Assembly (NCBI GenBank): GCA_015501585.1
Contig: JADNRY010000080.1
Location: forward strand, 62,001 to 126,000
DNA: 64,000 bases
Reading direction: 5' to 3'
Origin: Rhodocollybia butyracea
Lineage: Eukaryota > Basidiomycota > Agaricomycetes > Agaricales > Omphalotaceae
Within the stretch, counting starts at the first letter, position 1. Each line of letters begins with the position of its first letter. Of this stretch, positions 1 to 64,000 are shown in pieces. The notes under the pieces were generated by a model, which was given only the letters and a program-made list of their open reading frames with translations, did not search any database and had not been told where the DNA came from. Position numbers and translations under genes: made by a program.

Positions 1-560
1 CCAGACTTCCTGTCCCAAATCCTTACAGTTGTGTCATCAGATCCAGAAACAATCTGCTGACCATTAAAGCAAAATGCCACTGATGTGACAATGTCAGTAT
101 GGCCTTCCAATCTTTTGAATTCCCTGCCAGAATGCCTATGCCAAAGCCTTACAGTCTTGTCATCTGACCCAGACATAATCTGCTGCCCATCAGGAGAGAA
201 TGCCACTGATCTGACATAGTCAATGTGTCCCTCCAACCTTTGGATTTCCATACCAGACCACCAATCCCAAATTCTCACAGTCTTGTCATTTGACCCAGAC
301 ACAATCTGCTGGCCATCAGGAGAGACCGCCACTGCTGTGACTGCCCCTCTATGGCCCTCTAACCTTTGTATTTCCTTTCCATAATGCCTATCCCAAATCC
401 TCACAGTCTTGTCTGATGAACCAGACACAATCTGCTGGCCATCAGGAGAGAATGCTACTGATCTGACAAACTGACTATGACCCTCAAACTTTTGGATTTC
501 CCTGCCAGAGTGCTTATCCCAAATCCTCACAGTCTTGTCATCTGACCCAGACCCAATCTG
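1..560 (-). pseudogene. WD40 array continuing in frame past the NLR stop codon
   Basis: Minus-strand codons run open from the TAG at 561-563 down to the window edge and encode the rest of WD blade 11, three full blades and most of a fifteenth. Blades keep the 42-residue period and the SPDGQQIVSGS and KTVRIWD signatures. The frame matches the upstream NLR exon exactly, so this is the same array separated by one nonsense codon (TAG where neighbours have CAG). I see no other stop or indel in this part. It is either a recently disabled 3' end of the gene or is translated only by readthrough. The true end of the array lies outside the window. Confidence 0.9.
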
Positions 561-3500
561 CTAGCCATCAGGAGAGAATACTACTGATCCAACATAGTCA
601 AGGTGGCCCTCAAACCTTTGAGTCTCTCTCCCTGAATGCCTATCCCAAATCCTCACAGTCTTATCATAGGATCCAGACACAATCTGCTGACCATCAGGAG
701 AGAAGGCCACTGACTTGACAACCTCAGTGTGGCCCTCCATTCTTTGGGTTTCCCTGCCAGAGTGCCTATCCCAAGTCCTCACAGTCTTGTCATCAGACCC
801 AGACACAATCTGCTGACCATCAGAAGATAATGCCACTGATCTGACAACATTAGTATGGCCCTCCAACCTTTGGATTTCTCTACCAGACTTCCTATCCCAA
901 ACTCTCACAGTCTTATCATATGATCCAGACACAATCTGCTGGCCATCAGGTGCAAATGCAACTGATCTGACATAATGCATGTGGCCCTCTAACTTTTGGA
1001 TTTCCCTGGCAGAATGCCTATCCCAAATCCTCACAGTGTTGTCATACGACCCAGACACAACTTGTTGGCCATCAGGTGAGAATGCTACTGATCTGACAGC
1101 CTTAGTGTGGCCCTCCAATCTTTGAATCTCCTTACCAAGCCGCCTATCCCAAATCCTTACAGACTTGTCATCTGACCCAGACACAACCTGTTGCCCATCA
1201 GGAGAAAATGCCACCGCTGTGACAGCCGCAATGTGGCCCTCCAACCTTTGTGTTTGCCTGCCAGACTGCCTATCCCAAATTCTTATAATCTTACTATTAT
1301 ATGCACCAGCCATCACTCGCTGGCCATCTGGCGAAAATGCAAGTGATGTGACAACCTCAGTGTCGCCCTCCAATCTCTGGATTTCCGTGCCAGACTGCCA
1401 ATCCCAAATCCTCACAGTCATGTCATATGAGCCTGACACAATATGCTGGCCATGTGGAGAAAATGCTAGTGATGTGACACTGTTAGTGTGGCCCTCTGCC
1501 TTTTGAATCTCCCTGCCAGACTGCCTATCCCAAATTCTCATAGTCTTGTCTGATGACGCAGACACAATCTGCTGGCCATTAGGAGAGAATGCCACTGATG
1601 TGACATACCAAGTGTGGCCCTCCAACCTCTGAATCTCCCTGCCAGACTGTCTATCCCAAATTCTCACTGTCTTGTCATATGACCCAGACACAATCTGCTG
1701 GCTATCCGGGGAGAATGCCACCGATGTGACATAGTCACTGTGTCCTTCCAACCTTTGAATTTCCCTACCAGACTGGCTATCCCAAATCCTCACCGTCATA
1801 TCGTCTGATCCAGACACAATCTGTTGGCCATCAGGAGAGAATGCCACTGATGTAACAAGTTTTGTGTGTCCTGTCAGGCTCATCAACTCTACTTCAGCTG
1901 TTCCGTTAAAGTGTAATATTGGAATCCCCTGAAATTGGCTTCTCCAATGTGTTAATAACTTTGACCCAGGCGAGCTTGCAGCCAACGATGATAGGTAAAG
2001 ATGGGGTGTGTACTCGCTTGTAGGATGCGCAAAAAATGCCAAAGCCAACCTTGCTGCATCCGAGATATCTGACAGTAGCTGTTCACGACCTGCCTAGGAT
2101 ATCTCTTCATCAGTTCAGATGTCTACTTTAATTTCTTGCTTACTTACCTGTTTGACACACTGCCGAATTTTGCTCAATGCTGCGCCACACCGTGATGGTT
2201 CCTTGAGCAAGCTCATTGCCTCAATCCAATAGAGAAGTTGGCTTCTGAGGAAAGTTTCAAGACCTTTCTCCACTTTGTCTCCATCAGAGGCAATATATTG
2301 GGCAGATGTCAATTGGTTAGCCCAATATAGGCATGCATAAATAAGGCTTTCACTGATGCACTCTTGTATGCGCTCAGCAAGCTTCTCCACTTTATTGTCA
2401 GGTATGAAAGAAGACGGAAGGCTACATATATTGAATCGAAGTGATGACTCCATTACCCGGAAGCAACAGTGAGCAAGGATTATGTGCTGATTGGTTATGT
2501 TACAGTATAGTTCCAGCCTCCGATCATGATAGACAAAGTTGGCGTGCGATGGATTGAACATGAAGTCCAGGAATGATGTATGGTACCATTCAACTCTGCC
2601 ATTAGAAATTCTTAAGACAGCATGGAGACTTTCCAGAACTTTGCAAATTGCCTCTCGAATCTCTTCAACATTTCCATGATCATGACCCAGCATCTCTGCG
2701 AGTGTCTCTACGGATACTCGCTCCTCTGTGCAGAGTATTGAATGAAGTATACCTCGTCGAGAATTAAATGCTTCTGGGATGTCATGGAAAGTGATAAAAA
2801 GACCTGCCAATACCTGCTGGTACATGCTGTCCACCAAGTCCATGCCTGTGATATTATTGGACCAACTCCCAGCAAGCTCCTTGAGGAAGTGGAGTTGTTC
2901 AGACCTAGTGAACCGGTTACCCCGTTTACAATACCGGACAGCAGTGGCTGCTGCAATAAAAAGTCCATCAGCTTTCCTTGCAATGTCCTCCAGAATATTT
3001 CTATCATCATTACTCGTAAATTCATGCATTTCATTCTCAAGATACTTGAGAATATCCTTTTCCACCTCTGCTTTTGGAATGGTGTACAGCTCACACACTG
3101 CATCTCGGGGAAATGACCCACAAAGTTTCTTCAGGTGTGGATCAGGCCTGCTAGTGATCAGAAACTTGATACCCCGTAGATGCTGCTTCTGTACTGCTCC
3201 CAGCAACATTTCTAGAAATCTGAAGCCATCTCCTTGCTCAACCTCATCCAGTGCATCCACAATTACAAGCACAGGTGGAAGATCAGGGGAGCGGGCTGAT
3301 GTGGCCTCTTTCCATGGCTGAACAAACAGCACTTCCATTTGTTTTGAGAGAACCTCCATAGCCGACTCAGTTAGTGTTTGACAAAGAGAAGATGAAAAAG
3401 CCCTTGATTGCCAGCAAAGCTGGTATACGATGGTTGGAATTATGTAGACTTGTCGTCGTGCATCATCAAATTTGCGTGAACAGAAAAAAGTGATTGGTGG

Positions 3501-4651
3501 CGGAAGACCAGTTGTGGTGTCGAAGTGATGTGCAATGGTCCGCGATATAGTTGATTTTCCGGATCCACCCTCTCCGTCCATCCAAAATACAGGTGAAGAG
3601 GTTGGGTCACAAGCCCATGTTTTGATTTTCTTAAGCACGGAAAGGCGGGTTCCGGCTGTGCAAGTACTTTGGTCAATTGACCCATGGTCGAGATTGATTG
3701 GTGATATATTCCATTTTGCATGTTTAGAGTGAGCCCAGTTGTTCAAAAGCAGCCGCTATCTTGTGCTTTAGCTCAGTCTATGAAAGGTATATAGACCTTG
3801 ACAAACCTCTACTTTGTCTTTGATACCTTCCAAGTTTTGTTCAATGCACAGTGAGATATCCAACTGAATGATGACTCTTTAGTTGAGCTGCAAACGGGAT
3901 ATTACATTAACCTACTTGGAATGTAACTGTCTGTTCCTGGATATCCTTCAAAGCGCGTGTAATTTGGGCTCTGTTTTCGGATCTTTCGATAACTGCTTTC
4001 CACGTTTGCATACCACGAATATCTTGCATGGCGTGAAGCTTGTCCACAAGAAACCTGTACAAAGCGTGCATATTCAAACTAACAATGAACACCTTGGTGA
4101 CAAACCTTGCAAAGCGTTCAGCGGCAGCTTGTAAATCGCTGTATACAATAAGCACTTAGGCTTCAATGTAGTAGACAAACTCGATGAATCACGCACGAGA
4201 ACACCTTGGTTTCCCTGAGCCTAGAGTCCACAGCTTCCAAACGTCTTTTCACAAGATCACAAAGCTGGGAAAGGTCCTCGTTGTTATCTTTCACAGTCTA
4301 TCTGATATTCAATATACATATTGCTGCCATGATGTTCAAGCTACTCACATTTGCAATCTCCATTAGTACATTGAGCGCTCCAACTACATTTCTTGCGATC
4401 GGCACTCCATCCAAACATCTGTCCAAGCTACTGAGTACAAGCTGTGCGCTATCCAAAGCCATCTTCCATGGAGATGGCGGTCCAAGTTGCGAAGCTGATT
4501 CGGCCTCCGAGTTGTGACCTGGATCAGGATGTGATTGGGCTTCAAGTTGTATTGCAGTGGATGGAGCCGGAGATGATGCTCGCGATGAGCCTGGCAGGCG
4601 AAAGACCTTAAGGAATTTATCTCGTTTCCGTGGGTGCTGAGCTTGCGACAT
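561..4651 (-). CDS. NACHT-WD40 NLR (NWD/STAND protein), six exons, truncated by a nonsense codon
   Basis: Cytoplasmic STAND receptor of the fungal NWD type, a family linked to non-self recognition and programmed cell death. Modelled exons: 4651-4349, 4297-4197, 4138-3916, 3863-3807, 3755-2148 and 2093-561; introns of 51-58 bp have GT-AG ends and phases that join exactly, giving 1274 aa. Residues 1-230 form a Ser/Pro-rich start and a helical N-terminal region without a recognised effector domain. NACHT follows, with the P-loop GEGGSGKS at about 289-296 and Walker B LVIVDALDE at about 391-399. From about residue 830 there are ten complete 42-43-residue WD40 blades and the start of an eleventh. 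The blades are nearly identical, which suggests recent amplification or concerted evolution, while surface positions differ. The gene stops inside blade 11 at a TAG although the array continues. The start ATG is at 4651; an in-frame TTG at 4666 is ignored. Domain calls are firm; expression and activity are unknown. Confidence 0.85.
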
Positions 4652-5084
4652 GGTGAGGAAAGTCAAGGGGGCGAACAGTTCGCTGCCCGTTGACTTTGCA
4701 CGGAGCAGGTGACCTTTACATAGATCTTGGACTATATGGAGATTGGGTCTCTGAGATCCCGTACCATTGGCTGCAATAGGCTAAGTACAAATAGTAACTA
4801 CATTCCAGGCTCCCGGATCATTCCTACCCGGACACTTAGACTTCAAGACTTCCTAGCATCGGAGTCTTTAGTACCGATATAGCACATCTGAAGACGGATC
4901 GAAATCCGACGCATTCTTGGCGAGAGCTTGCCGAGACTTTTTGCCGTACGTCGTAACTGCTTGGTAGTTAAAAACCACATGCAGTTTCCCATCTTGATCG
5001 GTCCTATGTTATTGACCAAGTTGGAAACCTTGCATTTGGCCATGATCCATGGATATTAAGTTGTGTCGATCCCGGATATAACTC
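4652..5084. other. NLR upstream region
   Basis: About 430 bp upstream of the NLR start. No conserved coding sequence is recognised; a 66-codon minus-strand open frame at 4843-5043 lacks support. It presumably contains the NLR promoter, but no clear TATA element stands out. Confidence 0.4.
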
Positions 5085-5400
5085 TTCCTTCACTGAAGGC
5101 GCTTCATCTGAAGAAAGAGAAATTAGAGCTAGCTGCTAGTAGATATAGAAGTTTCCTGGAATCACCTTAAGGATTTCATGGTGTTCCTAGAGTCTTTCCA
5201 AATAACCACATTCTCAATCCTCCACTTATCCTTATTGCCATCCTTGTCCTTCTCCCCACTCTCCAACATCTCACCGTCGACGATTCTGGTATTTCACCAA
5301 AATGCAGCCCCATATCAACGGAATTCATAGACCGCCTCCATGCATATTGCACTAGCTCTCTTCATCCGCAGGAAGCCTGGATCTAACGTTAATTGATTTT
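5085..5400 (+). pseudogene. Degenerate F-box/LRR gene fragment
   Basis: Nucleotides here align by eye with the 3' half of the F-box gene at 9850-10410: the LKALHLKKEK stretch, the LPTLQ stretch and the SPIS-EF-D-LHAY-TSSL-PQEA stretch appear in the same order but in different frames with stops. The paralogue's poly(T) insertion is absent here, so this copy preserves the pre-insertion sequence of the region between the two blocks. It is a non-functional relic of the same family. Confidence 0.7.
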
Positions 5401-5479
5401 CTTACGCTTCATCAGAATAAATAAATGCAAGGAATGCACAGCTAGCAATAGCAGGGACAGTTTGGCAAGCACGACGCCG

Positions 5480-7640
5480 TTCACCTACTTAATTTGACCG
5501 TACAAATTTCTTCTCGGTTCAGCCCGAGGTTGAAAACGGGGTAGATATATATTGTATTGGTTGAAGGATACAAAACTCTTCATAGCAGTCGCTACTAAAA
5601 GCTTTGCAGTCGATACAAGTATTCCGCCACGTACAAACGCAGACTGGGAGTACGGACTACAATAAATAGGAGTAAGGAGCTGTGGCAGAACGAGAAGCAA
5701 AAAAACGAAAACAAGGACAACGGATCAAAGAGCACCAGGAAAAAATATTGAGTAACGATACCATATCCGCCGATTCACTCTTCCCTTCAAATAAGAGTTT
5801 CGTCATCGATCGAAACTTCTTCGCAGATTGTGATAAGTATTCTCTTTTAGTTTGACGTCTGCATCTCGTCGCAAACCCCATCTTTCCCGGACTACTACTC
5901 TTCACCTGGCAACACTAGGTACTCTATTCCCATCGTTATTCCAGGTCCCGCCTCGTAGTTCTGCCTCATCAAAGCTCAAACATTCCCAGGTGCATACCCG
6001 AAAACCTATCCTTCCAAAGGAATATTGCGTTGCGGGGCCCTCTGGTATCGAACGGACCAATCATCGATGAAGATAATATCATATTTGTGCATTCCAGCAG
6101 GAGAGGAGTCCGGTGAGCGAAAGAGAGGCAACAAGAGGGATATGTCGGAAATCATAGAGACCAGTGAGTCTGATGAGGAAGCCAAGCAAATCCCGAAGGG
6201 GAGAATTATGTGTGGATGTCATACTAATAAACGTTCCCCAGTCCTACAATCCCTCAGCGCTCGGCCTTCAAACGATACCAGCATTCCCATTCCAAACACC
6301 GTGATCTGCGATCCCAATATCGGTGGGGGCAACACTACAGATGTTGAACCTGGTGAGAGAGGGAACAGAACGGGTGAGAGATGTCGTGGAAGAAAGACTA
6401 GCGAGCAGAAGGAAGGAAGTGGATGACGCCTGGGTGACTCGGACAAGCGAACCCGTTCAGCACTCCAATCCCATCCCCAAACGTACTACGCCACTTCTAC
6501 CCCGACGTGCCCATTCCCAAACAAAGAGATTTCGACACCTCCGTTACTCCTGCACTGGTAGTCTACGTATTGACTGGATACTCGACACATCCTTCCCTTC
6601 CCTTCGAATCAGACTTGTTTGCAAACAGAACGACCCTGCCCATCCGAGTCCTCCAGTCAAACTGTTTTGTCTCTCAACCGGTTTGCAGTTTTTTGAGGTT
6701 GGCCAGAAGATCGGTGTGTTTTCTATCTTCCAACTGATGGTGGAGAAGAGCCGTTGGAGATAGAGCAAATATTCGGCGATAGAGGAGTCGCTGGACAATG
6801 TCAAGGTCGCTGGTGAGAGAAATGAGTCAAGTTCCGGCGAGGGGGCTGATATTCGTAAAATTTTCGAAATGTGGATGAAAAGCGAAGAGGGGACCAAGCG
6901 CAGGAGGACCGGGAGGATGCTATACATGGCCATAGGATTACACGAGGACAAGAATTCATGGAGTTGGGTCTCCAACGCGTATTCAACGTATCTGTATATG
7001 CAACATTCGAAGTAGAACGCACGAGTATGGCAAGGCGTTGGCGTTGGCGCGTTGGCCTTAGCGTTAGAGATCTGAGGTTTTGGGGAAGAGGAAGAGACGG
7101 GGCAGAGCTAGAGTCGGAGCCGGAGGAAAGAACGCCGATAAAAAGACAACGTAGAGTGGATTCCTGTAACAATCTTTCTAGCTTAGTAGCTAGCGCAATA
7201 TACCCTGGGCAGTTACAGCGTCGATCATTGATTGTTGTGTGTACGCCAACCCATCCCCCACGTATGCTCTATGCTCTATGCTCTGCTATTAGGCCATAGC
7301 AGAAAGCCTTGAGCTCAAGTAAACGTACCTCATAGCATGAACCACCTCAAATCTTTGTTCCTTCACAAGCTTCCTTCAGTACTTCAGTTGTGGACCAGAT
7401 AGATTTATTAACTGGCTCATCCCGAGTTTGAAATGGCATAGTCGATGCATTTGACATTCAGCGCAGAAGGGAACATTGGAGCTCAATTTCACTAGATACG
7501 AGTAGGAATAGCCAGTACTGTGGATATGTTGCCAGCACGGAAGTGCAAGTCCTGGAAGTGGTTGAAAACAAAGCAGATTTACGGACCGCAAACACGGCTT
7601 GGAGCCTGGGCGTCTAAATACTTTTCGTCTTCTTCCGATC
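5480..7640 (+). repeat. F-box upstream block, copy A of a dispersed ~2-kb duplication
   Basis: Large parts recur in the same order at 21110-23093 and partly at 25690-26750: the antisense-like FQPRAE stretch near 5520, the GCAGACTGGGAGTACGGA segment near 5640, the CTTTCCCGGACTACTACTC segment near 5880, a GAGAGGCTAGCGA segment, and the GGCAGTTACA segment near 7205. No frame stays open across copies, so it is treated as non-coding sequence duplicated together with the F-box gene that follows. Short pieces of it also occur elsewhere in the window. Confidence 0.6.
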
Positions 7641-8531
7641 ATGCCTCTCTGTTCGTCTTGTGGTGGAAACTCATTCATTCCTCGAGTAGTTGTGGATTCA
7701 CCCGGATTACAACTCAAATTGCGGACAGAATCCGGTCCTGCATCTGTCCAACCAGATGAAGTCGCCTCAGTTCTCCGAAACATCGAACGAGATCTTGAGG
7801 ACTATGAAGCAGAAATTTCCCGCCTTGGACAGGAAAAGGAACGCTTGGAGCACTATGCGGCTCAACTATGGTCTCGGAACTCACCACTTCGGAATGTTCC
7901 CAACGAGATTTTACAACACATCTTTGATGATTGCTGCGATATGAACAGTTTTCGGGTCGTCAATCTCGAAGACAGGCTGCCCATGCATACTTCTCAGGCT
8001 CTCAGTAGTAAACCTGCAATGGTGATTAGCTCAGTCTGCTCGCGCTGGCGGAGAAACGCGCTCTCTATGCCTGTCATATGGTCTAGAATATCACTATATT
8101 GGAACAGGTATGACAACTGGGAAAATGAGGATATGGAAATATTCTTTCCCCTGTCTAATTTCCTCAGTCGGTCTCAACAACATCCGTTAACAATCATCCT
8201 TGAGGTAGACGCAGACCCGTTCATCTATCAAAGAAGACTTCACCCGCTACTAGAGCACCTTTTTGGACAAATAGGCCGCTGGCAGGAACTGTCTTTCACC
8301 TGTAGTCGCTTCACCTTTGAATACCTGCTGGGTTGTAGTGTTATGACCCAGATCTAAATCCTATACACCCAATCTTTTTTCTTCTGTAACCAACTATGAA
8401 CACTATCATTAATACTTCTACTTAACATTTTACATTCATTAGTTATTCAACATCATTTGGGTTAATGCTGCACACATTCTTCCAGAACACCAGAATGATC
8501 TTTAACAGTCACTGCACAGTCTGCACAGTCA

Positions 8532-8802
8532 TGACATCATTCTAGCTCCACAACTATGATGTCATCTTGCTACTCCACAATCATGATGTCATTCCATTGC
8601 TCCGCAGTTATGATATCACATCACTGCTCCACAGCTATGACATCATTGCATAGCCTCTTTACATCAATGACTCAATATCAGTCATTGCACAGCCAGATAT
8701 CTGAGTCAACTACGGTTCCGCATACATGACTCAATATTAGTCATTGCACAGCATTACATAGTCAGACTGACTCATCCGCAGTATTTCCGCAGTTATGACT
8801 CA
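8532..8802 (+). promoter_or_regulatory. Periodic array of ten bZIP-like sites in the LTR U3 region
   Basis: ATF/CREB-like sites TGACATCA, TGATGTCA or TGATATCA start at 8532, 8557, 8584, 8611 and 8638. Gcn4/AP-1 type TGACTCA or TGAGTCA sites start at 8668, 8702, 8727, 8768 and 8796. The first five are spaced 25-27 bp inside an imperfect 27-bp repeat that also contains a CTCCRCA block. The position upstream of the TATA box at 8849 suggests an enhancer responding to a bZIP activator. The motifs are seen; the regulator is inferred. Confidence 0.6.
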
Positions 8803-8848
8803 AATCTAGTCATTCTGCAGCATTTCCTAACTAGTACACATTGCACAG

Positions 8849-8856
8849 TATATAAG
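8849..8856 (+). promoter_or_regulatory. TATA element of the LTR promoter
   Basis: TATATAAG lies between the bZIP-site array and the hairpin array. This is the expected U3/R position for a retroelement promoter on the plus strand, and would place the hairpins in the 5' leader of the transcript. Confidence 0.6.
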
Positions 8857-8956
8857 TAGTCTAGATTTACCAATGTACGTTAGACGTATTATTTTTCTTA
8901 AATCCAAACCCCCACTTGTTTGCTGTTATCACTTGTGTGAATCACCAGACCAACTC

Positions 8957-9270
8957 ATTGTATCTTGTTGAGCTATCTCCAAGCTACAATACACATTTAT
9001 ACATCTTGTTGAGCTAACTCCAAGTTGTATCCACTAATATTCACCTGTTGAGCTATCTCCTAGTGAATACTTCTTTAATTGCCACTTGTTGAGCTATCTC
9101 TGAGTTGCAACTTCCTATTACTTGTTGAGCTATCTCCGAGTATTAGACACCACACTCACTACTACTTGTCGAGCCATCTCCGAGTATTAGTTCTGATTCA
9201 TATTACTGCTTGTCAAGCCATCTCCGAGGGTAATCTTATTATTATTTGTCGAGCTATCTCCAAATAATAA
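8957..9270 (+). repeat. Array of eight stem-loops with an invariant 12-nt loop
   Basis: Eight units each consist of two arms of 9-11 nt around a 12-nt loop matching TTGAGCTATCTC or a close variant. Arms and loops lie at 8957-8990, 8999-9030, 9039-9068, 9079-9110, 9115-9146, 9158-9191, 9202-9234 and 9239-9270. Arm sequences differ almost completely between units, but in most units each left arm pairs with its own right arm, often with one internal mismatch at the same place; unit 8 pairs over 10 bp without mismatch and unit 3 is weakest. Loop conservation with covarying stems points to a selected RNA structure. Position after the TATA box puts it in the retroelement transcript leader. Confidence 0.8.
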
Positions 9271-9991
9271 CTTCTGTGAGTTTCGTATTACAAACTAGTT
9301 ACTAACTTTACTTGAGCCTAGTTGTTTGAGTATATATTTTTTGCCTAGCGGTTTCATCGAACGGAAAGGCTTGCTCTATAATCTCCATTAATTTCTCTTA
9401 TCATTGTTACCACCGAGTTACGTACTGTGAAGGTTTGGACGAGACTATTGATCGAGTCATAACATGTAGCTGTATTACATCAGCTTCTTTCCCAGCCCCG
9501 CATAGATTCTGCATAGTGAAATATGTGGAGGAAGATCTCACTCCATTTGTGGATGCATCACCGAATCTCGAAGCCCTGATCCTGCCATACACTGAAGCAT
9601 TACATCCCGAGGGATTCAATTTTTCGCAGTTGTCGCACCTGGAATTTGTAGTCGACAGTGATAACCTATCAGATAAATGCCCCAACCTTTTTTCCTTAGG
9701 CCTGATAGAAGATTCATGTTACGATGTGGGTCCCATTCTGCTAGCCAAGTTGGAAATCCTGACCATAATTCATGGATTTCGGGGTAATTCCTCCTACGAG
9801 CTTGACTCCTCATGCGAACTTGATTCCAAGTCGCTATTTTCTCTCCTCAGGCTGCCTTCATTGAAAGCGCTCCATCTGAAGAAAGAGAAGTCAGTGTTGG
9901 ATGCTTATGGTCCCTGGCCTTATACAGAGGATTTCTTGGTGTTCATTCAACAGTCATCTTTCCGATTAACCACATTCTCCATTCACCACTT

Positions 9992-10024
<33 letters not shown>

Positions 10025-10232
10025 GCAAGGTAAAACGCTTTTGCGCTTTATAGCATTCGCTACTTGTGAGTTACCTGTCTCTCCTGGACAAGTTTGCTCC
10101 AAAATCCTTGTTGAGGCTTGTAAACGGGTGTGTATTTCTATCATCAAGATTGCACCCACCTCCACCATCTCCACACTAACTCTGAGTGATAATCCTTGGA
10201 TTATCGCGCGGTCCGAGGGAGAATGGCCTGTT
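9992..10232 (-). mobile_element. 241-bp retro-insert with poly(A) tail (antisense) and 12-bp TSD
   Basis: On the plus strand the segment begins with G and 28 consecutive T and is bounded by the direct repeat CATTCACCACTT at 9980-9991 and 10233-10244. Read on the minus strand it is a short sequence ending in a poly(A) tail, the hallmark of LINE-type target-primed reverse transcription. An open frame of about 68 codons runs to just before the tail, so the source may be the 3' end of an mRNA or a 5'-truncated retroelement. I do not recognise it, and no Pol III A/B boxes are evident. Confidence 0.8.
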
Positions 10233-10742
10233 CATTCACCACTTATTCATTTCCGATACCAACCTTGTTGCTATCCTTGCCCTATCCCCACTCTCCAAGA
10301 TATCACTATTGACGATGACAGTATTTCCGTGGAACGCAGCCCCATATCATCGGAATTCGTAGACAGCCTCCATGCGTATCGCACTAGCTCTCTTCGTCCG
10401 CAGGAGGCCTGTATCGTTCCACGACTGCGTTCTCTACGGCTGTTGAATGTTACTGCAACAACTTTTAGCGACCTGTCTGTGGTGGAGATGGTCCAGTCTC
10501 GATGGAGTCCCTCCAAGCTCCACGCTGTAGGGACAACGGTATTTGAGGTGGACTGCTTGAGAGTGTTTACGATGACGTTCCTGAATGGGTTGGAAGTGGA
10601 GGCTGGGGGTGTCTATAGTTTGCTGGAGCCTATTGAGGGGTGGGATGATGATTGTCATACAAATGTCTGGCGTAACGCTCCGAGACTGAGGATTTCGTCT
10701 TGTGTTGACGTGGATTGCCTTCGATACGTAGTATGTACATAG

Positions 10743-13297
10743 ATGATATGATTCCATAACAATGTTCAATCATTAAAGTTCACAGAATAGGCTGGCAGAT
10801 TGAACAATAATCCTCAAGCTTCAACTAACCAAATTCTGTTTACCTCTCCCTATAAGACTTGTTGGATCTAGCATTGATCATTTTTCTTTGATGTGTTTGC
10901 AGATCCCACTCTGGTGAGCATGACCCCTTTCATCCAGATTCCAGGTTCCTCCTTGTCTAGCTCTACTACCACATGGCTCCTTATTCTGTACTCCCTGTTG
11001 ACCCCTTGTCTTTATTATTCATAGTCCATATTCTCAATCTGCATCTGTATGTAGCCATCCACTGTATCTACCATGTATGCAACATACTATGTAAAACTGA
11101 GCTGAGATTAAAGGAATACAACAAGCATGGGTCAGAGCACATAGGAAATAATCATGGCCCAAGCTTCTACGCTGGATTTAACTTTTCCTTCCTTGTGCCC
11201 ATGATCTATTCAAAGACACTAAAGAATCAGATTATCAGAATTATCAGCAAACAGAATGCAGGCAACATTTTCCACTCATCCAAGTCCTCCGCCGGGCTAA
11301 ATTTTTGTCTTTTAATGGGTTGCTGGATTTTTTTGAGCCAGTTGGCAGCAACGGTAGGTGTGCCTTGTACTCTATATCTGAAGTTGGAGAAGAAAGTTGG
11401 CGATGAAGGTGGTGGAGGAGTCATTAGAGAACAAGAGTTGCCGTCCAGATGGGTGTCAAATCGGAAGTGAGAGTCTTCCAGTTGATATTGTTGTTGATGA
11501 GGTGAGGAGGCACCAGAAGCATTCGGCACAAGCCATACGGATTACGCGTCTAGTTACAAATTATAATTGAATCGAGTCTCTGACGCGGATCCGGCGCTCG
11601 AAGCAGAACGAACCAACGTGGCGAAGCTAGGTGCTAAGGCCCGAGTATCAAGTGAAGAGGGGAGAACTTGAGGCAGAGTCGGAGACATTGAAGGTGGAGG
11701 AAACAATGCTGAATACGAAGGTAGAGTATGTAATGTATTACTACAACGACCTTTCCCAATTCCTTTACCTCATCCATGCGTCGAACCTTGAAAGTGAGCT
11801 CCCTGCCCCTGCCCCTACTATGACCCGTATCCGGTGTCCCGAGTAAGGCCGGGGCACTTCTTGTATCCACGCTCACGAGCGGAACATTTTTCGAAGCCAG
11901 CAGAGTGGAGTTGGTCAGTTGAATTTGGGAGATAGGGCCAGGGGCTGGCTATTCTGACATGTATCTAGAGCTTATCCAAGATCGTAATCCAACATGTATC
12001 TGACGCATGACATAAAAATATCGGGGAACGAACCTGAAAAGGTCAAAATTTGGCTAAAGACGGAAGATGAAGTCAATTAAAACGGGGCCACAGCCAGAAT
12101 CTCGAACAACGGCCGCTTATCGCAGGATATCTTTTTCAAAAAAGGTGATTGCGTGAGCGTAGACAAAACAAAAATATCTATGACGGTCTTCAAATCCAGC
12201 AAAAGGCCGACATGAAGAGCCTATAGCAAGGGTGATTATGTACGGTACCCTTGAGCCCAAGAATCAAGCGGACATACTTCACATAAAACATATCGCATTT
12301 ACCGCGCATCGAATTCCTTCAAATTCGTGATGCCTCCAGAAGGGGCCTTGTAAATTTGATGTCTTTCGGGAATCTTGTTGGGGCCTAGGAGGGCAATCGA
12401 TGGGGCGTCCCACCCACGTATATGTCTGTCTTGGACCTTTCACAGTTAATTTTCTTAAAGGAAAGGTCGGCATATATCACGGCATGAAGTAAGTGCCATT
12501 TTATGGAAGTTCCCAAAGCAAACGTAATAGTACCTGCATGCATGCATGACCAGCCTGAGATGTCCTCTAATAGAACTTAAACCCAGCCTTAACATGCAAT
12601 TGGAAGTGTTTGAGCAGGGTTCATCGATGCAACTTGGGTCATTTTTTTCAGGATCCATAAGTTCATGGGTGCTGTACCGTACAGGTTATAGGATAATTAC
12701 AGGTGTGATAGTTGGAACTAAATCAACTTGAATGTTTACGGGAACCATTTAAAGTTTACTCCGGCGGGTCAAGGTTTTTCACGGACTACTACCGGGGATT
12801 GTTCAAGGTTTATGGCGGGATATTCAAAGTTTACGGGGTCACTTTCGCAGTTACCGCCGCTTATTAATGTTCTTGTGTACAATGGATAGCAAATGGACAG
12901 CATATGCTGCATGAGTTGTCAATGATACTGATTGACAGAAATTCACATCAGCTACTTAGTCGCTACTACTAGTACCAAAATAAAAGAATATTGAAGCCTA
13001 TTTTGGTTAGTATTGCGTGGCACGCACATATCTATTAGGCACTTGTGACATCCCTTTATAATTATGTTGTTGAGGCATTCAGATGTCTCAGGTGATGCCC
13101 CACCCACAGGAGTATAAAGTATAATCTGCAAGCTGGTTCTGAGTCCTGACATGACAATATGGATTCACAACAGGCACACGCAAGGGCACAAGAGATTTCA
13201 TGGGTTTGCTGTGTGTTCTTTCAGAATTGTGTTAGAACAATATTGTTGTACACTTTTTATGGTATGGTTTTGCTGTAGATTTGAGTCTGTACTGGAA
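10743..13297. other. Gene-poor stretch with unassigned fragments
   Basis: No complete gene is recognised. A minus-strand open frame at 11227-11529 starts MPNASGASSPHQQQYQLED and might be an exon of an unknown gene. Around 11590-11850 a short charged reading (AKLGAK, then ELEAESETLKVEE in another frame) looks like a decayed coil. The part 12100-12340 resembles 36700-36920 and is a dispersed repeat. Loose AAGGTTTAYGGCGGG-like repeats occur at 12735-12830. Confidence 0.4.
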
Positions 13298-13484
13298 TGT
13301 TGTAGTACTTTCATTAGTATTACTCATTACTCACTCAGCCTACTTACCAGTACTATGTAGAATATTCTAGAAGGTATTGTGGATAGTATAAATACTGTAG
13401 AGGTCCTGGGGGAGACCCAGACAATTGTACTAAAGGTCTAATAACCGAGTGCACAAGTGTAACCAGATCACTTATTCCACAACA
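13298..13484 (+). mobile_element. Possible Ty1/copia-type LTR fragment
   Basis: The 187-bp segment starts TGTTGTAG and ends CCACAACA, the TGTTG...CAACA ends usual for Ty1/copia LTRs, and contains GTATAAATACTG as a TATA-like element. The flanking five bases (TGGAA and GGTTT) do not match, so it may be one LTR of a decayed element. An alternative start at 13068 would also fit. Confidence 0.35.
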
Positions 13485-13559
13485 GGTTTCACCATTTTTT
13501 GCATGACAGAATACTTCTAATTTAACATTATTCCAGGAATATACTGTTTACTTTTTATC

Positions 13560-14450
13560 ACTGGCCTCCAGATCTCCTCGTCAGTATAAACTCGGATTCA
13601 TTTCCTCTGTTACCTCAGTATACTGAATGGTTTGAACTTCCTATCTATTTCAGCTGGAAGAAAATTACAGGATGGCCCAATACAACAATGCTTTGTCTCC
13701 TTGTCGCCACATACATCTTGGTAACACTATATCTATTTGCAAACCTTGCCATAAACATGGTCTTCCTCAAAGTTTCCCTCCAGGATGAGGTTATATTCCC
13801 TGTTCTGAAAGTGCAAGCAGCACAGCAAACAGTCTCACTGCAGTTTCTTGAAGTAGGGGCACAAATCTCAAATTGGACAAGTAGCTTGATTGTGAGCCTT
13901 CAGAATCACAAGCTTTTACTAGCTTTCTCAGGCTCTGACTTGGCTCTGACAAATCTCAATCTCCTTCAGCTTTTAATTGGGGATGTGACCATTAAATGGA
14001 GAGCCTGGGCAGTTTCAATGCCTAGTAGCTTAGCTGAGAAATTGTTTTTAGATTTCTTCTGCTTGGAGTCATCGGCGGGTCTCTCAAGTAAGTTGCGGAT
14101 ATCATGGCTGACTTCATGAGTCCTGACAGGTGTTAATTTTGCCGACACATCCATAGACAATGATCAAGGATTTCAAACAACTGGCCAGTCAATTCTGCTT
14201 GATTGGGCTTTTTTTGCTCTGTCCTTGACTGTAAATATTGCATTGACATTGCTCATAGCCTATCAGATGTGGCGAGCAATGCAGCGATTAAGATTGTCCA
14301 TTTAATGTTATCGGAGCCCAAGGAGATACTACAGATCTATGAACATCACTTCATACCTAGGACTCAGGAAAAAGCTTGTAGGAAGAGTTTTACTTCTTCT
14401 TGTGGAGTCAGGACCTATTTTTGCTATATTCCAGGTCATATTCCTCTCAT
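13560..14450 (+). pseudogene. Decayed multi-pass membrane protein gene (basidiomycete family)
   Basis: Two open blocks resemble the multi-pass transmembrane proteins common in Agaricomycetes. The first, from about 13690, has a hydrophobic helix (LLVATYILVTLYLFANLAI) and later LLQLLIGDVTIKWRAWAV, like the L-GD--I-WR-WV segment of that family. The second, from about 14191, reads a helix ending LTLLIAYQMW and, after an in-frame TAA, GRVLLLLVESGPIFAIF, like the family's I-VESA--Y-IF segment. Frame breaks and the stop make it non-functional. The family name is from memory and its function is unknown. Confidence 0.5.
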
Positions 14451-15938
14451 AAATCGTACCTATTCGATACGCTCTTTGCTGATGGACCGCTTCCAATAAC
14501 TAGGTGCTTAACTTAACTTTTAAAGTACTGGACTTGAACACCTTGAATCTTTCACCAATCCAGTTCACTTCACTCGATGTTTCAGTTGTCTTTACATATG
14601 CTACTGTAATTCTGACCACTGCTCTTTGAAAATCATTTACTGACAGTTTTTCTATTGATAGGCCTTGAATCCTCTGACTATCTTTATATTGGTGAAGACA
14701 AACAACACATATAATCAAGGTTCTTGTATGGAACAGGATACATCCACCATTTAGAAAATATACGAGAGCATGGGCTCATAGTCTTATACACCTCCATGCC
14801 ATGTATGGGAAAAGGGAGGGTAGATACTAGATAGACGGAAGATAGATTTTTGAGGAAGCCCAAAGTTGTCTGTAAAGGCCAGCGACAAGGAAAAGGAAGG
14901 AAGATGTAAACAGCGTCTGGTGACATGGACAAGCTGTCATAGGTATCCGGCGCAGTGGGGACTCAGAACCGTGAGGCTCCCACAGAAGATTGGGGATATG
15001 ATATGCTCTATGTGCCTGTTATATCATCGTGCATAAGTAACCGAAGGCCAGAAAACATCTTTTGATACTTCGCCCAGCGCAGTTGGTCGGTTGTATTTGT
15101 AGGAGCACCAGGAGTACAAAGATTGGTTCGTTGAGTTGGTTCTCCAGCACATCCAATGTTCAAAGTGAAATGAACTTGAGAACTTGAGGGAAGAGGAAGA
15201 GGCATGTGCAAGGTCATTACTTATTGAAAATGGATAATACAAATTCTCGCAATGGTATAAATGGTATAACCCGTGCAGAAACACGAGCAGAATATGCCTG
15301 TTTTACATTAATTGTATCATTTTTACGAATTTATCTCGAGTTTAGCGTTTGGCGCTTATTTGATGGTGGTGGTTGGAAAGGGAATGTGAATGGTAATAAC
15401 ATAATATTCTGTTAGAGTTCGGACTACCGTGATTTGCAAGTGAATTGTAAATTCATTGATCTGCACAGTGCTTGTCAATCATCAGTATTGTAGACTTAGG
15501 TCCTCTGGAGAGTCGGAGATTGTCGGAACGGCGTTAAGGACTCTGTATAAACAGGATCTGAACCGAGGATCACACCAGCTTGCCGTGTAGGTGGAAATAG
15601 GTGGAAATAACGTGAAAGTGGTGAAAGATGTATCCTACTACTTACTCGGTACCTCGTTGCGAGATATTCTAGAAGGTTATGACCTCTTATGACCCTTGAT
15701 TCTCGAAGGTGAACAAACTCGCAGATGGGCTTATTCAAACCAATTAGTGGATACTACTACTTTACATCCTTTTACATCAAAGATCCAGATCAGAAAGAAG
15801 ACTATAGTTTACATCAGCCTTGGCCACGTAAACTCTAACCAAATCGTTCGCGTTATCCACAACTGCCAACTATCTTTCCAGGTCACATCTGCTGCCCTGT
15901 CCCCCTTCTATTCTACTGACGTCTGAGCAACTCCGAGG
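14451..15938. other. Intergenic, dispersed-repeat traces
   Basis: No gene recognised. The stretch 14840-14925 (GAGGAAGCCCAAAGTTGT, then CAGCGACAAGGAAAAGGAAG) resembles 40830-40900 and 62140-62200, so it belongs to a dispersed repeat. The last part should contain the promoter of the gene at 15939; a TATA box is not obvious. Confidence 0.4.
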
Positions 15939-16914
15939 ATGCGTCGCTCGAAAACCTCATCCAGTGATGACTATATCCCCCTCATACCTGAAGCTGAAGA
16001 CTCAGGAGAAGACTGGCAGCCATTGCCTATTGTCGCCCAGCCGACGCATGCCAGGATCGTATCCATACTTTCAGCCGTTCTCTCGATCTTAGCGATCTCA
16101 GTCTCATTTTTCCTTGTCGGGATATCTTTCAGGACGACCATGTTTCCCAGAACGCTTAACAGCCTCACAATTCTCACACCATACCCCAACAAAAATCAAG
16201 TAGATATATTGCTAGCGTCGAAGAAATGTTCGTGCGCCTTCATTTTCTGATACACCCGGTCACATATATAACGATTTCAAGCTCCAAAGATGTGGTTTTC
16301 AGGTCGGATTATCAACGTTAACTCGAACGAACCTAGTAGGGTAAAGACTCCAGGAAGTCATGTTGCCATTAGTGGTACCGTACGCCGTTCCTCGTGCATA
16401 TTCGTGCTCATCTTGACGTTTTGTGAGTCTAGGATTCTACTTTCTTCCACTGGGTGACCAACCTTTCTTCTACGGCGTCTTGTTACATTGAGGCCGTTGT
16501 GAGCAATGCCTCCGCCCTTGAAGCTGGCGGTAAGACTTCTTACATATCTACGGGTAATATTTCTGCGCTTGAAGTATGGAACGTCACGACCTTCCCAAAG
16601 TCCGGAATCACCTGGGACACCCGTCCGCAGCGGCTCAATCTTTTGGGAACAGTTAACTTTACAGAAGATTATCTCAGATCATATGATACGGGGTGGCAGC
16701 TGAGGGATCCAACGCCGAGGTTTAAATGTGGGGGCAAGAAAGAGACAAACATCGAAATTGCTTGTTCTGCAGATGCGGTGGAGAACAGTGGATGTTGGTT
16801 AGAGTTTGAGACGGTGTTCTCCGATCCTGCTTTGTGTAAGTTGTGTCATCTTTCTGAATTGAGTGTCCCTTTCGATCTCTTTGTGCAGCAATTGACTTGC
16901 AAGAACTTCGTTGA
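15939..16914 (+). CDS. Type II membrane glycoprotein, But2 C-terminal-domain-like
   Basis: Four exons: 15939-16227, 16282-16379, 16433-16835 and 16889-16914, introns 53-54 bp, phases joining exactly, 271 aa. A hydrophilic acidic N-terminus is followed by one membrane segment at about residues 40-62 and an extracytoplasmic domain. The domain has five N-glycosylation sequons (NLS, NAS, NIS, NVT, NFT) and the segments ITWDTRPQRLNLLG and FKCGGKKETNIEIAC, which resemble basidiomycete proteins carrying a But2-type C-terminal domain (an aromatic-TRP core, then F-C and EVAC). The role of these proteins is unknown. The gene lies 0.4 kb upstream of the UstYa-type gene on the same strand; a shared function is only a guess. 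The last tiny exon is the least certain part. Confidence 0.65.
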
Positions 16915-17311
16915 CTACTATGACGAGATACAGCAGGTGCTCTACATATTCATCCTCCCCAGCTGTTTCCGATGTATATATCTCAATCATCTCCCGCATA
17001 GACAGCTGGAATTACACTGGTCGTTTGCGCACTGCCATTGCTTCAGTTTAAAACCAGCGATATATTGAGTCATCCTATCTCCGAGGTTCTTTCAGAGCAT
17101 AAATTGAACGACCCCCAAGTAGTCCTGTAATGGAATTGGAAGACAATAATAGTGAATGTTTAGTTAAGGCGAACTCACGCATCTAAACTTTAATAATAAT
17201 TCACTTCCTTCCTTCCGACTGATCTTTCAACTTGCCTCTTCCTATAGTTACGTAAGCCCTGCACCCATTTGTTCCTTGTCGTTCTACATCTCTGAACCTG
17301 TTCAGGCCATC

Positions 17312-18051
17312 ATGACTCGAAGATACTGGGCCCTCCCCAGGACCATTGTCATTGCTTTGATTTTCTCCTTGCTTGCAAGCTGCATCATGAACCTTCTCGT
17401 CACTTTCAAACTTCTGTGGGAAACCTCTGAGAATATGGATAGTCACAGTACGCAAGTTATTGTTCTAGTAGGATCTCCAAATCTTTAATGGCAGCAGGCT
17501 ATGAAGGAAACGACTACCCGGTCATGCTGCCTCTTCATGTTCCTCCCGTTGCGCTGACATTCGAGACCTCGGAGCCATTCTCTCTCGCAGGTTTCGAGTC
17601 CTGGGCACAATGGCGCGCGATGGACGTATTTCCCAAGGGCAACGGGTTTGTCAAACTCGGTCCAAAAGGTCCGCCTTATCTTTCCTGAAGACTTGGTTGT
17701 GCTCGAAAGTATATGTCATAGGGCGTCCGTTTGGTATCAGCATGTTTCATCAGATGCATTGTCTCCAGATCCTTCGCAACACCATACTCATGAACGATGT
17801 ATCTGACCATACAGAGCACTGTTTAAACTTCCTTAGACAGGTGAATTGATTTTCTGTTTCTATTCTAACACTACTGAAACTGCTGATAGGCGGTATTGTG
17901 CGCATCGGATACCACCCTTGATGCTTTAGATGTTGATGTTAATGGGACTTTGAAAGGGACAGACGGGATAGGGCAGACGCATATATGCCGGAACTGGGAG
18001 ACAGTGTTTGAGTTTGTTCACCAAAACCAGCTGAGCCCAGCTTGGGATTGA
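17312..18051 (+). CDS. UstYa-family (DUF3328) oxidase-type protein
   Basis: UstYa-type proteins catalyse oxidative cyclisation of ribosomal peptides (dikaritins such as ustiloxin) and related chemistry in the secretory pathway. Four exons: 17312-17447, 17495-17668, 17722-17840 and 17890-18051, 196 aa. An N-terminal membrane anchor spans about residues 10-33. The two family HxxHC motifs are present: HQMHC at 113-117 and HTEHC at 133-137. The C-terminal segment GIGQTHICRNWETVFEF also fits the family. The first and third introns are canonical; the second uses a weak GTCCGC donor and is the least certain junction. The neighbour at 19298, on the same strand, encodes a repeat precursor with Tyr-x-Ile cores, the kind of substrate this family acts on. 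No sign of decay. Confidence 0.85.
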
Positions 18052-19224
18052 TCTTTAGTTGGATGTTTACAACTGTATATCACTTCAACCAACCTCAGAT
18101 CCATATAGCGGTATATTCCTGTCAGTCAAATCTATCGGACTCCCAACCGTATGGCGCATGATATTTCGAGATTAGTTGGTTTTTTGTTTCTTTTGAAATT
18201 GCGCCGTATGTGCACCATTCTAGCTTTTCACTGCTAACTTACTGGATCATGCACTCGATTAAGCTCGATCTTGGTCTCAAGTGCGGCATATCCTGTTCGG
18301 TAGGTTTTTACATATACCTTTCTGATTTTGCTGATGTCTCTAGCTCCAGGACGCACGGTGAGCCTTCTCTCCATTTCTTTCGGCGATGAATCATGATCAT
18401 CAGACGTTCATGATATGAAGGTTCTGGGCAAAGATGCACCTCGCTTGCTCCTTGATCTGATAGTACTTAAGACTCCTATCTAAAGAAAGGTGGTAGTAAC
18501 CTGGGGTCCTAGTCAGTGGCCGCCGGAACTGATGTCAACCCCCAAAATCGGGCTGTTCAACTCTGTTCAACCTCGTCAAACCAACATTGAAACAGCAGCA
18601 TTGTCATATATTGAGGTTCAGCCTGCTCCGGAGCTACCTGAATTCCCTGTTTGGGGAATGACATCAGTTTTAGCCAACTGTTGAGCGGCCCAGGGTGATT
18701 AGGATGATTGTAATGCAAATGCCGATCAAAATGTTAGTTCAATTTGGGGCTGCAAAGAATATTGGTTACCAGTGGGTTGGGGGCCGAGCTGGTCGCAAGA
18801 AGCGATAATATTAAGATGTAAGCGGTCATGCTGCCTCCCCCTCCTGCCAGTGGAAGGAAGCCAAATCGATCATATAAAACAGTGAATTTCAATAAGTTTA
18901 GGCATCTTTGCCTCATGAGGCATGGCGCTGAGATGGCTCTTATGATGATAGGATAAGATCTCGGGCATAAAGCCAAATAGTAACTGGTACTATGTAGGGC
19001 ACAATGTTCCATCATTGCTCCATCTTGGAAATTAATGGAAAGAAGTGGAAGGCCTCACACTGTCCCACCGCGGTTCAGCTTCTAATTCCATGAGGGCAAC
19101 TTTCGGGGGTATTTGTTGGAAGTCACATTGAATTTACATGATGATTTTTGCTTTACTGCTTACTTCGCGAGATAAATATTGGATCGGTGACACCAATCGT
19201 TCTCACCGGGTAAAATCGAGGATG
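18052..19224. other. Intergenic between the UstYa-type gene and the repeat precursor
   Basis: No supported gene. The 64-codon frame at 18490-18684 and the minus-strand frame at 18734-19015 show no recognisable features. The right end holds the precursor promoter. Confidence 0.45.
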
Positions 19225-19232
19225 TATATAAG
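19225..19232 (+). promoter_or_regulatory. TATA element of the repeat-precursor gene
   Basis: TATATAAG lies 66 bp upstream of the ATG at 19298, a normal distance for a strong, regulated fungal promoter with a short leader. Confidence 0.55.
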
Positions 19233-19297
19233 CTAGAAAGAAAGAACTGAACTACCAGCAGCGAGCTCCTCTCGAAATCACTACATAGGACTACATC

Positions 19298-19754
19298 ATG
19301 CGTTCTAGCATCTTCCTGACTACCCTTGCTCTTGTCCTGGTTGCTGTACAGGCCTCTCCTCTTGCAAGCGTGTTCTATGGTGTCGCAGTAAGCTTTGACA
19401 CCCATCCTCCACTAACTTACCAACCTGAAATGCAAAGGGCGATGTCGATATCGAAACCCGTGACAGCAAAGGCTATGATATCACTGTAGGTTTCAATGCG
19501 CATCCTTCGTTAGCTTACTAACCTGGAAATGCAAAGGGTGGCGACGTCGAAAAGCGCGACAGCAAGGGATATGACATCACTGTAAGTTTATATAAACTCA
19601 TTCTCCGCTAACTTACTAACCTAAATATAAAAGGGAGGTGATGTCGCAAAACGCGATAGCAAGGGCTACGGTATCACTGTAAGCTTTCAAAAACCTCCCC
19701 TAACTCACTGTCTTCCTGACTAAAACATGCAAGGGAGGAGAGAGTGAAGAGTAA
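19298..19754 (+). CDS. Secreted Kex2-processed repeat precursor, candidate dikaritin RiPP
   Basis: Five exons encode 82 aa: 19298-19387, 19438-19485, 19537-19581, 19634-19678 and 19734-19754; all introns (50-55 bp) are phase 0 with GTAAG/GTAGG donors and CTAAC-type branch points. Exon 1 is a signal peptide plus short spacer (MRSSIFLTTLALVLVAVQA). Exons 2-4 each carry one repeat: a GDV block, a basic site (TR in the first, KR in the others) and a core opening DSKGY. Cleavage after the basic pairs would release DSKGYDITGGDVE, DSKGYDITGGDVA and DSKGYGITGGESEE. Each core contains Tyr-x-Ile, the spacing cross-linked in ustiloxin (Tyr-Ala-Ile-Gly). Introns are homologous to one another, so the exon-plus-intron unit of about 97-100 bp was amplified as a block. 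A UstYa-type gene lies 1.2 kb upstream. The peptide's identity and activity are unknown; an alternative is a signalling peptide without cyclisation. Confidence 0.8.
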
Positions 19755-19904
19755 AAGATGCAGAATACAAGAGCTTTCATCGTTGATGAACATTTTCGCG
19801 TAGTGTCTTGGATATCCCCAGATCCTTCCTAACCGCGACACAACTGAACACTTTTGATTTAATTTTCCTTGTACAAGCAAATAGTTTTTTGTCCAATTCA
19901 ATGT

Positions 19905-20080
19905 AACACTTAAATCGCAGACCGTTCGACGACCACAATGCCCGACGCGTGACTCTAGCTGTATGGATGTGGACTGCCTAAAATACACAGTATGTACATA
20001 GATGATATTGACAGAATAATGGGCAGATAGAACAGTATCCTTCGAGCTTCAACTCCATTATTGCGGCAATCTTCTCTGGA
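19905..20080 (+). pseudogene. F-box gene 3'-end relic
   Basis: The last codons and 3' flank match the end of the F-box gene at 10710-10830: GTGGACTGCCT, the stop context CAGTATGTACATAGATGAT, then GCAGAT-GAACA and TCAAGCTTCAACT-like blocks. Upstream F-box sequence is missing. It is a non-functional tail. Confidence 0.65.
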
Positions 20081-20083
20081 ACA

Positions 20084-21050
20084 GGTATAATGCCTCTAAA
20101 ACATCGCGGATTCCTCTTACAAGTTCGCTTTCTTGACTATCTGCTCACCCGTCCATTGGACTGCCCTCAATGACAGCATCAACTTGCATCTAGGCAATAA
20201 ACCTTCATGGTTCAGTGACCTTGTAGAAGTAAAATCAAACTTATGCCCTCATTTAACCTTCCCAATGCCAACCACCTTCTCACCGCCACATCGGCTGAGT
20301 CGCTAGGTGATTACTCTAAATCCATCTTCAGCGCCGCATCTCAATGGGTTCAAAATGAATTAGACAGAGTGGTAAAACGCTCTTACCTACTATACCTTCG
20401 CAAGGAGCCACAGGAGAATGGCCTTGTCAAATATCACACAATGTGCAGGCGCCAATACCTTGCCGATGTCTCTAATGCCCAACACTGTAAAGCTCTCACA
20501 AGAATTTTAGCAGGAGATCACTCACTAGCTGTAGTACGGCTTACATGGGCAGACAATCACCATGTCCCCGTCCCTCACAATGAACGCTTATGTCGATTCT
20601 GTAAATGTAAAGTTGAAACACCAGAGCATGCTATGCTTGAATGTCTACATCCACCCATAACCAATATGCGCGACTCCTTCCTGGCCAAGTTTTACACAAT
20701 CCAACCAAATGCTGTTCCTCTATGCAATACCATGGACCTTCGCCATTATTTGGCATACATTGCCTCCTGTCGCTTGACCTTCCCAATTCTTGCTAAATGG
20801 GCATTTGAAGTAACCAAGTTCTTCAATGCAACTCCTATGCTCATCCCTAGCCAATACCGCCGATAAGTATTCACATCATACCATATGCCAACAGTAGTCA
20901 TCACATATATAAATAGCTTTTAATGTACGCTGTATATATTATCTAGGCGGGTGTATCTACAGCACCTTAGTTGCGAGCTCGACCACTCCTCTCCCATGGT
21001 TCCGGCGTTCAGCACTTGGACCATGCCGTGTAATAAATTCCCTCCCTTCC
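20084..21050 (+). mobile_element. LINE (non-LTR retrotransposon) 3' fragment
   Basis: The open frame ending at 20866 is the C-terminal part of a LINE polyprotein. It has a zinc-binding motif in NERLCRFCKCKVETPEHAMLEC, the RLCR-C---ET-EH-L--C pattern that follows reverse transcriptase in basidiomycete LINEs, and conserved flanks (KALTRILAGDHSLAVVRL). The reverse-transcriptase core and 5' end are absent; upstream sequence from 20084 is in broken frames (LTRPLDCP). The 3' UTR-like tail runs to about 21050, where a CCTTCC-rich end begins. This is a typical 5'-truncated insertion. Confidence 0.75.
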
Positions 21051-21109
21051 TTCCTTCCCAAATTCTTCTCAGATCTAACGTTGATTGCTTTCTTCTGCTT
21101 CAAAACCCC

Positions 21110-23093
21110 GATATTTTGACCTTATAAATTCATTCTCAGTTCAGCCTGAGGTTGAAAATGGGGTATATATATTATTTTGGTTGCCACTAAAAGCTTTGCA
21201 GCCGATACAAGTATTCTAAAGAAGGCATATAAACAGATGGCCACATTACAAACGCAGACTGGGAGTACGGAATACATAACAGAGAGGAGGCTGTGGCAGA
21301 ACGAGAAGCAAAAAAAGAAAAAAAAAGACAACGGGTCAAAGAACATCAGCTGAGTATACGATACGATATACTCTTCTAAAACACCCTTCAAATATTACTT
21401 TTGTCATCGATCGAAGCTTCTTCGCAGATTGTGATATCGTCATTCCTTCGCGCCACAAAACCCCAACTTTCCCGGACTACTACTCTTCACCCGGCAACAA
21501 TAGGTACTCAAGTCCCATCGTCATCCCACGTCCCACCTCGTAGTTTCGCCTCATCAAAGCTCAAACATTCCCAGGTGCATACCCAAACCTATCCGTCCAA
21601 AAAAAATTTCGTGTTGCGGAGTATATGCGGGCCCTCTGGTAATAGAGGGGCGGTCGTCGGTAAGGATAACATGATGTTTGTGGAATCGAGCAAGAGGAGT
21701 CCTGTGAGCGACGGGGAGACAACGGGAAGGATATGTCGGAATTCATAGTCTGGGGAGCAAATTCAGAAGGGAAGAATCCATGGGTGTCGTACTGTGTACT
21801 ATGTTTAAAATTCAACGAGAGTCAAATGTAGCGGCTGAGGATGTCTCGATGACCAGAAAGTATTTAGCCAACCGGAAATGTTCCACGCTCCACCTCCAAT
21901 CGTTCAATGTTCAACGCTCAGCCTTCACATACATACCGGCATTCTTATTCCAAACACCGCGATCCCAACAAGTATCGGTGGGGTAACTCTACAGAAGCCG
22001 AACCCCGTGAGAGAGAAGAACGGGTGAGAGATGTTGCGAGAGAGAGGCTAGCGATGAAATTGTTGATGTACGCCTCCGCTACTCCCGCCCTGGCAGTCGA
22101 CGTATCGACTGGACACTCGGCACATTCTTCCCTGTCCGAACAATTCCCTCCGAACCAAGACTCGTCTACAAACAGAACACCTCTGCTCATCCGAGTCCTC
22201 TGGCCAAATTATTCTCTCTTAACGAGTTTCCGGCTTTTTTAAACGAGTCGGCCTGAAGATCGGTGGGAGAAGAGCTGTTGGGAATAGAGCGAATATTCAG
22301 CGGTAGAGAAGAATGTCAAGGTTGTCGCGAAGAGAAATGAATTAAGTTCTGGCAAGTGTCTTCAACGAGCTAATGTTCGAGAGATTTCTGAAGTGTCGAG
22401 CTCGGCTTAGAAGAAATTAATTTGGTGGACCGGCTGGGCAGGAGTATATAGCCATAGGATTACGGTTTGTAGGAGCAATGATAAGCAATTCGGGTCTCCA
22501 ATATGTATTCAATGTGTATCTGTGGAGGTTTTGGGGAAGAGGAAGAGACGGGGCAGAGCTAGAGCCGTAGGCGGAGGAAAGAACGCCGAATAAAAAGATA
22601 GTGTAGAGTGGATTCCTGTAACAATCTTTCTGCGCACTATCCTGGGCAGTTACAACGAAAGTTACAACGTCGACTATTGATTGTCGCGTGTCCGCCAACC
22701 CATCCCACACGGATGCTCTAAGCTCTAAGCTCCGCTATTAGGCTATAGCAGAAAAGCTTTGAGCTCAAGTAAACGTACCTCATAGCATGAACCACCTCAA
22801 ATCCTCGTTCCTTACCATCTTCAATTGCAAGCCAAATAAATTTATTCGCCGATTCATCCCGTGGCTTGAGTTTAAAATGGCTTTGTGGATGCATTCACAT
22901 GATTAAGCTCAGAAGGGAAAATCGGGGCTCGATTTCATGAGATACGAGTAGCGATAGCAAGTACTGTGGGTATGTTGTCAGCACGGAAGTGCAAGTCCTG
23001 GAAGTGGTTGAAAGAAAACAGAGCGGATTTACGGACCGCAAACACAGCTTGTCGTCTGGGCGTCTAAATACTTTTCATCTTCTTCCGTCAATC
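21110..23093 (+). repeat. F-box upstream block, copy B
   Basis: This repeats the order of segments of 5480-7640, including the FQPQAE stretch, the GCAGACTGGGAGTACGGAAT segment near 21256, the CTTTCCCGGACTACTACTC segment near 21469, and the GGAAGTGCAAGTCCTGGAAGTGG segment just before the F-box start. Several small deletions set it apart. No conserved frame. Confidence 0.6.
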
Positions 23094-23405
23094 ATGCCTC
23101 TTTGTTCGTCTTGTGGTGGAAACACCTTCATTCCTCGCGTAGTTGTGGATTCTGCCGGATTACAACACAAATTGCGAACAGAATCCGGTCCTGCTTCTGT
23201 CCAACCCGATGAAGTTGCCTCAGTCCTCCAAAACGTCGAACGAGACCTTGAGGACTATCGAACAGAAATTTCCCGCCTTGGGCGGCAGAAGGAACGCTTG
23301 GAGCACTACGCGACCCAGCTACGCTCTCTGAACTCACCATTTCGGAAAGTTCCCGATGATACGTTCTGGAAAAAATGTTACGGATATCTTCACGAAACTA
23401 CTTAG
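23094..23405 (+). pseudogene. F-box gene, 5' part only (copy B)
   Basis: The first 88 or so codons closely match the F-box gene at 7641 (MPLCSSCGGNTFIPRVVVDS, then ASVQPDEVASVL and the ERDLEDYRTEISRLGRQKE coil). Homology ends at about 23360, at the start of the F-box itself (NSPFRKVPDD), where unrelated sequence gives a stop at 23403-23405. Without F-box or LRR parts it is a 5' fragment. The break is abrupt, as from a deletion or rearrangement. Confidence 0.8.
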
Positions 23406-24126
23406 GGGGCCAATTCACAGGTTGATGGTTCATACAAGGTTCATATGCTAGGTATGGATAGTACGGAGTGGGAATGTTGAATAACTCCCTATCCAGATCC
23501 TGTGCGATATGGTTTGCTTTGGCATTTCCTTATTTCTCTTCATTGCTTATTCATGATTTCAGACTTATATGAATGCAGATAGTTATGATTTTTTTTTCAA
23601 ATTTCTTACTGATTTTCTACTGTAGCTTTACGCTGTCTAACATGAACTTTGACCCATCTCCAATTTAACTATCTATTCCTGGCGGCTGACAGTATGCCAA
23701 AGAGGCTTTGCAACAATTTCAGCAATGTTTTCGGGGGAGAAAGGGCTCACGCAATCACGCGCGGAGCGGTCTCATGCTGTCGATCCTCCGCTCTGGCCTC
23801 TCAGGTCACAGCCCAGTGGATAGGTACATACTTTCTCTTTATCTCCAACTCGTAATCGTCTCATGGTCAAGTTGTTGTAGGCTTTACGGCCTTTACCCCG
23901 TCTCATTCATTCTCAGTAGCAATTGTCAAACACAAGGTACGGAAACTATTTCCATCTTGATTTCAGTTTATTTAGTAGCGTCCCAAATCTTACAAAATTC
24001 TCCCTCCTCCTTGTAATATTGTATAATATCAAACAAAATTAAATCGCTCCGAACCCATTGAAAAAAGAAAAAAGAAAAAAAAAACAGGCGTAATTGTAAC
24101 TTTGAACGCTCTGTATGAGTTTCAAC
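23406..24126. other. Unassigned stretch downstream of the HsbA-like gene
   Basis: No gene is recognised. Short open readings near 23690-23900 have no family resemblance. An A-rich tract (AAAAAAGAAAAAAG type) at 24060-24085 is simple sequence. Confidence 0.4.
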
Positions 24127-24838
24127 TCAGCCCGAGGCATATGCGGCAAGGGCGGTGGCCAACGCAGCGTCAATGCTAGAGGTAATTGGGCTTGCAGTAG
24201 GAAGAAGGTCGGACTGCTCAGCTCATGAACGACACATAAAGTTAAGTGTGCAAATCAACGTACAGGAATGTCATTCAAGATTGCTTTTTCAAAATCCTTT
24301 GTGGCTTCCAGCATTACGCTGATATCTTGCCTGTATAACGCCGCTAAATTTGTGATAGGGACAGCAGTAATCAGGGGCTGCTTGACAGCAATGCCAGTGA
24401 ATGCATCGGCGAAAATAAATGCGAATTTTTGAAACACCGCAAGAATACTTTGGCTTGCAGTGGTAGTGAAAGGACCATTTTTCTACAGCATGCTATCGCT
24501 TAGTAGAAACCAGTAGCCACCCGCAAATAAACTCACAGTAGCATCAGCAGTAGCACCTAGCAGTGCAGTGCTCAGAGAACTCATTTGTGAATGGAGAGAC
24601 TAGAAACGGTCAACATGAAACATTTGTTAGCATAAGATTGGAATAAGGTGTAGCTTACCAGCGATGCCACGAGAGCCGAAGTACCCCCGCTGGTTGGGAA
24701 CGCGTTGATGGAAGAATCCAGATTTAGGGCCAGACTTGTGATGTTACCAAAATCCATGATAACCGCTGTTTGTCGTTTCACGCTAGCAGCTAGGCAAACG
24801 GTCAAAGGGAGAGCAGCAAAGTATGCAAGGCAAAGCAT
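24127..24838 (-). CDS. Secreted HsbA-like hydrophobic surface-binding protein
   Basis: Four exons on the minus strand: 24838-24659, 24599-24537, 24482-24264 and 24213-24127; introns 50-59 bp, all phase 0; 182 aa, the usual length for the family. Residues 1-19 form a signal peptide (MLCLAYFAALPLTVCLAAS) followed by a KR basic pair at 21-22 that may be a propeptide site. The rest is alanine-, leucine- and threonine-rich amphipathic helix typical of HsbA/cell-wall galactomannoprotein-like proteins: LNLDSSINAFP near the start, then LLGATADA, then LEATKDFEKAI, ending SIDAALATALAAY. Such proteins bind hydrophobic surfaces or sit in the cell wall. The gene is intact. An ATG-less upstream extension in the open frame is not used because the signal peptide begins at 24838. 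Confidence 0.85.
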
Positions 24839-25689
24839 GTTGAGCGTGAGATTCGTGTGGATGTGGGAGTACTCAAGCATTACTCTGGTCCTTTTATACC
24901 ATCTCAGTGTCAAGATATGGAGATGGTTCATTTTAGCTCAGCTGGGTGAAAAATTGGACTAGCCTGCTGAGCGATCTACTTCCTTTTTTCATCTAATGTT
25001 TAGAAGACCAACCTGAATTTACTCACATGCATTCCCTTCAGGTACATATTACTGATGCTTAGTTCAACCGAGTCTATCCAGCGGCAAATCATGAATGGAA
25101 ACAGTCGCCTGATTCAAAGTACACCACCCCTGATTATACAGTTCCCCCCTGGGAGTTGGACCTGGTTGCTGGTCGGTGGTAGGTATAATTAGAAGGTGCG
25201 AAATCCAGCTGAGAAGTTTGTATAAGAGCCCGCCCCAGACGGAACTACACACCAACGACAATCCATGCCAAAAATTCGCAAAGTAGCGGATAGCCCTGGT
25301 CTAGCTACATGCTCAGACAAGGCTGGGTATCTGCTCTGATTTGGCCGCCACCGAGTATACCAGCTTCGCCTAAATCTCACACGGAGCTTGGGAGAGCGTG
25401 AGCATAATATCCGCGTGAAGCGCAGATATCTAGTCACTAAGCGCAGACAAGTACCTGACGTTTTCACTATTTCAGGAGGCATGATTCCACTTGGAATTCC
25501 ATTGGCCTAAACTTGTATTTCTCAAGTATTGCCTGAAAGGACAGTGGAGAAAACCTTATCCGGGAACTTACACCGACATTGAGTACCGTATTAGGCTTCG
25601 ATGGAGTCTGGACTAAAGGTGATATTTAGAAATTGCCTGACTCAGATTCGATACCAAGAAACCCACAGAATCTGAGTAGGTTACCTCTG
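24839..25689. other. Intergenic
   Basis: No supported gene. A minus-strand open frame at 25189-25482 is Arg-rich with no recognisable domain. The left end should hold the HsbA-like promoter. Confidence 0.4.
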
Positions 25690-26750
25690 CTACTACTCCA
25701 CCTCCGGTCCCACTTTCACGACTCACCCATCAAACAATACCAGCATTCCCGTGATCGCGACATATAAGCATCAGTGGAGGTTCTACTACACTTGCCGAAC
25801 CCAGTGAGAAAGTAAGCTGAACTGCAGAAGGATACCGCGGAAGAGAGGCTAGCGACGGGCGAAAGAAGAAGTTGTAAATGATGCCTGGATGACTCGGACA
25901 GACGAACCTGTTCCGCACTCCATTTCATTCCCAAACGTACTACACTACTCCTACCCCGACGTGCCCATTCCCAAACAAGACGAGATTCGAACACCTCCGG
26001 TACTCCTGCCCTGGCAGTCAACGTATTGACTGGACACTCGACACGTCCTTCCCTTCCCTTCGAATCAGACTTGTTTGCAAAAGAACGAGTCCTCCGGTCG
26101 AATCGTTTCGCCTCTCAACGGGTTTCTAGTTTTTAAGTGAGTCGGCCTGAGGGTCAATGTGTTTAGAGAAGAGCTGCTGGCGATGGAAGCGAATATTCAG
26201 TGATAGAGGAGTCGCTGGAGAATGCAAAGGTCGTCGGTAAGAGAAATGAGTCAAGTGCCGGTGAGTGTACTCAACCAGCTAATTTTCAATAAATTGTCGA
26301 AATGTTGATGAGAGGTGAGGTAATCGAGCCCGGCGTAGAAGAGGTTAATTTGGTAGAACAGGGACGAGAGGACCGGGAGGATGCTATACATAGCCATAGG
26401 ATTACGGTTCAGTAGGACGAATGATAAGCGATTCGTGGAGTTGGGTCTCCAACGCGTATTCAACGTGTATCTGTGTATCCAACATTCGAAGCAGAACACG
26501 CGAGCATGGAAAGGCGTTGGCGTTGGCGCCTTAGCCTCAGCGTTAGATCTGGATCTGAGGTTTTTGGGAAGAGGAAGAGACAGGGCGGAGCTAGAGCCGT
26601 AGGCGGAGGAAAGAACGCCGAATAACAAGATATAGTGTAGAGCGTATTCCTGTAACAATCTTATACCCTGGGCAGTTACAACATTGACTGTTGATTGTCG
26701 TGTGCACGCCAACCCATCCTTACATGTATGAACTATGCTCTAGACCAGGA
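25690..26750 (+). repeat. F-box upstream block, copy C (partial)
   Basis: The middle and end of the ~2-kb block of copies A and B recur here: CCCATTCCCAAACAA near 25967, the CTGGCAGTC-ACGTATTGACTGGA segment, GGGTCTCCAACGCGTATTCA near 26443, and CCTGGGCAGTTACAAC near 26668. The F-box 5' end does not follow. It is a truncated, non-coding duplication. Confidence 0.55.
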
Positions 26751-28100
26751 GCTCAACGCAGCGCGGAAGTAACCAGTGTTCTATGCTGGCGCTGCCAGTG
26801 GCCAGCATGTTTTTCGAGGGAGAGGCGTGCGGATCGTAAAAAAACGTTGGAAAGGTTGAGTTTGTGGGGTTACTTGTTGGCAAAACACGGATTTGGCGAA
26901 ATGAAGATCTTGTTCATAATAGACATAAATAATATGTACTAGTCAAATCATTGAGATAGTATTTCAAAGGTAGAGGAGAATAGACGTACTGTAGAGTCAC
27001 TCGACACCAGGGTCATTTGCCTTGACCTCATCTCGATGCCCATACACCTTCTTGAAAAAAAACTGAGGTATTGGTATTGTCGGTCTTTCTCGTATCTACT
27101 AACTCAGCGGTTGTTCGAGTTCATGATGGCGTTAAAAACGTTGACGGTTGCAACAATTGAATATATATCCAGAATACTTGTGAGCTCGATGTCTGAGTGA
27201 CTGCTATGGTGGTCTGGAACGGAACGATGAGCGCTTGAGCTCATCCGGCGCTATTTCAATTTGGCGTGTCGCCGGTCCGTATCGCCGTTCTCCTTGCTCC
27301 TCGACACGTTGACCTTTTCATGTATCATGTTTCCAAATTCCCATTCTCTGACAGAAAGTCGATATACAATTGATATGATACCTTACCTGCTCTTACTGGC
27401 GTCTCTCAGCATCACACGCCTCAAATTTAATCTCGCGGAGTTGTGATTGGGATGTTTACAGCAAAATCTTTGTTGGAAGCTGGGGATGAATGAATATCTA
27501 TATGTTTCTTTCTAAGACACTAAGTCTCCTTTCAATCCGAGCTCATTTCTCGCTATAGACGTGCACGTCTACTTTTGTCCTTTCCGTTTTCTCTTTCTTT
27601 CCTCGTTCCTTATTTTCTACGTCGCGTTGTTGTTTCCTGCCTTTCAAATGCTGACACTCAGACTCTAGGCCTAGGCCTCCTTGTATTCCAGACTTGCGCA
27701 GCGAAGCTCCTCCATTTGAGCCCACGATGCTATATTCTGGACTGAACGTGTCATCAACGCTATTACAGTCTTGTGCGATGGTATGGATCTTTGGACGTAC
27801 GAGTAAAGGAAAGTAATGCAAGGTGGTGTCTATGCGGTATGCGTCTGCTCGAGCTCAAGTTTGCCTTCCTCATTCATAATATATCAGAATTACTATACTT
27901 ATCTCAAATGTCGTGCCAATCTGGCCGACCCAAGAACCCGAATAACGTTGCCTGGGCACACAACGAATGCAAGTTCGCTCCCAGTTACCTTTGTATCGCA
28001 ATTGTCTCCCGCCTGTGCGCACCTCAAGCATCAGTCCAAGGCCAGTAGTAGACTGTCGCACAACCCTCTCTCTACAATAGTCCATGATGTAGTACGTTCA
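26751..28100. other. Intergenic
   Basis: No recognised gene. The minus-strand frame at 27543-27821 is hydrophilic (KGRKQQRDVENKERGKKEK) but has no clear start context, introns or relatives in the window. Part near 26950-27030 resembles the GAGGATAGAAG...ACGTACTGTAG dispersed repeat. Confidence 0.35.
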
Positions 28101-30649
28101 TTTTTGAATAATTCGACTAATACACGAAAGTATCTACACGCAATAGACACCAGATTCACAACTCTATTACACTTCAGGACCACCTCCAGTGCAGAGGCCC
28201 CAACACCGGAACTATCTTGGCCAGATTAACCTTAGCTGTAGCCAGATCACGCTTCATCGTGTCAAGATGACCTTGACCGTAGCCAGATCACCCTGAGCCG
28301 TAGCCAAATCAGTCCGAGTCGTGGCTAGATCAGTCTGAGCGGTAGTCAGGTTATTCTGGGCCGTAGCCAGATCACTCCGAGCCATCGCCAGGTTACTCTG
28401 AGCAGTGGCCAGATCACCCTTAACCCTGGCCAGGTCACTCTTCATCGTAGCCAGATCCCGCTGAGCCGTTTCGAGCTTTGGAGCCAATTTTTTCGCTCGT
28501 TCAGATCTCCCCTAGTCGTTGCCAAATCTTTTCCGCCTTTTCGACCTTCCCCTGCATCTCCTGATCGATTTTCTAGCCTCCTTCAGATCCGTTTCAAGCT
28601 TTTTGTCTCGTAAGCTGACTGTCCTGGTCAGCCTTTGCCAATTTACGAGACTTCTCGTCAGCTGCTGCGTTCGCTGGCCAGTTGGCCTTGTATTGATCCA
28701 CCAGTTGTAGAGCCCGGTCAAGAGCCTGCTTCGAGCTCTCGGCATCTACACGCCTAGCCTGTTCTGTCTTTGCCCGCTCTTTCTCAAGGATTTCGATCTT
28801 CTCCCGCATCTCTCGAGTCAAATTTTCAGCGTCTTTTGAATCGTTTTCAAGCTTTTCTCGCGCCTGCTCCAACTCGTGAGATTTCTCGTCCAACTGCTGT
28901 GTCCGCTGCGCCAGCTGGTCCTTGTATTGGTCCGCCAACTGGAGAGCTCGGTTAAGAACCTGCTTCGAGCTCTCTGCGTCTACCTGTCTAGCCTGTTCTG
29001 TATGTTCCCGCTCTTTCTCAACTTTTTCGACTTTCTTCCGTATCTCCTGTGTCAATCTTTCCGCGTCCCTCAAATCATTTTCAAGCTTTTCTCGCGCAAG
29101 CCGACTGGCTCGACAACCTGTTCCACCTCTCGAGACTTCTCGTCAAACTGCTGTGTCCGCTGCGCCAGCAGGTCTTTGTATCGGTTAAGAGCCTGCTTTG
29201 AGCTCTCTGCATCTACGCGCCTACCCTGTTCCGTCTTGGCCAGTTCTTTCTCAACATTTCCGACCTTCTCCCGCATCTCCCGCGTCAATCTCTCAGCCTC
29301 TTTCAAATCAGTTTCGAACTTTTGTCTCGTAATGCGACTATCCTGGCCAGCCTTTTCCAACGCGTGAGACTTCTCATCCAACTGCTGTGTCTTCTGCGCC
29401 AGCTGGTCCTTGTATTGACCTGCCACTTGGAGAGCCCTGCTAAGAGCCTGCTTCGAGCTCTCTGCATCTACACGTCTAGCCTGTTCCGCCTTGGCCAGCT
29501 CCTTCTCGCCATTTTTGACCTTCTCCCGCATCTCACGCGTCAATCCCTGAGCCTCTTTCAATTTGTTTTTCGAGCGTTTGTCTCGTAAGGCGACTATCTC
29601 GGTCAGCCTGCTCCAGCTCGCGAGACTTCTCGTCTAACCGCTGTGTCGTCTGCGTCAGCTGGTCCTTGTACTGATCTGCCAGTTGGAGGGCCCGGTTGAG
29701 AGCATGCTTCGAGCTCTCCGCATCTACCCGTCTAGCCTGTTCTGTCTCGACGAGGTCTTTCTCAACTTTTTCGACCTTCTCCCGCATCGCTCTCGTCAAA
29801 TTTTCACCTTCCATCAAATCCTTTTCGAGCTTCTGTCTCGTAAGGCGACTATCCTGGTTAGCCTGCTCCAACTCGTGAGTTCTCTCCTCTAGTTCATGGG
29901 TCTTTTGCGCCAATTGAGTCGCTTCCTCCTTGTATCGATCAGCCCGCTGAAGAGCCTGAATAAGAGCCTGCTTCGAGCTCTCTGCATCTATACGTCTAGC
30001 CTGTTCCGTCTCGGCCAGATCCTTCCTCGCTTTTTCGACCTTCTCCTGCATCTCTCGATTCAGCTGTTCGGCCTCCTTTGTGCCATCCTCAAGTCTCCCT
30101 CTAGCGAGTTTGACTCTCTCTGTCGGCCTTCTCCGCTCTCTGCTCAGCCTCGAATGCTGCCTTCCTCGAAACCTCCACTCTCTCTTCAGCTGCAAGCGCC
30201 GCCTTCTTCGAAGCCTCTGCCCTCCCTTCAGCCTCAAGCGCCACCTTCCTCGAAGCCTCTGCTCTCTCCTCGGCTTCGAGTACCGCTTTCCTCGAAGCCC
30301 CCGCGTCGTTTACAGCATTGTCCCTCTCCGTCCTCAAAGTACCGGATGTCTCACGTTCGATGATCAGCTGTTGTAATATCTCCTGAGATTGATTCTCAGT
30401 ATCGTTCTTTTGCTTCTCCAAAACTCTGTAATCATCCGCTGCTTTCTCGAGGCTGGTTCGGAGCTGTGAGCATTCCGCAAGGAGGTCGTTGACTTTGGGT
30501 TTTGATTTGGGAACGGGAGTGGAAACCGAAGCCAATGACGATACGGAGGTCGTCGATGATGAGGATAGAGAGGTGAAAGTACGCCGTGTACGTGTACGCT
30601 CAAGGAGGCCAGTCATAGCACGAGCAATTCCCGGATTGATTGAGCTCAT
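28100..30649 (-). pseudogene. Long coiled-coil repeat protein gene with several frameshifts
   Basis: The start at 30649 gives MSSINPGIARAMTGLLERT, then a Ser-rich stretch and a coil of EERAEASRKVALEAEGRAEA-type repeats. From about 30100 downward there are five repeats of about 75-80 residues with the order LTREMREKVEKVEKEL, TEQARRVDAESSKQALNRAL, LADQYKDQLAQ-TQQLDEKS. The frame changes near 30110, 29560, 29090, 28615 and again near 28275; each change is a one- or two-base shift after which the same coil continues. Two lie in A-runs (ACAAAAAGCTTG type). It ends in a heptad array. As written it cannot make one protein; it is either decayed or carries assembly indels. No enzymatic domain is seen. 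A fragment of the same gene is at 35826-36070. Confidence 0.7.
28254..28470 (-). repeat. 21-bp tandem repeat encoding a 7-residue DLATAQx heptad
   Basis: At least nine tandem 21-bp units (plus-strand GCCAGATCACCCTGAGCCGTA type) translate on the minus strand to DLATAQG, DLATTRT, DLTTAQ-like heptads with Leu at a fixed position. They form the C-terminal coil of the gene above. A period of exactly 21 bp keeps the frame on expansion or contraction. Confidence 0.85.
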
Positions 30650-32019
30650 GGTGATTAGATAAGTATAGACACTAGAATTCTAAAAAAAATATCTGGAGTC
30701 GTATGCTGGTCAGTTTTCGATAGCAACTGGCACGAGTAACCGTACGCACAAGACTGTATTGTTGATATTGAAAAATAAGGAGAAAAGAAACAAAGAAGAA
30801 CAAAAAAGCAAAGTCAAAGAAGCGCAGCTCTAGAAGTGGAAGTGTGAATCCTCAGTTAAGGACTATGAAAAAGACACATGGTTGGTTTATATCTACGTAT
30901 ATACTCCCTTTCGCCGCATCAATAGATTGATGTACGAAAACTTACTGGAACGGGCCCTCTTCACAATGATAAAAACATGCCAAAGGGGAATGTGATTTCA
31001 TTTCCAAGGCCCTGGTGAATATGAAGTACCCACTCGTGTTGGGGCTCGAGAGGTGGTCATTTGTTAGACGTTTCGCAGCCCCGGAGATGCGTGCAAGATG
31101 CAAATTAATGAAGACCACTGTAAAGTACACAACGCAACTGCGAGGCTGCCTTCAATGTTACACAAGGAGCATTCCGATTCAAGACTCAATGCGTTTTTCA
31201 TTAAGAAATCATCACATGTGGAACACACCTCTAGCAGCTTCCCAGCCATATGCGTGGGCACAACTACACAGCGTCAGATCCGATGAGGACAAGAATGCAG
31301 CCTCTCCTGCGTGGACTTAGCACGGACTATCAGGCTGTGGAGCGACACTGGTGATGCATTAAACCAAAAGACCGTCGCACATGTGCCACGTGGACGCCTC
31401 TTGGTGCCCAGCTCGAGTTTTATTCAACACAACACATGTCCCTCTTACTTCCGCTACCGAAAATAACCTCGCTGCCTATGTTTGAGCTTGGGCTCTGGAC
31501 ACTGCATGCATATAGCATGACTCCAACCTGGCTCAGTACAGTTTACTTGACGGCGAAAGTTCATGTCGGTTCTCAACGTTGCAACGAAATATAGACTCGT
31601 GAACCTCAATCGTGGATCTAGCGCAGTGCAGTTAATGAACCGAATTCGGTAGATCAGGAGAGCCGTGAAGATGCACCAACTGTCACAGGATTGCGCGCTT
31701 ACGCTCCGCAAAAGGAATGATGCACTCATACAGAGGGTTCGTCGAATTCAATGGTGGGGGAATTTTCCACCATGTGTCCAATGCGTATCCGATATGTTTT
31801 ACGTAGGGCAACACTGAACCTGAACGAATGAGCCCGAGATGGGTTACAAAGAGACGGGGAAGAGCAAGAGCTACAGGTAGGGAGAGGGAAAAGGAACAGG
31901 CGCCGGGATTCATCGCGAAAGAGGAAAGAGGGAATCTTGAGTCCGTGGTAGGTAGTCAAATGAGCATTTCGAGGATAGAATAAAAATCAATGTACGTACT
32001 GTAGCGCGATCCCAATTCC
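30650..32019. other. Intergenic with dispersed repeat at 31740-32010
   Basis: No gene is recognised between 30650 and 31740. The segment 31840-32010 (AGAGCTACAGGTAGGGAGAGG, GAAAGAGGGAAT, GAGTCCGTGGTAGG, then GCATTTCGAGGATAGAA...CGTACTGTAGCGCGA) recurs almost colinearly at 36070-36255 and more loosely at 47460-47560 and 53990-54130. Confidence 0.5.
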
Positions 32020-32935
32020 CAGTTGCACCGGACCTCCCTTGGCGATACCATAATCAACCTGGGTTGCAATTCCACTATCGTTCCATCTTGTCTTGAAGAT
32101 CTCTATGGCATTCCTACGACACCAGCTACTCATAAATCTAATAAGCCACAAGTTAACGGTTACAACGGAGAATTTGCTCAAGCTGCCGATCTACAAGTGA
32201 TCCGTATAGACTTCTGTATACTCGCTGCTAACATTAAAACTGGCGAATAGTCATTCATATCCCAGTTCCAACCTCTTGAGAGTCCGACAACTACTTTCGT
32301 TCTGCATACTATTGATAGTGGGGAAAATCCTCAAGCTGATGCAGGCACAGAAGCCAATCTGGACATCCAGTATGGGGTTGGAGTAACAATTAGTATAGAG
32401 CCTGAACAAGCTATCAGCTTCACTGGAGGAGTTTTCCGTAACGTTTTCTCTCAACCTTCTTTTCAAGATGTGGCCGTCAAAGAATTCTTGTCAACACTTC
32501 CTTCTAATTTCCCGGGAATATTCAATTACAATGGAAGAGGTTATCCTGATGTGGCAATGCAGGTATGGAACTTTGAGGTCGTAAATGGGGGTGAGGAAGT
32601 TCTGCGTTGGACTAGTTGGAAGGACTAGTGCATCTGCGCCTAGTTTCGCAGCGTAGTCGGGCTACTGAATGATCGGCTCGTTGCAGCCGGAAAACCCGTT
32701 CTCGGATTCCTCAACCCTTTCCTCTATTCCACCACAGTTTCTAGCACATTCACGTCGATTACGGTAGGCAGAACGTCGGCTTTATTTGTCCAAGCAATGC
32801 GGTTAGTAGATCTTTTAACAGGATGACCGGGACGTACTAATACTCGAAATAGATGGCATTCACAGCCATCGAAGGCTGAGACCTGTTGGTACCCTGGTGT
32901 TATCCAAGTTACTGGCTGCTTTAGGTATATAGCTG
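32020..32935 (+). pseudogene. Sedolisin (S53 serine-carboxyl peptidase) relic
   Basis: Blocks appear in the order expected for the catalytic domain of secreted tripeptidyl-peptidase-like sedolisins. They are CNSTIVPSCLEDLYGIPTT near 32060, SGENPQADAGTEANLDIQYG near 32310 (Glu and Asp in the position of the catalytic E-x3-D), FSQPSFQDVAVKEFLSTLPS near 32450, NGRGYPDVA near 32533, a TSASAPSF block at 32615 around the catalytic serine region, LLNDRLVAAGKPVLGFLNPF near 32660, and MAFTAIEG followed by a stop near 32855. Frames differ between blocks, stops occur, and the prodomain and signal peptide are missing. Decayed gene. Confidence 0.8.
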
Positions 32936-34170
32936 TAGTCCTGAGGCTGGGTTCATAAGCCAGGTTATGTTCTTACCTCGGGGAGTATTTTTTTTCTGTT
33001 ATACCGTCGCTCTGGTTTCTCTTCTATTTCGACTGTTCATTGCAACGATGGGATTTGATGGATCATGGGAGAGTTTCAAGCGCGGTTATTGATTAAATAT
33101 TCTGTTGACTTCTTCCCCACTAGATTATAAATCAACCGACTACCGCTCAGTTCGCTGCTGTGGCTATATCTAGACACCTTTATATGCGTCTAGGGCTCAG
33201 GAATTCGAGGCAGTCCGGAACGAGACAGTTGTTCAAGTCTACTGAATGGAAGCGAATGTGTTGACTCGTAAGTATCGTTGTATTATTTCTAGTTTGTGAA
33301 CAAACGCTCTGCAGCGTATCGCTACAACTGCTACCGAGCCCACCGGCCCCATCACTGGAGATTTATTTAGGTGGACTGTAGCGCTGCTTTGGATAGTTCT
33401 TCTCCAGCCTTTGCTTGGAGGTCCTGGCAAGTTTATCTCCCCCTACGCAACACCTTCCCTCGGTTCCTCTGTAAAGGTTGGACTTGAACATGTGGTTTTC
33501 ATGCAGCTAATAGGCTACGATCCGCTACAATTTCATCGGATCTGGACTCTCATGACACAGGCTTCAAGCGGATGGTAAGGTTTCCATACGGTTTCGTTGG
33601 AAAAGTATCCTCTAGGAGTATCCATCTTTTGCACTGAGATTGATTCGATGGAGTGATGCTGTTTACCGAAAGATCGACGCTATGAGTATGAACGCCGAAG
33701 AACCAGTGAATTTCAATTACTATGGGTTAAACAGCTTAGTTGCAGCTTAGGAGAGGCATAGGGCTATGGATATTTGGCTGGAGACGGAATGTGTTATATA
33801 GCGCATAAGTGACATGGATAGAATTGTTTTCTACCTTTTTCCATTTAGAACATGATAGAAGTATCTGAGGATTCCCTCATCGCTTCACGTTTAAACCTAG
33901 GAAACGCTGCTGATTCTACTGGTGTTGTTCGCAAATAAATGTCTTCTACCACAGCATCGAGCACGCTGTTAATTTAGGCGCGCGTCTTTTTTTGATACAG
34001 CATATCCAATCGTTCCTTGTCGGAGTTTGGTCCGGAATAGGGACGATACACATGTCTGACTCGCAAGGGATGGGAGGCTTCTTGTGGCTAGGCACCCTTG
34101 TGCCGCCCATATATAAACCATATGTAAATTTCCCACTTCTTGTGGTTACTACTTGCTTCAAATTTCATCC
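32936..34170 (+). other. Unassigned stretch with a possible gene relic at 33310-33750
   Basis: Near 33320 a reading TEPTGPITGDLFRWTVALLW and near 33620 a reading EYPSFALRLIRWSDAVYRKI followed by MNAEEPV look coding-like, but they lie in different frames and I do not recognise a family. The rest shows nothing. It may be a decayed gene between the sedolisin relic and the gene at 34171. Confidence 0.25.
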
Positions 34171-35249
34171 ATGGCTTTTTTTGTCAACGCCTCAAATTTT
34201 ACCGTCCACAATGGTCGATTCCAGAATGTATTTATGTATCCGGATGGTACAGTTGTGTGAGTGTCAGGAGCAAAGCAGCTCATCTCTCATATACTCAGTC
34301 GTCAACTCACAGCACAAACGAAGCTGCTCCTCCCATGGGCCACAATTTCGGAAGCGAGTCGACTGAGAACCACCAAGATAACACACATCCTCACGTTCCG
34401 GGATCTTTCGAGGATCCTCCCCCAGCGTATGACGGGTGAGGCGATGATCCGCCACTCAAGCTCGAGGCTTTAGTCTCACGTTTTCAGGGCTGTAGGCTGG
34501 TCATCTGGGCCTGAACGCCAGGAAGATTTGTGAGTCATACCTTTAATTACAGCTCCTCTACATAGCTTATCGAAAAGAAAAACGCATTAGCACACCGTAT
34601 TCTCAAGGACAAGGACACAACAACTCTCCTCGTGATGGCAATGGCAGTGTATCTCCACTTGACCCCAAGAACAGCAGTGGCTTCGCAGCTCCTGCCACAG
34701 CTGGAAGTAGCTCGAATGCCTCATTCCTTCGTGTTCAAGATGATTCGGGACTCCGCGACGGGCCTGTCCGCACTACTAGTACTCAAGCTTCCGAGGCTAC
34801 TACCATAATCCGAAAGCACCCAGATGTGTCGGCGCTTCGCAGCGTTCCTGGCTCGAAGATCAACCCGTAAGTATCACGTTGGGATCCTTTCCAGCTTTTC
34901 CGCTCACTTCGATGAACAATATCCTCAGGTTTGCCCAGTCTCAAGAGCAGAGCGGTGAGCTACTAGAGTCAGAGTCGGATACTGAGATGTTGTGTGATGA
35001 GACTTTCAACACTCAATATCCGCCACTGATTCCAACCCGTAGGGAGCAGCAGGGAGCGTCCCGATATCGAACTTTACCATGAGCAGTGCTATTGCTCAAT
35101 TCAATAGCTCTGGAGGCCGCAGTGAAATATTACGTAGTGGCAGAGATTATGAGCTGATAGATAGCACTGCTGGTCGGGCTCGCCATGTTGTCAGTCCGTC
35201 TGAAGTTTGCATAGAAACAGATTGTCACTTTCCGGGATCATACATCTGA
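34171..35249 (+). CDS. Lineage-specific low-complexity protein, gene model uncertain
   Basis: The start MAFFVNASNFTVHNGRFQNV resembles the opening of many Agaricomycete proteins of unknown function (-FF-NASNF-I-GG-F). Modelled exons 34171-34251, 34299-34435 and 34488-34529 join in phase and give a Ser/His/Pro-rich region ending FEDPPPAYDGAVGWSSGPER. The next coding block, about 34575-34865 (STPYSQGQGHNNSPRDGNG onward), is in frame with a later exon at 34930-35081 through a GTAAGT intron, but no canonical acceptor connects it in phase to exon 3. A final block at about 35055-35249 (SNFTMSSAIAQFNSSGG) is in another frame. Either introns are unusual or one or two indels have occurred. Hydrophilic, no membrane segment seen. 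Function unknown. Confidence 0.45.
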
Positions 35250-35825
35250 GGTTAACAATGTGAAACTTCTTTGGTTAGGATTGAATAAAAAATAATTGAG
35301 CCTGTATTCCTTATCCGAGTCCGCTACCATCTTCTAACATTACCGGATATCTATGTTGGCAACTTTTCTGCTTATCGAATCATTGAACGATATCTAGCTT
35401 TGACCTTCCGAGTTTGGAGGCGGTCATGTGGTTTACAAATTTTTAAAATACTGCGTCAAGTTCCTTTTCATCTTCTGCTGCCATAGAACTCGGTCATTCA
35501 AATGGTACTCTTTCTACGCCTGAATAACACAAGCATAAAGCCTCAAACTCGAACTCAAAAGCTTGATGCGTTCGGAAGGGCCAGAAAGTGTCAGACACCG
35601 CCAGCTGTATCGATCTGCGGGCGTTGTAATGCAGTTGCCAGAAAAGCACTCCTATACTCCAGCATACGACCACGTATTACTGGCCGATGCACGCTCAGAT
35701 GCAAGCTAAATCACATTTGACTTACTTGAATAAATAGGTGCGTATGCTTTCTCATCGAGAAAAACTAACAAAAGTTCTCGCTAACGCCATTAGCTGGAGC
35801 TCTTTATTAGCTCTTAAGATCCAGT
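35250..35825. other. Intergenic
   Basis: Nothing recognised. The 72-codon frame at 35502-35720 has no support. Confidence 0.4.
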
Positions 35826-36070
35826 GTTCACCAAATTGTTTTCAAGCTTCTGTCTCGTAAGGCGAGTGTCCTGGTCAGCCTTCTCCAACTCGTGAGTCCT
35901 CTCTTCCAGCTTCTGGGTCTTATACGCCAATTGATTCGTTTACTCTTTGTATTGATCAGCCCGCTGAAGAGCTCGGTTGAGAGCCTGTTTTGAGCTCTCT
36001 GCATCTACACGTCTAGCTTGTTCCATCTCGGCCAGATCCTTCCTCGCTTCTTCTACATTCTACCGCATCT
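35826..36070 (-). pseudogene. Fragment of the coiled-coil repeat gene
   Basis: The minus strand reads, in order, the blocks EMEQARRVDAESSKQALNRA, LQRADQYKE, KLEERTHELEKADQDTRLTR and QKLE, matching one repeat plus of the gene at 28100-30649. A stop lies after QYKE. It is an isolated duplicated piece next to the dispersed repeat at 36070. Confidence 0.85.
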
Positions 36071-37528
36071 CAAGAGACGGAGCAGCGTAAGAGCTACAGG
36101 TAAGGAGAGGGAAAAGGAACAGGGGCTGGGACCTCATTGCAAAAGAGGAAAGAGGGAATACTCAGTCCGTGGTAGGCGTGGACAGTGTGTGCTAGTCAAA
36201 TGATCAGAAGAAAGCATTTCGAGGATAGCAGAAAATCAACGTACTGTAGCGCGAGAGTTACTTGATACGTGGCGCCGTTTGCTCTCTACACCACCGGTAT
36301 TTGCACAACCTTAATGCCATCGGTGCCCAATAACTCCTTCAACTCTGCACTCCCTACCCCTGCACTGAGTAGAGTTGGTCTAGTCAGGATCCCCGTGTCG
36401 AGCCTCTGCGTCTCGACAATATTCAGGCTACCCACATTCACGAACGTGAACATCTTACGAGTCCAGAGTCAGTACTAGTACTCAGTACTTAGACTCGTGT
36501 GGTACATGAGCTGATCGGTTGTATTCGGGAGAAAGGACCAGTGCCTGGCAGTGTCAACGCATATCCAGCATTTATCCGACGACATGTGCTAAGCTTGGCC
36601 CAATGCATGGTGACATCGAAAGGGCAGGAACGAGGTAAAGGTTTGACGGAAGATGAGAAACCGACGTTCTGTACATCTGTGCCGGCACCGCCCATCGTAG
36701 GATATATTTCAATAGAAAGAATCGCGTGAGCGTAGACAAAGATTAGATTGCTATTATCGGTCCTCCGATTCAGTAAACGGCCAACGTGCAACGAGACCTA
36801 TACCAAGGATAAGTTATGGAAAATGTGCTCAAGTTCAAGCAGACATACCTGATCAGATAAAACGCCTCGCATCTCTGGGCTATATTCCTTCAAGTTAGTG
36901 ATGTTCTGTGCGCCGGCGATGTTTCAGTCAAGTCTATGAGATCTTGAGACTGATACATTATTTAATTTCTTATCTAGTCGCATTGTTAGCAGTGTCGAGA
37001 GGACAAGAAAGCGAAAGGAAAGCGAAAACAAAAAAAGAAAACATGCACGTACCGTTTAGCACCACAAGTACTAGAGAGAACTTGAGTTTTGAGCTTAAGT
37101 TCAAGGCCTTGAGGACTAGTGAGTTTGATTATCAGAGCGAGAAAAAAAGGTCGACTCTGTTCAATGCGTTGGAGAGAGATCACTGATTGAAAATAGCGCC
37201 AGGTAAGCGCTCACGGTTGTAGTGTTGCATGTGTTCATGAATTTGCTCATTAGTTTGTTCGTTTGTGAAGGGTTAGGCGCATTACAGCAAAATCTCTCAC
37301 ATTGCGCAAGTCATTCGTTAATTTGAGCTAAGCTTCTACTAGTCTGCTAACAGCTTCCAATGCTCTTTCTGTGCAACAGATTCAACCAGAAAGAACGATG
37401 GATAGTATGCACATATCATATCATTATATTGACTACGAGAGAAACATAGACTACAATCGAACCAACCACAAAAATGAGGGACTTGGACATCCGAGAGAAC
37501 TGAATATCTCAAGAGGCTCAAACACTAG
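36071..37528. other. Dispersed repeats between relics
   Basis: 36070-36255 repeats 31840-32010; 36700-36920 repeats 12100-12340 (GCGTGAGCGTAGACAAA, then CAAGCGGACATAC and a CGCAT block); 37190-37225 carries the ATAGCGCCAGGTAAGCGCTCAC hairpin-like motif, 22 bp in all at 37193-37214 and also found at 48280 and 61080. No gene is recognised. Confidence 0.45.
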
Positions 37529-39740
37529 CTACCGAACCCCATCCAATCTACCCCTCGTAATCACGTTCTCCTGGGGCTCAATTCCCATGTCTATAGCCTG
37601 ACCAGCACTAAATTTGAGTTGCGCTCGTGCAGAACGAAAGTCGGAGTCATCATATGGGAGAGGAACGCCCAGATAAAATCCCCTTCCTTCTATCCCCTGA
37701 AGATTCTCTTCTATTTTACCATCAGTCAATGGCCCAAGATCCATTGCATCTATCACCCATGTCCGAGTTTCTAGAAATCGAGCAGGGAGATCCGGCCCAA
37801 CCAAGAGATACATCACCTCAACATCCTTTTTGAATTGTTCCTTGGCACGAAGTTTCACCGTATGAGCGGTACTGGTAGTGTTCCTGGTAGTGTAGTGTTC
37901 CGTGCGGTGTTCTTGTGAGTTGTTTTGCCAGAGGCAACCTGGACAAAAACTAGGACGATGTATTTGTCCAGTTCCCAAAAAAAGAAGGAATTGAAGAACT
38001 GGTTGGAATTGTCGGGGACGTAAAAGTGGCGAAGGTCAAGATTTTCGCTACTAGGGAGCAAAGTGTTCTCAACAGTTCCCTCTTCATCCTAGGAAAATCT
38101 TCGTACTTTGTGAATGACGGTGATCTAGCCTGGAAAGGTGAATTTGTGGTTTCGAAAGTAGCCTGGCATTGGAACTCGGAAGTGAAAACTTGGAAGTCCC
38201 AACCAACATTGGTTGCATCTGCAGCAAGTCCTTTTCACCGCCGGCAAGAACTCTATGCACATACGGCTCGTACATGTCAACTGCCAAGATGGTGGATTGC
38301 GCGGCGAAAGAAAAGAGAGAATAGAGTCTTCCTCTCTGGGCGTCATCCATCTCATATGCTTTGATCTTCTCCGCGATATGCTGAGATCTCCAAGTAACCA
38401 GGAAACGAGCATGCTCCCCAATAAAGATAAGGGTATCGGGTCCATCTTTCAACGCAAGCGCGCAGATGCCATGAGACAAACGCTGAGACTCCATCGTCAA
38501 AAACTTTTCCTGTATTGAGGTATGTATTGGCGAATTGTATTGCCGACAACCAAGTCTCTTCGGTATCATCATATAGGGGTTCGAAGGCTTCAGGCGTTTT
38601 GAGATACACATAGATATCTCGTGCAGTCGTTCCGTAAAGGAAGATGGCTTCGGTTATGAGGAGGTTCGTCGCCTTGTCAATCAACTCGTCGTCAGATAGA
38701 TCAGTGAGATGTTTGTTCTCTGGCCTGTCCAAGATGCGGATGTGCTCTTTCGCAAGTAGAGGTCATGGGCCCTTTTCCCGCCCAATGGAGGATACGACTC
38801 GCAAGCTTTGGTTGTTCTTTCTGGTATTTCCAACTGAGAATAAGCCCCTTTAGCATACGATACCATGATGTCGGTAGAAAATGACTTTACCACTGGCGAA
38901 TCAGAACATCAGTCCAAAGTGAAAGCCCAACCACAACTGGGTTCATCATCATTGACCACGCTTTATAGCCCTTTGGTTCATGCAAGGACGAATAAACAAC
39001 ACATTTGTTCACGCATCGACTCAAATCTGATGGTTCTCCTGCAGCCCCATCAAAGTCTATTAGGACCCATACGGGAGGTTTGACAGTGCCATTGGAATCA
39101 GTCATCGGGGAAGAAGGGTTTTAATTGAAGTCTCGCGATCGAGGTCGACAGGTCTGTAGATCTGACCATTATAAAAGAGGATTGGCTGGTCCTTGGTGTA
39201 TAAAAAGACGGGAGCAGAGCACAGGCCAAGGTCGGGATCTGGCTCATCTTTGAGGCTCAGAAGTACAAAAAACAGGTAGATTAACAACATGCTCTTCCCT
39301 GTGAGAGATGAATCAATTTCAGATGTATATAGAGCTATGAGATAGAAACGCACCGATTCCTGGCTGGCCCGTAATGAGCACTGCACGCCCCACCGAATAC
39401 AGCTTTGCGATGCGTCTGAGGTATTCGGGCAAGATTGCAATTTCGCCATCATTGATTTCGTTGAGCATAGAAAGTGTAGGAAGAAGATGGCCCATGTACG
39501 AGGCATTCGGCACAACTCGTAACGTTGCGGGTAAATTTTCAGATGTGAAGAGGCGCGGCAGTCCAGCTATGTGGTTAAGTACTTCGTTCCAAGCATGCAA
39601 TGCTCCGTCCTCTTCTGTCAGTCCTTGCCAGTGGGTTTCTTGTAAGACGACCACCCGTAATCCAGAACGTGAGGCATGGAGAGTAGTTGGCTCGATGAAG
39701 GGAAGGAACAAAAGTGCGCTGCACGTTGTGCTCATCACGT
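37529..39740 (-). pseudogene. P-loop protein of the Crinkler/RHS type, decayed
   Basis: From about 39700 the minus strand encodes LVVLQ-like and AGLPRLFTSENLPATLRVVP segments, then a Walker A motif GQPGIGKS whose codons are joined across an intron at about 39293-39347 (GTGCGT...CACAG). It continues to KPPVWVLIDFDGAAGEPSD, NKHLTDLSDDELIDKATNLL, LYSLFSFAAQSTILAVDMYE and ELDKYIVLVFVQVASGKT, ending near ARAQLKFSAGQAIDMGIEPQ. This order fits a large P-loop family found in Agaricomycete genomes and often called Crinkler or RHS-like. Frames shift at several places without fitting introns (near 39115, 38760, 38480 and 37900), so I call it a pseudogene. Its 5' end abuts an F-box 3' relic at 39790. Confidence 0.6.
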
Positions 39741-39784
39741 GGACAGATTTCAGGTTCAGAGTACACTTCGAGATTGAGGATTTC

Positions 39785-39860
39785 GCCTAGCGTTAGAGTG
39801 GACTGCCTGAAATATAGACTATGTACATAGATGATAGTACGAATCCATCACAAGTTGATA
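39785..39860 (+). pseudogene. F-box gene 3'-end relic
   Basis: AGTGGACTGCCTGAAATA, then ACTATGTACATAGATGAT and ATCCAT-ACA blocks match the last codons and 3' flank of the F-box gene at 10712-10760. Only the tail remains. Confidence 0.6.
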
Positions 39861-42587
39861 ATATTTAAACAGTGGACGGCTTCGACCCAAATTTAATTTC
39901 TGAAAAACCCAAACGGAGTTGTTATTTTCTTCAAACAGCCCTAATCGTAATGGTAAGTGGAGTCTATGTTCCCCGTGCAGTTGCACCTCCACATCAATGA
40001 CCTCGATGTTCTCTCCTTCGCCGTTTCACATGTGTTCTATCTATCTCTCCATCCAGCACTGCACAGAACACTTGAGTCCTACCTTGAGTCTCAACGACAT
40101 TCGCCACTCATGAACGTAGATCATGGATCACACCATCGTGAATAATCAAAAGTAACGTTGACTCCTTTCACCTGAGATTTCAATCGTAAGCTTCTCTGTA
40201 GGCTTGGAAAAAATTGTCCTTCACTTACGCACTGTCCACATCCAACACGCCAATGCTCGTTTTGTACGTTATCTCGCCAGCCAGATACTCGACCGCTATT
40301 GTCTTTGAATTTCTACCTTGTCAAAACTCAAGCATCCCGGGTGCACACCTAAAGCCTACGCATACGATCCTTCCAAAAGACTATATTGTGCAAATACGAT
40401 GCAAGCATTCTAGTGGTGTTACTGCGCTTGTGGAATGAGGTGTGAGAGGGTGAAAGCCGTACGAGGAAGCAAAGGAAGACCCAAAGAGGAGAACCGTTGG
40501 TCACGGGTGTAACTACACATTATGCTCGTGCTGAGAGAGGTAGAGGAAATGGAAAGGGATAGTGGAGGAGAAGCACAAGGCATAGTGCATAGAGGCCAAC
40601 GACGAGGATGAGGAAATGTAGATATCTTGATCGCTCGAACGGGAGGTCACCGGAATAGCAACGGCAGTTGGCCGACCAAACAATCGTTCCCCACATCCCA
40701 ATCTCATACTATTCCGCCTCCAAGCAACCGCAGCATTCCCATACCCAAATACGTGATCCCGATGCGGAGTTATCGGTGTACGCCTGCTGAATCCAGTGAG
40801 AACGGGAGAAGGGTATTGCGAAAAAGAGGCTTTTGAGGAAGCGTAAGTTGTATGGAGAGGCCGGTGACGAGAAAGAACAAGGACGATGTAAACGCTGCCT
40901 GGATGACTCGGGCAAGCAAATTCATTTCCCACTTCGATCCCAAATCTGAATGGACTACTCCACTTGATAATTGTGGTGTCTCCATTCCCATCCCCAACAC
41001 ACCATAATCTCAACGCTACCCAGATACTCCTTCGACTCCCATTGCTCGAATGAAGACCACGATTTTCAACAATTTCCTTCACAAGCGGAGCGCCGGCCCC
41101 TTCATCCTTGTTTAACGATTTTCCAGTTGATGCTGTGTCAATGAGATTGTTGGAGAGCGAGAGTCGACAAGTTCAAGTGGTGCCGGTGATGTTTTCCAAT
41201 TGGCGTTGGAGGATATCAATCGAGTTGTCGATCGGAGAGAAACATCGAGGATCGAAGAATGCAGCAAGGTGAAAGAAAGAGGGAAGAGATGAGGGCAGAA
41301 GCAAGAGAAAGAACGCCAAGCGTGAAATAGCGTATTACTGCGGGGACTTTTTCAGAGCACGGGGCTACCGCCAACGGCCAACCGGCCGTTCTTGTATCCG
41401 CATTCTGTGTTTAAATTTTCTGTCAGGAGCTCAAGCAACCGCGGCTTAGCTGATAGTTAGAACATCGAATCGTCGTCCATAAGATAGATTGGCGAGTCCC
41501 GGTGAGTTGTCTTCAAGTGGAAAGTCGCGAATTTTTGTCAGAAAGCGCAAGAGTTGAATTCGAAGCGGAGAATGTGGCGTTTGGAGGTGAAGACTGTTGC
41601 GGAGAATCAAGCGCTGTGGCAACCGAGTGTGAGGAACTATATATGAAAACAGTCAGTGAGTTTCAACAAATGCGAGATATAAATGTTGGGCTTACCCAGG
41701 TAAACTGAGAAAGAGTCTCGACGCACTGGAACTAGCCTGTCACCATGCTCCTCATAAGTTATAGAGTTCCACTGGCTTGTCATGGATCTATGTCAAAGCT
41801 TTGCCAAAGATTTGGAGTAGAACGCATCTGTAAAATAATGATTCGTCGAGGTAGGCTCTCTGATGCAAGCTCAAGGCGTACCTGCGAGTGGCATCCAAAC
41901 GGGACAAACACAGCCATGTTTGAGGGGAGATGGAGGCAGAGATAAGCTATAGAAAAATTCATGTAAGTCTCAGTGTCTATATTGAGAAAAAAAGAAAGGA
42001 AAGGGTAGATGAAACACGTACATAGTAAAATCCTGCGCTGAATTGAACGGAACGTTCACCATCTTGTTGTATATCTATTAGCCGTTCCACCAGAAATCTT
42101 TGTCTTCAGTGGCGCTTGGGCCTTTGGTAGATATCGTGCATGAAAAGCGTTAGATATGAATGTGCAAAGTTGACGTTCAAGGAAGGGGATCTGCGGGCCG
42201 CAATGAAAAAGAAAATAATTGAAATAGCGCCCATGTAAGCGCCTACATGTCTATGCAGGACGTTTGAGCTAAATAAGTTCTGAGAGCATTCGAAGGGAAC
42301 GAAGCTGACAGTTCAACGTTCAACATTCAAGCTTCAAGAAAGATATATGTAAGTAGCCAATGCTGCTGTCACGCTGCGATATCACTGTGAGTTGTGCTGC
42401 GTGAAGGTGCAAAGGTTTCGACGTTCAAGAACCCGTTTGAAACCCAGCGGTGGAATTTGAGTCAGCCTTGCCTGTTTCTAGCAGATGATCACCTCCCAAA
42501 AAGCAAACACCAGTATTCTGAACGACTGTCAATTCAAAAGTGCAGTTGAACAACATAAGATACTTGGTCGCTACGAGTCTCTCAAGA
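39861..42587. other. Repeat-rich stretch without supported genes
   Basis: 40800-40920 and 41270-41320 match dispersed repeats also present at 49900-50000, 53430-53480 and 61850-62560 (AGAGATGAGGGCAGAAGCA type). 42224-42260 carries a variant of the AGCGCC...AAGCGC motif. Open frames at 40513-41082 (minus) and 41502-41708 lie in these repeats and are not conserved between copies. Confidence 0.4.
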
Positions 42588-43154
42588 TCAAACTCGGATC
42601 CATTGAAGCTCTCCCATGTGCTCTTCATCCGTGAATGCAATCTCCGTCGCAAAGCGTATATACTCCTTGTCTTTCCATATATCAATGTCCTTTGCATGAT
42701 AATTACTCGCAATATAAATGACAGTATACGATCTTCCGTCTACGAACAGATTGGTGTAATAAGGACGCAGGGGGAGCCCACTGTAAAATGAATAACACAG
42801 CGGAAATGAGTTACTGAATGGGAAACTGAATGGGAACCATGCGTGTACATACCTTTCTGATACGTAGACGCCACCAAGCTTTTTATTCCATGGATGTACG
42901 ACACGAGCATGCCAGAAATTGGAAAAGGAGCCTCCATGATAGTCTGGATATGCCTTGTAGAGATTATCGAGTTCTATAGCCCAGCCTAGATAATAATGTG
43001 GCGTTCGATGCAGGCAAGGTGGTGTCATTACACCCCTCTGCGCTGGTGGTTTATTGAGCGGTAGCCGTTTGAGATGAGGACATTTTCTGCGAATTTTTTA
43101 GCGACGTAGGTATGATCTCGAACGGAATACTTGCTTTTTGATCTGAGTGGTCAT
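42588..43154 (-). CDS. 148-aa protein of unknown family, copy 1
   Basis: Three exons on the minus strand: 43154-43135, 43086-42853 and 42780-42588, 148 aa. The first intron has a GC donor (GCAAGT) where paralogues have GTAAGT; using it keeps phase 2 and rejoins the conserved KCPHLKRLPLNKPP. Conserved segments are TPPCLH-TPHY-LGW near residue 30, YPDY-G near 55, V-EPW--- near 72, YTNLF near 95 and TDEE-MGELQWIR at the end. No signal peptide or membrane segment, so probably intracellular. This is the most diverged of four copies. It lies 0.55 kb from copy 2 on the same strand. Function unknown. Confidence 0.85.
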
Positions 43155-43207
43155 TGCTAGTAATAAAGGAAGGGCAGGAAACCTGTTCAAGTTCACTGTC
43201 GATTGGT

Positions 43208-43228
43208 ATTTAAATAACCTATCATGTG
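43208..43228 (-). promoter_or_regulatory. ATTTAAAT box and degenerate G-box upstream of copy 1
   Basis: ATTTAAAT at 43208-43215 and CATGTG at 43223-43228 occupy the same positions relative to the ATG as ATTTAAAT and CACGTG upstream of copy 2. The E-box core has changed from CACGTG to CATGTG. Confidence 0.45.
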
Positions 43229-43267
43229 TTTGCCTTGCCGCATGCAACCCACAAAGCCTTCGCCAAG

Positions 43268-43380
43268 CCCATTTTTCCCAGAGTACTGTTCTTCAACCAG
43301 GCAACTAACTATCCATTACCCACCATTCAACGTTCCACCTAACCAAAGCTCAAACATCCCCGTACACCCAAGACCTATGG
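43268..43380. repeat. Dispersed repeat R1 (upstream of 148-aa copies)
   Basis: Sequence of the type CCATCTTTCCCGGAGTACTA, CTCTTCACC, ACTAGTTACTCAGTACCC, AAAGTTCCACCTCGCCAAAG and CTCAAACATCCC recurs at 5876-6000, 21470-21600, 43268-43380, 44392-44520, 47130-47280 and 49120-49225. Copies near 43.3, 44.4 and 47.1 kb lie just upstream of 148-aa genes; two lie in the F-box upstream block. No frame is conserved. Confidence 0.6.
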
Positions 43381-43701
43381 GATGAGTCAAGTTTGGAAAC
43401 AAGTCTCGGTGAGAAATTGTCGAAGGGAGGAGGACATAGTATATTTTACGAGGGAGAGAGGCGTGTGGGCTACAGGAAATGTCAGAGAATGTCAAGATCG
43501 TGAGTATAGTACTTGCTGGACAAACAAGCGATGGAGAAACTATAACGAAATGGAGAAAATTCACGAGGGGAGAACCTATGGTAAAGCTTTGCTTGTCTCC
43601 GGCAGATAAATTATTTCACACCTCAAAAAACGGTCAGCATGTTAAACGAATGTCAATCAATATTAATCGAAAAGTGCTGTTGTACAACATGAGATAGGTC
43701 T

Positions 43702-44289
43702 CTACCATCTTCCTCGGATCCATTGAAGCTCTCCCATATTCTCTTCATCTGTGAAGGCAACTTCTGTCGCACAGCGTATATACTCCTTGTTTTTCCATGC
43801 GTTGAGGTCCCCTGCATCATAATTACACGTAAGATAGACGATATAATAGTATTTTCCATCTTCGAACAGATTGGTGTAATTAGGACGCAGTGCGAACCCA
43901 CTGTGAAATGAACAACACAGTAAGCATCAGCAATCAGTGGGTCAGAGTTAATTGAAAGGGGCCGATGATGTACATACCTCTCTGTTACGAAGATGCCAGC
44001 ATACTTTCTCCATGGTTCTATGACACGAACTTGCCAGAGATTGGAGAGACTTCCACGATAGTCTGGATATACCTTGTGGAGTTTATCGATATCTATAGTC
44101 CAGCCTAGATAATAGTGCGGTGTTGCATGTAGACAGGGTGGCGTAATTACACCCTTTGGTTCTGGTGGTTTGTTGAGCGGTAGACGTTTGAGATGAGGGC
44201 ATTTTCTATGAAACTGTCAGCTACTAGCCTACGTTACACGTATGCATGATCTCGAACGATTTTACTTACGCTTGGATCTGAGTGGTCAT
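43702..44289 (-). CDS. 148-aa protein of unknown family, copy 2
   Basis: Exons 44289-44270, 44205-43978 and 43900-43702; introns 64 and 77 bp; phases 2 and 2; 148 aa. The start MTTQIQAKCPHLKRLP is split after codon 6, so the first exon is only 20 nt, as in all copies. Open throughout, with the family blocks (PPCLHATPHYYLGWTIDIDK, VIEPWRKYAGIFVTE, LRPNYTNLFEDGK, CNYDAGDLNAWKN and ENMGELQWIRGRW). Differences from copy 3 are mostly single substitutions. Function unknown; the intact frame in all four copies suggests selection. Confidence 0.9.
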
Positions 44290-44335
44290 TGGTAAGAAAG
44301 GAAACGCGAGGAGAGAAAGTTGGCCGCTGATTGAT

Positions 44336-44356
44336 ATTTAAATCAATTACCACGTG
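44336..44356 (-). promoter_or_regulatory. ATTTAAAT box and CACGTG G-box upstream of copy 2
   Basis: ATTTAAAT at 44336-44343 lies about 50 bp and CACGTG at 44351-44356 about 65 bp upstream of the start. The same pair occurs at 47095-47111 for copy 3, and CACGTG alone at 63757-63762 for copy 4. CACGTG is a typical bHLH site. Confidence 0.5.
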
Positions 44357-44520
44357 TTTTGTCCGTGCCGTGGCCCCATTCTCCGACACACAGATGCTCA
44401 TCCTCGACCCCATATCTCCCTGAGTACTACTCTTCACCAGCGTACACTAGTTACTCAGTACCCAAATTTCATTTTCATCCAAAGTTCCACCTCCAACATC
44501 CCCCCAGCTCGAGTTTTATT

Positions 44521-45077
44521 CAACACATATCCCTTTTACCAGTATGCTGTCCTGGTACATAACCATCCAACAGAGCTAGTCAGCAAAGTAACTCAACAGG
44601 TGTACTTGGTGGATCATCACTGATCAGCGCTCAGCTGTGATCATAGTGATGCTACCCATCCAGACCTCCTCAAAGTTTTTCGGCTGTCAGACCACCGAGA
44701 TACATCTCAAGGCACTCCCAGTATCTCAATAAACTGACTTCTGAAACTGTGGGCCATATCAGTGCTTCTGTTGGGATGTCAAGGGCTTCAAGATGGTCTC
44801 CAAATGCGGAGACCAGTCGCCGTTCAGCACTGTTCCAAATCTCCTATTCAGCAGCTGAAATAGGAAGTAAACTTCCCTTGATACCGGATTCCGACGGCAA
44901 TGATCAACCCCCATTCAGAGAAAGCCACACAGGCCAGATATTGGGTAAGTACTTGAGCAGGAACTTCATCTATTAATATTTTTATGGCGAACGACTAGGT
45001 TACCGCAAACAGTCACCCAACCTCGATAATTAGATTGGATCAGAAAGGTTCAGCACGCTCAGCGGTCACTCGCAATG
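44521..45077. other. Intergenic between 148-aa copy 2 and the secreted-protein gene
   Basis: No gene recognised. An open reading at 44725-44976 (GHISASVGMSRASRWSPNAE) has no family resemblance. Confidence 0.4.
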
Positions 45078-45086
45078 TATAAAAAG
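45078..45086 (+). promoter_or_regulatory. TATA element of the secreted 153-aa protein gene
   Basis: TATAAAAAG lies about 100 bp upstream of the ATG at 45187. Confidence 0.5.
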
Positions 45087-45186
45087 ACAAACGAACAACT
45101 TTCCAAACTTCACTCTCTTACTACAAGAGCAAGTGCCTTTTCATCCTTTATCAATTTCAGCCAATCTTCTCACTAACTTGGACAAG

Positions 45187-45885
45187 ATGTTTCTCCGACT
45201 CCTCACTTTCAGTGTGGCGGCTGCCGCCCTCTTTAGATCTGCTTATGCCCTTCCGTGCAATGAGGCGGAACGTTATGGTATCCTTACTTTCTCAAACCCA
45301 ATTGTGCTAGGCAAGGTAAGTCTTTCTTCACTTCACTTCACTTCGATATTTCACCTTTCAGTTCCTCCACCATGATCAACATGCTCACTATATACAACCA
45401 TGCCTACTAGCCAACGGTCTTCAACGCTGACTTCACTTGTTCCCTTGAGGAACTCGGTCCACCTGTATTCTCAGACTACGTTCTTCAAGCTACAGCGGAC
45501 CCGGCCGTACCTGCGCTACTCGGGTAGGTGTAGTTACCTCATATAAAGTGAAGACCTGTTGTCTGATGCTCCAGACACACACCAGCTTCATCCCTCTGGT
45601 GTACTTTGCTCGTCGGGATGTCCCAGCTAGTCTAACCGACACTTTCAATCACACTGTGCGTATGGATCCAAATTCTTTCGAGTTACAATTCCAATTCTGA
45701 CTGGTTAACCAAAATTCTTCCGATGCTTCTCATAGTTTGATCCGACATTCTTTGCAAACTACGCCGGGGCGGAGTGGAAAATTACGCTTTGGACAACTCG
45801 TGTTGAGTTGACTGATAGTGTTGGTAGTACACTACTCGTCGGTGGGGCGGAGAATCCTGCCACTTTGGTGTCGCCTTCGGATTGA
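45187..45885 (+). CDS. Small secreted protein of unknown function (153 aa)
   Basis: Four exons: 45187-45315, 45411-45523, 45586-45655 and 45736-45885; introns 95, 62, 80 bp with canonical ends; phases join exactly. Residues 1-21 are a signal peptide (MFLRLLTFSVAAAALFRSAYA). The mature part has a Cys at 24, a second in DFTCSLEEL, an N-glycosylation site NHT and a C-terminal TRVELTDSVGSTLLVGG segment of beta character. The open frame starting at 45133 is extended upstream of the true ATG. A relic of the same gene, with LGCDKAARYGIL in place of LPCNEAERYGIL, lies at 57515-57750, so the family is being duplicated and lost in this region. No known domain recognised; could be a cell-surface or effector-like protein. 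Confidence 0.8.
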
Positions 45886-46474
45886 ATTCTCGAATCTCGA
45901 TACTGAGTACTTATATACCCAACAGATGCGATACTTATAGATTACAATGTTAGCTTATATCGACGAGTACAAAGTTGTTGTCTTTCTTCCTTCCTTCATG
46001 AGCAATTCATACGTTGCACATTTATTTCCCTTCACATGTTGTGCTTGTTTGATTAAGGAAGTGCATACATCGAACTGTGCTGATAGTACTAGATAGCGCC
46101 ACCAAGTACTAACCAGCCGATGAACACAATGTGAGGCTCCCCTTACCTTGTACAATGCATGCTCTGGCTTGTGCGCGAGAGACAGTAAATATACTGTTTC
46201 CCTGTCTCAAATGACGATTGTCTAGTAGCATGTACTTATTGTAAGTTGTTTCAACTTTTATTTCTTGATCCCACAGAAACACTATTATGTTTCCCATTAA
46301 TTTTTATTTGCCTCTTAGAAGTCAGATAGACGTTGGAAATGCGGTGGAATAAGTATTCGATATACTTTTACAATTAGAAGCTAGAGTTGAACTTAGCAAA
46401 AAAAAAAACAGTCGGTATGTTGAACAGATGTCAATTTAACAAAAGGTGTAGTTGAACGACATGAGATAGGCCTA
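45886..46474. other. Intergenic
   Basis: No supported gene in this stretch downstream of both the secreted-protein gene and 148-aa copy 3. Confidence 0.4.
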
Positions 46475-47046
46475 CTATCTTCCTCGGATCCATTGAAGCT
46501 CTCCCATTTTCTCTTCATCCGTGAAGGCAACTTCTGTCGCACAGCGTATATATTCCTCGTTTTTCCATGCATTGAGGTCCCCCGCATCATAATTACACGT
46601 AAGATAGACGATATAGTAACATTTTCCATCTTCAAACAGATTGGTGTAATCAGGACGCAGTGCGAACCCACTGTGAAATGAACAACACAGTAAGCATCAG
46701 CAATCAGTGGGTTGGAGTTAATTGAAAGGAGCCGATGATGTACATACCTCTCTGTTACAAAGACGCCAGCATACTTTCTCCATGGTTCTATGACATGGAC
46801 TTGCCAGAAATTGGAAAGGGAACTTCCGCGATAGTCTGGATATGCCTTGTGGAGTTTATCGATATCTATAGTCCAGCCTAGAAAATAATGCGGTGTTGGA
46901 TGCAGGCAGGGAGGCGTAATTACACCCTTTGGTTCTGGCGGTTTGTTGAGCGGTAGACGTTTGAGATGTGGGCATTTTCTGTGAAACTGTCAGCTACGTA
47001 GGCATGATTTCGAACGATTTACTTACGTTTGGATCGGAGTGGTCAT
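46475..47046 (-). CDS. 148-aa protein of unknown family, copy 3
   Basis: Exons 47046-47027, 46978-46748 and 46670-46475; introns 48 and 77 bp; 148 aa. Compared with copy 2, exon 2 is one codon longer (GSSLSN) and exon 3 one codon shorter (stop TAG directly after GGA AGA), so total length is unchanged. Family blocks are all present, ending EKMGELQWIRGR. Upstream of the start are an ATTTAA box and CACGTG, then repeat R1. Intact; function unknown. Confidence 0.9.
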
Positions 47047-47094
47047 TGGTAAGAAAGGAAACGCAAGGATAGAAATTTTTGGTCGCTGATTGAT

Positions 47095-47111
47095 ATTTAA
47101 CTCAACACGTG
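47095..47111 (-). promoter_or_regulatory. ATTTAA box and CACGTG G-box upstream of copy 3
   Basis: ATTTAA at 47095-47100 and CACGTG at 47106-47111 sit at the same distances from the ATG as in copy 2, within a conserved upstream stretch that includes TATCAATCAGCG. Confidence 0.5.
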
Positions 47112-47724
47112 TTTGTCCTTGCCGCATACATTCTCATTTTCAACACGCAGACGCCCATCGTCAACGCCCATCTTTCCCGGAGTACTACTGTTCACCCAAA
47201 TACACCAGTTACCTGGTACCCGAGTTCCATTGTCATCCGAAGTTCCACCTCGCCAAAGCTCAAACATCCCGAATGCCCACCGAACCCTTCTGGTCCTGCC
47301 GAAATACTATCATATGCGATTGGGCCAAAAGTAATTGAAGAGAAGAGTCATCGGTCAGGGCAATATCACACTTGTAGAATTCGGCGCAAGAAGAAATGAC
47401 AAAGGTGGGTTTAACGATGGGCTCCGTAAGTTCCGCCATTGCAAAAAAAAGGGCAGATCTTGGGTTCGTAATAGCATGGTAGTTAAATGATTAGAACAGA
47501 GAGGATAGAAGAAAATGAGCGTACAGTCGATGAAGAGTTACTTTGGCGCCATACGCCCTCTACACCCTTCCTCTCCACGACCTCAGCGCCCTCAACGCCC
47601 TCGATGCCCATACACCTTATTCAGCCCCTCGCAGAACGCGTAAGCTGGGCCAGGAAGGATCCCTGTTCGAGTCTCGGTGATATCCGATCCAGAGTCACGA
47701 ATGTGAAATGTGTTGAGTTGAACG
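47112..47724. repeat. Dispersed repeats R1 and R3
   Basis: 47130-47280 is a copy of R1. 47460-47660 is a copy of R3 (GGGTTCGTAATAGCATG, GAACAGAG, GAGGATAGAAGAAAATGAGC, GTACAGT, CTCTACACC), also at 31960-32010, 36190-36260 and 53995-54150. The 116-codon frame at 47487-47837 lies across R3 and R2 and is not conserved in other copies. Confidence 0.5.
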
Positions 47725-48588
47725 TTGAACACAGATGCATCGAGCCAGCTCGGGGCAGTTGGATGGTGAAGTTCAGTGGACTTTGTAGACCAGCGACGTT
47801 AGCAGGAAGACTAGCAGCGCCAGGATACACGTCCTAGGTCTACGCGTTCACTTTGTTATGTAAAGGAACAGTGACTGATTTGTCGATTTGGATATCCGAT
47901 TACGCCTAATGAAGAAAACCAACAGTAGGAAAAAAACTATATCTCGATATGTCACTGCACCGAATCCACGAAAACAGAACTTACTTCGCGATCGTAGTTG
48001 TAGTAGCTTGATCAAATTAGAAGAAGAGACGAGAGCCTGTCGCAGCGAAGATTATTGGGTTATGTACAGATATAGTAGAGAGCTTGTAGGCTTGAATGTA
48101 CCTCATATAAAACGTGCAGCTTCTTTTTTCCTTTACCAGCTTCAATAGAATAAGCTAGGTTCATCCCGGTTTTCCAGTTGTTCATGGTGTTGTCGACGAA
48201 TTCGATCCATAATGAGACAGTGCGAATGACGATAGCCACAGTCGACGTTCAACTTCAGAAACGGAATTACGGACCGATCTTCGAAATAGCGCCGGGTAAG
48301 CGCTCACTGTCGTTCCTCTCGTCTACTTATACAATATTTCACTCGATCAGCCATATGCATACTTACTGAAGTACTGAAGCTTTGAAGCGCTAAGAATAGC
48401 GTGGTGAGAGCGCAACTATATGAACACCGTCTTCAACGGTGTTTGCTCGAACAGCTTTTGTGCGCCGAAACAATACATCTTCTAAAATAAGTACTGTACA
48501 AACTTAGATCTAATTATTAGAGTTATGTATGACGTTGGGGGGCCTTCAACAGCAGAAAACAACCCAATGACAAGGGATCTAAGCTTCC
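47725..48588 (+). repeat. Dispersed repeat R2, copy 1, upstream of MINDY copy A
   Basis: The order of blocks matches 54715-55750 and, more diverged, 60270-61240: GTTGAACACAGATGCATCGA, GGATATCC, TACCTCATATAAAACG, TTGTCGACGAA, TTACGGACCGATCTTCGAAA, TAGCGCC-GGTAAGCGCTCAC, GAAGCTTTGAAGCGC and a hairpin. The hairpin at 48423-48443 is AACACCGT, loop CTTCA, ACGGTGTT. A decayed frame (RNYGPIFEIAPGKRS) is visible. The unit lies directly upstream of MINDY copies A and B, so it may be their former promoter and leader. Confidence 0.6.
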
Positions 48589-48925
48589 ATGGATAATCCC
48601 CAACATGCTGTCTCTAACCAATCTCTAACTTGAATGCAAAATTCTGGGATCTGAAGAACATTGGAAGAACATAGAATTTGGAGAGGGACAAGCGAGGAAA
48701 ACTCATAGAATCGTCATGGAGAATGACAATGGCCCTTGTCCTTTCGTTGCTATCTGTACGTGGCAGGTTACTGCTTGTAATTATATTACTGAGACTGAAA
48801 CTACGTATCCTTACCTTTCGTGGTGAGATGGAGATTCCAGCTGGATGGATTTCTGTCTCATACGCATACCTTTTGGAGCTTATGGTTGAACAATCGCGCT
48901 CCCTCACTTATTCCAATTATCACGT
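48589..48925 (+). pseudogene. MINDY-type deubiquitinase, 5' fragment (copy A)
   Basis: Starts MDNPQHAVSN like copy B, but an 11-bp duplication near 48620 (TCTCTAAC repeated) shifts the frame to a stop, and a second duplication near 48660 (GGAAGAACAT) does so again. The catalytic motif is still ENDNGPCPFVAIC with Cys at 48737-48739. The acceptor of intron 1 is lost. The reading continues as RGEMEIPAGWISVSYAYLLE and then stops matching at about 48925. MINDY enzymes trim K48-linked ubiquitin chains; this copy is dead. Confidence 0.75.
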
Positions 48926-48929
48926 GTAT

Positions 48930-49240
48930 AGACTCGAACCAGTCTCGAACCAGTCTCGAACCAGTCCCCTGCTGGAGTGGTGATGTGAAAATCACACCCT
49001 TTCACGGACACGGCTGATCTCAGTATCAAAGTGTCCAAAAGAAACGGCTGGCTCGAGTCTACCTCATGTTTTGTCCTTGCCGCATATATTCTTCCAACAT
49101 TCTCCTTCTTTTCACAACACTCCATCTTTCCCAGAGTACTACTCTTCACGTGGGGACACCAGTTACTCAGTACCCGAGCTCCATCGTCATCCAAAGTTCC
49201 TTTTCGTCAAAGTTCAAACTGTTAGAGTACACGTACTTTG
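48930..49240. repeat. 11-bp tandem repeat and R1 copy
   Basis: At 48933-48967 the unit CAGTCTCGAAC occurs about three times in tandem. From 49066 the sequence resembles the upstream region of 148-aa genes (TGTTTTGTCCTTGCCGCATA, then R1 at 49120-49225), but no 148-aa gene follows. Confidence 0.5.
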
Positions 49241-50784
49241 TAGTACATAGTTGTTGCTCGGACGTTCCGCCACTTATGTACATAGTTTACTTATATACTC
49301 CGTAGGTAGATTACAATTCCAATTTGCTCTTATCTTCTTACCCCCAGGTCGTTGCGATTCCGCTCACTGTGAGTGTCGACGATCCCGCATGAACACAAAC
49401 ATGTTACATTCCCAAGTGCCCTCCCAGACTCTTCTAGTTCTGCCAGGAAGGCTGTCACTATCATATGAAATATGATGTGGGCCAAGTAATCATAGAAGAG
49501 AAGAGTCATTTGGTTGTCATCGATGGGGGTAATACTACACTTGTAGAATTCGGTGCAAGAGAGGATATAGTGGAAGTCGTAAAGTTGAACAACGAGAAAG
49601 TGTAGGAAGATGCGAAGCAGAGAATCATCAACAACAGTGGGTGGAATACTATGCACTACACTTGTCAAGCCCAGTGAGAGAGGGAGGGAGAGACAGTTGA
49701 AGCGGAGGAGGAAGATGGAATGTAAGACTCGAACATGGGGCTGGCACAGCAGTTAGCCAAGCGGACATTCATTCCCCACTCTACCTCCAGTCCCAATCTC
49801 ATTATTCCGTATCCAAGCAACCCAATTTTCAAATTTCGCAATCCCAACACAAAAGAATCAGTGCGTGAATCAACGCGTGGTACTACACATGTCAAACCCA
49901 GTGAGAGAGGGTGAAGAACGGGAGAGGGATGAGCAAAAGAGAGGCTTTCGAGGAAGTCACTTATCGAGGCGAGAAATGAGGAAAAGAGAGTCAGATGTAA
50001 ACGGCGCGTGGCTGACTTGGGCAAGTGAACTTGTTCCTCGCTCTAATCTCAATCCCGATCCCGATCCCGATCCCGAACGCACGGGTGGACACAGGTTTCG
50101 CTCTAAAAGCCATAGCGACAACACGGTACTTCGTCCCGCCGTTCTCTGTTCCCTGTGCTCCTGTTGACCCGTTAGTGTGCCGTCATTTGACACTCGAGAC
50201 AGTAATCGCGCAAGTTCCTTCTTGCTAGCTTGCAAATAGAGCAAATGTAAATTATATTGGTCAGGGATCTAAGATTTGCATCTAATGTTCATTCGTATTA
50301 GAGAAGCGTAATGAAATAAAGAAACCGATGTCCATGTACAAAGGTGTTTACCATGATATTCCTGAAACAATTGGAAACGGAAGTTGGAGATGTAGTTCGC
50401 TGAGAAGAATAATGACGATTCTTATACAAATGTCCGTAGTAACACTCCGAGACTGAGGGTTTTCACTTCTCTATCTAAGTACTCATAGCTGATTTCATAA
50501 CAGCATTTGTATAGTATTACTACAGAATAAGTATATCAATGTACTGCATAGAACGAGAAGTTTAAGATGTAAGTAGTGGTGAACAAGAGGAAATGGAGAG
50601 CAACAGAAGCTTTGATGCCCCAAAGACAAAATTCAGTAGCAGAAAGGGTGACGATAGTGGCAATAAAGAGAAAATCAAACTCTGAATTCAAAAAAGTACT
50701 TTAGTTACTGAGGTTTGAGTCTGAACAAATGATGAATACACGCATTGACCTTGGGAACACCTACGAACATTACGTTCAACATGA
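49241..50784. other. Repeat-rich stretch with an F-box 3' relic
   Basis: 49900-50000 belongs to the dispersed GAGAGGCTTTCGAGGAAG repeat. 50045-50080 contains four CCCGAT hexamers. 50420-50520 matches the F-box gene end at 10655-10760 (ATACAAATGTC, GTAAC-CTCCGAGACTGAGG, then TTCATAACA). No intact gene is recognised. Confidence 0.45.
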
Positions 50785-52415
50785 TCAGCGGCAGTTGAGA
50801 ACATCCGAACCAAACAGCTCCCAAAACAAGCCTTTCATAGCAGCATCAAGCTCATCGCTAGTTTCCCTCCTCTCACCCTCCGGAGTCTTATGCACCACCA
50901 CCGTAAACCCATTGGACAAATTCGGTAACCTGAACATCGGAATCGCTCTCTGTCCAGGACAGTGAAAGGGATTAAGCTCGATTGGATGGTTGATGGCGGG
51001 ATCTTCAAGTAATTCGCTACCACTTGCTTTCAACAGCGTTAAAATATGATCCCTCTGATACTCTGCTGTCGGCTCCATGTATTCGGTGGAGGCGAATGGG
51101 AGATGCATGAACGAAGCAGCGCTTATAACGGAGAGCCAATTGTGGTAGGAAACTAGGCCTGCGTTGCAGGCTACCAGGGCGTCCAGGGTCGGGTACGTGT
51201 CTGGGGTCCACATCGTGGTTGTACTGAGATAGATGGAGATAGTGGAGGAACCGCATGCAGCAGGGGCAGAGTAGGTGAAGATAGGTGAGGAGGGAGAGGA
51301 AAAACATCTTATGGCGATGGAGGATGGATGGTTCTTGGCTTTGTCAAGGAGTCGTTGAGCACCGGGACCGACGAGGGTCATTTGGATGTCATGGAATGGG
51401 AGAAGGAGGGCAAGTTCGGAGAAGCTTGTTGAAGATATTTATTAGCGTATAATAAACTAAGGACAGACAAGCAGACACATACAGAGGGACAAAATTTAGC
51501 TCGACTTCGACACCTAGCAGGTGAAAATTGAGATTAACGCGTCTGCTTTTGCATCCAGCATTTGGCGAAGTGACTTTGAGACAATTTACAAGCATATGGT
51601 ATACAGACATCGGAAAATTCATCAATAGTGCTGCTGGCGAGATTTTTGGGATTTTTCTCCAACGATACCAGCTATCCCAATCAACAACGCCTCCGTCAAA
51701 TTTTGTCACCAAGAGCGGTCGTCGTCCCTCGTTTTTTGAGAAGTCGCGATACGGGATAAACTCGGGTGAGAGCTTCCAGCCCTAGATCATTACCATCGAG
51801 ATGGTCAAGGTTTTTGAGCGAATTTCGCAGGGACTGGACGTAAGGCGCGCTAGATGCACCAGTTTCGAAACCCTCAACCGCGTGTGGAGCCGTGCCGCCC
51901 CTGTGAGACCAGTACCCATATCCAGAACCACCCAAGACGCTGAAACGGCCACGGGCAATGTCGAGGTTGAATGTCCCGTCGGTTTCTAGACGTCCCCAGG
52001 GAAAAGATTTGAGAACATTCTGGGTTTTGAGAAGTCTTTGCATATGTCGCTGATAGCTATTCGTATAAAACAATAGAAAATAACGAAAACAATGGACAAA
52101 CCTTGTTGTGGGAGCATAAAGACTTGTGTGAACAAGTCCAGTGGCGTTTTGCACACTGTACATTTTGAAATTTGACTCAAGACGAAACATATAAAAACAA
52201 ATCGCACATACCTGCCCACTACAATAGATCACCGCTTTGCATGCAGAACATCTCGAAATTTTCTTCGGTGGCCTAATGAATTCTCTACATCCTGCACAGA
52301 CCGCATCCACCCCGAAATCAAATTTACCAGCTGGAATTGGCTTGCCACTTTGTTCGGCTCGTAGAAGTTCTTTGGCATCTTTTGTGGTGACACCGAAATA
52401 CATGGGGTCATCCAT
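50785..52415 (-). pseudogene. MYND zinc-finger protein with MSS51-like C-terminal domain, one frameshift
   Basis: Exons 52415-52212, 52155-52102, 52049-51483 and 51424-50785; introns 56, 52 and 58 bp. The start is MDDPMYFGVTTKDAKELL. The MYND finger reads CAGC (about residue 41), CSAC, then C-SGQ-C across intron 1 and CAKRHWTCSHKSLC, with one extra residue before the final H-x3-C. The middle, VLKSFPWGRLETDGTFNLDI and GGSGYGYWSHRGG, and the end, CGSSTISIYL, DALVACNAGLVSY, ELNPFHCPGQRAIPMFRLPN, match a basidiomycete MYND family with an MSS51-type C-terminal domain. One extra base in the GGG at 51780-51782 shifts the frame; with GG there, phases at both ends of exon 3 close exactly and the protein would be 487 aa. 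So the gene is either newly broken or affected by a sequencing indel. Mss51 itself is a mitochondrial translation factor; the role here is unknown. Confidence 0.8.
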
Positions 52416-54714
52416 CTGTGTGTAATGGTTGAAAAGAACGAGAAAGAAGCCTCGCGGTCAAGATAAGATCAAAAGATCAGGTCCATATCTTATCAGTTTT
52501 GATTATCACGTTCGGCTTCTTCCTTTTTGTGGCTCACCGTAGTCTCCTCTAAGCAGACTCGTTATTCACTGACGATCCATACGGGCTCACCAGTCCTGTT
52601 AGCTTTAGTAATGTCATGCATGCTGGGGTTATTTAATTCCTTTGACCTTAGGCACTTTCGACTGCGCGTCGGGATCGACCCAACACCTTTTGTGCGTTTG
52701 TGAAGCAACTCGCAGTAGCCGGCGTGATATCTTTTTAACGGTACAGATAGATTAATATACAAAACAAATGGTGTGGAGGTATCAGAACGGTGGAATGTAA
52801 TCGGACTGAGTCGCTGGCGCACAATTAGCGAGCGGGGTCAATAATTCAATTAATTAAGGTTACATACAACAAGCTTGGGGTGAACCACGATTCCCCTCCT
52901 TGTGCTGCATACCTGTGTTGAGTCAGGGGTTCTCTCCTTGCGAGTCTATACTGAAGAGCCCACTAGGTTGACGCCTTGAACCAGAAGTTACCTAATCTCA
53001 CTGCTCAGCTTTCGGGTAATCCCTGTTCCTATTCCACAATGCCGACACAGAATAATTGGTAGCGTAGTAATGAATCCGTGTTGTCGAACCGGTGAGAGAC
53101 GCTTTCGAATGGGCGCAAGTCGTTTACAGAAGCCGGCGACGAAAAATAAGGAAGATCTAGAATTACTCGGTGTTCTCCACTCTGATAACCTAAATCCAAA
53201 TAGACTCCTCCAGCCCTAATAACCGCGACGTTCCTGTTGCCAAGCATAGGATCCCAACGCCTCCACTGCTCCCTACTCTTGACATTTGGCACGCTCCCAT
53301 CCCTATTTCCAACGATTACCCTGAAAAACGGAACCCCGACAACGCCCGCCGCTCATCCGAATGCTCTAAATTCCCCTTCACACTTGATCCTCGTCGGAGA
53401 CAAGCTCCAGCGGAAAGTTAAGGAATAAGGGAAGGAATGAGGGAAAAGGCAGAAGCAGAAGCAGCGCCGAATGAAAAGTCACGATACGTGACCCCAGTTG
53501 TCGTATACATGAAGAGATCCCTCGATCTGTGTCTGCGTTCCATGCCAGGAGCTCGAGCAGCTCTGCGCTTCCAGTCGGTGGTTGGAGAAAGAGAGGAATG
53601 GAGGCAAATTTGGAGGCGAGTACGGTGAGGTGTCTTTCAGCTGACATTGTCGGGAGTTGGTATCAATAAGAGGAGTCGAAGAGTCGGATTTGAAGTAGAG
53701 AGTTCGGGGATTGGAGATCGCGAAGGCTGGATGCAGAAGGATAGGTTTCCAAGGAAGAAACCCCGCTTTTTCTTGATCTGCCGGTAATTTTATCTCCAGA
53801 TCAACGACCTTGAAGCCCTTGAAGCCCCTGAGGACCTCGAAGACCTCGATGCCTCCTTTGCCTGCTTCATCGTACAGGCGCTGCCAAATGTTGGATATTC
53901 TCCGAGGCCCTAAGGCGTGTGAACGTCGGGCTACTTGCCGAAAAAAGAAAGAGTTCCAGCGATGCTTTCGTGGATTCCGCTAATGCGAATTAAAGAAAGG
54001 GGATAATCTTGGGTTCGTGATAGCATGATGTGCTAGTTAAATTATTAGAACAGAGCACTTCGAGGATAGAAGAAAATGAACGTACAGTCAAGGGACAGTG
54101 ACTCGTTACTTGGTACCATGACCTCTACACCTCCTTTCTCTTGACGACCTCAACGTCCTAGACGCCCATACACTTCATTCACCTCCTTTACCTCTACATG
54201 TACATATCTATCATCTCCTCAAGGTCTCATGCGCACGCCCCGTGCTCTCACCTCCTCCATCCAGTGCCTCGCAGGACGCGTGAGCTAAGCTCGGCCAGGG
54301 ACGATCGCTGTCTGGGTATCCAGAATAGAGCGTATTTGCAACCGCTAAAAACGTTACATGTAACGCGGAGACGCCGATGAGACGAAACACATGACTTCAG
54401 TAATTATCGTTATGCTGGCATCTGAGATGGAGCGACGATTTTCCTTTTGGGGACATATCTGGCTACTCTGGTCAGTCCGACGCTGGATGGTTCTTCCTTT
54501 TATGGAAATATCTGAGTGCGATGGTCATGGATCTTCCCTTTTTTGGAAATATCTGACGATCTCACAGAGTTGTGTTGTGCCAGAACTTCCTTTTTTGGGA
54601 ATACCTGGATTAATTTTGAAAAGAGCATTAAATGTGTTAGCAGGTACTCCGACACGTGATAAGTGAGACGCTGGAGAGACGAATCCCGGTGCAAATACGC
54701 TCTAATCAAGAACA
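52416..54714. other. Gene-poor stretch with dispersed repeats
   Basis: No recognised gene. 53420-53700 resembles the repeat at 41270-41480 and 62510-62760. 53995-54150 is an R3 copy. 54440-54615 carries four loose copies, about 50 bp apart, of CTTCCTTTTTTGGAAATATCTG. Open frames at 52562-52822, 53029-53292 and 53378-53647 have no support. Confidence 0.4.
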
Positions 54715-55750
54715 TTGTGTTGAACACAGATGTATCGATGCCAGCCCAGGCAGGAGAATAGCGGGACTACCCATTTACTATTTATTGTAGGAGCGGCGAT
54801 TGATTTCACGAGTTGGATATCCACCCTGTATCCGCGATTACAGTTCAGGAGACCAGGATAGACATGCCAGCCTCGAGTACAACCTCGAGAAGAACCTCGT
54901 TGTCTACACAAGAAACGGTACCCATCCTTGCATTGATGTCTATGGTCTGTACCAGAAGCTCGAGCCATGGCAGCGGCTGAGCTGCGTAAGATGTTTTGCA
55001 AGGGAGGGGGCTGTGCAGGTTGTAGAAAACGTTTCATTTGTCGGAAAACGAATGATGAAATATAACAATGGATGCGTCACCCGTCCAGAACTTGTGTCGC
55101 GATTATATTGTAGTAGCTTGAATTAGAGGAAGAGACGAGAGCCTGTAGCAATGAAAATTATTAGGTTATGTGCAGCTATAGTAGGGAGCTTGAGTTTTGT
55201 AGGCCTAAACGTACCTCAGAGTCATATAAATCATCTCGCATCTTTTTTTTCCTTCACCAGCTTCAATAGCTTCATCCCGCAGTTTTTTCAAGCACGAGCT
55301 TCTCGCTCAAGTTTGTCATGGCGTTGTCAACGAAGTCGATCAATAAGAGGCATGCGAGCTCGATCTCAAGATATCGAGTGACGGTAGCCAATGACTATCG
55401 ATTCTTTGATATCACTGTCTGCGGGAAACATGGTCGACGTTCAGAAACGGAATTACGGAATTACGGACCGATCTTCGAAATAAGCGCTCACTGTCGTCCC
55501 TTTGCATAAATAGACGATATTTCTCTCAGTAGCCATATGCATACTTACTGAAGTACTGAAGCTTTGAAGCGCCGCTAAGGATAGCGTTGTGAGAGCGCAA
55601 CTATATGAACGCCGCCTTCAACGGTGTTCTTGCTCGTGCGCCGAAACAATACATCCTCTAAAATAAGTACCGTACAAACTTAGATCAGCTTAGATCTAAT
55701 TATTGCAGTTATGTAGGGGGCTTTCAACAGCAGAAAGGATCCAAGCTTCC
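54715..55750 (+). repeat. Dispersed repeat R2, copy 2, upstream of MINDY copy B
   Basis: Colinear with 47725-48588, including GTTGAACACAGATGTATCGA, the TTACGGACCGATCTTCGAAA block, ACTGAAGCTTTGAAGCGC, the hairpin at 55608-55629 with a G-T pair, and AACAATACATCCTCTAAAAT. It ends at the MINDY start. Confidence 0.65.
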
Positions 55751-57351
55751 ATGGATGATCCCCAGCATGCTGTCTCTAACCTGAACGCAAAATTCTGGGA
55801 TCTGAAGAACATAGAATTCGGGGAGGGACAAGCGAGGAAAACTCATAGAATCGTCATGGAGAATGACAATGGGCCTCATTCTTTTATTACTATCTGTACG
55901 TGGCGAGTTACTGCTTGTAATCATATTACTGAGACCGAGACTATGCCGGCTTGAACACAGGCAATATCCTTACCCTTCGTGGCGAACTGGAAATTCCAGC
56001 TGGATGGATTTCTGTCTCATACGCGTACCTCATGGAACTTATGGTCGAACAATCATGTTCCCTCACTTATTCGGCCATGGATTCTGCGCTCAAGGTAATG
56101 CCTCGGACACAGAGTAAGTATTATACTTATTAATACTAAACGCCCCATGTCAGGTATTTTCTAACCAGCATTGAAGGAAATGTGGAGTTGACTCCAGTTT
56201 TCACTGAAGTCAAGTCATTCAGTGAGAGTGAGAGAATCAACAGCTTCGTTTACTTGCTCAAGGTGCTGGGAATCGAACCAGTACATGGATGGCTTGTTGA
56301 TCCGGAAAGTCCAGAAGCAGAAGCCGTATCCGAGGTGGGCGATCATGATCATGCCGTCAGCTTGATAGCTAATGCACTCCTCGACTCCGATTCCGAGAAC
56401 CCATCCAAAGAAACAGTCAAAACTGGTATGTTTCAACCCATTCCGATTCATTGATAAGGATTTTCTTTACCTTGCCTAGCTGATATCATAATGAAATTCT
56501 TTCTCGACACCCGATCTCAGCTAACACGTTATGGTGTTTCTCAACTTGCGTCCACCACTGAACCCGGAGCGCTCATGGTTCTCTACCGCAACTTTCATTT
56601 ACCAGTTCTTTATAAGCGCGATGCATCCGATGATCCCGGTTTATACTTATACTCCCTGGTCACCGAACCAAGGCTTGTTAAATGAACCCTCTGTTGTTTG
56701 GGAGCGACTAGAAGATATTGGCGGCAACTGTCCGACCTTTGTCGAACCCTTGCTTTGTCAAATCAAGTCCCGCTGTCGAGTAAGTGGTGACCAACATCTT
56801 CCAGCCTTGGAGTGTTTTACTGACCCGAGTTCTTTTTGTGTAGCCTTCTTGCTTCCGTGCAACACTTTCGAGCACAGCAACAACTTCGAACAGAGGAGCG
56901 AAGAAGAGTTGAAAACAAATGTTTAGCAGAGATTTGGGAGTGGCTGCAAAAGAGGAAACAACTTCGGGCGAAGCAGCAACGGGAGTAGCAGCAGCTCCTA
57001 AGGGCCTATGATCGCGCTGAATGGCTTCAAGTGAAGCAGTGACTAGTGTCCTTGGATCGCGCTGAGCTTGCATTGAAGGACATAGAAGTAGTGCGAACAG
57101 CAAGCGAATTTGACGGCACCTTTTATAGCATCTCGTTTCGTGCTTGGTCTGGACCAAGGCAACAACCAATGCGACGGTGTGAATCAGAGCAGAAGATCAC
57201 AGAGTACTTTGATCCCGCTAACCTTGACGTGGAGGACAAGGATATAACTATATCACGACAAGCCGATTGCAGGACCTTTCAATCGATCAATTTCAGTGCT
57301 CGGCCTAGGCTAAGCCAAAGGCGGGGTCAGAGAGAGAATACGTCGACATGA
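55751..57351 (+). pseudogene. MINDY-type deubiquitinase copy B: catalytic Cys to His, frameshift and stops
   Basis: Exon 1 is 55751-55895; introns match those of copy C in position. The active-site motif is ENDNGPHSFITIC: codon 43 is CAT where copies A and C have TGT, so the nucleophile is lost. The domain then follows as ILTLRGELEIPAGWISVSYA, LGIEPVHGWLVDPESPEAEA and YRNFHLPVLYK with the conserved His. An extra base near 56670 (GAACCAAGGCTTGTTAAATG) shifts the frame before NEPSVVWERLEDIGG, and the C-terminal coil has in-frame stops after LRAKQQRE and VKQ. The copy ends without the CaaX motif of copy C. It is non-functional, though the region up to the frameshift is well preserved. Confidence 0.85.
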
Positions 57352-57499
57352 AGTGCGAAAGCATCCTCGTTGTGTATTGTCCTGTAGATAGGTTCTGGAT
57401 GTTGCCAAGTTATTTGGGATCTACTAGGAGGAGTGAGGAGTGCCCCTGGATGAATTGTTTTGCCTTCCAAGTGGTATCTACGAACGATTTTTTTCTGAA

Positions 57500-57750
57500 A
57501 AGCATTTTGGCTCTGTATCCGCAGGCCTTGGGATGCGATAAGGCAGCACGTTATGGTATTCTCACTTGCACCATCGAAGAGTTTAGCGTTCCAGCTGTAT
57601 TTACTTGGATTAATTGTAGCGGACCCGGCTGATTCTGAGCTACTCGAGTAGGTGTACATATACTCAAGCTACACGACAGCTTCATAACTATGGTGTACTT
57701 CGTAGGTGTAACGCACGATCTTCCAGCTGGGTTGACACTTTCAAGGCTTT
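57500..57750 (+). pseudogene. Relic of the secreted 153-aa protein gene
   Basis: ALGCDKAARYGILTC matches LPCNEAERYGILTF of the gene at 45187; further blocks (PAVFT, CGGACCCGGC, TGAGCTACTCG|GTAGGTGTA donor, CAGCTTCAT and ATGGTGTACTT) follow in order with deletions and stops. The signal peptide is missing. Confidence 0.7.
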
Positions 57751-58442
57751 CGAAAAAACGCAAGTCATAGCGGCCAGATGAGGAAGAGCTCCCCCGTATT
57801 GACAGATTATTTGGCCAGGTAAACAGCTCCCCGCTCTAATCAATCTTAATTCTGGTCTCAGACGCACAGGACTACTCCCACTCCCTGAACACGAGATCCG
57901 ACACTACTCCTAGTACCTACTGCTACTAGTCCCATTGGGCGGGGGGTTATTCAGTGCTTTTTCTCCTCCCACAACCATCTTCACCACTATGCAGACTGAT
58001 ATTTGTTGCAAGTCTACATGCCTGCGTCAAAAATTATAGGGCGCGTTGATGGGATCATCAAACGATTCCTTTTCTTCAAGATTGAGTCCTCAATCCATCA
58101 ATCAACAGCATCTTCCGTTGGAATCTTTCAAGGCTTAGCCATGAGGATCCCTGGAGGCTGAGGTTAACTTAACAAAAGCTCTTCTCCTATCAGATGTGGG
58201 GATCAATCGATTACACAAGGGCAAGCTAAAGTACACTAGTGTCTACTGATGATCATCAGAATTATATCTCCAATGATGTCTGGTGATTAAGTATACAGTA
58301 TAGAAAGTGCGACACTCAACCACGAGGACTCCTCGAGGCTCGATTAATAAAATCCCACTCTTTTCAGAGTCGAGGGTCATCAATCAACTTATCAAGACCC
58401 GAAAACGCCCAGCGACAACTTGAATCCAAGCTTCTGATTAAC
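57751..58442. other. Intergenic upstream of MINDY copy C
   Basis: No gene recognised. R2 is not present here, unlike upstream of copies A and B. A promoter must lie here if copy C is expressed; no clear TATA element is seen. Confidence 0.4.
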
Positions 58443-60097
58443 ATGGACAATAACCAAGATTCTGTCTCTAATGTCTGGGATCTGAAAGGTATCGAATTCG
58501 GAGAGGGACAGAATAGGAAAAGTTATAGGATTGTTATGGAGAATCATGATGGACCGTGTTCTTTCCTCACTATCTGTATGTGGCCATTTACTTACTACTT
58601 GTGATGATCAAGGCTGAGACTATGCCGGCTTAAACACAGGCAATATCCTCATCCTTCGTGGCGAGATGGAAATTCCAGCTGGACAGATGTCCGTCTCATA
58701 CGAATACCTCTCGCAACTTGTAGTCGCGCACTCACACTCCCTCAAGGGAAGCTCTGAGTGGGTGAGAGAATCTGTGCTCAAAATAATGCCTCGAACGCAA
58801 AGTAAGCCTTGGAAATACCAAACCCCGCATTTCAGGTCTGTACTGACCCAAACTCAAGCGACCGTGGAGCTCAATCCAGTGTTCACTAAAGCCGAGTCAT
58901 TTTGTGAAGGTGACGAAGGTGACGAACTTGGCTCCTTGCTTAGTGTACTGGGAATCAAAGTGGTACACGGATGGCTTGTCGATCCGGAAAGTCCTGAAGC
59001 AGAAACTATGTCTCAGGTGTGGAATCATGCCAATGCGGTTTGCTTGGTAGCTGAAGCTCTCAACTCCGATGGCTCATCTGAAAAAACAATCAAAACCGGT
59101 ATCTTTCAACCTCCTACTTACTCTTCATCGATACATTTTTTGATTACATTTTTCTTTACCTCCTCTAGCGGAAACCATCAAGAAATTCTTCCTCGACACC
59201 CGATCTCAGCTAACATCGTATGGTGTTTCTCAACTTGCATCCACTACTGAACCCGGAGCGCTCATGGCGCTTTATCGCAACTTTCATATCTCAGTTCTCT
59301 ATAAATGCGATGCATCCAATGATCTCGGTCTATACTCCCTGGTCGCCGACCACGGCTTGGTAAATGAACCCTCTGTTATTTGGGAAAGAATAGAAGATAT
59401 TGGCGGAGGCTCACCGACCTTTGTTGACTCTTGCTTTGTCAAATCAAGCCCTGCTGTCGAGTACGTGGTGCACAACTCTGTCCGTGGAGTGTTCAGCTGA
59501 CTCGAGCTCTTTCCGTGTAGCCTCGCTTCCCTGGAATACTCTCGAGCGCAGGAACAACTTCGAGCGGAGGAATTTCGAGCAGAGGACCTTGAAGAGGAAA
59601 TGAAATTTCAAGAGGAGGAACGAGTAAAGAAACGAGTGAAGAGAGACCTTCAAGCGGAGGACCAGAGAAGAGCGGAGAAAGAATGTCTAACGGAGATTGC
59701 AGAGTGGCTGCAAAAGAGGAAACAACTTCGAGAAAAGTGGGAACAGGACGAGAAACAGCTCACATGGACCTATTATCGCGCTGAACTTAGAAAGGAGATG
59801 ACAGTAAACCGAGAATTTGAGGGATTTGACGGTATCTATTCCATCTCGTTTACCACCAGGTCTAGGCCGAGGCAGCAACCAATTGAAAGGCATGAAACGG
59901 AGCACAAGCTAACAGAATACTTTGATTACACTGAATTTGATACGGAGGACAGTAGCATCACAGTCTCGCGACGACTCGTTTGCTCTGTACCCTACATAAG
60001 CAATTACGCTGCTCGGCCTAGGCTGAGCCAACGGGCACAGACAGAGAATACGCCGAAACCAAATGGGAAAGCGCCATCGTCGTGTATCATCATGTAG
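58443..60097 (+). CDS. MINDY-family (DUF544/FAM63) deubiquitinase with C-terminal CaaX motif
   Basis: MINDY enzymes are cysteine proteases that cleave K48-linked polyubiquitin. Five exons: 58443-58575, 58640-58801, 58859-59098, 59169-59460 and 59521-60097; introns 57-70 bp; 467 aa. The N-terminus WDLKGIEFGEGQNRKSYRIV leads to the active-site motif ENHDGPCSFLTIC with nucleophile Cys39, then ILILRGEMEIP. Further family blocks are LGIKVVHGWLVDPESPEAE, RNFHISVLYK with the likely catalytic His218, and NEPSVIWERIEDIGGGSPTF. The position six residues before the Cys is Glu, where the family usually has Gln. After the domain come a charged coiled coil of about 100 residues and a C-terminal CIIM, a prenylation (CaaX) signal, suggesting membrane attachment. 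Intron 2 (57 bp) is in frame and could be retained. This is the only intact copy of four. Confidence 0.88.
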
Positions 60098-61417
60098 ATC
60101 GGTTCCAGAGGCTGCGAAGTTATTGGGATAGGATAGTGCTAGGAGTGCGAATCTGAATGATCTGTTTTTCCAAGCGGTATCTAGGGATTACTATTTTTTT
60201 TCTGTCAAGCATTCGTTTGGTTCTCTTCCCGAATCATGGGTAATTCTGGTATGATCTTGTCTTACATACATGATAGAATGCTGGACACACGCATCAATGC
60301 CAGCTCGGCACAGTTCGTCGATTGAATTCAGTCGAATTGGGTAGACCAGGAACGCTGAGCAGAATACCAGCAGCACCAAGATCCACCCAAGTCATAAACA
60401 TCGATTTTCTTTGTTGAAGGTTGGATGATTGAGTTGGCTCTGAAGATCTGGCGCATATCTGCTGTTAATACAAGAGGTAAGGATCGGGAACGAATACGGG
60501 ATATATTACCGTATTCCTTTTCGTGATACACCCATAGTACCTAAAAGTCAGACGATAATCTCAGCTACCACCTCAAGTACAACCTCGTTGTCTGCACGAG
60601 GACCTGCACCTATCCCTGCCTCGGTGTTCTATGCTCTGTACCAGAAGCCCAAGCAACTGGAGTCGCTGCGTGAGACGATGGGAAACATAATGTGTGTCGT
60701 CTGTGTCCACGACAGAAAGAACGTACGTCGCGATCGTAGCTGTAATGGGTTGAATTAGAGAAAGAGACGAGGCCTATAGCAACAAGGATAGGACTATGTA
60801 CAACACTGAAGTGCTGAGCTTGAGCTCAACCGGACATACCTCATATAAACTACCAACTTCGATGGCTTACACCAACAGATAATTCATCCCGTCGTTCGAG
60901 TTTTTAATGACGTTGTCGACGGAGTAAGTTCACAATGGGGCATTGCTATGTAACATTTACAGATAGCGATAGCCACTACTGTGATATCAATATATCATTC
61001 TCACTGACAGAGAAACATTAGTCGATGTTCAAGAAACCGGAAGAAACCATAATTACGGTCCGGAAACGATCTTCGAAATAGCGCCAGGTAAGCGCTCACA
61101 CTAGTTCCCTTCCTGACACGTATACAAATTTTCTCTCAATCAGCCATCCTGAAGCTTTGAAGCGCTGAACACAGTGGTGTGAGAGCGTAACTGTATGAAC
61201 ACCGTCTTCAACGGTATTCTTGACTCAGCAAGCTAGTAACGTCGGCTTTAGCACTTGACTTATTATATATGTACAGCTAGCGTCTCGCTGAATCGATACA
61301 CCTGTAAGTTATTCCAAAGTTATCCCTTCTTCACTTTTCATCTTAAATCTACTTATACGCTGACTAAATGCCTTGTCCCCACTACTCAGCTATCAAATAT
61401 CGACCAAGTATCCAGTC
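60098..61417 (+). repeat. Duplicated MINDY 3' flank and R2 copy 3
   Basis: 60105-60250 resembles the 3' flank of copy B at 57375-57525 (GATCGGTTCCAGAGGCTGCG/GATAGGTTCTGGATGTTGCC; AAGTTATTGGGAT). 60270-61240 is the most diverged R2 copy, with TCGATTTTCTTTGTTG-, ACCTCATATAAAC, GATCTTCGAAATAGCGCCAG, GGTAAGCGCTCAC and the hairpin region at 61198-61218 (one stem mismatch). No MINDY gene follows it. Confidence 0.55.
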
Positions 61418-61851
61418 ATGAAGCTCTCCGCCGCCTTTGCCCTATTCGCCAACCTCAGCGCCGCAGTACGCGTCGCATTCTTCCCTACCTTAATCGACAT
61501 ATATCACAGCCCATCTCTTGTACTCAAAACTTCTCGCACATTCATGTCCCACGTATGGGCTTCATTCGCTGGTCCCACAGATGTTTTTGGACGCCTCTGT
61601 GGGGGGCCTTCTTGAATGGGTGTAGGCTTGATTGCCTGACTCATTTGGATATTAGTGGGATGAAGGATATTGGGACTGGGGGAGAAGATGAGAAATGTGG
61701 ACATGAAGGTGCAAAGTCGACGTTCATCGACATTCATCTGCAGGCCAGAATGAAAATTTTTCGAATAGTGTGTAGCTGCTTACATCACCCCAGTCAGACT
61801 TTCCACTATACATCTCGGGGCACTGCAAGCACAATGAGGGCGCTCTGGTAA
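61418..61851 (+). CDS. Possible secreted-protein gene or relic
   Basis: ATG at 61418 begins MKLSAAFALFANLSAA, a good signal-peptide core, followed by GTACGC and, 44 bp on, CACAG, which would be a short intron; the downstream frame then stays open to 61851 (PISCTQNFSHIHVPRMGFIR onward). The mature part has no recognised family and no further support, so this may be a remnant of a secreted-protein gene whose 3' part was lost. Confidence 0.3.
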
Positions 61852-63138
61852 TCAATAATGACCATCGGTGAAGGTAGTATCACGCTCGTGGAATCTGTTG
61901 CGAGAAATCAGGGTGGACGGCAGACAGGTAACATACAGGCTAGTCATAGAGAAGCAGGGGGAAATGCGAATATGGGAAGCGTCGCCGCTTTCTGAACCTT
62001 GTGGCATCATTTGCATGTGGGCGGAGGAAGGGAAAGAATGGGAGAAGGGTAGCAGTGGAGGTTTCAAAGCAGCGCAAGTCATATGCATAGAGGTCTGGAG
62101 GCCAGAGGTACAAGAACATGAGAGGGATGTAGCAGAAGAGAGGCTTCCGAAAAAGCCCCAAGTCGTTTGTACAGGCCAGTGACGAGGAAGGAAGAGATCG
62201 ATGGACGGCTCGCACAAACGTACTTGTCCCCCAGTCTAATCTAGATCCCTACTCCATTCCCAACAACCGCGAAATTCTTATTCCTAAACAACACGGGGTG
62301 CAAACACCTCCGCTGCTCCTACTCTTTTTTCTGCGTTTGCTCGGACGGAAGTGGGCAGTGACTTGGCCACTTAACATTCCGCACAGTCCTATCCATCCCT
62401 TATCTAAGTTATCTTTGATCATGTCCCTCGTGTGTTTGTCGGAGAGAAGCTCCGATAGTGTATTATACCGATCAATCTGTTTGAAGCTTTAGAGAGCGCA
62501 ACGAAGTTAACAGAAGTGGGAAGAGATGAGGGCAGAAGCAGATACAGGGAATGAACGTTGGCCAACAATTTGCACGTTGAACGTCTAGCGTATTGACGTT
62601 CTGCGTTGTACCAGGAACTCGATCAAGCGGCGCTGAAGAACCTCGAATTGTTGAGAGTGGAGATTGCGGTGCGCAAGCTGTTGTCACGGGTAAGAGTAAT
62701 CGCTTGAAGTAAAGATTTAAGAATCAGTGGTTTGGAGGATGAAAATCGCTACGAACTCCGAAGGTGGGATCCAGAAGAGTGAGTTTCCACTCTACTTCTT
62801 CTCATTATCTCCGCGACCTTGAGGTCCTCCCAGTATATGATGTTTTCCAAGAAAGAGAGCTGCAGAAACCGTGCGTGTTTACATGCCTGGAACAACGAAT
62901 GCTGGATGAACGAGGTCAATGATGGGTCCCTTGTAAGAAAAAAGAGAATACTGTATTTGTAATAGATAAGTGCTGAATAGAATGTTTTGAAGATAGAAGG
63001 AAATGAACGTATGTATTGCAAAGGCTTTGAAACGCCATCATATTACTTTGAACTCAACACACAAAAAGCAGTCAGGTTTTTGAACAGATGTCAATTAGTC
63101 GAAGAAAGTGCAGTTGGACTATGTGAGATGGGTCTCTA
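61852..63138. other. Repeat-rich stretch without supported genes
   Basis: 62100-62220 (GAAGAGAGGCTTCCGAAAAAG, 21 bp at 62136-62156, then GCCAGTGACGAGGAAG) and 62510-62560 belong to dispersed repeats also at 14840, 40800, 41270, 49930 and 53430. 62985-63010 is the end of an R3-like piece. Confidence 0.4.
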
Positions 63139-63697
63139 CTATCTTTTTCGGATCCATTGAAGCTGTCCCATCTTCACTTCATCCGTGAAGACAACTTCTT
63201 TTGCACGGCGTATATACTCCTCGTTTTTCCATGCATTGAGGTCCCCCGCATCATAATTACTCGTAAGATAGACGATATAATGGGGTTTTCCATCTTCAAG
63301 CAAATTGGTGTAACCAGGACGCAGTGCGAACCCACTGTGAAATGGATAACACGGTAAGCAGTAGCAATTAGTCAATTGTAGGTACTGTGATGTTAACATA
63401 CCTCTCTGTTACAAAGACGCCGGCATACTTTCTCCATGGTTCAATGACACGAGCTTGCCAGAAATTGGAGAGGGAAGTTCCGTGATAATCTGGATATGCC
63501 TTGTGGACTTTATCAATATCTATAGTCCAGCCTAGAAAATAATGCGGTGCTGGATGCAGGCAGGGAGGCGTAATTACACCCTTTGGTTCTGGTGGTTTGT
63601 CGAGTGGTAGACGTTTGAGATGAGGACATTTTCTGTGAGATTGTCAAGCTGGGCATGATTTTGAACGGATTACTTACGTCTGGATCTGCGTGGTCAT
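63139..63697 (-). CDS. 148-aa protein of unknown family, copy 4
   Basis: Exons 63697-63678, 63632-63402 and 63334-63139; introns 45 and 67 bp; 148 aa. Family blocks are complete (KCPHLKRLPL with one change, TPPCLHPAPHYFLGWTIDID, VIEPWRKYAGVFVTE, YTNLLEDGK and VKMGQLQWIRKR). It lies about 16.6 kb from copy 3 and next to a MINDY fragment, so it was carried with the larger duplication. CACGTG lies 60 bp upstream. Intact; function unknown. Confidence 0.9.
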
Positions 63698-63756
63698 TGT
63701 TAAGAAAGGAAGTGCAGCGAAATTGTTGCGCTGATCCTCATCTGTCACTGCGAGAG

Positions 63757-63762
63757 CACGTG
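63757..63762 (-). promoter_or_regulatory. CACGTG G-box upstream of copy 4
   Basis: CACGTG sits 60 bp upstream of the ATG, as in copies 2 and 3; the ATTTAAAT box of those copies is missing here. Confidence 0.4.
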
Positions 63763-63904
63763 AGTCACGACCCACTAATGATAATATAATAGACACGCTT
63801 ACGATTATATTCCAGACACGACACTACGACGCCACACTTCAAGAAACATAAAGAGAACAAAAATGGATTCACGGAAACATTAACAAGCATTCCTAGTATC
63901 CTAC

Positions 63905-64000
63905 TTAAACACAGATGGTGGCCTAAGGGCCTATGATCGCACTGAATGGGATCAAGTGAAGCAGCGACTAGTGTCCTTGGATCGCGCCAAGCTCGCATCG
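63905..64000 (+). pseudogene. MINDY C-terminal coil fragment (copy D), cut by window edge
   Basis: GGCCTAAGGGCCTATGATCG and the reading RAYDRTEWDQVKQRLVSLDR match the coiled-coil tail of copy B at 56998-57065, without the stop that copy B has after VKQ. The catalytic part is not present upstream, so at least the left side is truncated. Confidence 0.75.

Follow-up and report, generated by a model that had tools for sequence, protein, structure and literature searches.

The butter-cap mushroom Rhodocollybia butyracea carries a gene for a UstYa/DUF3328 oxidase-like protein next to a gene for a putatively secreted precursor with three near-identical repeats, and the two, possibly together with a third gene, probably make up a ribosomal peptide locus for a Kex2-processed RiPP of the dikaritin kind, whose Tyr-x-Ile core is likely oxidised by the UstYa protein. 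Dikaritins are recognized by a DUF3328/UstYa protein with two HxxHC motifs that adjoins the precursor (PMC12048977), and this is the arrangement found here; near-identical repeats between Kex2-type sites, by which KEPs are defined, are likewise present in the precursor, the cleavage sites being predicted. The logic of the pathway would be the same as that of the known dikaritins; it differs in the core, the basidiomycete host and the exon-cassette precursor. A literature search with most subscription papers and supplements outside its scope yielded no published account of this core or of a precursor with one core per exon, in agreement with the first-pass annotation, which had called the core sequence new to it; the letter string DRKGYDI turned up as a text match in one insect paper. 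The pairing of KEPs with UstYa genes in basidiomycetes is already in print.

Coordinates refer to the window, that is the whole stretch of 64,000 nucleotides that was analysed (G000:C1161:62001-126000, from a 95.6-Mb assembly in 1381 contigs), unless another contig is named.

15939..16914, + strand: gene X, about 260 aa, hydrophobic near the N-terminus and with a But2-like part; position of the first intron uncertain.
17312..18051, + strand: UstYa/DUF3328 oxidase-like gene, spliced translation of 195 aa from four exons (17312-17447, 17498-17668, 17722-17840 and 17890-18051), introns all GT..AG.
19298..19754, + strand: putatively secreted repeat precursor, spliced translation of 82 aa from five exons, introns all GT..AG.
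19298..19387, + strand: precursor exon 1, a short leader preceded by the putative signal peptide (by inspection).
19438..19485, + strand: precursor micro-exon 2, spacer GDVDIETR and core 1, DSKGYDIT.
19537..19581, + strand: precursor micro-exon 3, spacer GGDVEKR and core 2, DSKGYDIT.
19634..19678, + strand: precursor micro-exon 4, spacer GGDVAKR and core 3, DSKGYGIT.
19734..19754, + strand: precursor exon 5, acidic tail GGESEE, then stop.

Both gene models equal NCBI proteins of Rhodocollybia butyracea, the UstYa model being identical to P0002 and the precursor model 100% identical to BDP27DRAFT_1449375 (P0047), which bears out the linked pair proposed in the first-pass annotation. The precursor ATG follows the UstYa stop at a distance of 1,246 bases on the same strand, matching the proposed 1.2 kb and common orientation. 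An N-terminal hydrophobic helix and both of the predicted HxxHC motifs (HQMHC and HTEHC) are present in the spliced UstYa protein, which has 195 aa instead of the 196 originally given, and Pfam PF11807 (UstYa) matches it with 60.5 bits against a cut-off of 25. The spliced precursor likewise agrees with its earlier description as an 82-aa protein with three DSKGY units containing Tyr-Asp-Ile-Thr or Tyr-Gly-Ile-Thr: DSKGYDIT follows TR in the first unit and KR in the second, and DSKGYGIT follows KR in the third. Its core exons measure 48, 45 and 45 nt and are separated by phase-0 introns of 50-55 nt. The putative signal peptide, as judged by eye, is MRSSIFLTTLALVLVAVQA, followed by SP, and the four precursor paralogues compared agree at 13 of their first 22 positions. 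A scan for at least three similar 11-mers after [KRAQT]R or RK within 1.5 kb returned 16 clusters, which fall into three regions of the window (the precursor gene, a WD40 array and Arg/Glu-rich repeats at 28.6-30.3 kb) and no cluster in 30 of 30 dinucleotide shuffles; the basic-site repeats of the window exceed chance, and the scan by itself does not show whether a given repeat protein is a peptide precursor. The WD40 array belongs to the region 3-3755 on the - strand, where an ORF with 14.7 tandem copies of a 126-bp WD40 repeat (78% match) comes after a NACHT-domain ORF, a layout which we take to be STAND-receptor-like; at 28597-30309, also on the - strand, 256-bp and 42-bp tandem repeats encode the Arg/Glu-rich repeats, which are coiled-coil-like by eye.

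A pathway of two genes had been proposed initially. The pair itself stands and the count of two may be too low, as the But2-like gene X adjoins the UstYa gene at all three sister loci (the window, C427/C509 and C552) and may be a third member of the pathway; its matches to Pfam But2 (15.9 and 23.1 bits) lie below the cut-off of 24.2. Further UstYa genes have weak gene X matches nearby (E 0.21-0.30), which were disregarded.

The sister locus on contigs C427 and C509, presumably two haplotypes of one locus, has a UstYa gene that is 91% identical to that of the window at the DNA level and, on each contig, a 13-unit precursor with one unit per 45-54-nt exon and a frame that is open to the stop. 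All introns are GT..AG, the first in phase 1 and the rest in phase 0, and the spacers of all 26 units end in KR, RR or QR. C427 holds a unit with the spacer GGDVEVEKR that is absent in C509, and units with the spacer GGDVEIEQR occur four times in C509 and three times in C427; the equal total of 13 units comes about via one loss and one gain. A protein search (7995 candidates scored) provided no annotated counterpart of the 13-unit model among the matches listed, whereas the three-unit precursor is annotated, and predicted-protein surveys may therefore undercount genes with an exon-cassette layout. Three proteins from the search with the 240-residue precursor (E 0.005-0.085) look like unrelated repeats and were discarded.

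Units were compared across the three of the window and the 13 each of C427 and C509 (n = 29, with a further copy on contig C24 left out). Their eight core codons occur in 11 DNA variants that encode three peptides, namely DRKGYDIT in 26 units (every C427/C509 unit), DSKGYDIT in two and DSKGYGIT in one. In pairwise comparison pS was 0.480 and pN 0.013 (0.481 and 0.000 within C427 alone), values whose ratios are descriptive because units within one array are not independent. Synonymous variation affects seven of the eight core codons, Ile being encoded by one and the same codon in 29 of 29 units; the Tyr and Ile residues are unchanged throughout, and the spacers vary in length and sequence and always end in KR, RR, QR or TR. 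This pattern points to strong purifying selection on the core. The UstYa genes appear to be constrained too, as judged from dN 0.0155 and dS 0.196 (NG86) for the window gene versus that on C509 and dN 0.116 and dS 0.649 for the window gene versus that on C552.

On this basis, the precursor would enter the secretory pathway via its putative signal peptide (recognized by inspection) and Kex2 would cut after KR, RR, TR or QR, whereupon the basic ends would be trimmed; the expected products are peptides of 13-16 residues with acidic tails, in the window DSKGYDITGGDVE, DSKGYDITGGDVA and DSKGYGITGGESEE. Calculated [M+H]+ values are 1355.5961, 1297.5906 and 1428.6125 for the window peptides and 1424.6652, 1794.8504 and 1523.7336 for those of the C427/C509 locus. 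The membrane-bound UstYa neighbour would then oxidise the core, most likely at the Tyr of the invariant Gly-Tyr-x-Ile, and this Tyr would probably be joined to the Ile two residues on in an ustiloxin-like manner, yielding a cyclic product that may serve in defence or signalling outside the cell. Copy number would change by gain or loss of whole intron-plus-exon cassettes, each comprising one spacer and one core. A kexin-type P_proprotein domain is matched once in the genome, on C1.

UstA is thought to be cut by Kex2 into 13-14-residue pieces first, which have a Tyr-x-Ile core with ED and KR flanks, and disruption of ustiloxin genes shows that UstQ, UstYa and UstYb are needed for the first cyclic intermediate, while in the asperipin pathway one UstYa-type protein, AprY, is required (PMC6514808). 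The ustiloxin (UstA/UstYa/UstYb), phomopsin (PhomA) and asperipin (AprA/AprY) systems share with the window locus a putative signal peptide, Tyr cores between KR-type sites and a two-HxxHC UstYa protein next door; ustiloxin has the same Tyr-x-Ile spacing and asperipin a similarly minimal gene set. In contrast to these systems, which a review places under ascomycetes (PMC9233826), the present one belongs to a basidiomycete, has the core DSKGYDIT/DRKGYDIT, one core per micro-exon and a But2-like gene alongside. Tyr and Ile would be residues 5 and 7 of the predicted Kex2 piece, whereas in ustiloxin and phomopsin Tyr is the N-terminal core residue (PMC9233826). Epichloecyclins, derived from GigA, also come from a multicore precursor that is likely cut by Kex2 and have a ring with Tyr and Ile; they differ in that Ile is N-terminal and Tyr internal, and in their ascomycete origin (PMC9233826).

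The older definition of a dikaritin cluster comprises five genes, among them those for a tyrosinase, a peptidase (absent in some) and a methyltransferase, and asperipin has four genes without a tyrosinase. An exon-wise search for tyrosinase (PF00264) gave no match near the pair and two matches in the genome, on C805 and C179; S41 peptidase (PF03572) was not found in the genome by an exon-by-exon search; and no methyltransferase was detected in the 10 of 40 window ORFs of at least 150 aa that were scanned with Pfam, a set in which introns break genes. The pair resembles the smaller asperipin cluster in that it has no nearby counterpart of the tyrosinase known from the ustiloxin and phomopsin pathways, and the presence of a kexin-type gene together with tyrosinase genes located elsewhere favours an asperipin-like oxidation by one UstYa protein.

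A less likely possibility, which is a variant of the reading given above and compatible with its other steps, is that the UstYa protein introduces a modification other than a Tyr-Ile ether, such as a hydroxylation or a cross-link with Asp, Thr or Lys. Hydroxylation and chlorination are among the reactions to which UstYa-type enzymes contribute, and such enzymes are also present in pathways to non-ribosomal peptides and polyketides (PMC12048977), asperipin is linked via Tyr side chains in a different pattern (PMC6514808; PMC9233826), and the tyrosinase is not linked; Gly-Tyr-x-Ile, on the other hand, has exactly the Tyr-to-Ile spacing of the YAIG core of ustiloxin, and its Ile retains a single codon across the 29 units. 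The ring is the step of the proposed dikaritin-like pathway that is most open to doubt, both in view of linear KEP peptides in four agaricomycetes (see below) and of a poor fold prediction, as AlphaFold applied to P0002 with 30 of 42 homologue proteins (P0002 included) returned a model with a mean pLDDT of 57 and a pTM of 0.36. A PDB search with the single UstYa sequence gave no match at E up to 1, and a profile search gave just three weak matches to unrelated proteins (E 0.2-0.27).

We consider it rather unlikely that the window copy is a duplicate of the 13-unit locus that is falling into decay and yields no useful product. It has three units versus 13, an altered first exon and one core with Gly for Asp, and its copy on C24, while 99% identical in the precursor, contains two exons of altered length (47 and 46 nt, total length unchanged), such that the sequence read as is loses the middle core and keeps the third. 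The altered exon lengths may reflect an assembly error or decay; C24 is a short contig of 18,861 bases that breaks off within the UstYa gene. The window allele, by contrast, is in frame and its UstYa gene looks constrained relative to the sister gene. Furthermore, core position 2 is Ser in all three window units as against Arg in 26 of 26 sister units and in all four units of a Mycena homologue, and the DNA backgrounds are unit-specific: window units 2 and 3 carry the synonymous marks of sister units 12 and 13 (AAG GGA TAT GAC; GAT..AAG GGC TAC) and differ from them at the codon for position 2 despite these common marks. From these few units we infer that the Arg/Ser residue was changed unit by unit or through very short conversion tracts; by either route, the array seems to have been kept uniform as one product. 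Apart from this, window regions 5490-7901 and 25991-26742 both match overlapping parts of C24 at 68-83%, besides the colinear match at 98.5%, which indicates a multi-copy repeated element.

It is unlikely that the locus releases linear signalling or defence peptides by way of Kex2 and that the UstYa gene lies beside it fortuitously or has another target. Agaricomycete KEPs, which are numerous in genome surveys, carry a signal for secretion and are cleaved at dibasic sites between short repeats, features that are predicted for the precursor described here as well, and the peptides detected in Coprinopsis, Lentinula and two Pleurotus species are reported to be linear and minimally modified (PMC9769878). 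In basidiomycetes, DUF3328 genes were located near just 103 of 1680 KEPs (6.1%), for which the author of that survey offers two readings, a differing motif or cyclisation hardly occurring in this group (PMC7329392). Against linear peptides stands the recurrence of UstYa adjacency in the same genome. A search with PF11807 retrieved at least 18 matches at 14 places; adding the window gene, C552 and the fragment on C24 brings the count to 17 places, or about 13 loci once presumed haplotypes are paired (our pairing). Up to 10 kb were inspected around every other UstYa place, in addition to the window, and a repeat precursor was present within about 4 kb of UstYa at six of the 13 loci (the window, C427/C509, C552, C431, C517 and C1161:151 kb), with one core per exon at five of them and a single exon at C1161:151 kb. 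The claim that a Kex2-type repeat precursor is paired with UstYa in a mushroom thus extends to sister loci of the same genome. At C552, the UstYa gene is 78% identical to that of the window at the DNA level, and the precursor has a similar signal peptide, a 72-nt first intron at the same position and one core per exon; its cores differ (e.g., GTDKEFYEFIPDVTARKT) and are separated by RK, not KR, which makes Kex2 processing doubtful there. The further precursors are:

C431:20122-20812 (L032): precursor with a MKLTTFSAVLVLAVTASAQ.. start beside UstYa at C431:19042; the unit KRSSDVDDAFPGWN occurs four times without change, each copy on its own phase-0 exon of 42 nt.
C517:197208-198215 (L035): precursor divergent from UstYa at C517:195246; units KRD[DN]S...SPDIFAKKAW[EG]AE, one per phase-2 exon of about 80 nt, early exons modelled in part.
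C1161:151476-152140 (L029:1476-2140), also L030 (C921): precursor whose repeats (SDAEDGETLTSLGDFRR) are separated by RR, lack Tyr and all lie on one exon; it is divergent from a UstYa gene and located about 25 kb past the right end of the window.
Ends of C427 and C509 (L022:1-339 and L024:1-340): fourth precursor, truncated at the contig end, with a signal peptide of the same family; on C509 it reads ..VEKRITALYYITGG.. and ..KRITALYYITGGAHDSSSK.., and C427 and C509 differ by 2 bases there.

A UniRef label 'RxLR effector protein' on P0048, one allele of the fourth precursor, was taken as automatic and not as evidence. At the remaining seven of the 13 loci, a tandem-repeat finder and a basic-site scan over up to 10 kb found no repeat array; these are weak negatives, because the former missed the three-unit array of the window itself and the latter missed the C552 array in its coding frame. 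UstYa may therefore serve other tasks at these loci, or the scans missed arrays.

The constancy of the core Tyr and Ile in 29 units and their recurrence in Mycena also speak against linear peptides. A profile of four precursors found a 105-residue protein of Mycena polygramma (P0050, E 2.5e-12), the remaining three matches being Rhodocollybia butyracea proteins. P0050 repeats DRKGYDI within four copies of DRKGYDILYDEVE, the first after AR and the other three after KR. Its contig has 720900 bases, as has that of the UstYa homologue P0029, and these equal lengths alone suggest that precursor and UstYa gene belong to one locus in this fungus as well. UstYa homologues with 39-62% identity occur in Mycena, Stereum, Leucogyrophana, Hygrophoropsis, Sparassis, Piloderma and Athelia. 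The earlier interpretation as a dikaritin-like RiPP locus is therefore supported in part, by the linked pair, its recurrence, the apparent purifying selection on the core, the Mycena core and the basidiomycete host. Coding noise or a plain DNA repeat is ruled out by a core pN near zero versus a pS of 0.48.

Core, enzyme and locus can now be named together, and a second genus has the same core. We put forward only tentatively that there is an Agaricales-wide class of UstYa-dependent cyclic peptides with exon-cassette precursors, in which cores are added, lost or swapped as splice units and of which many members are missed by automated gene calling. If so, cores could perhaps be skipped by splicing, their number and sequence would differ even from one nucleus to the other in the same mushroom, and missed gene calls would help to explain the apparent rarity of basidiomycete dikaritins. 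Schistosome micro-exon genes, which belong to unrelated animals and are not RiPP precursors, also encode secreted proteins from many small symmetrical exons; the Rhodocollybia precursor differs in that its exons are near-copies of each other. The words 'intron' and 'exon' are absent from the main texts of two KEP surveys (PMC7329392; PMC6339444). Mushrooms have UstYa families, such as that of Pleurotus, for which 16 UstYa genes, six of them developmentally expressed, are reported (PMC8893723); the precursor described here is a candidate substrate for the UstYa protein encoded beside it.

Two further observations concern the right half of the window. Three ORFs on the - strand (42591-43097, 43656-44216 and 46396-46989) have a near-common start (..KCPHLKRLPLNKPP..TPPCLH.TPHY.LGW.) and form a local repeat family, and an ORF at 58618-59247 on the + strand matches MINDY deubiquitinase with 57.7 bits against a cut-off of 27.
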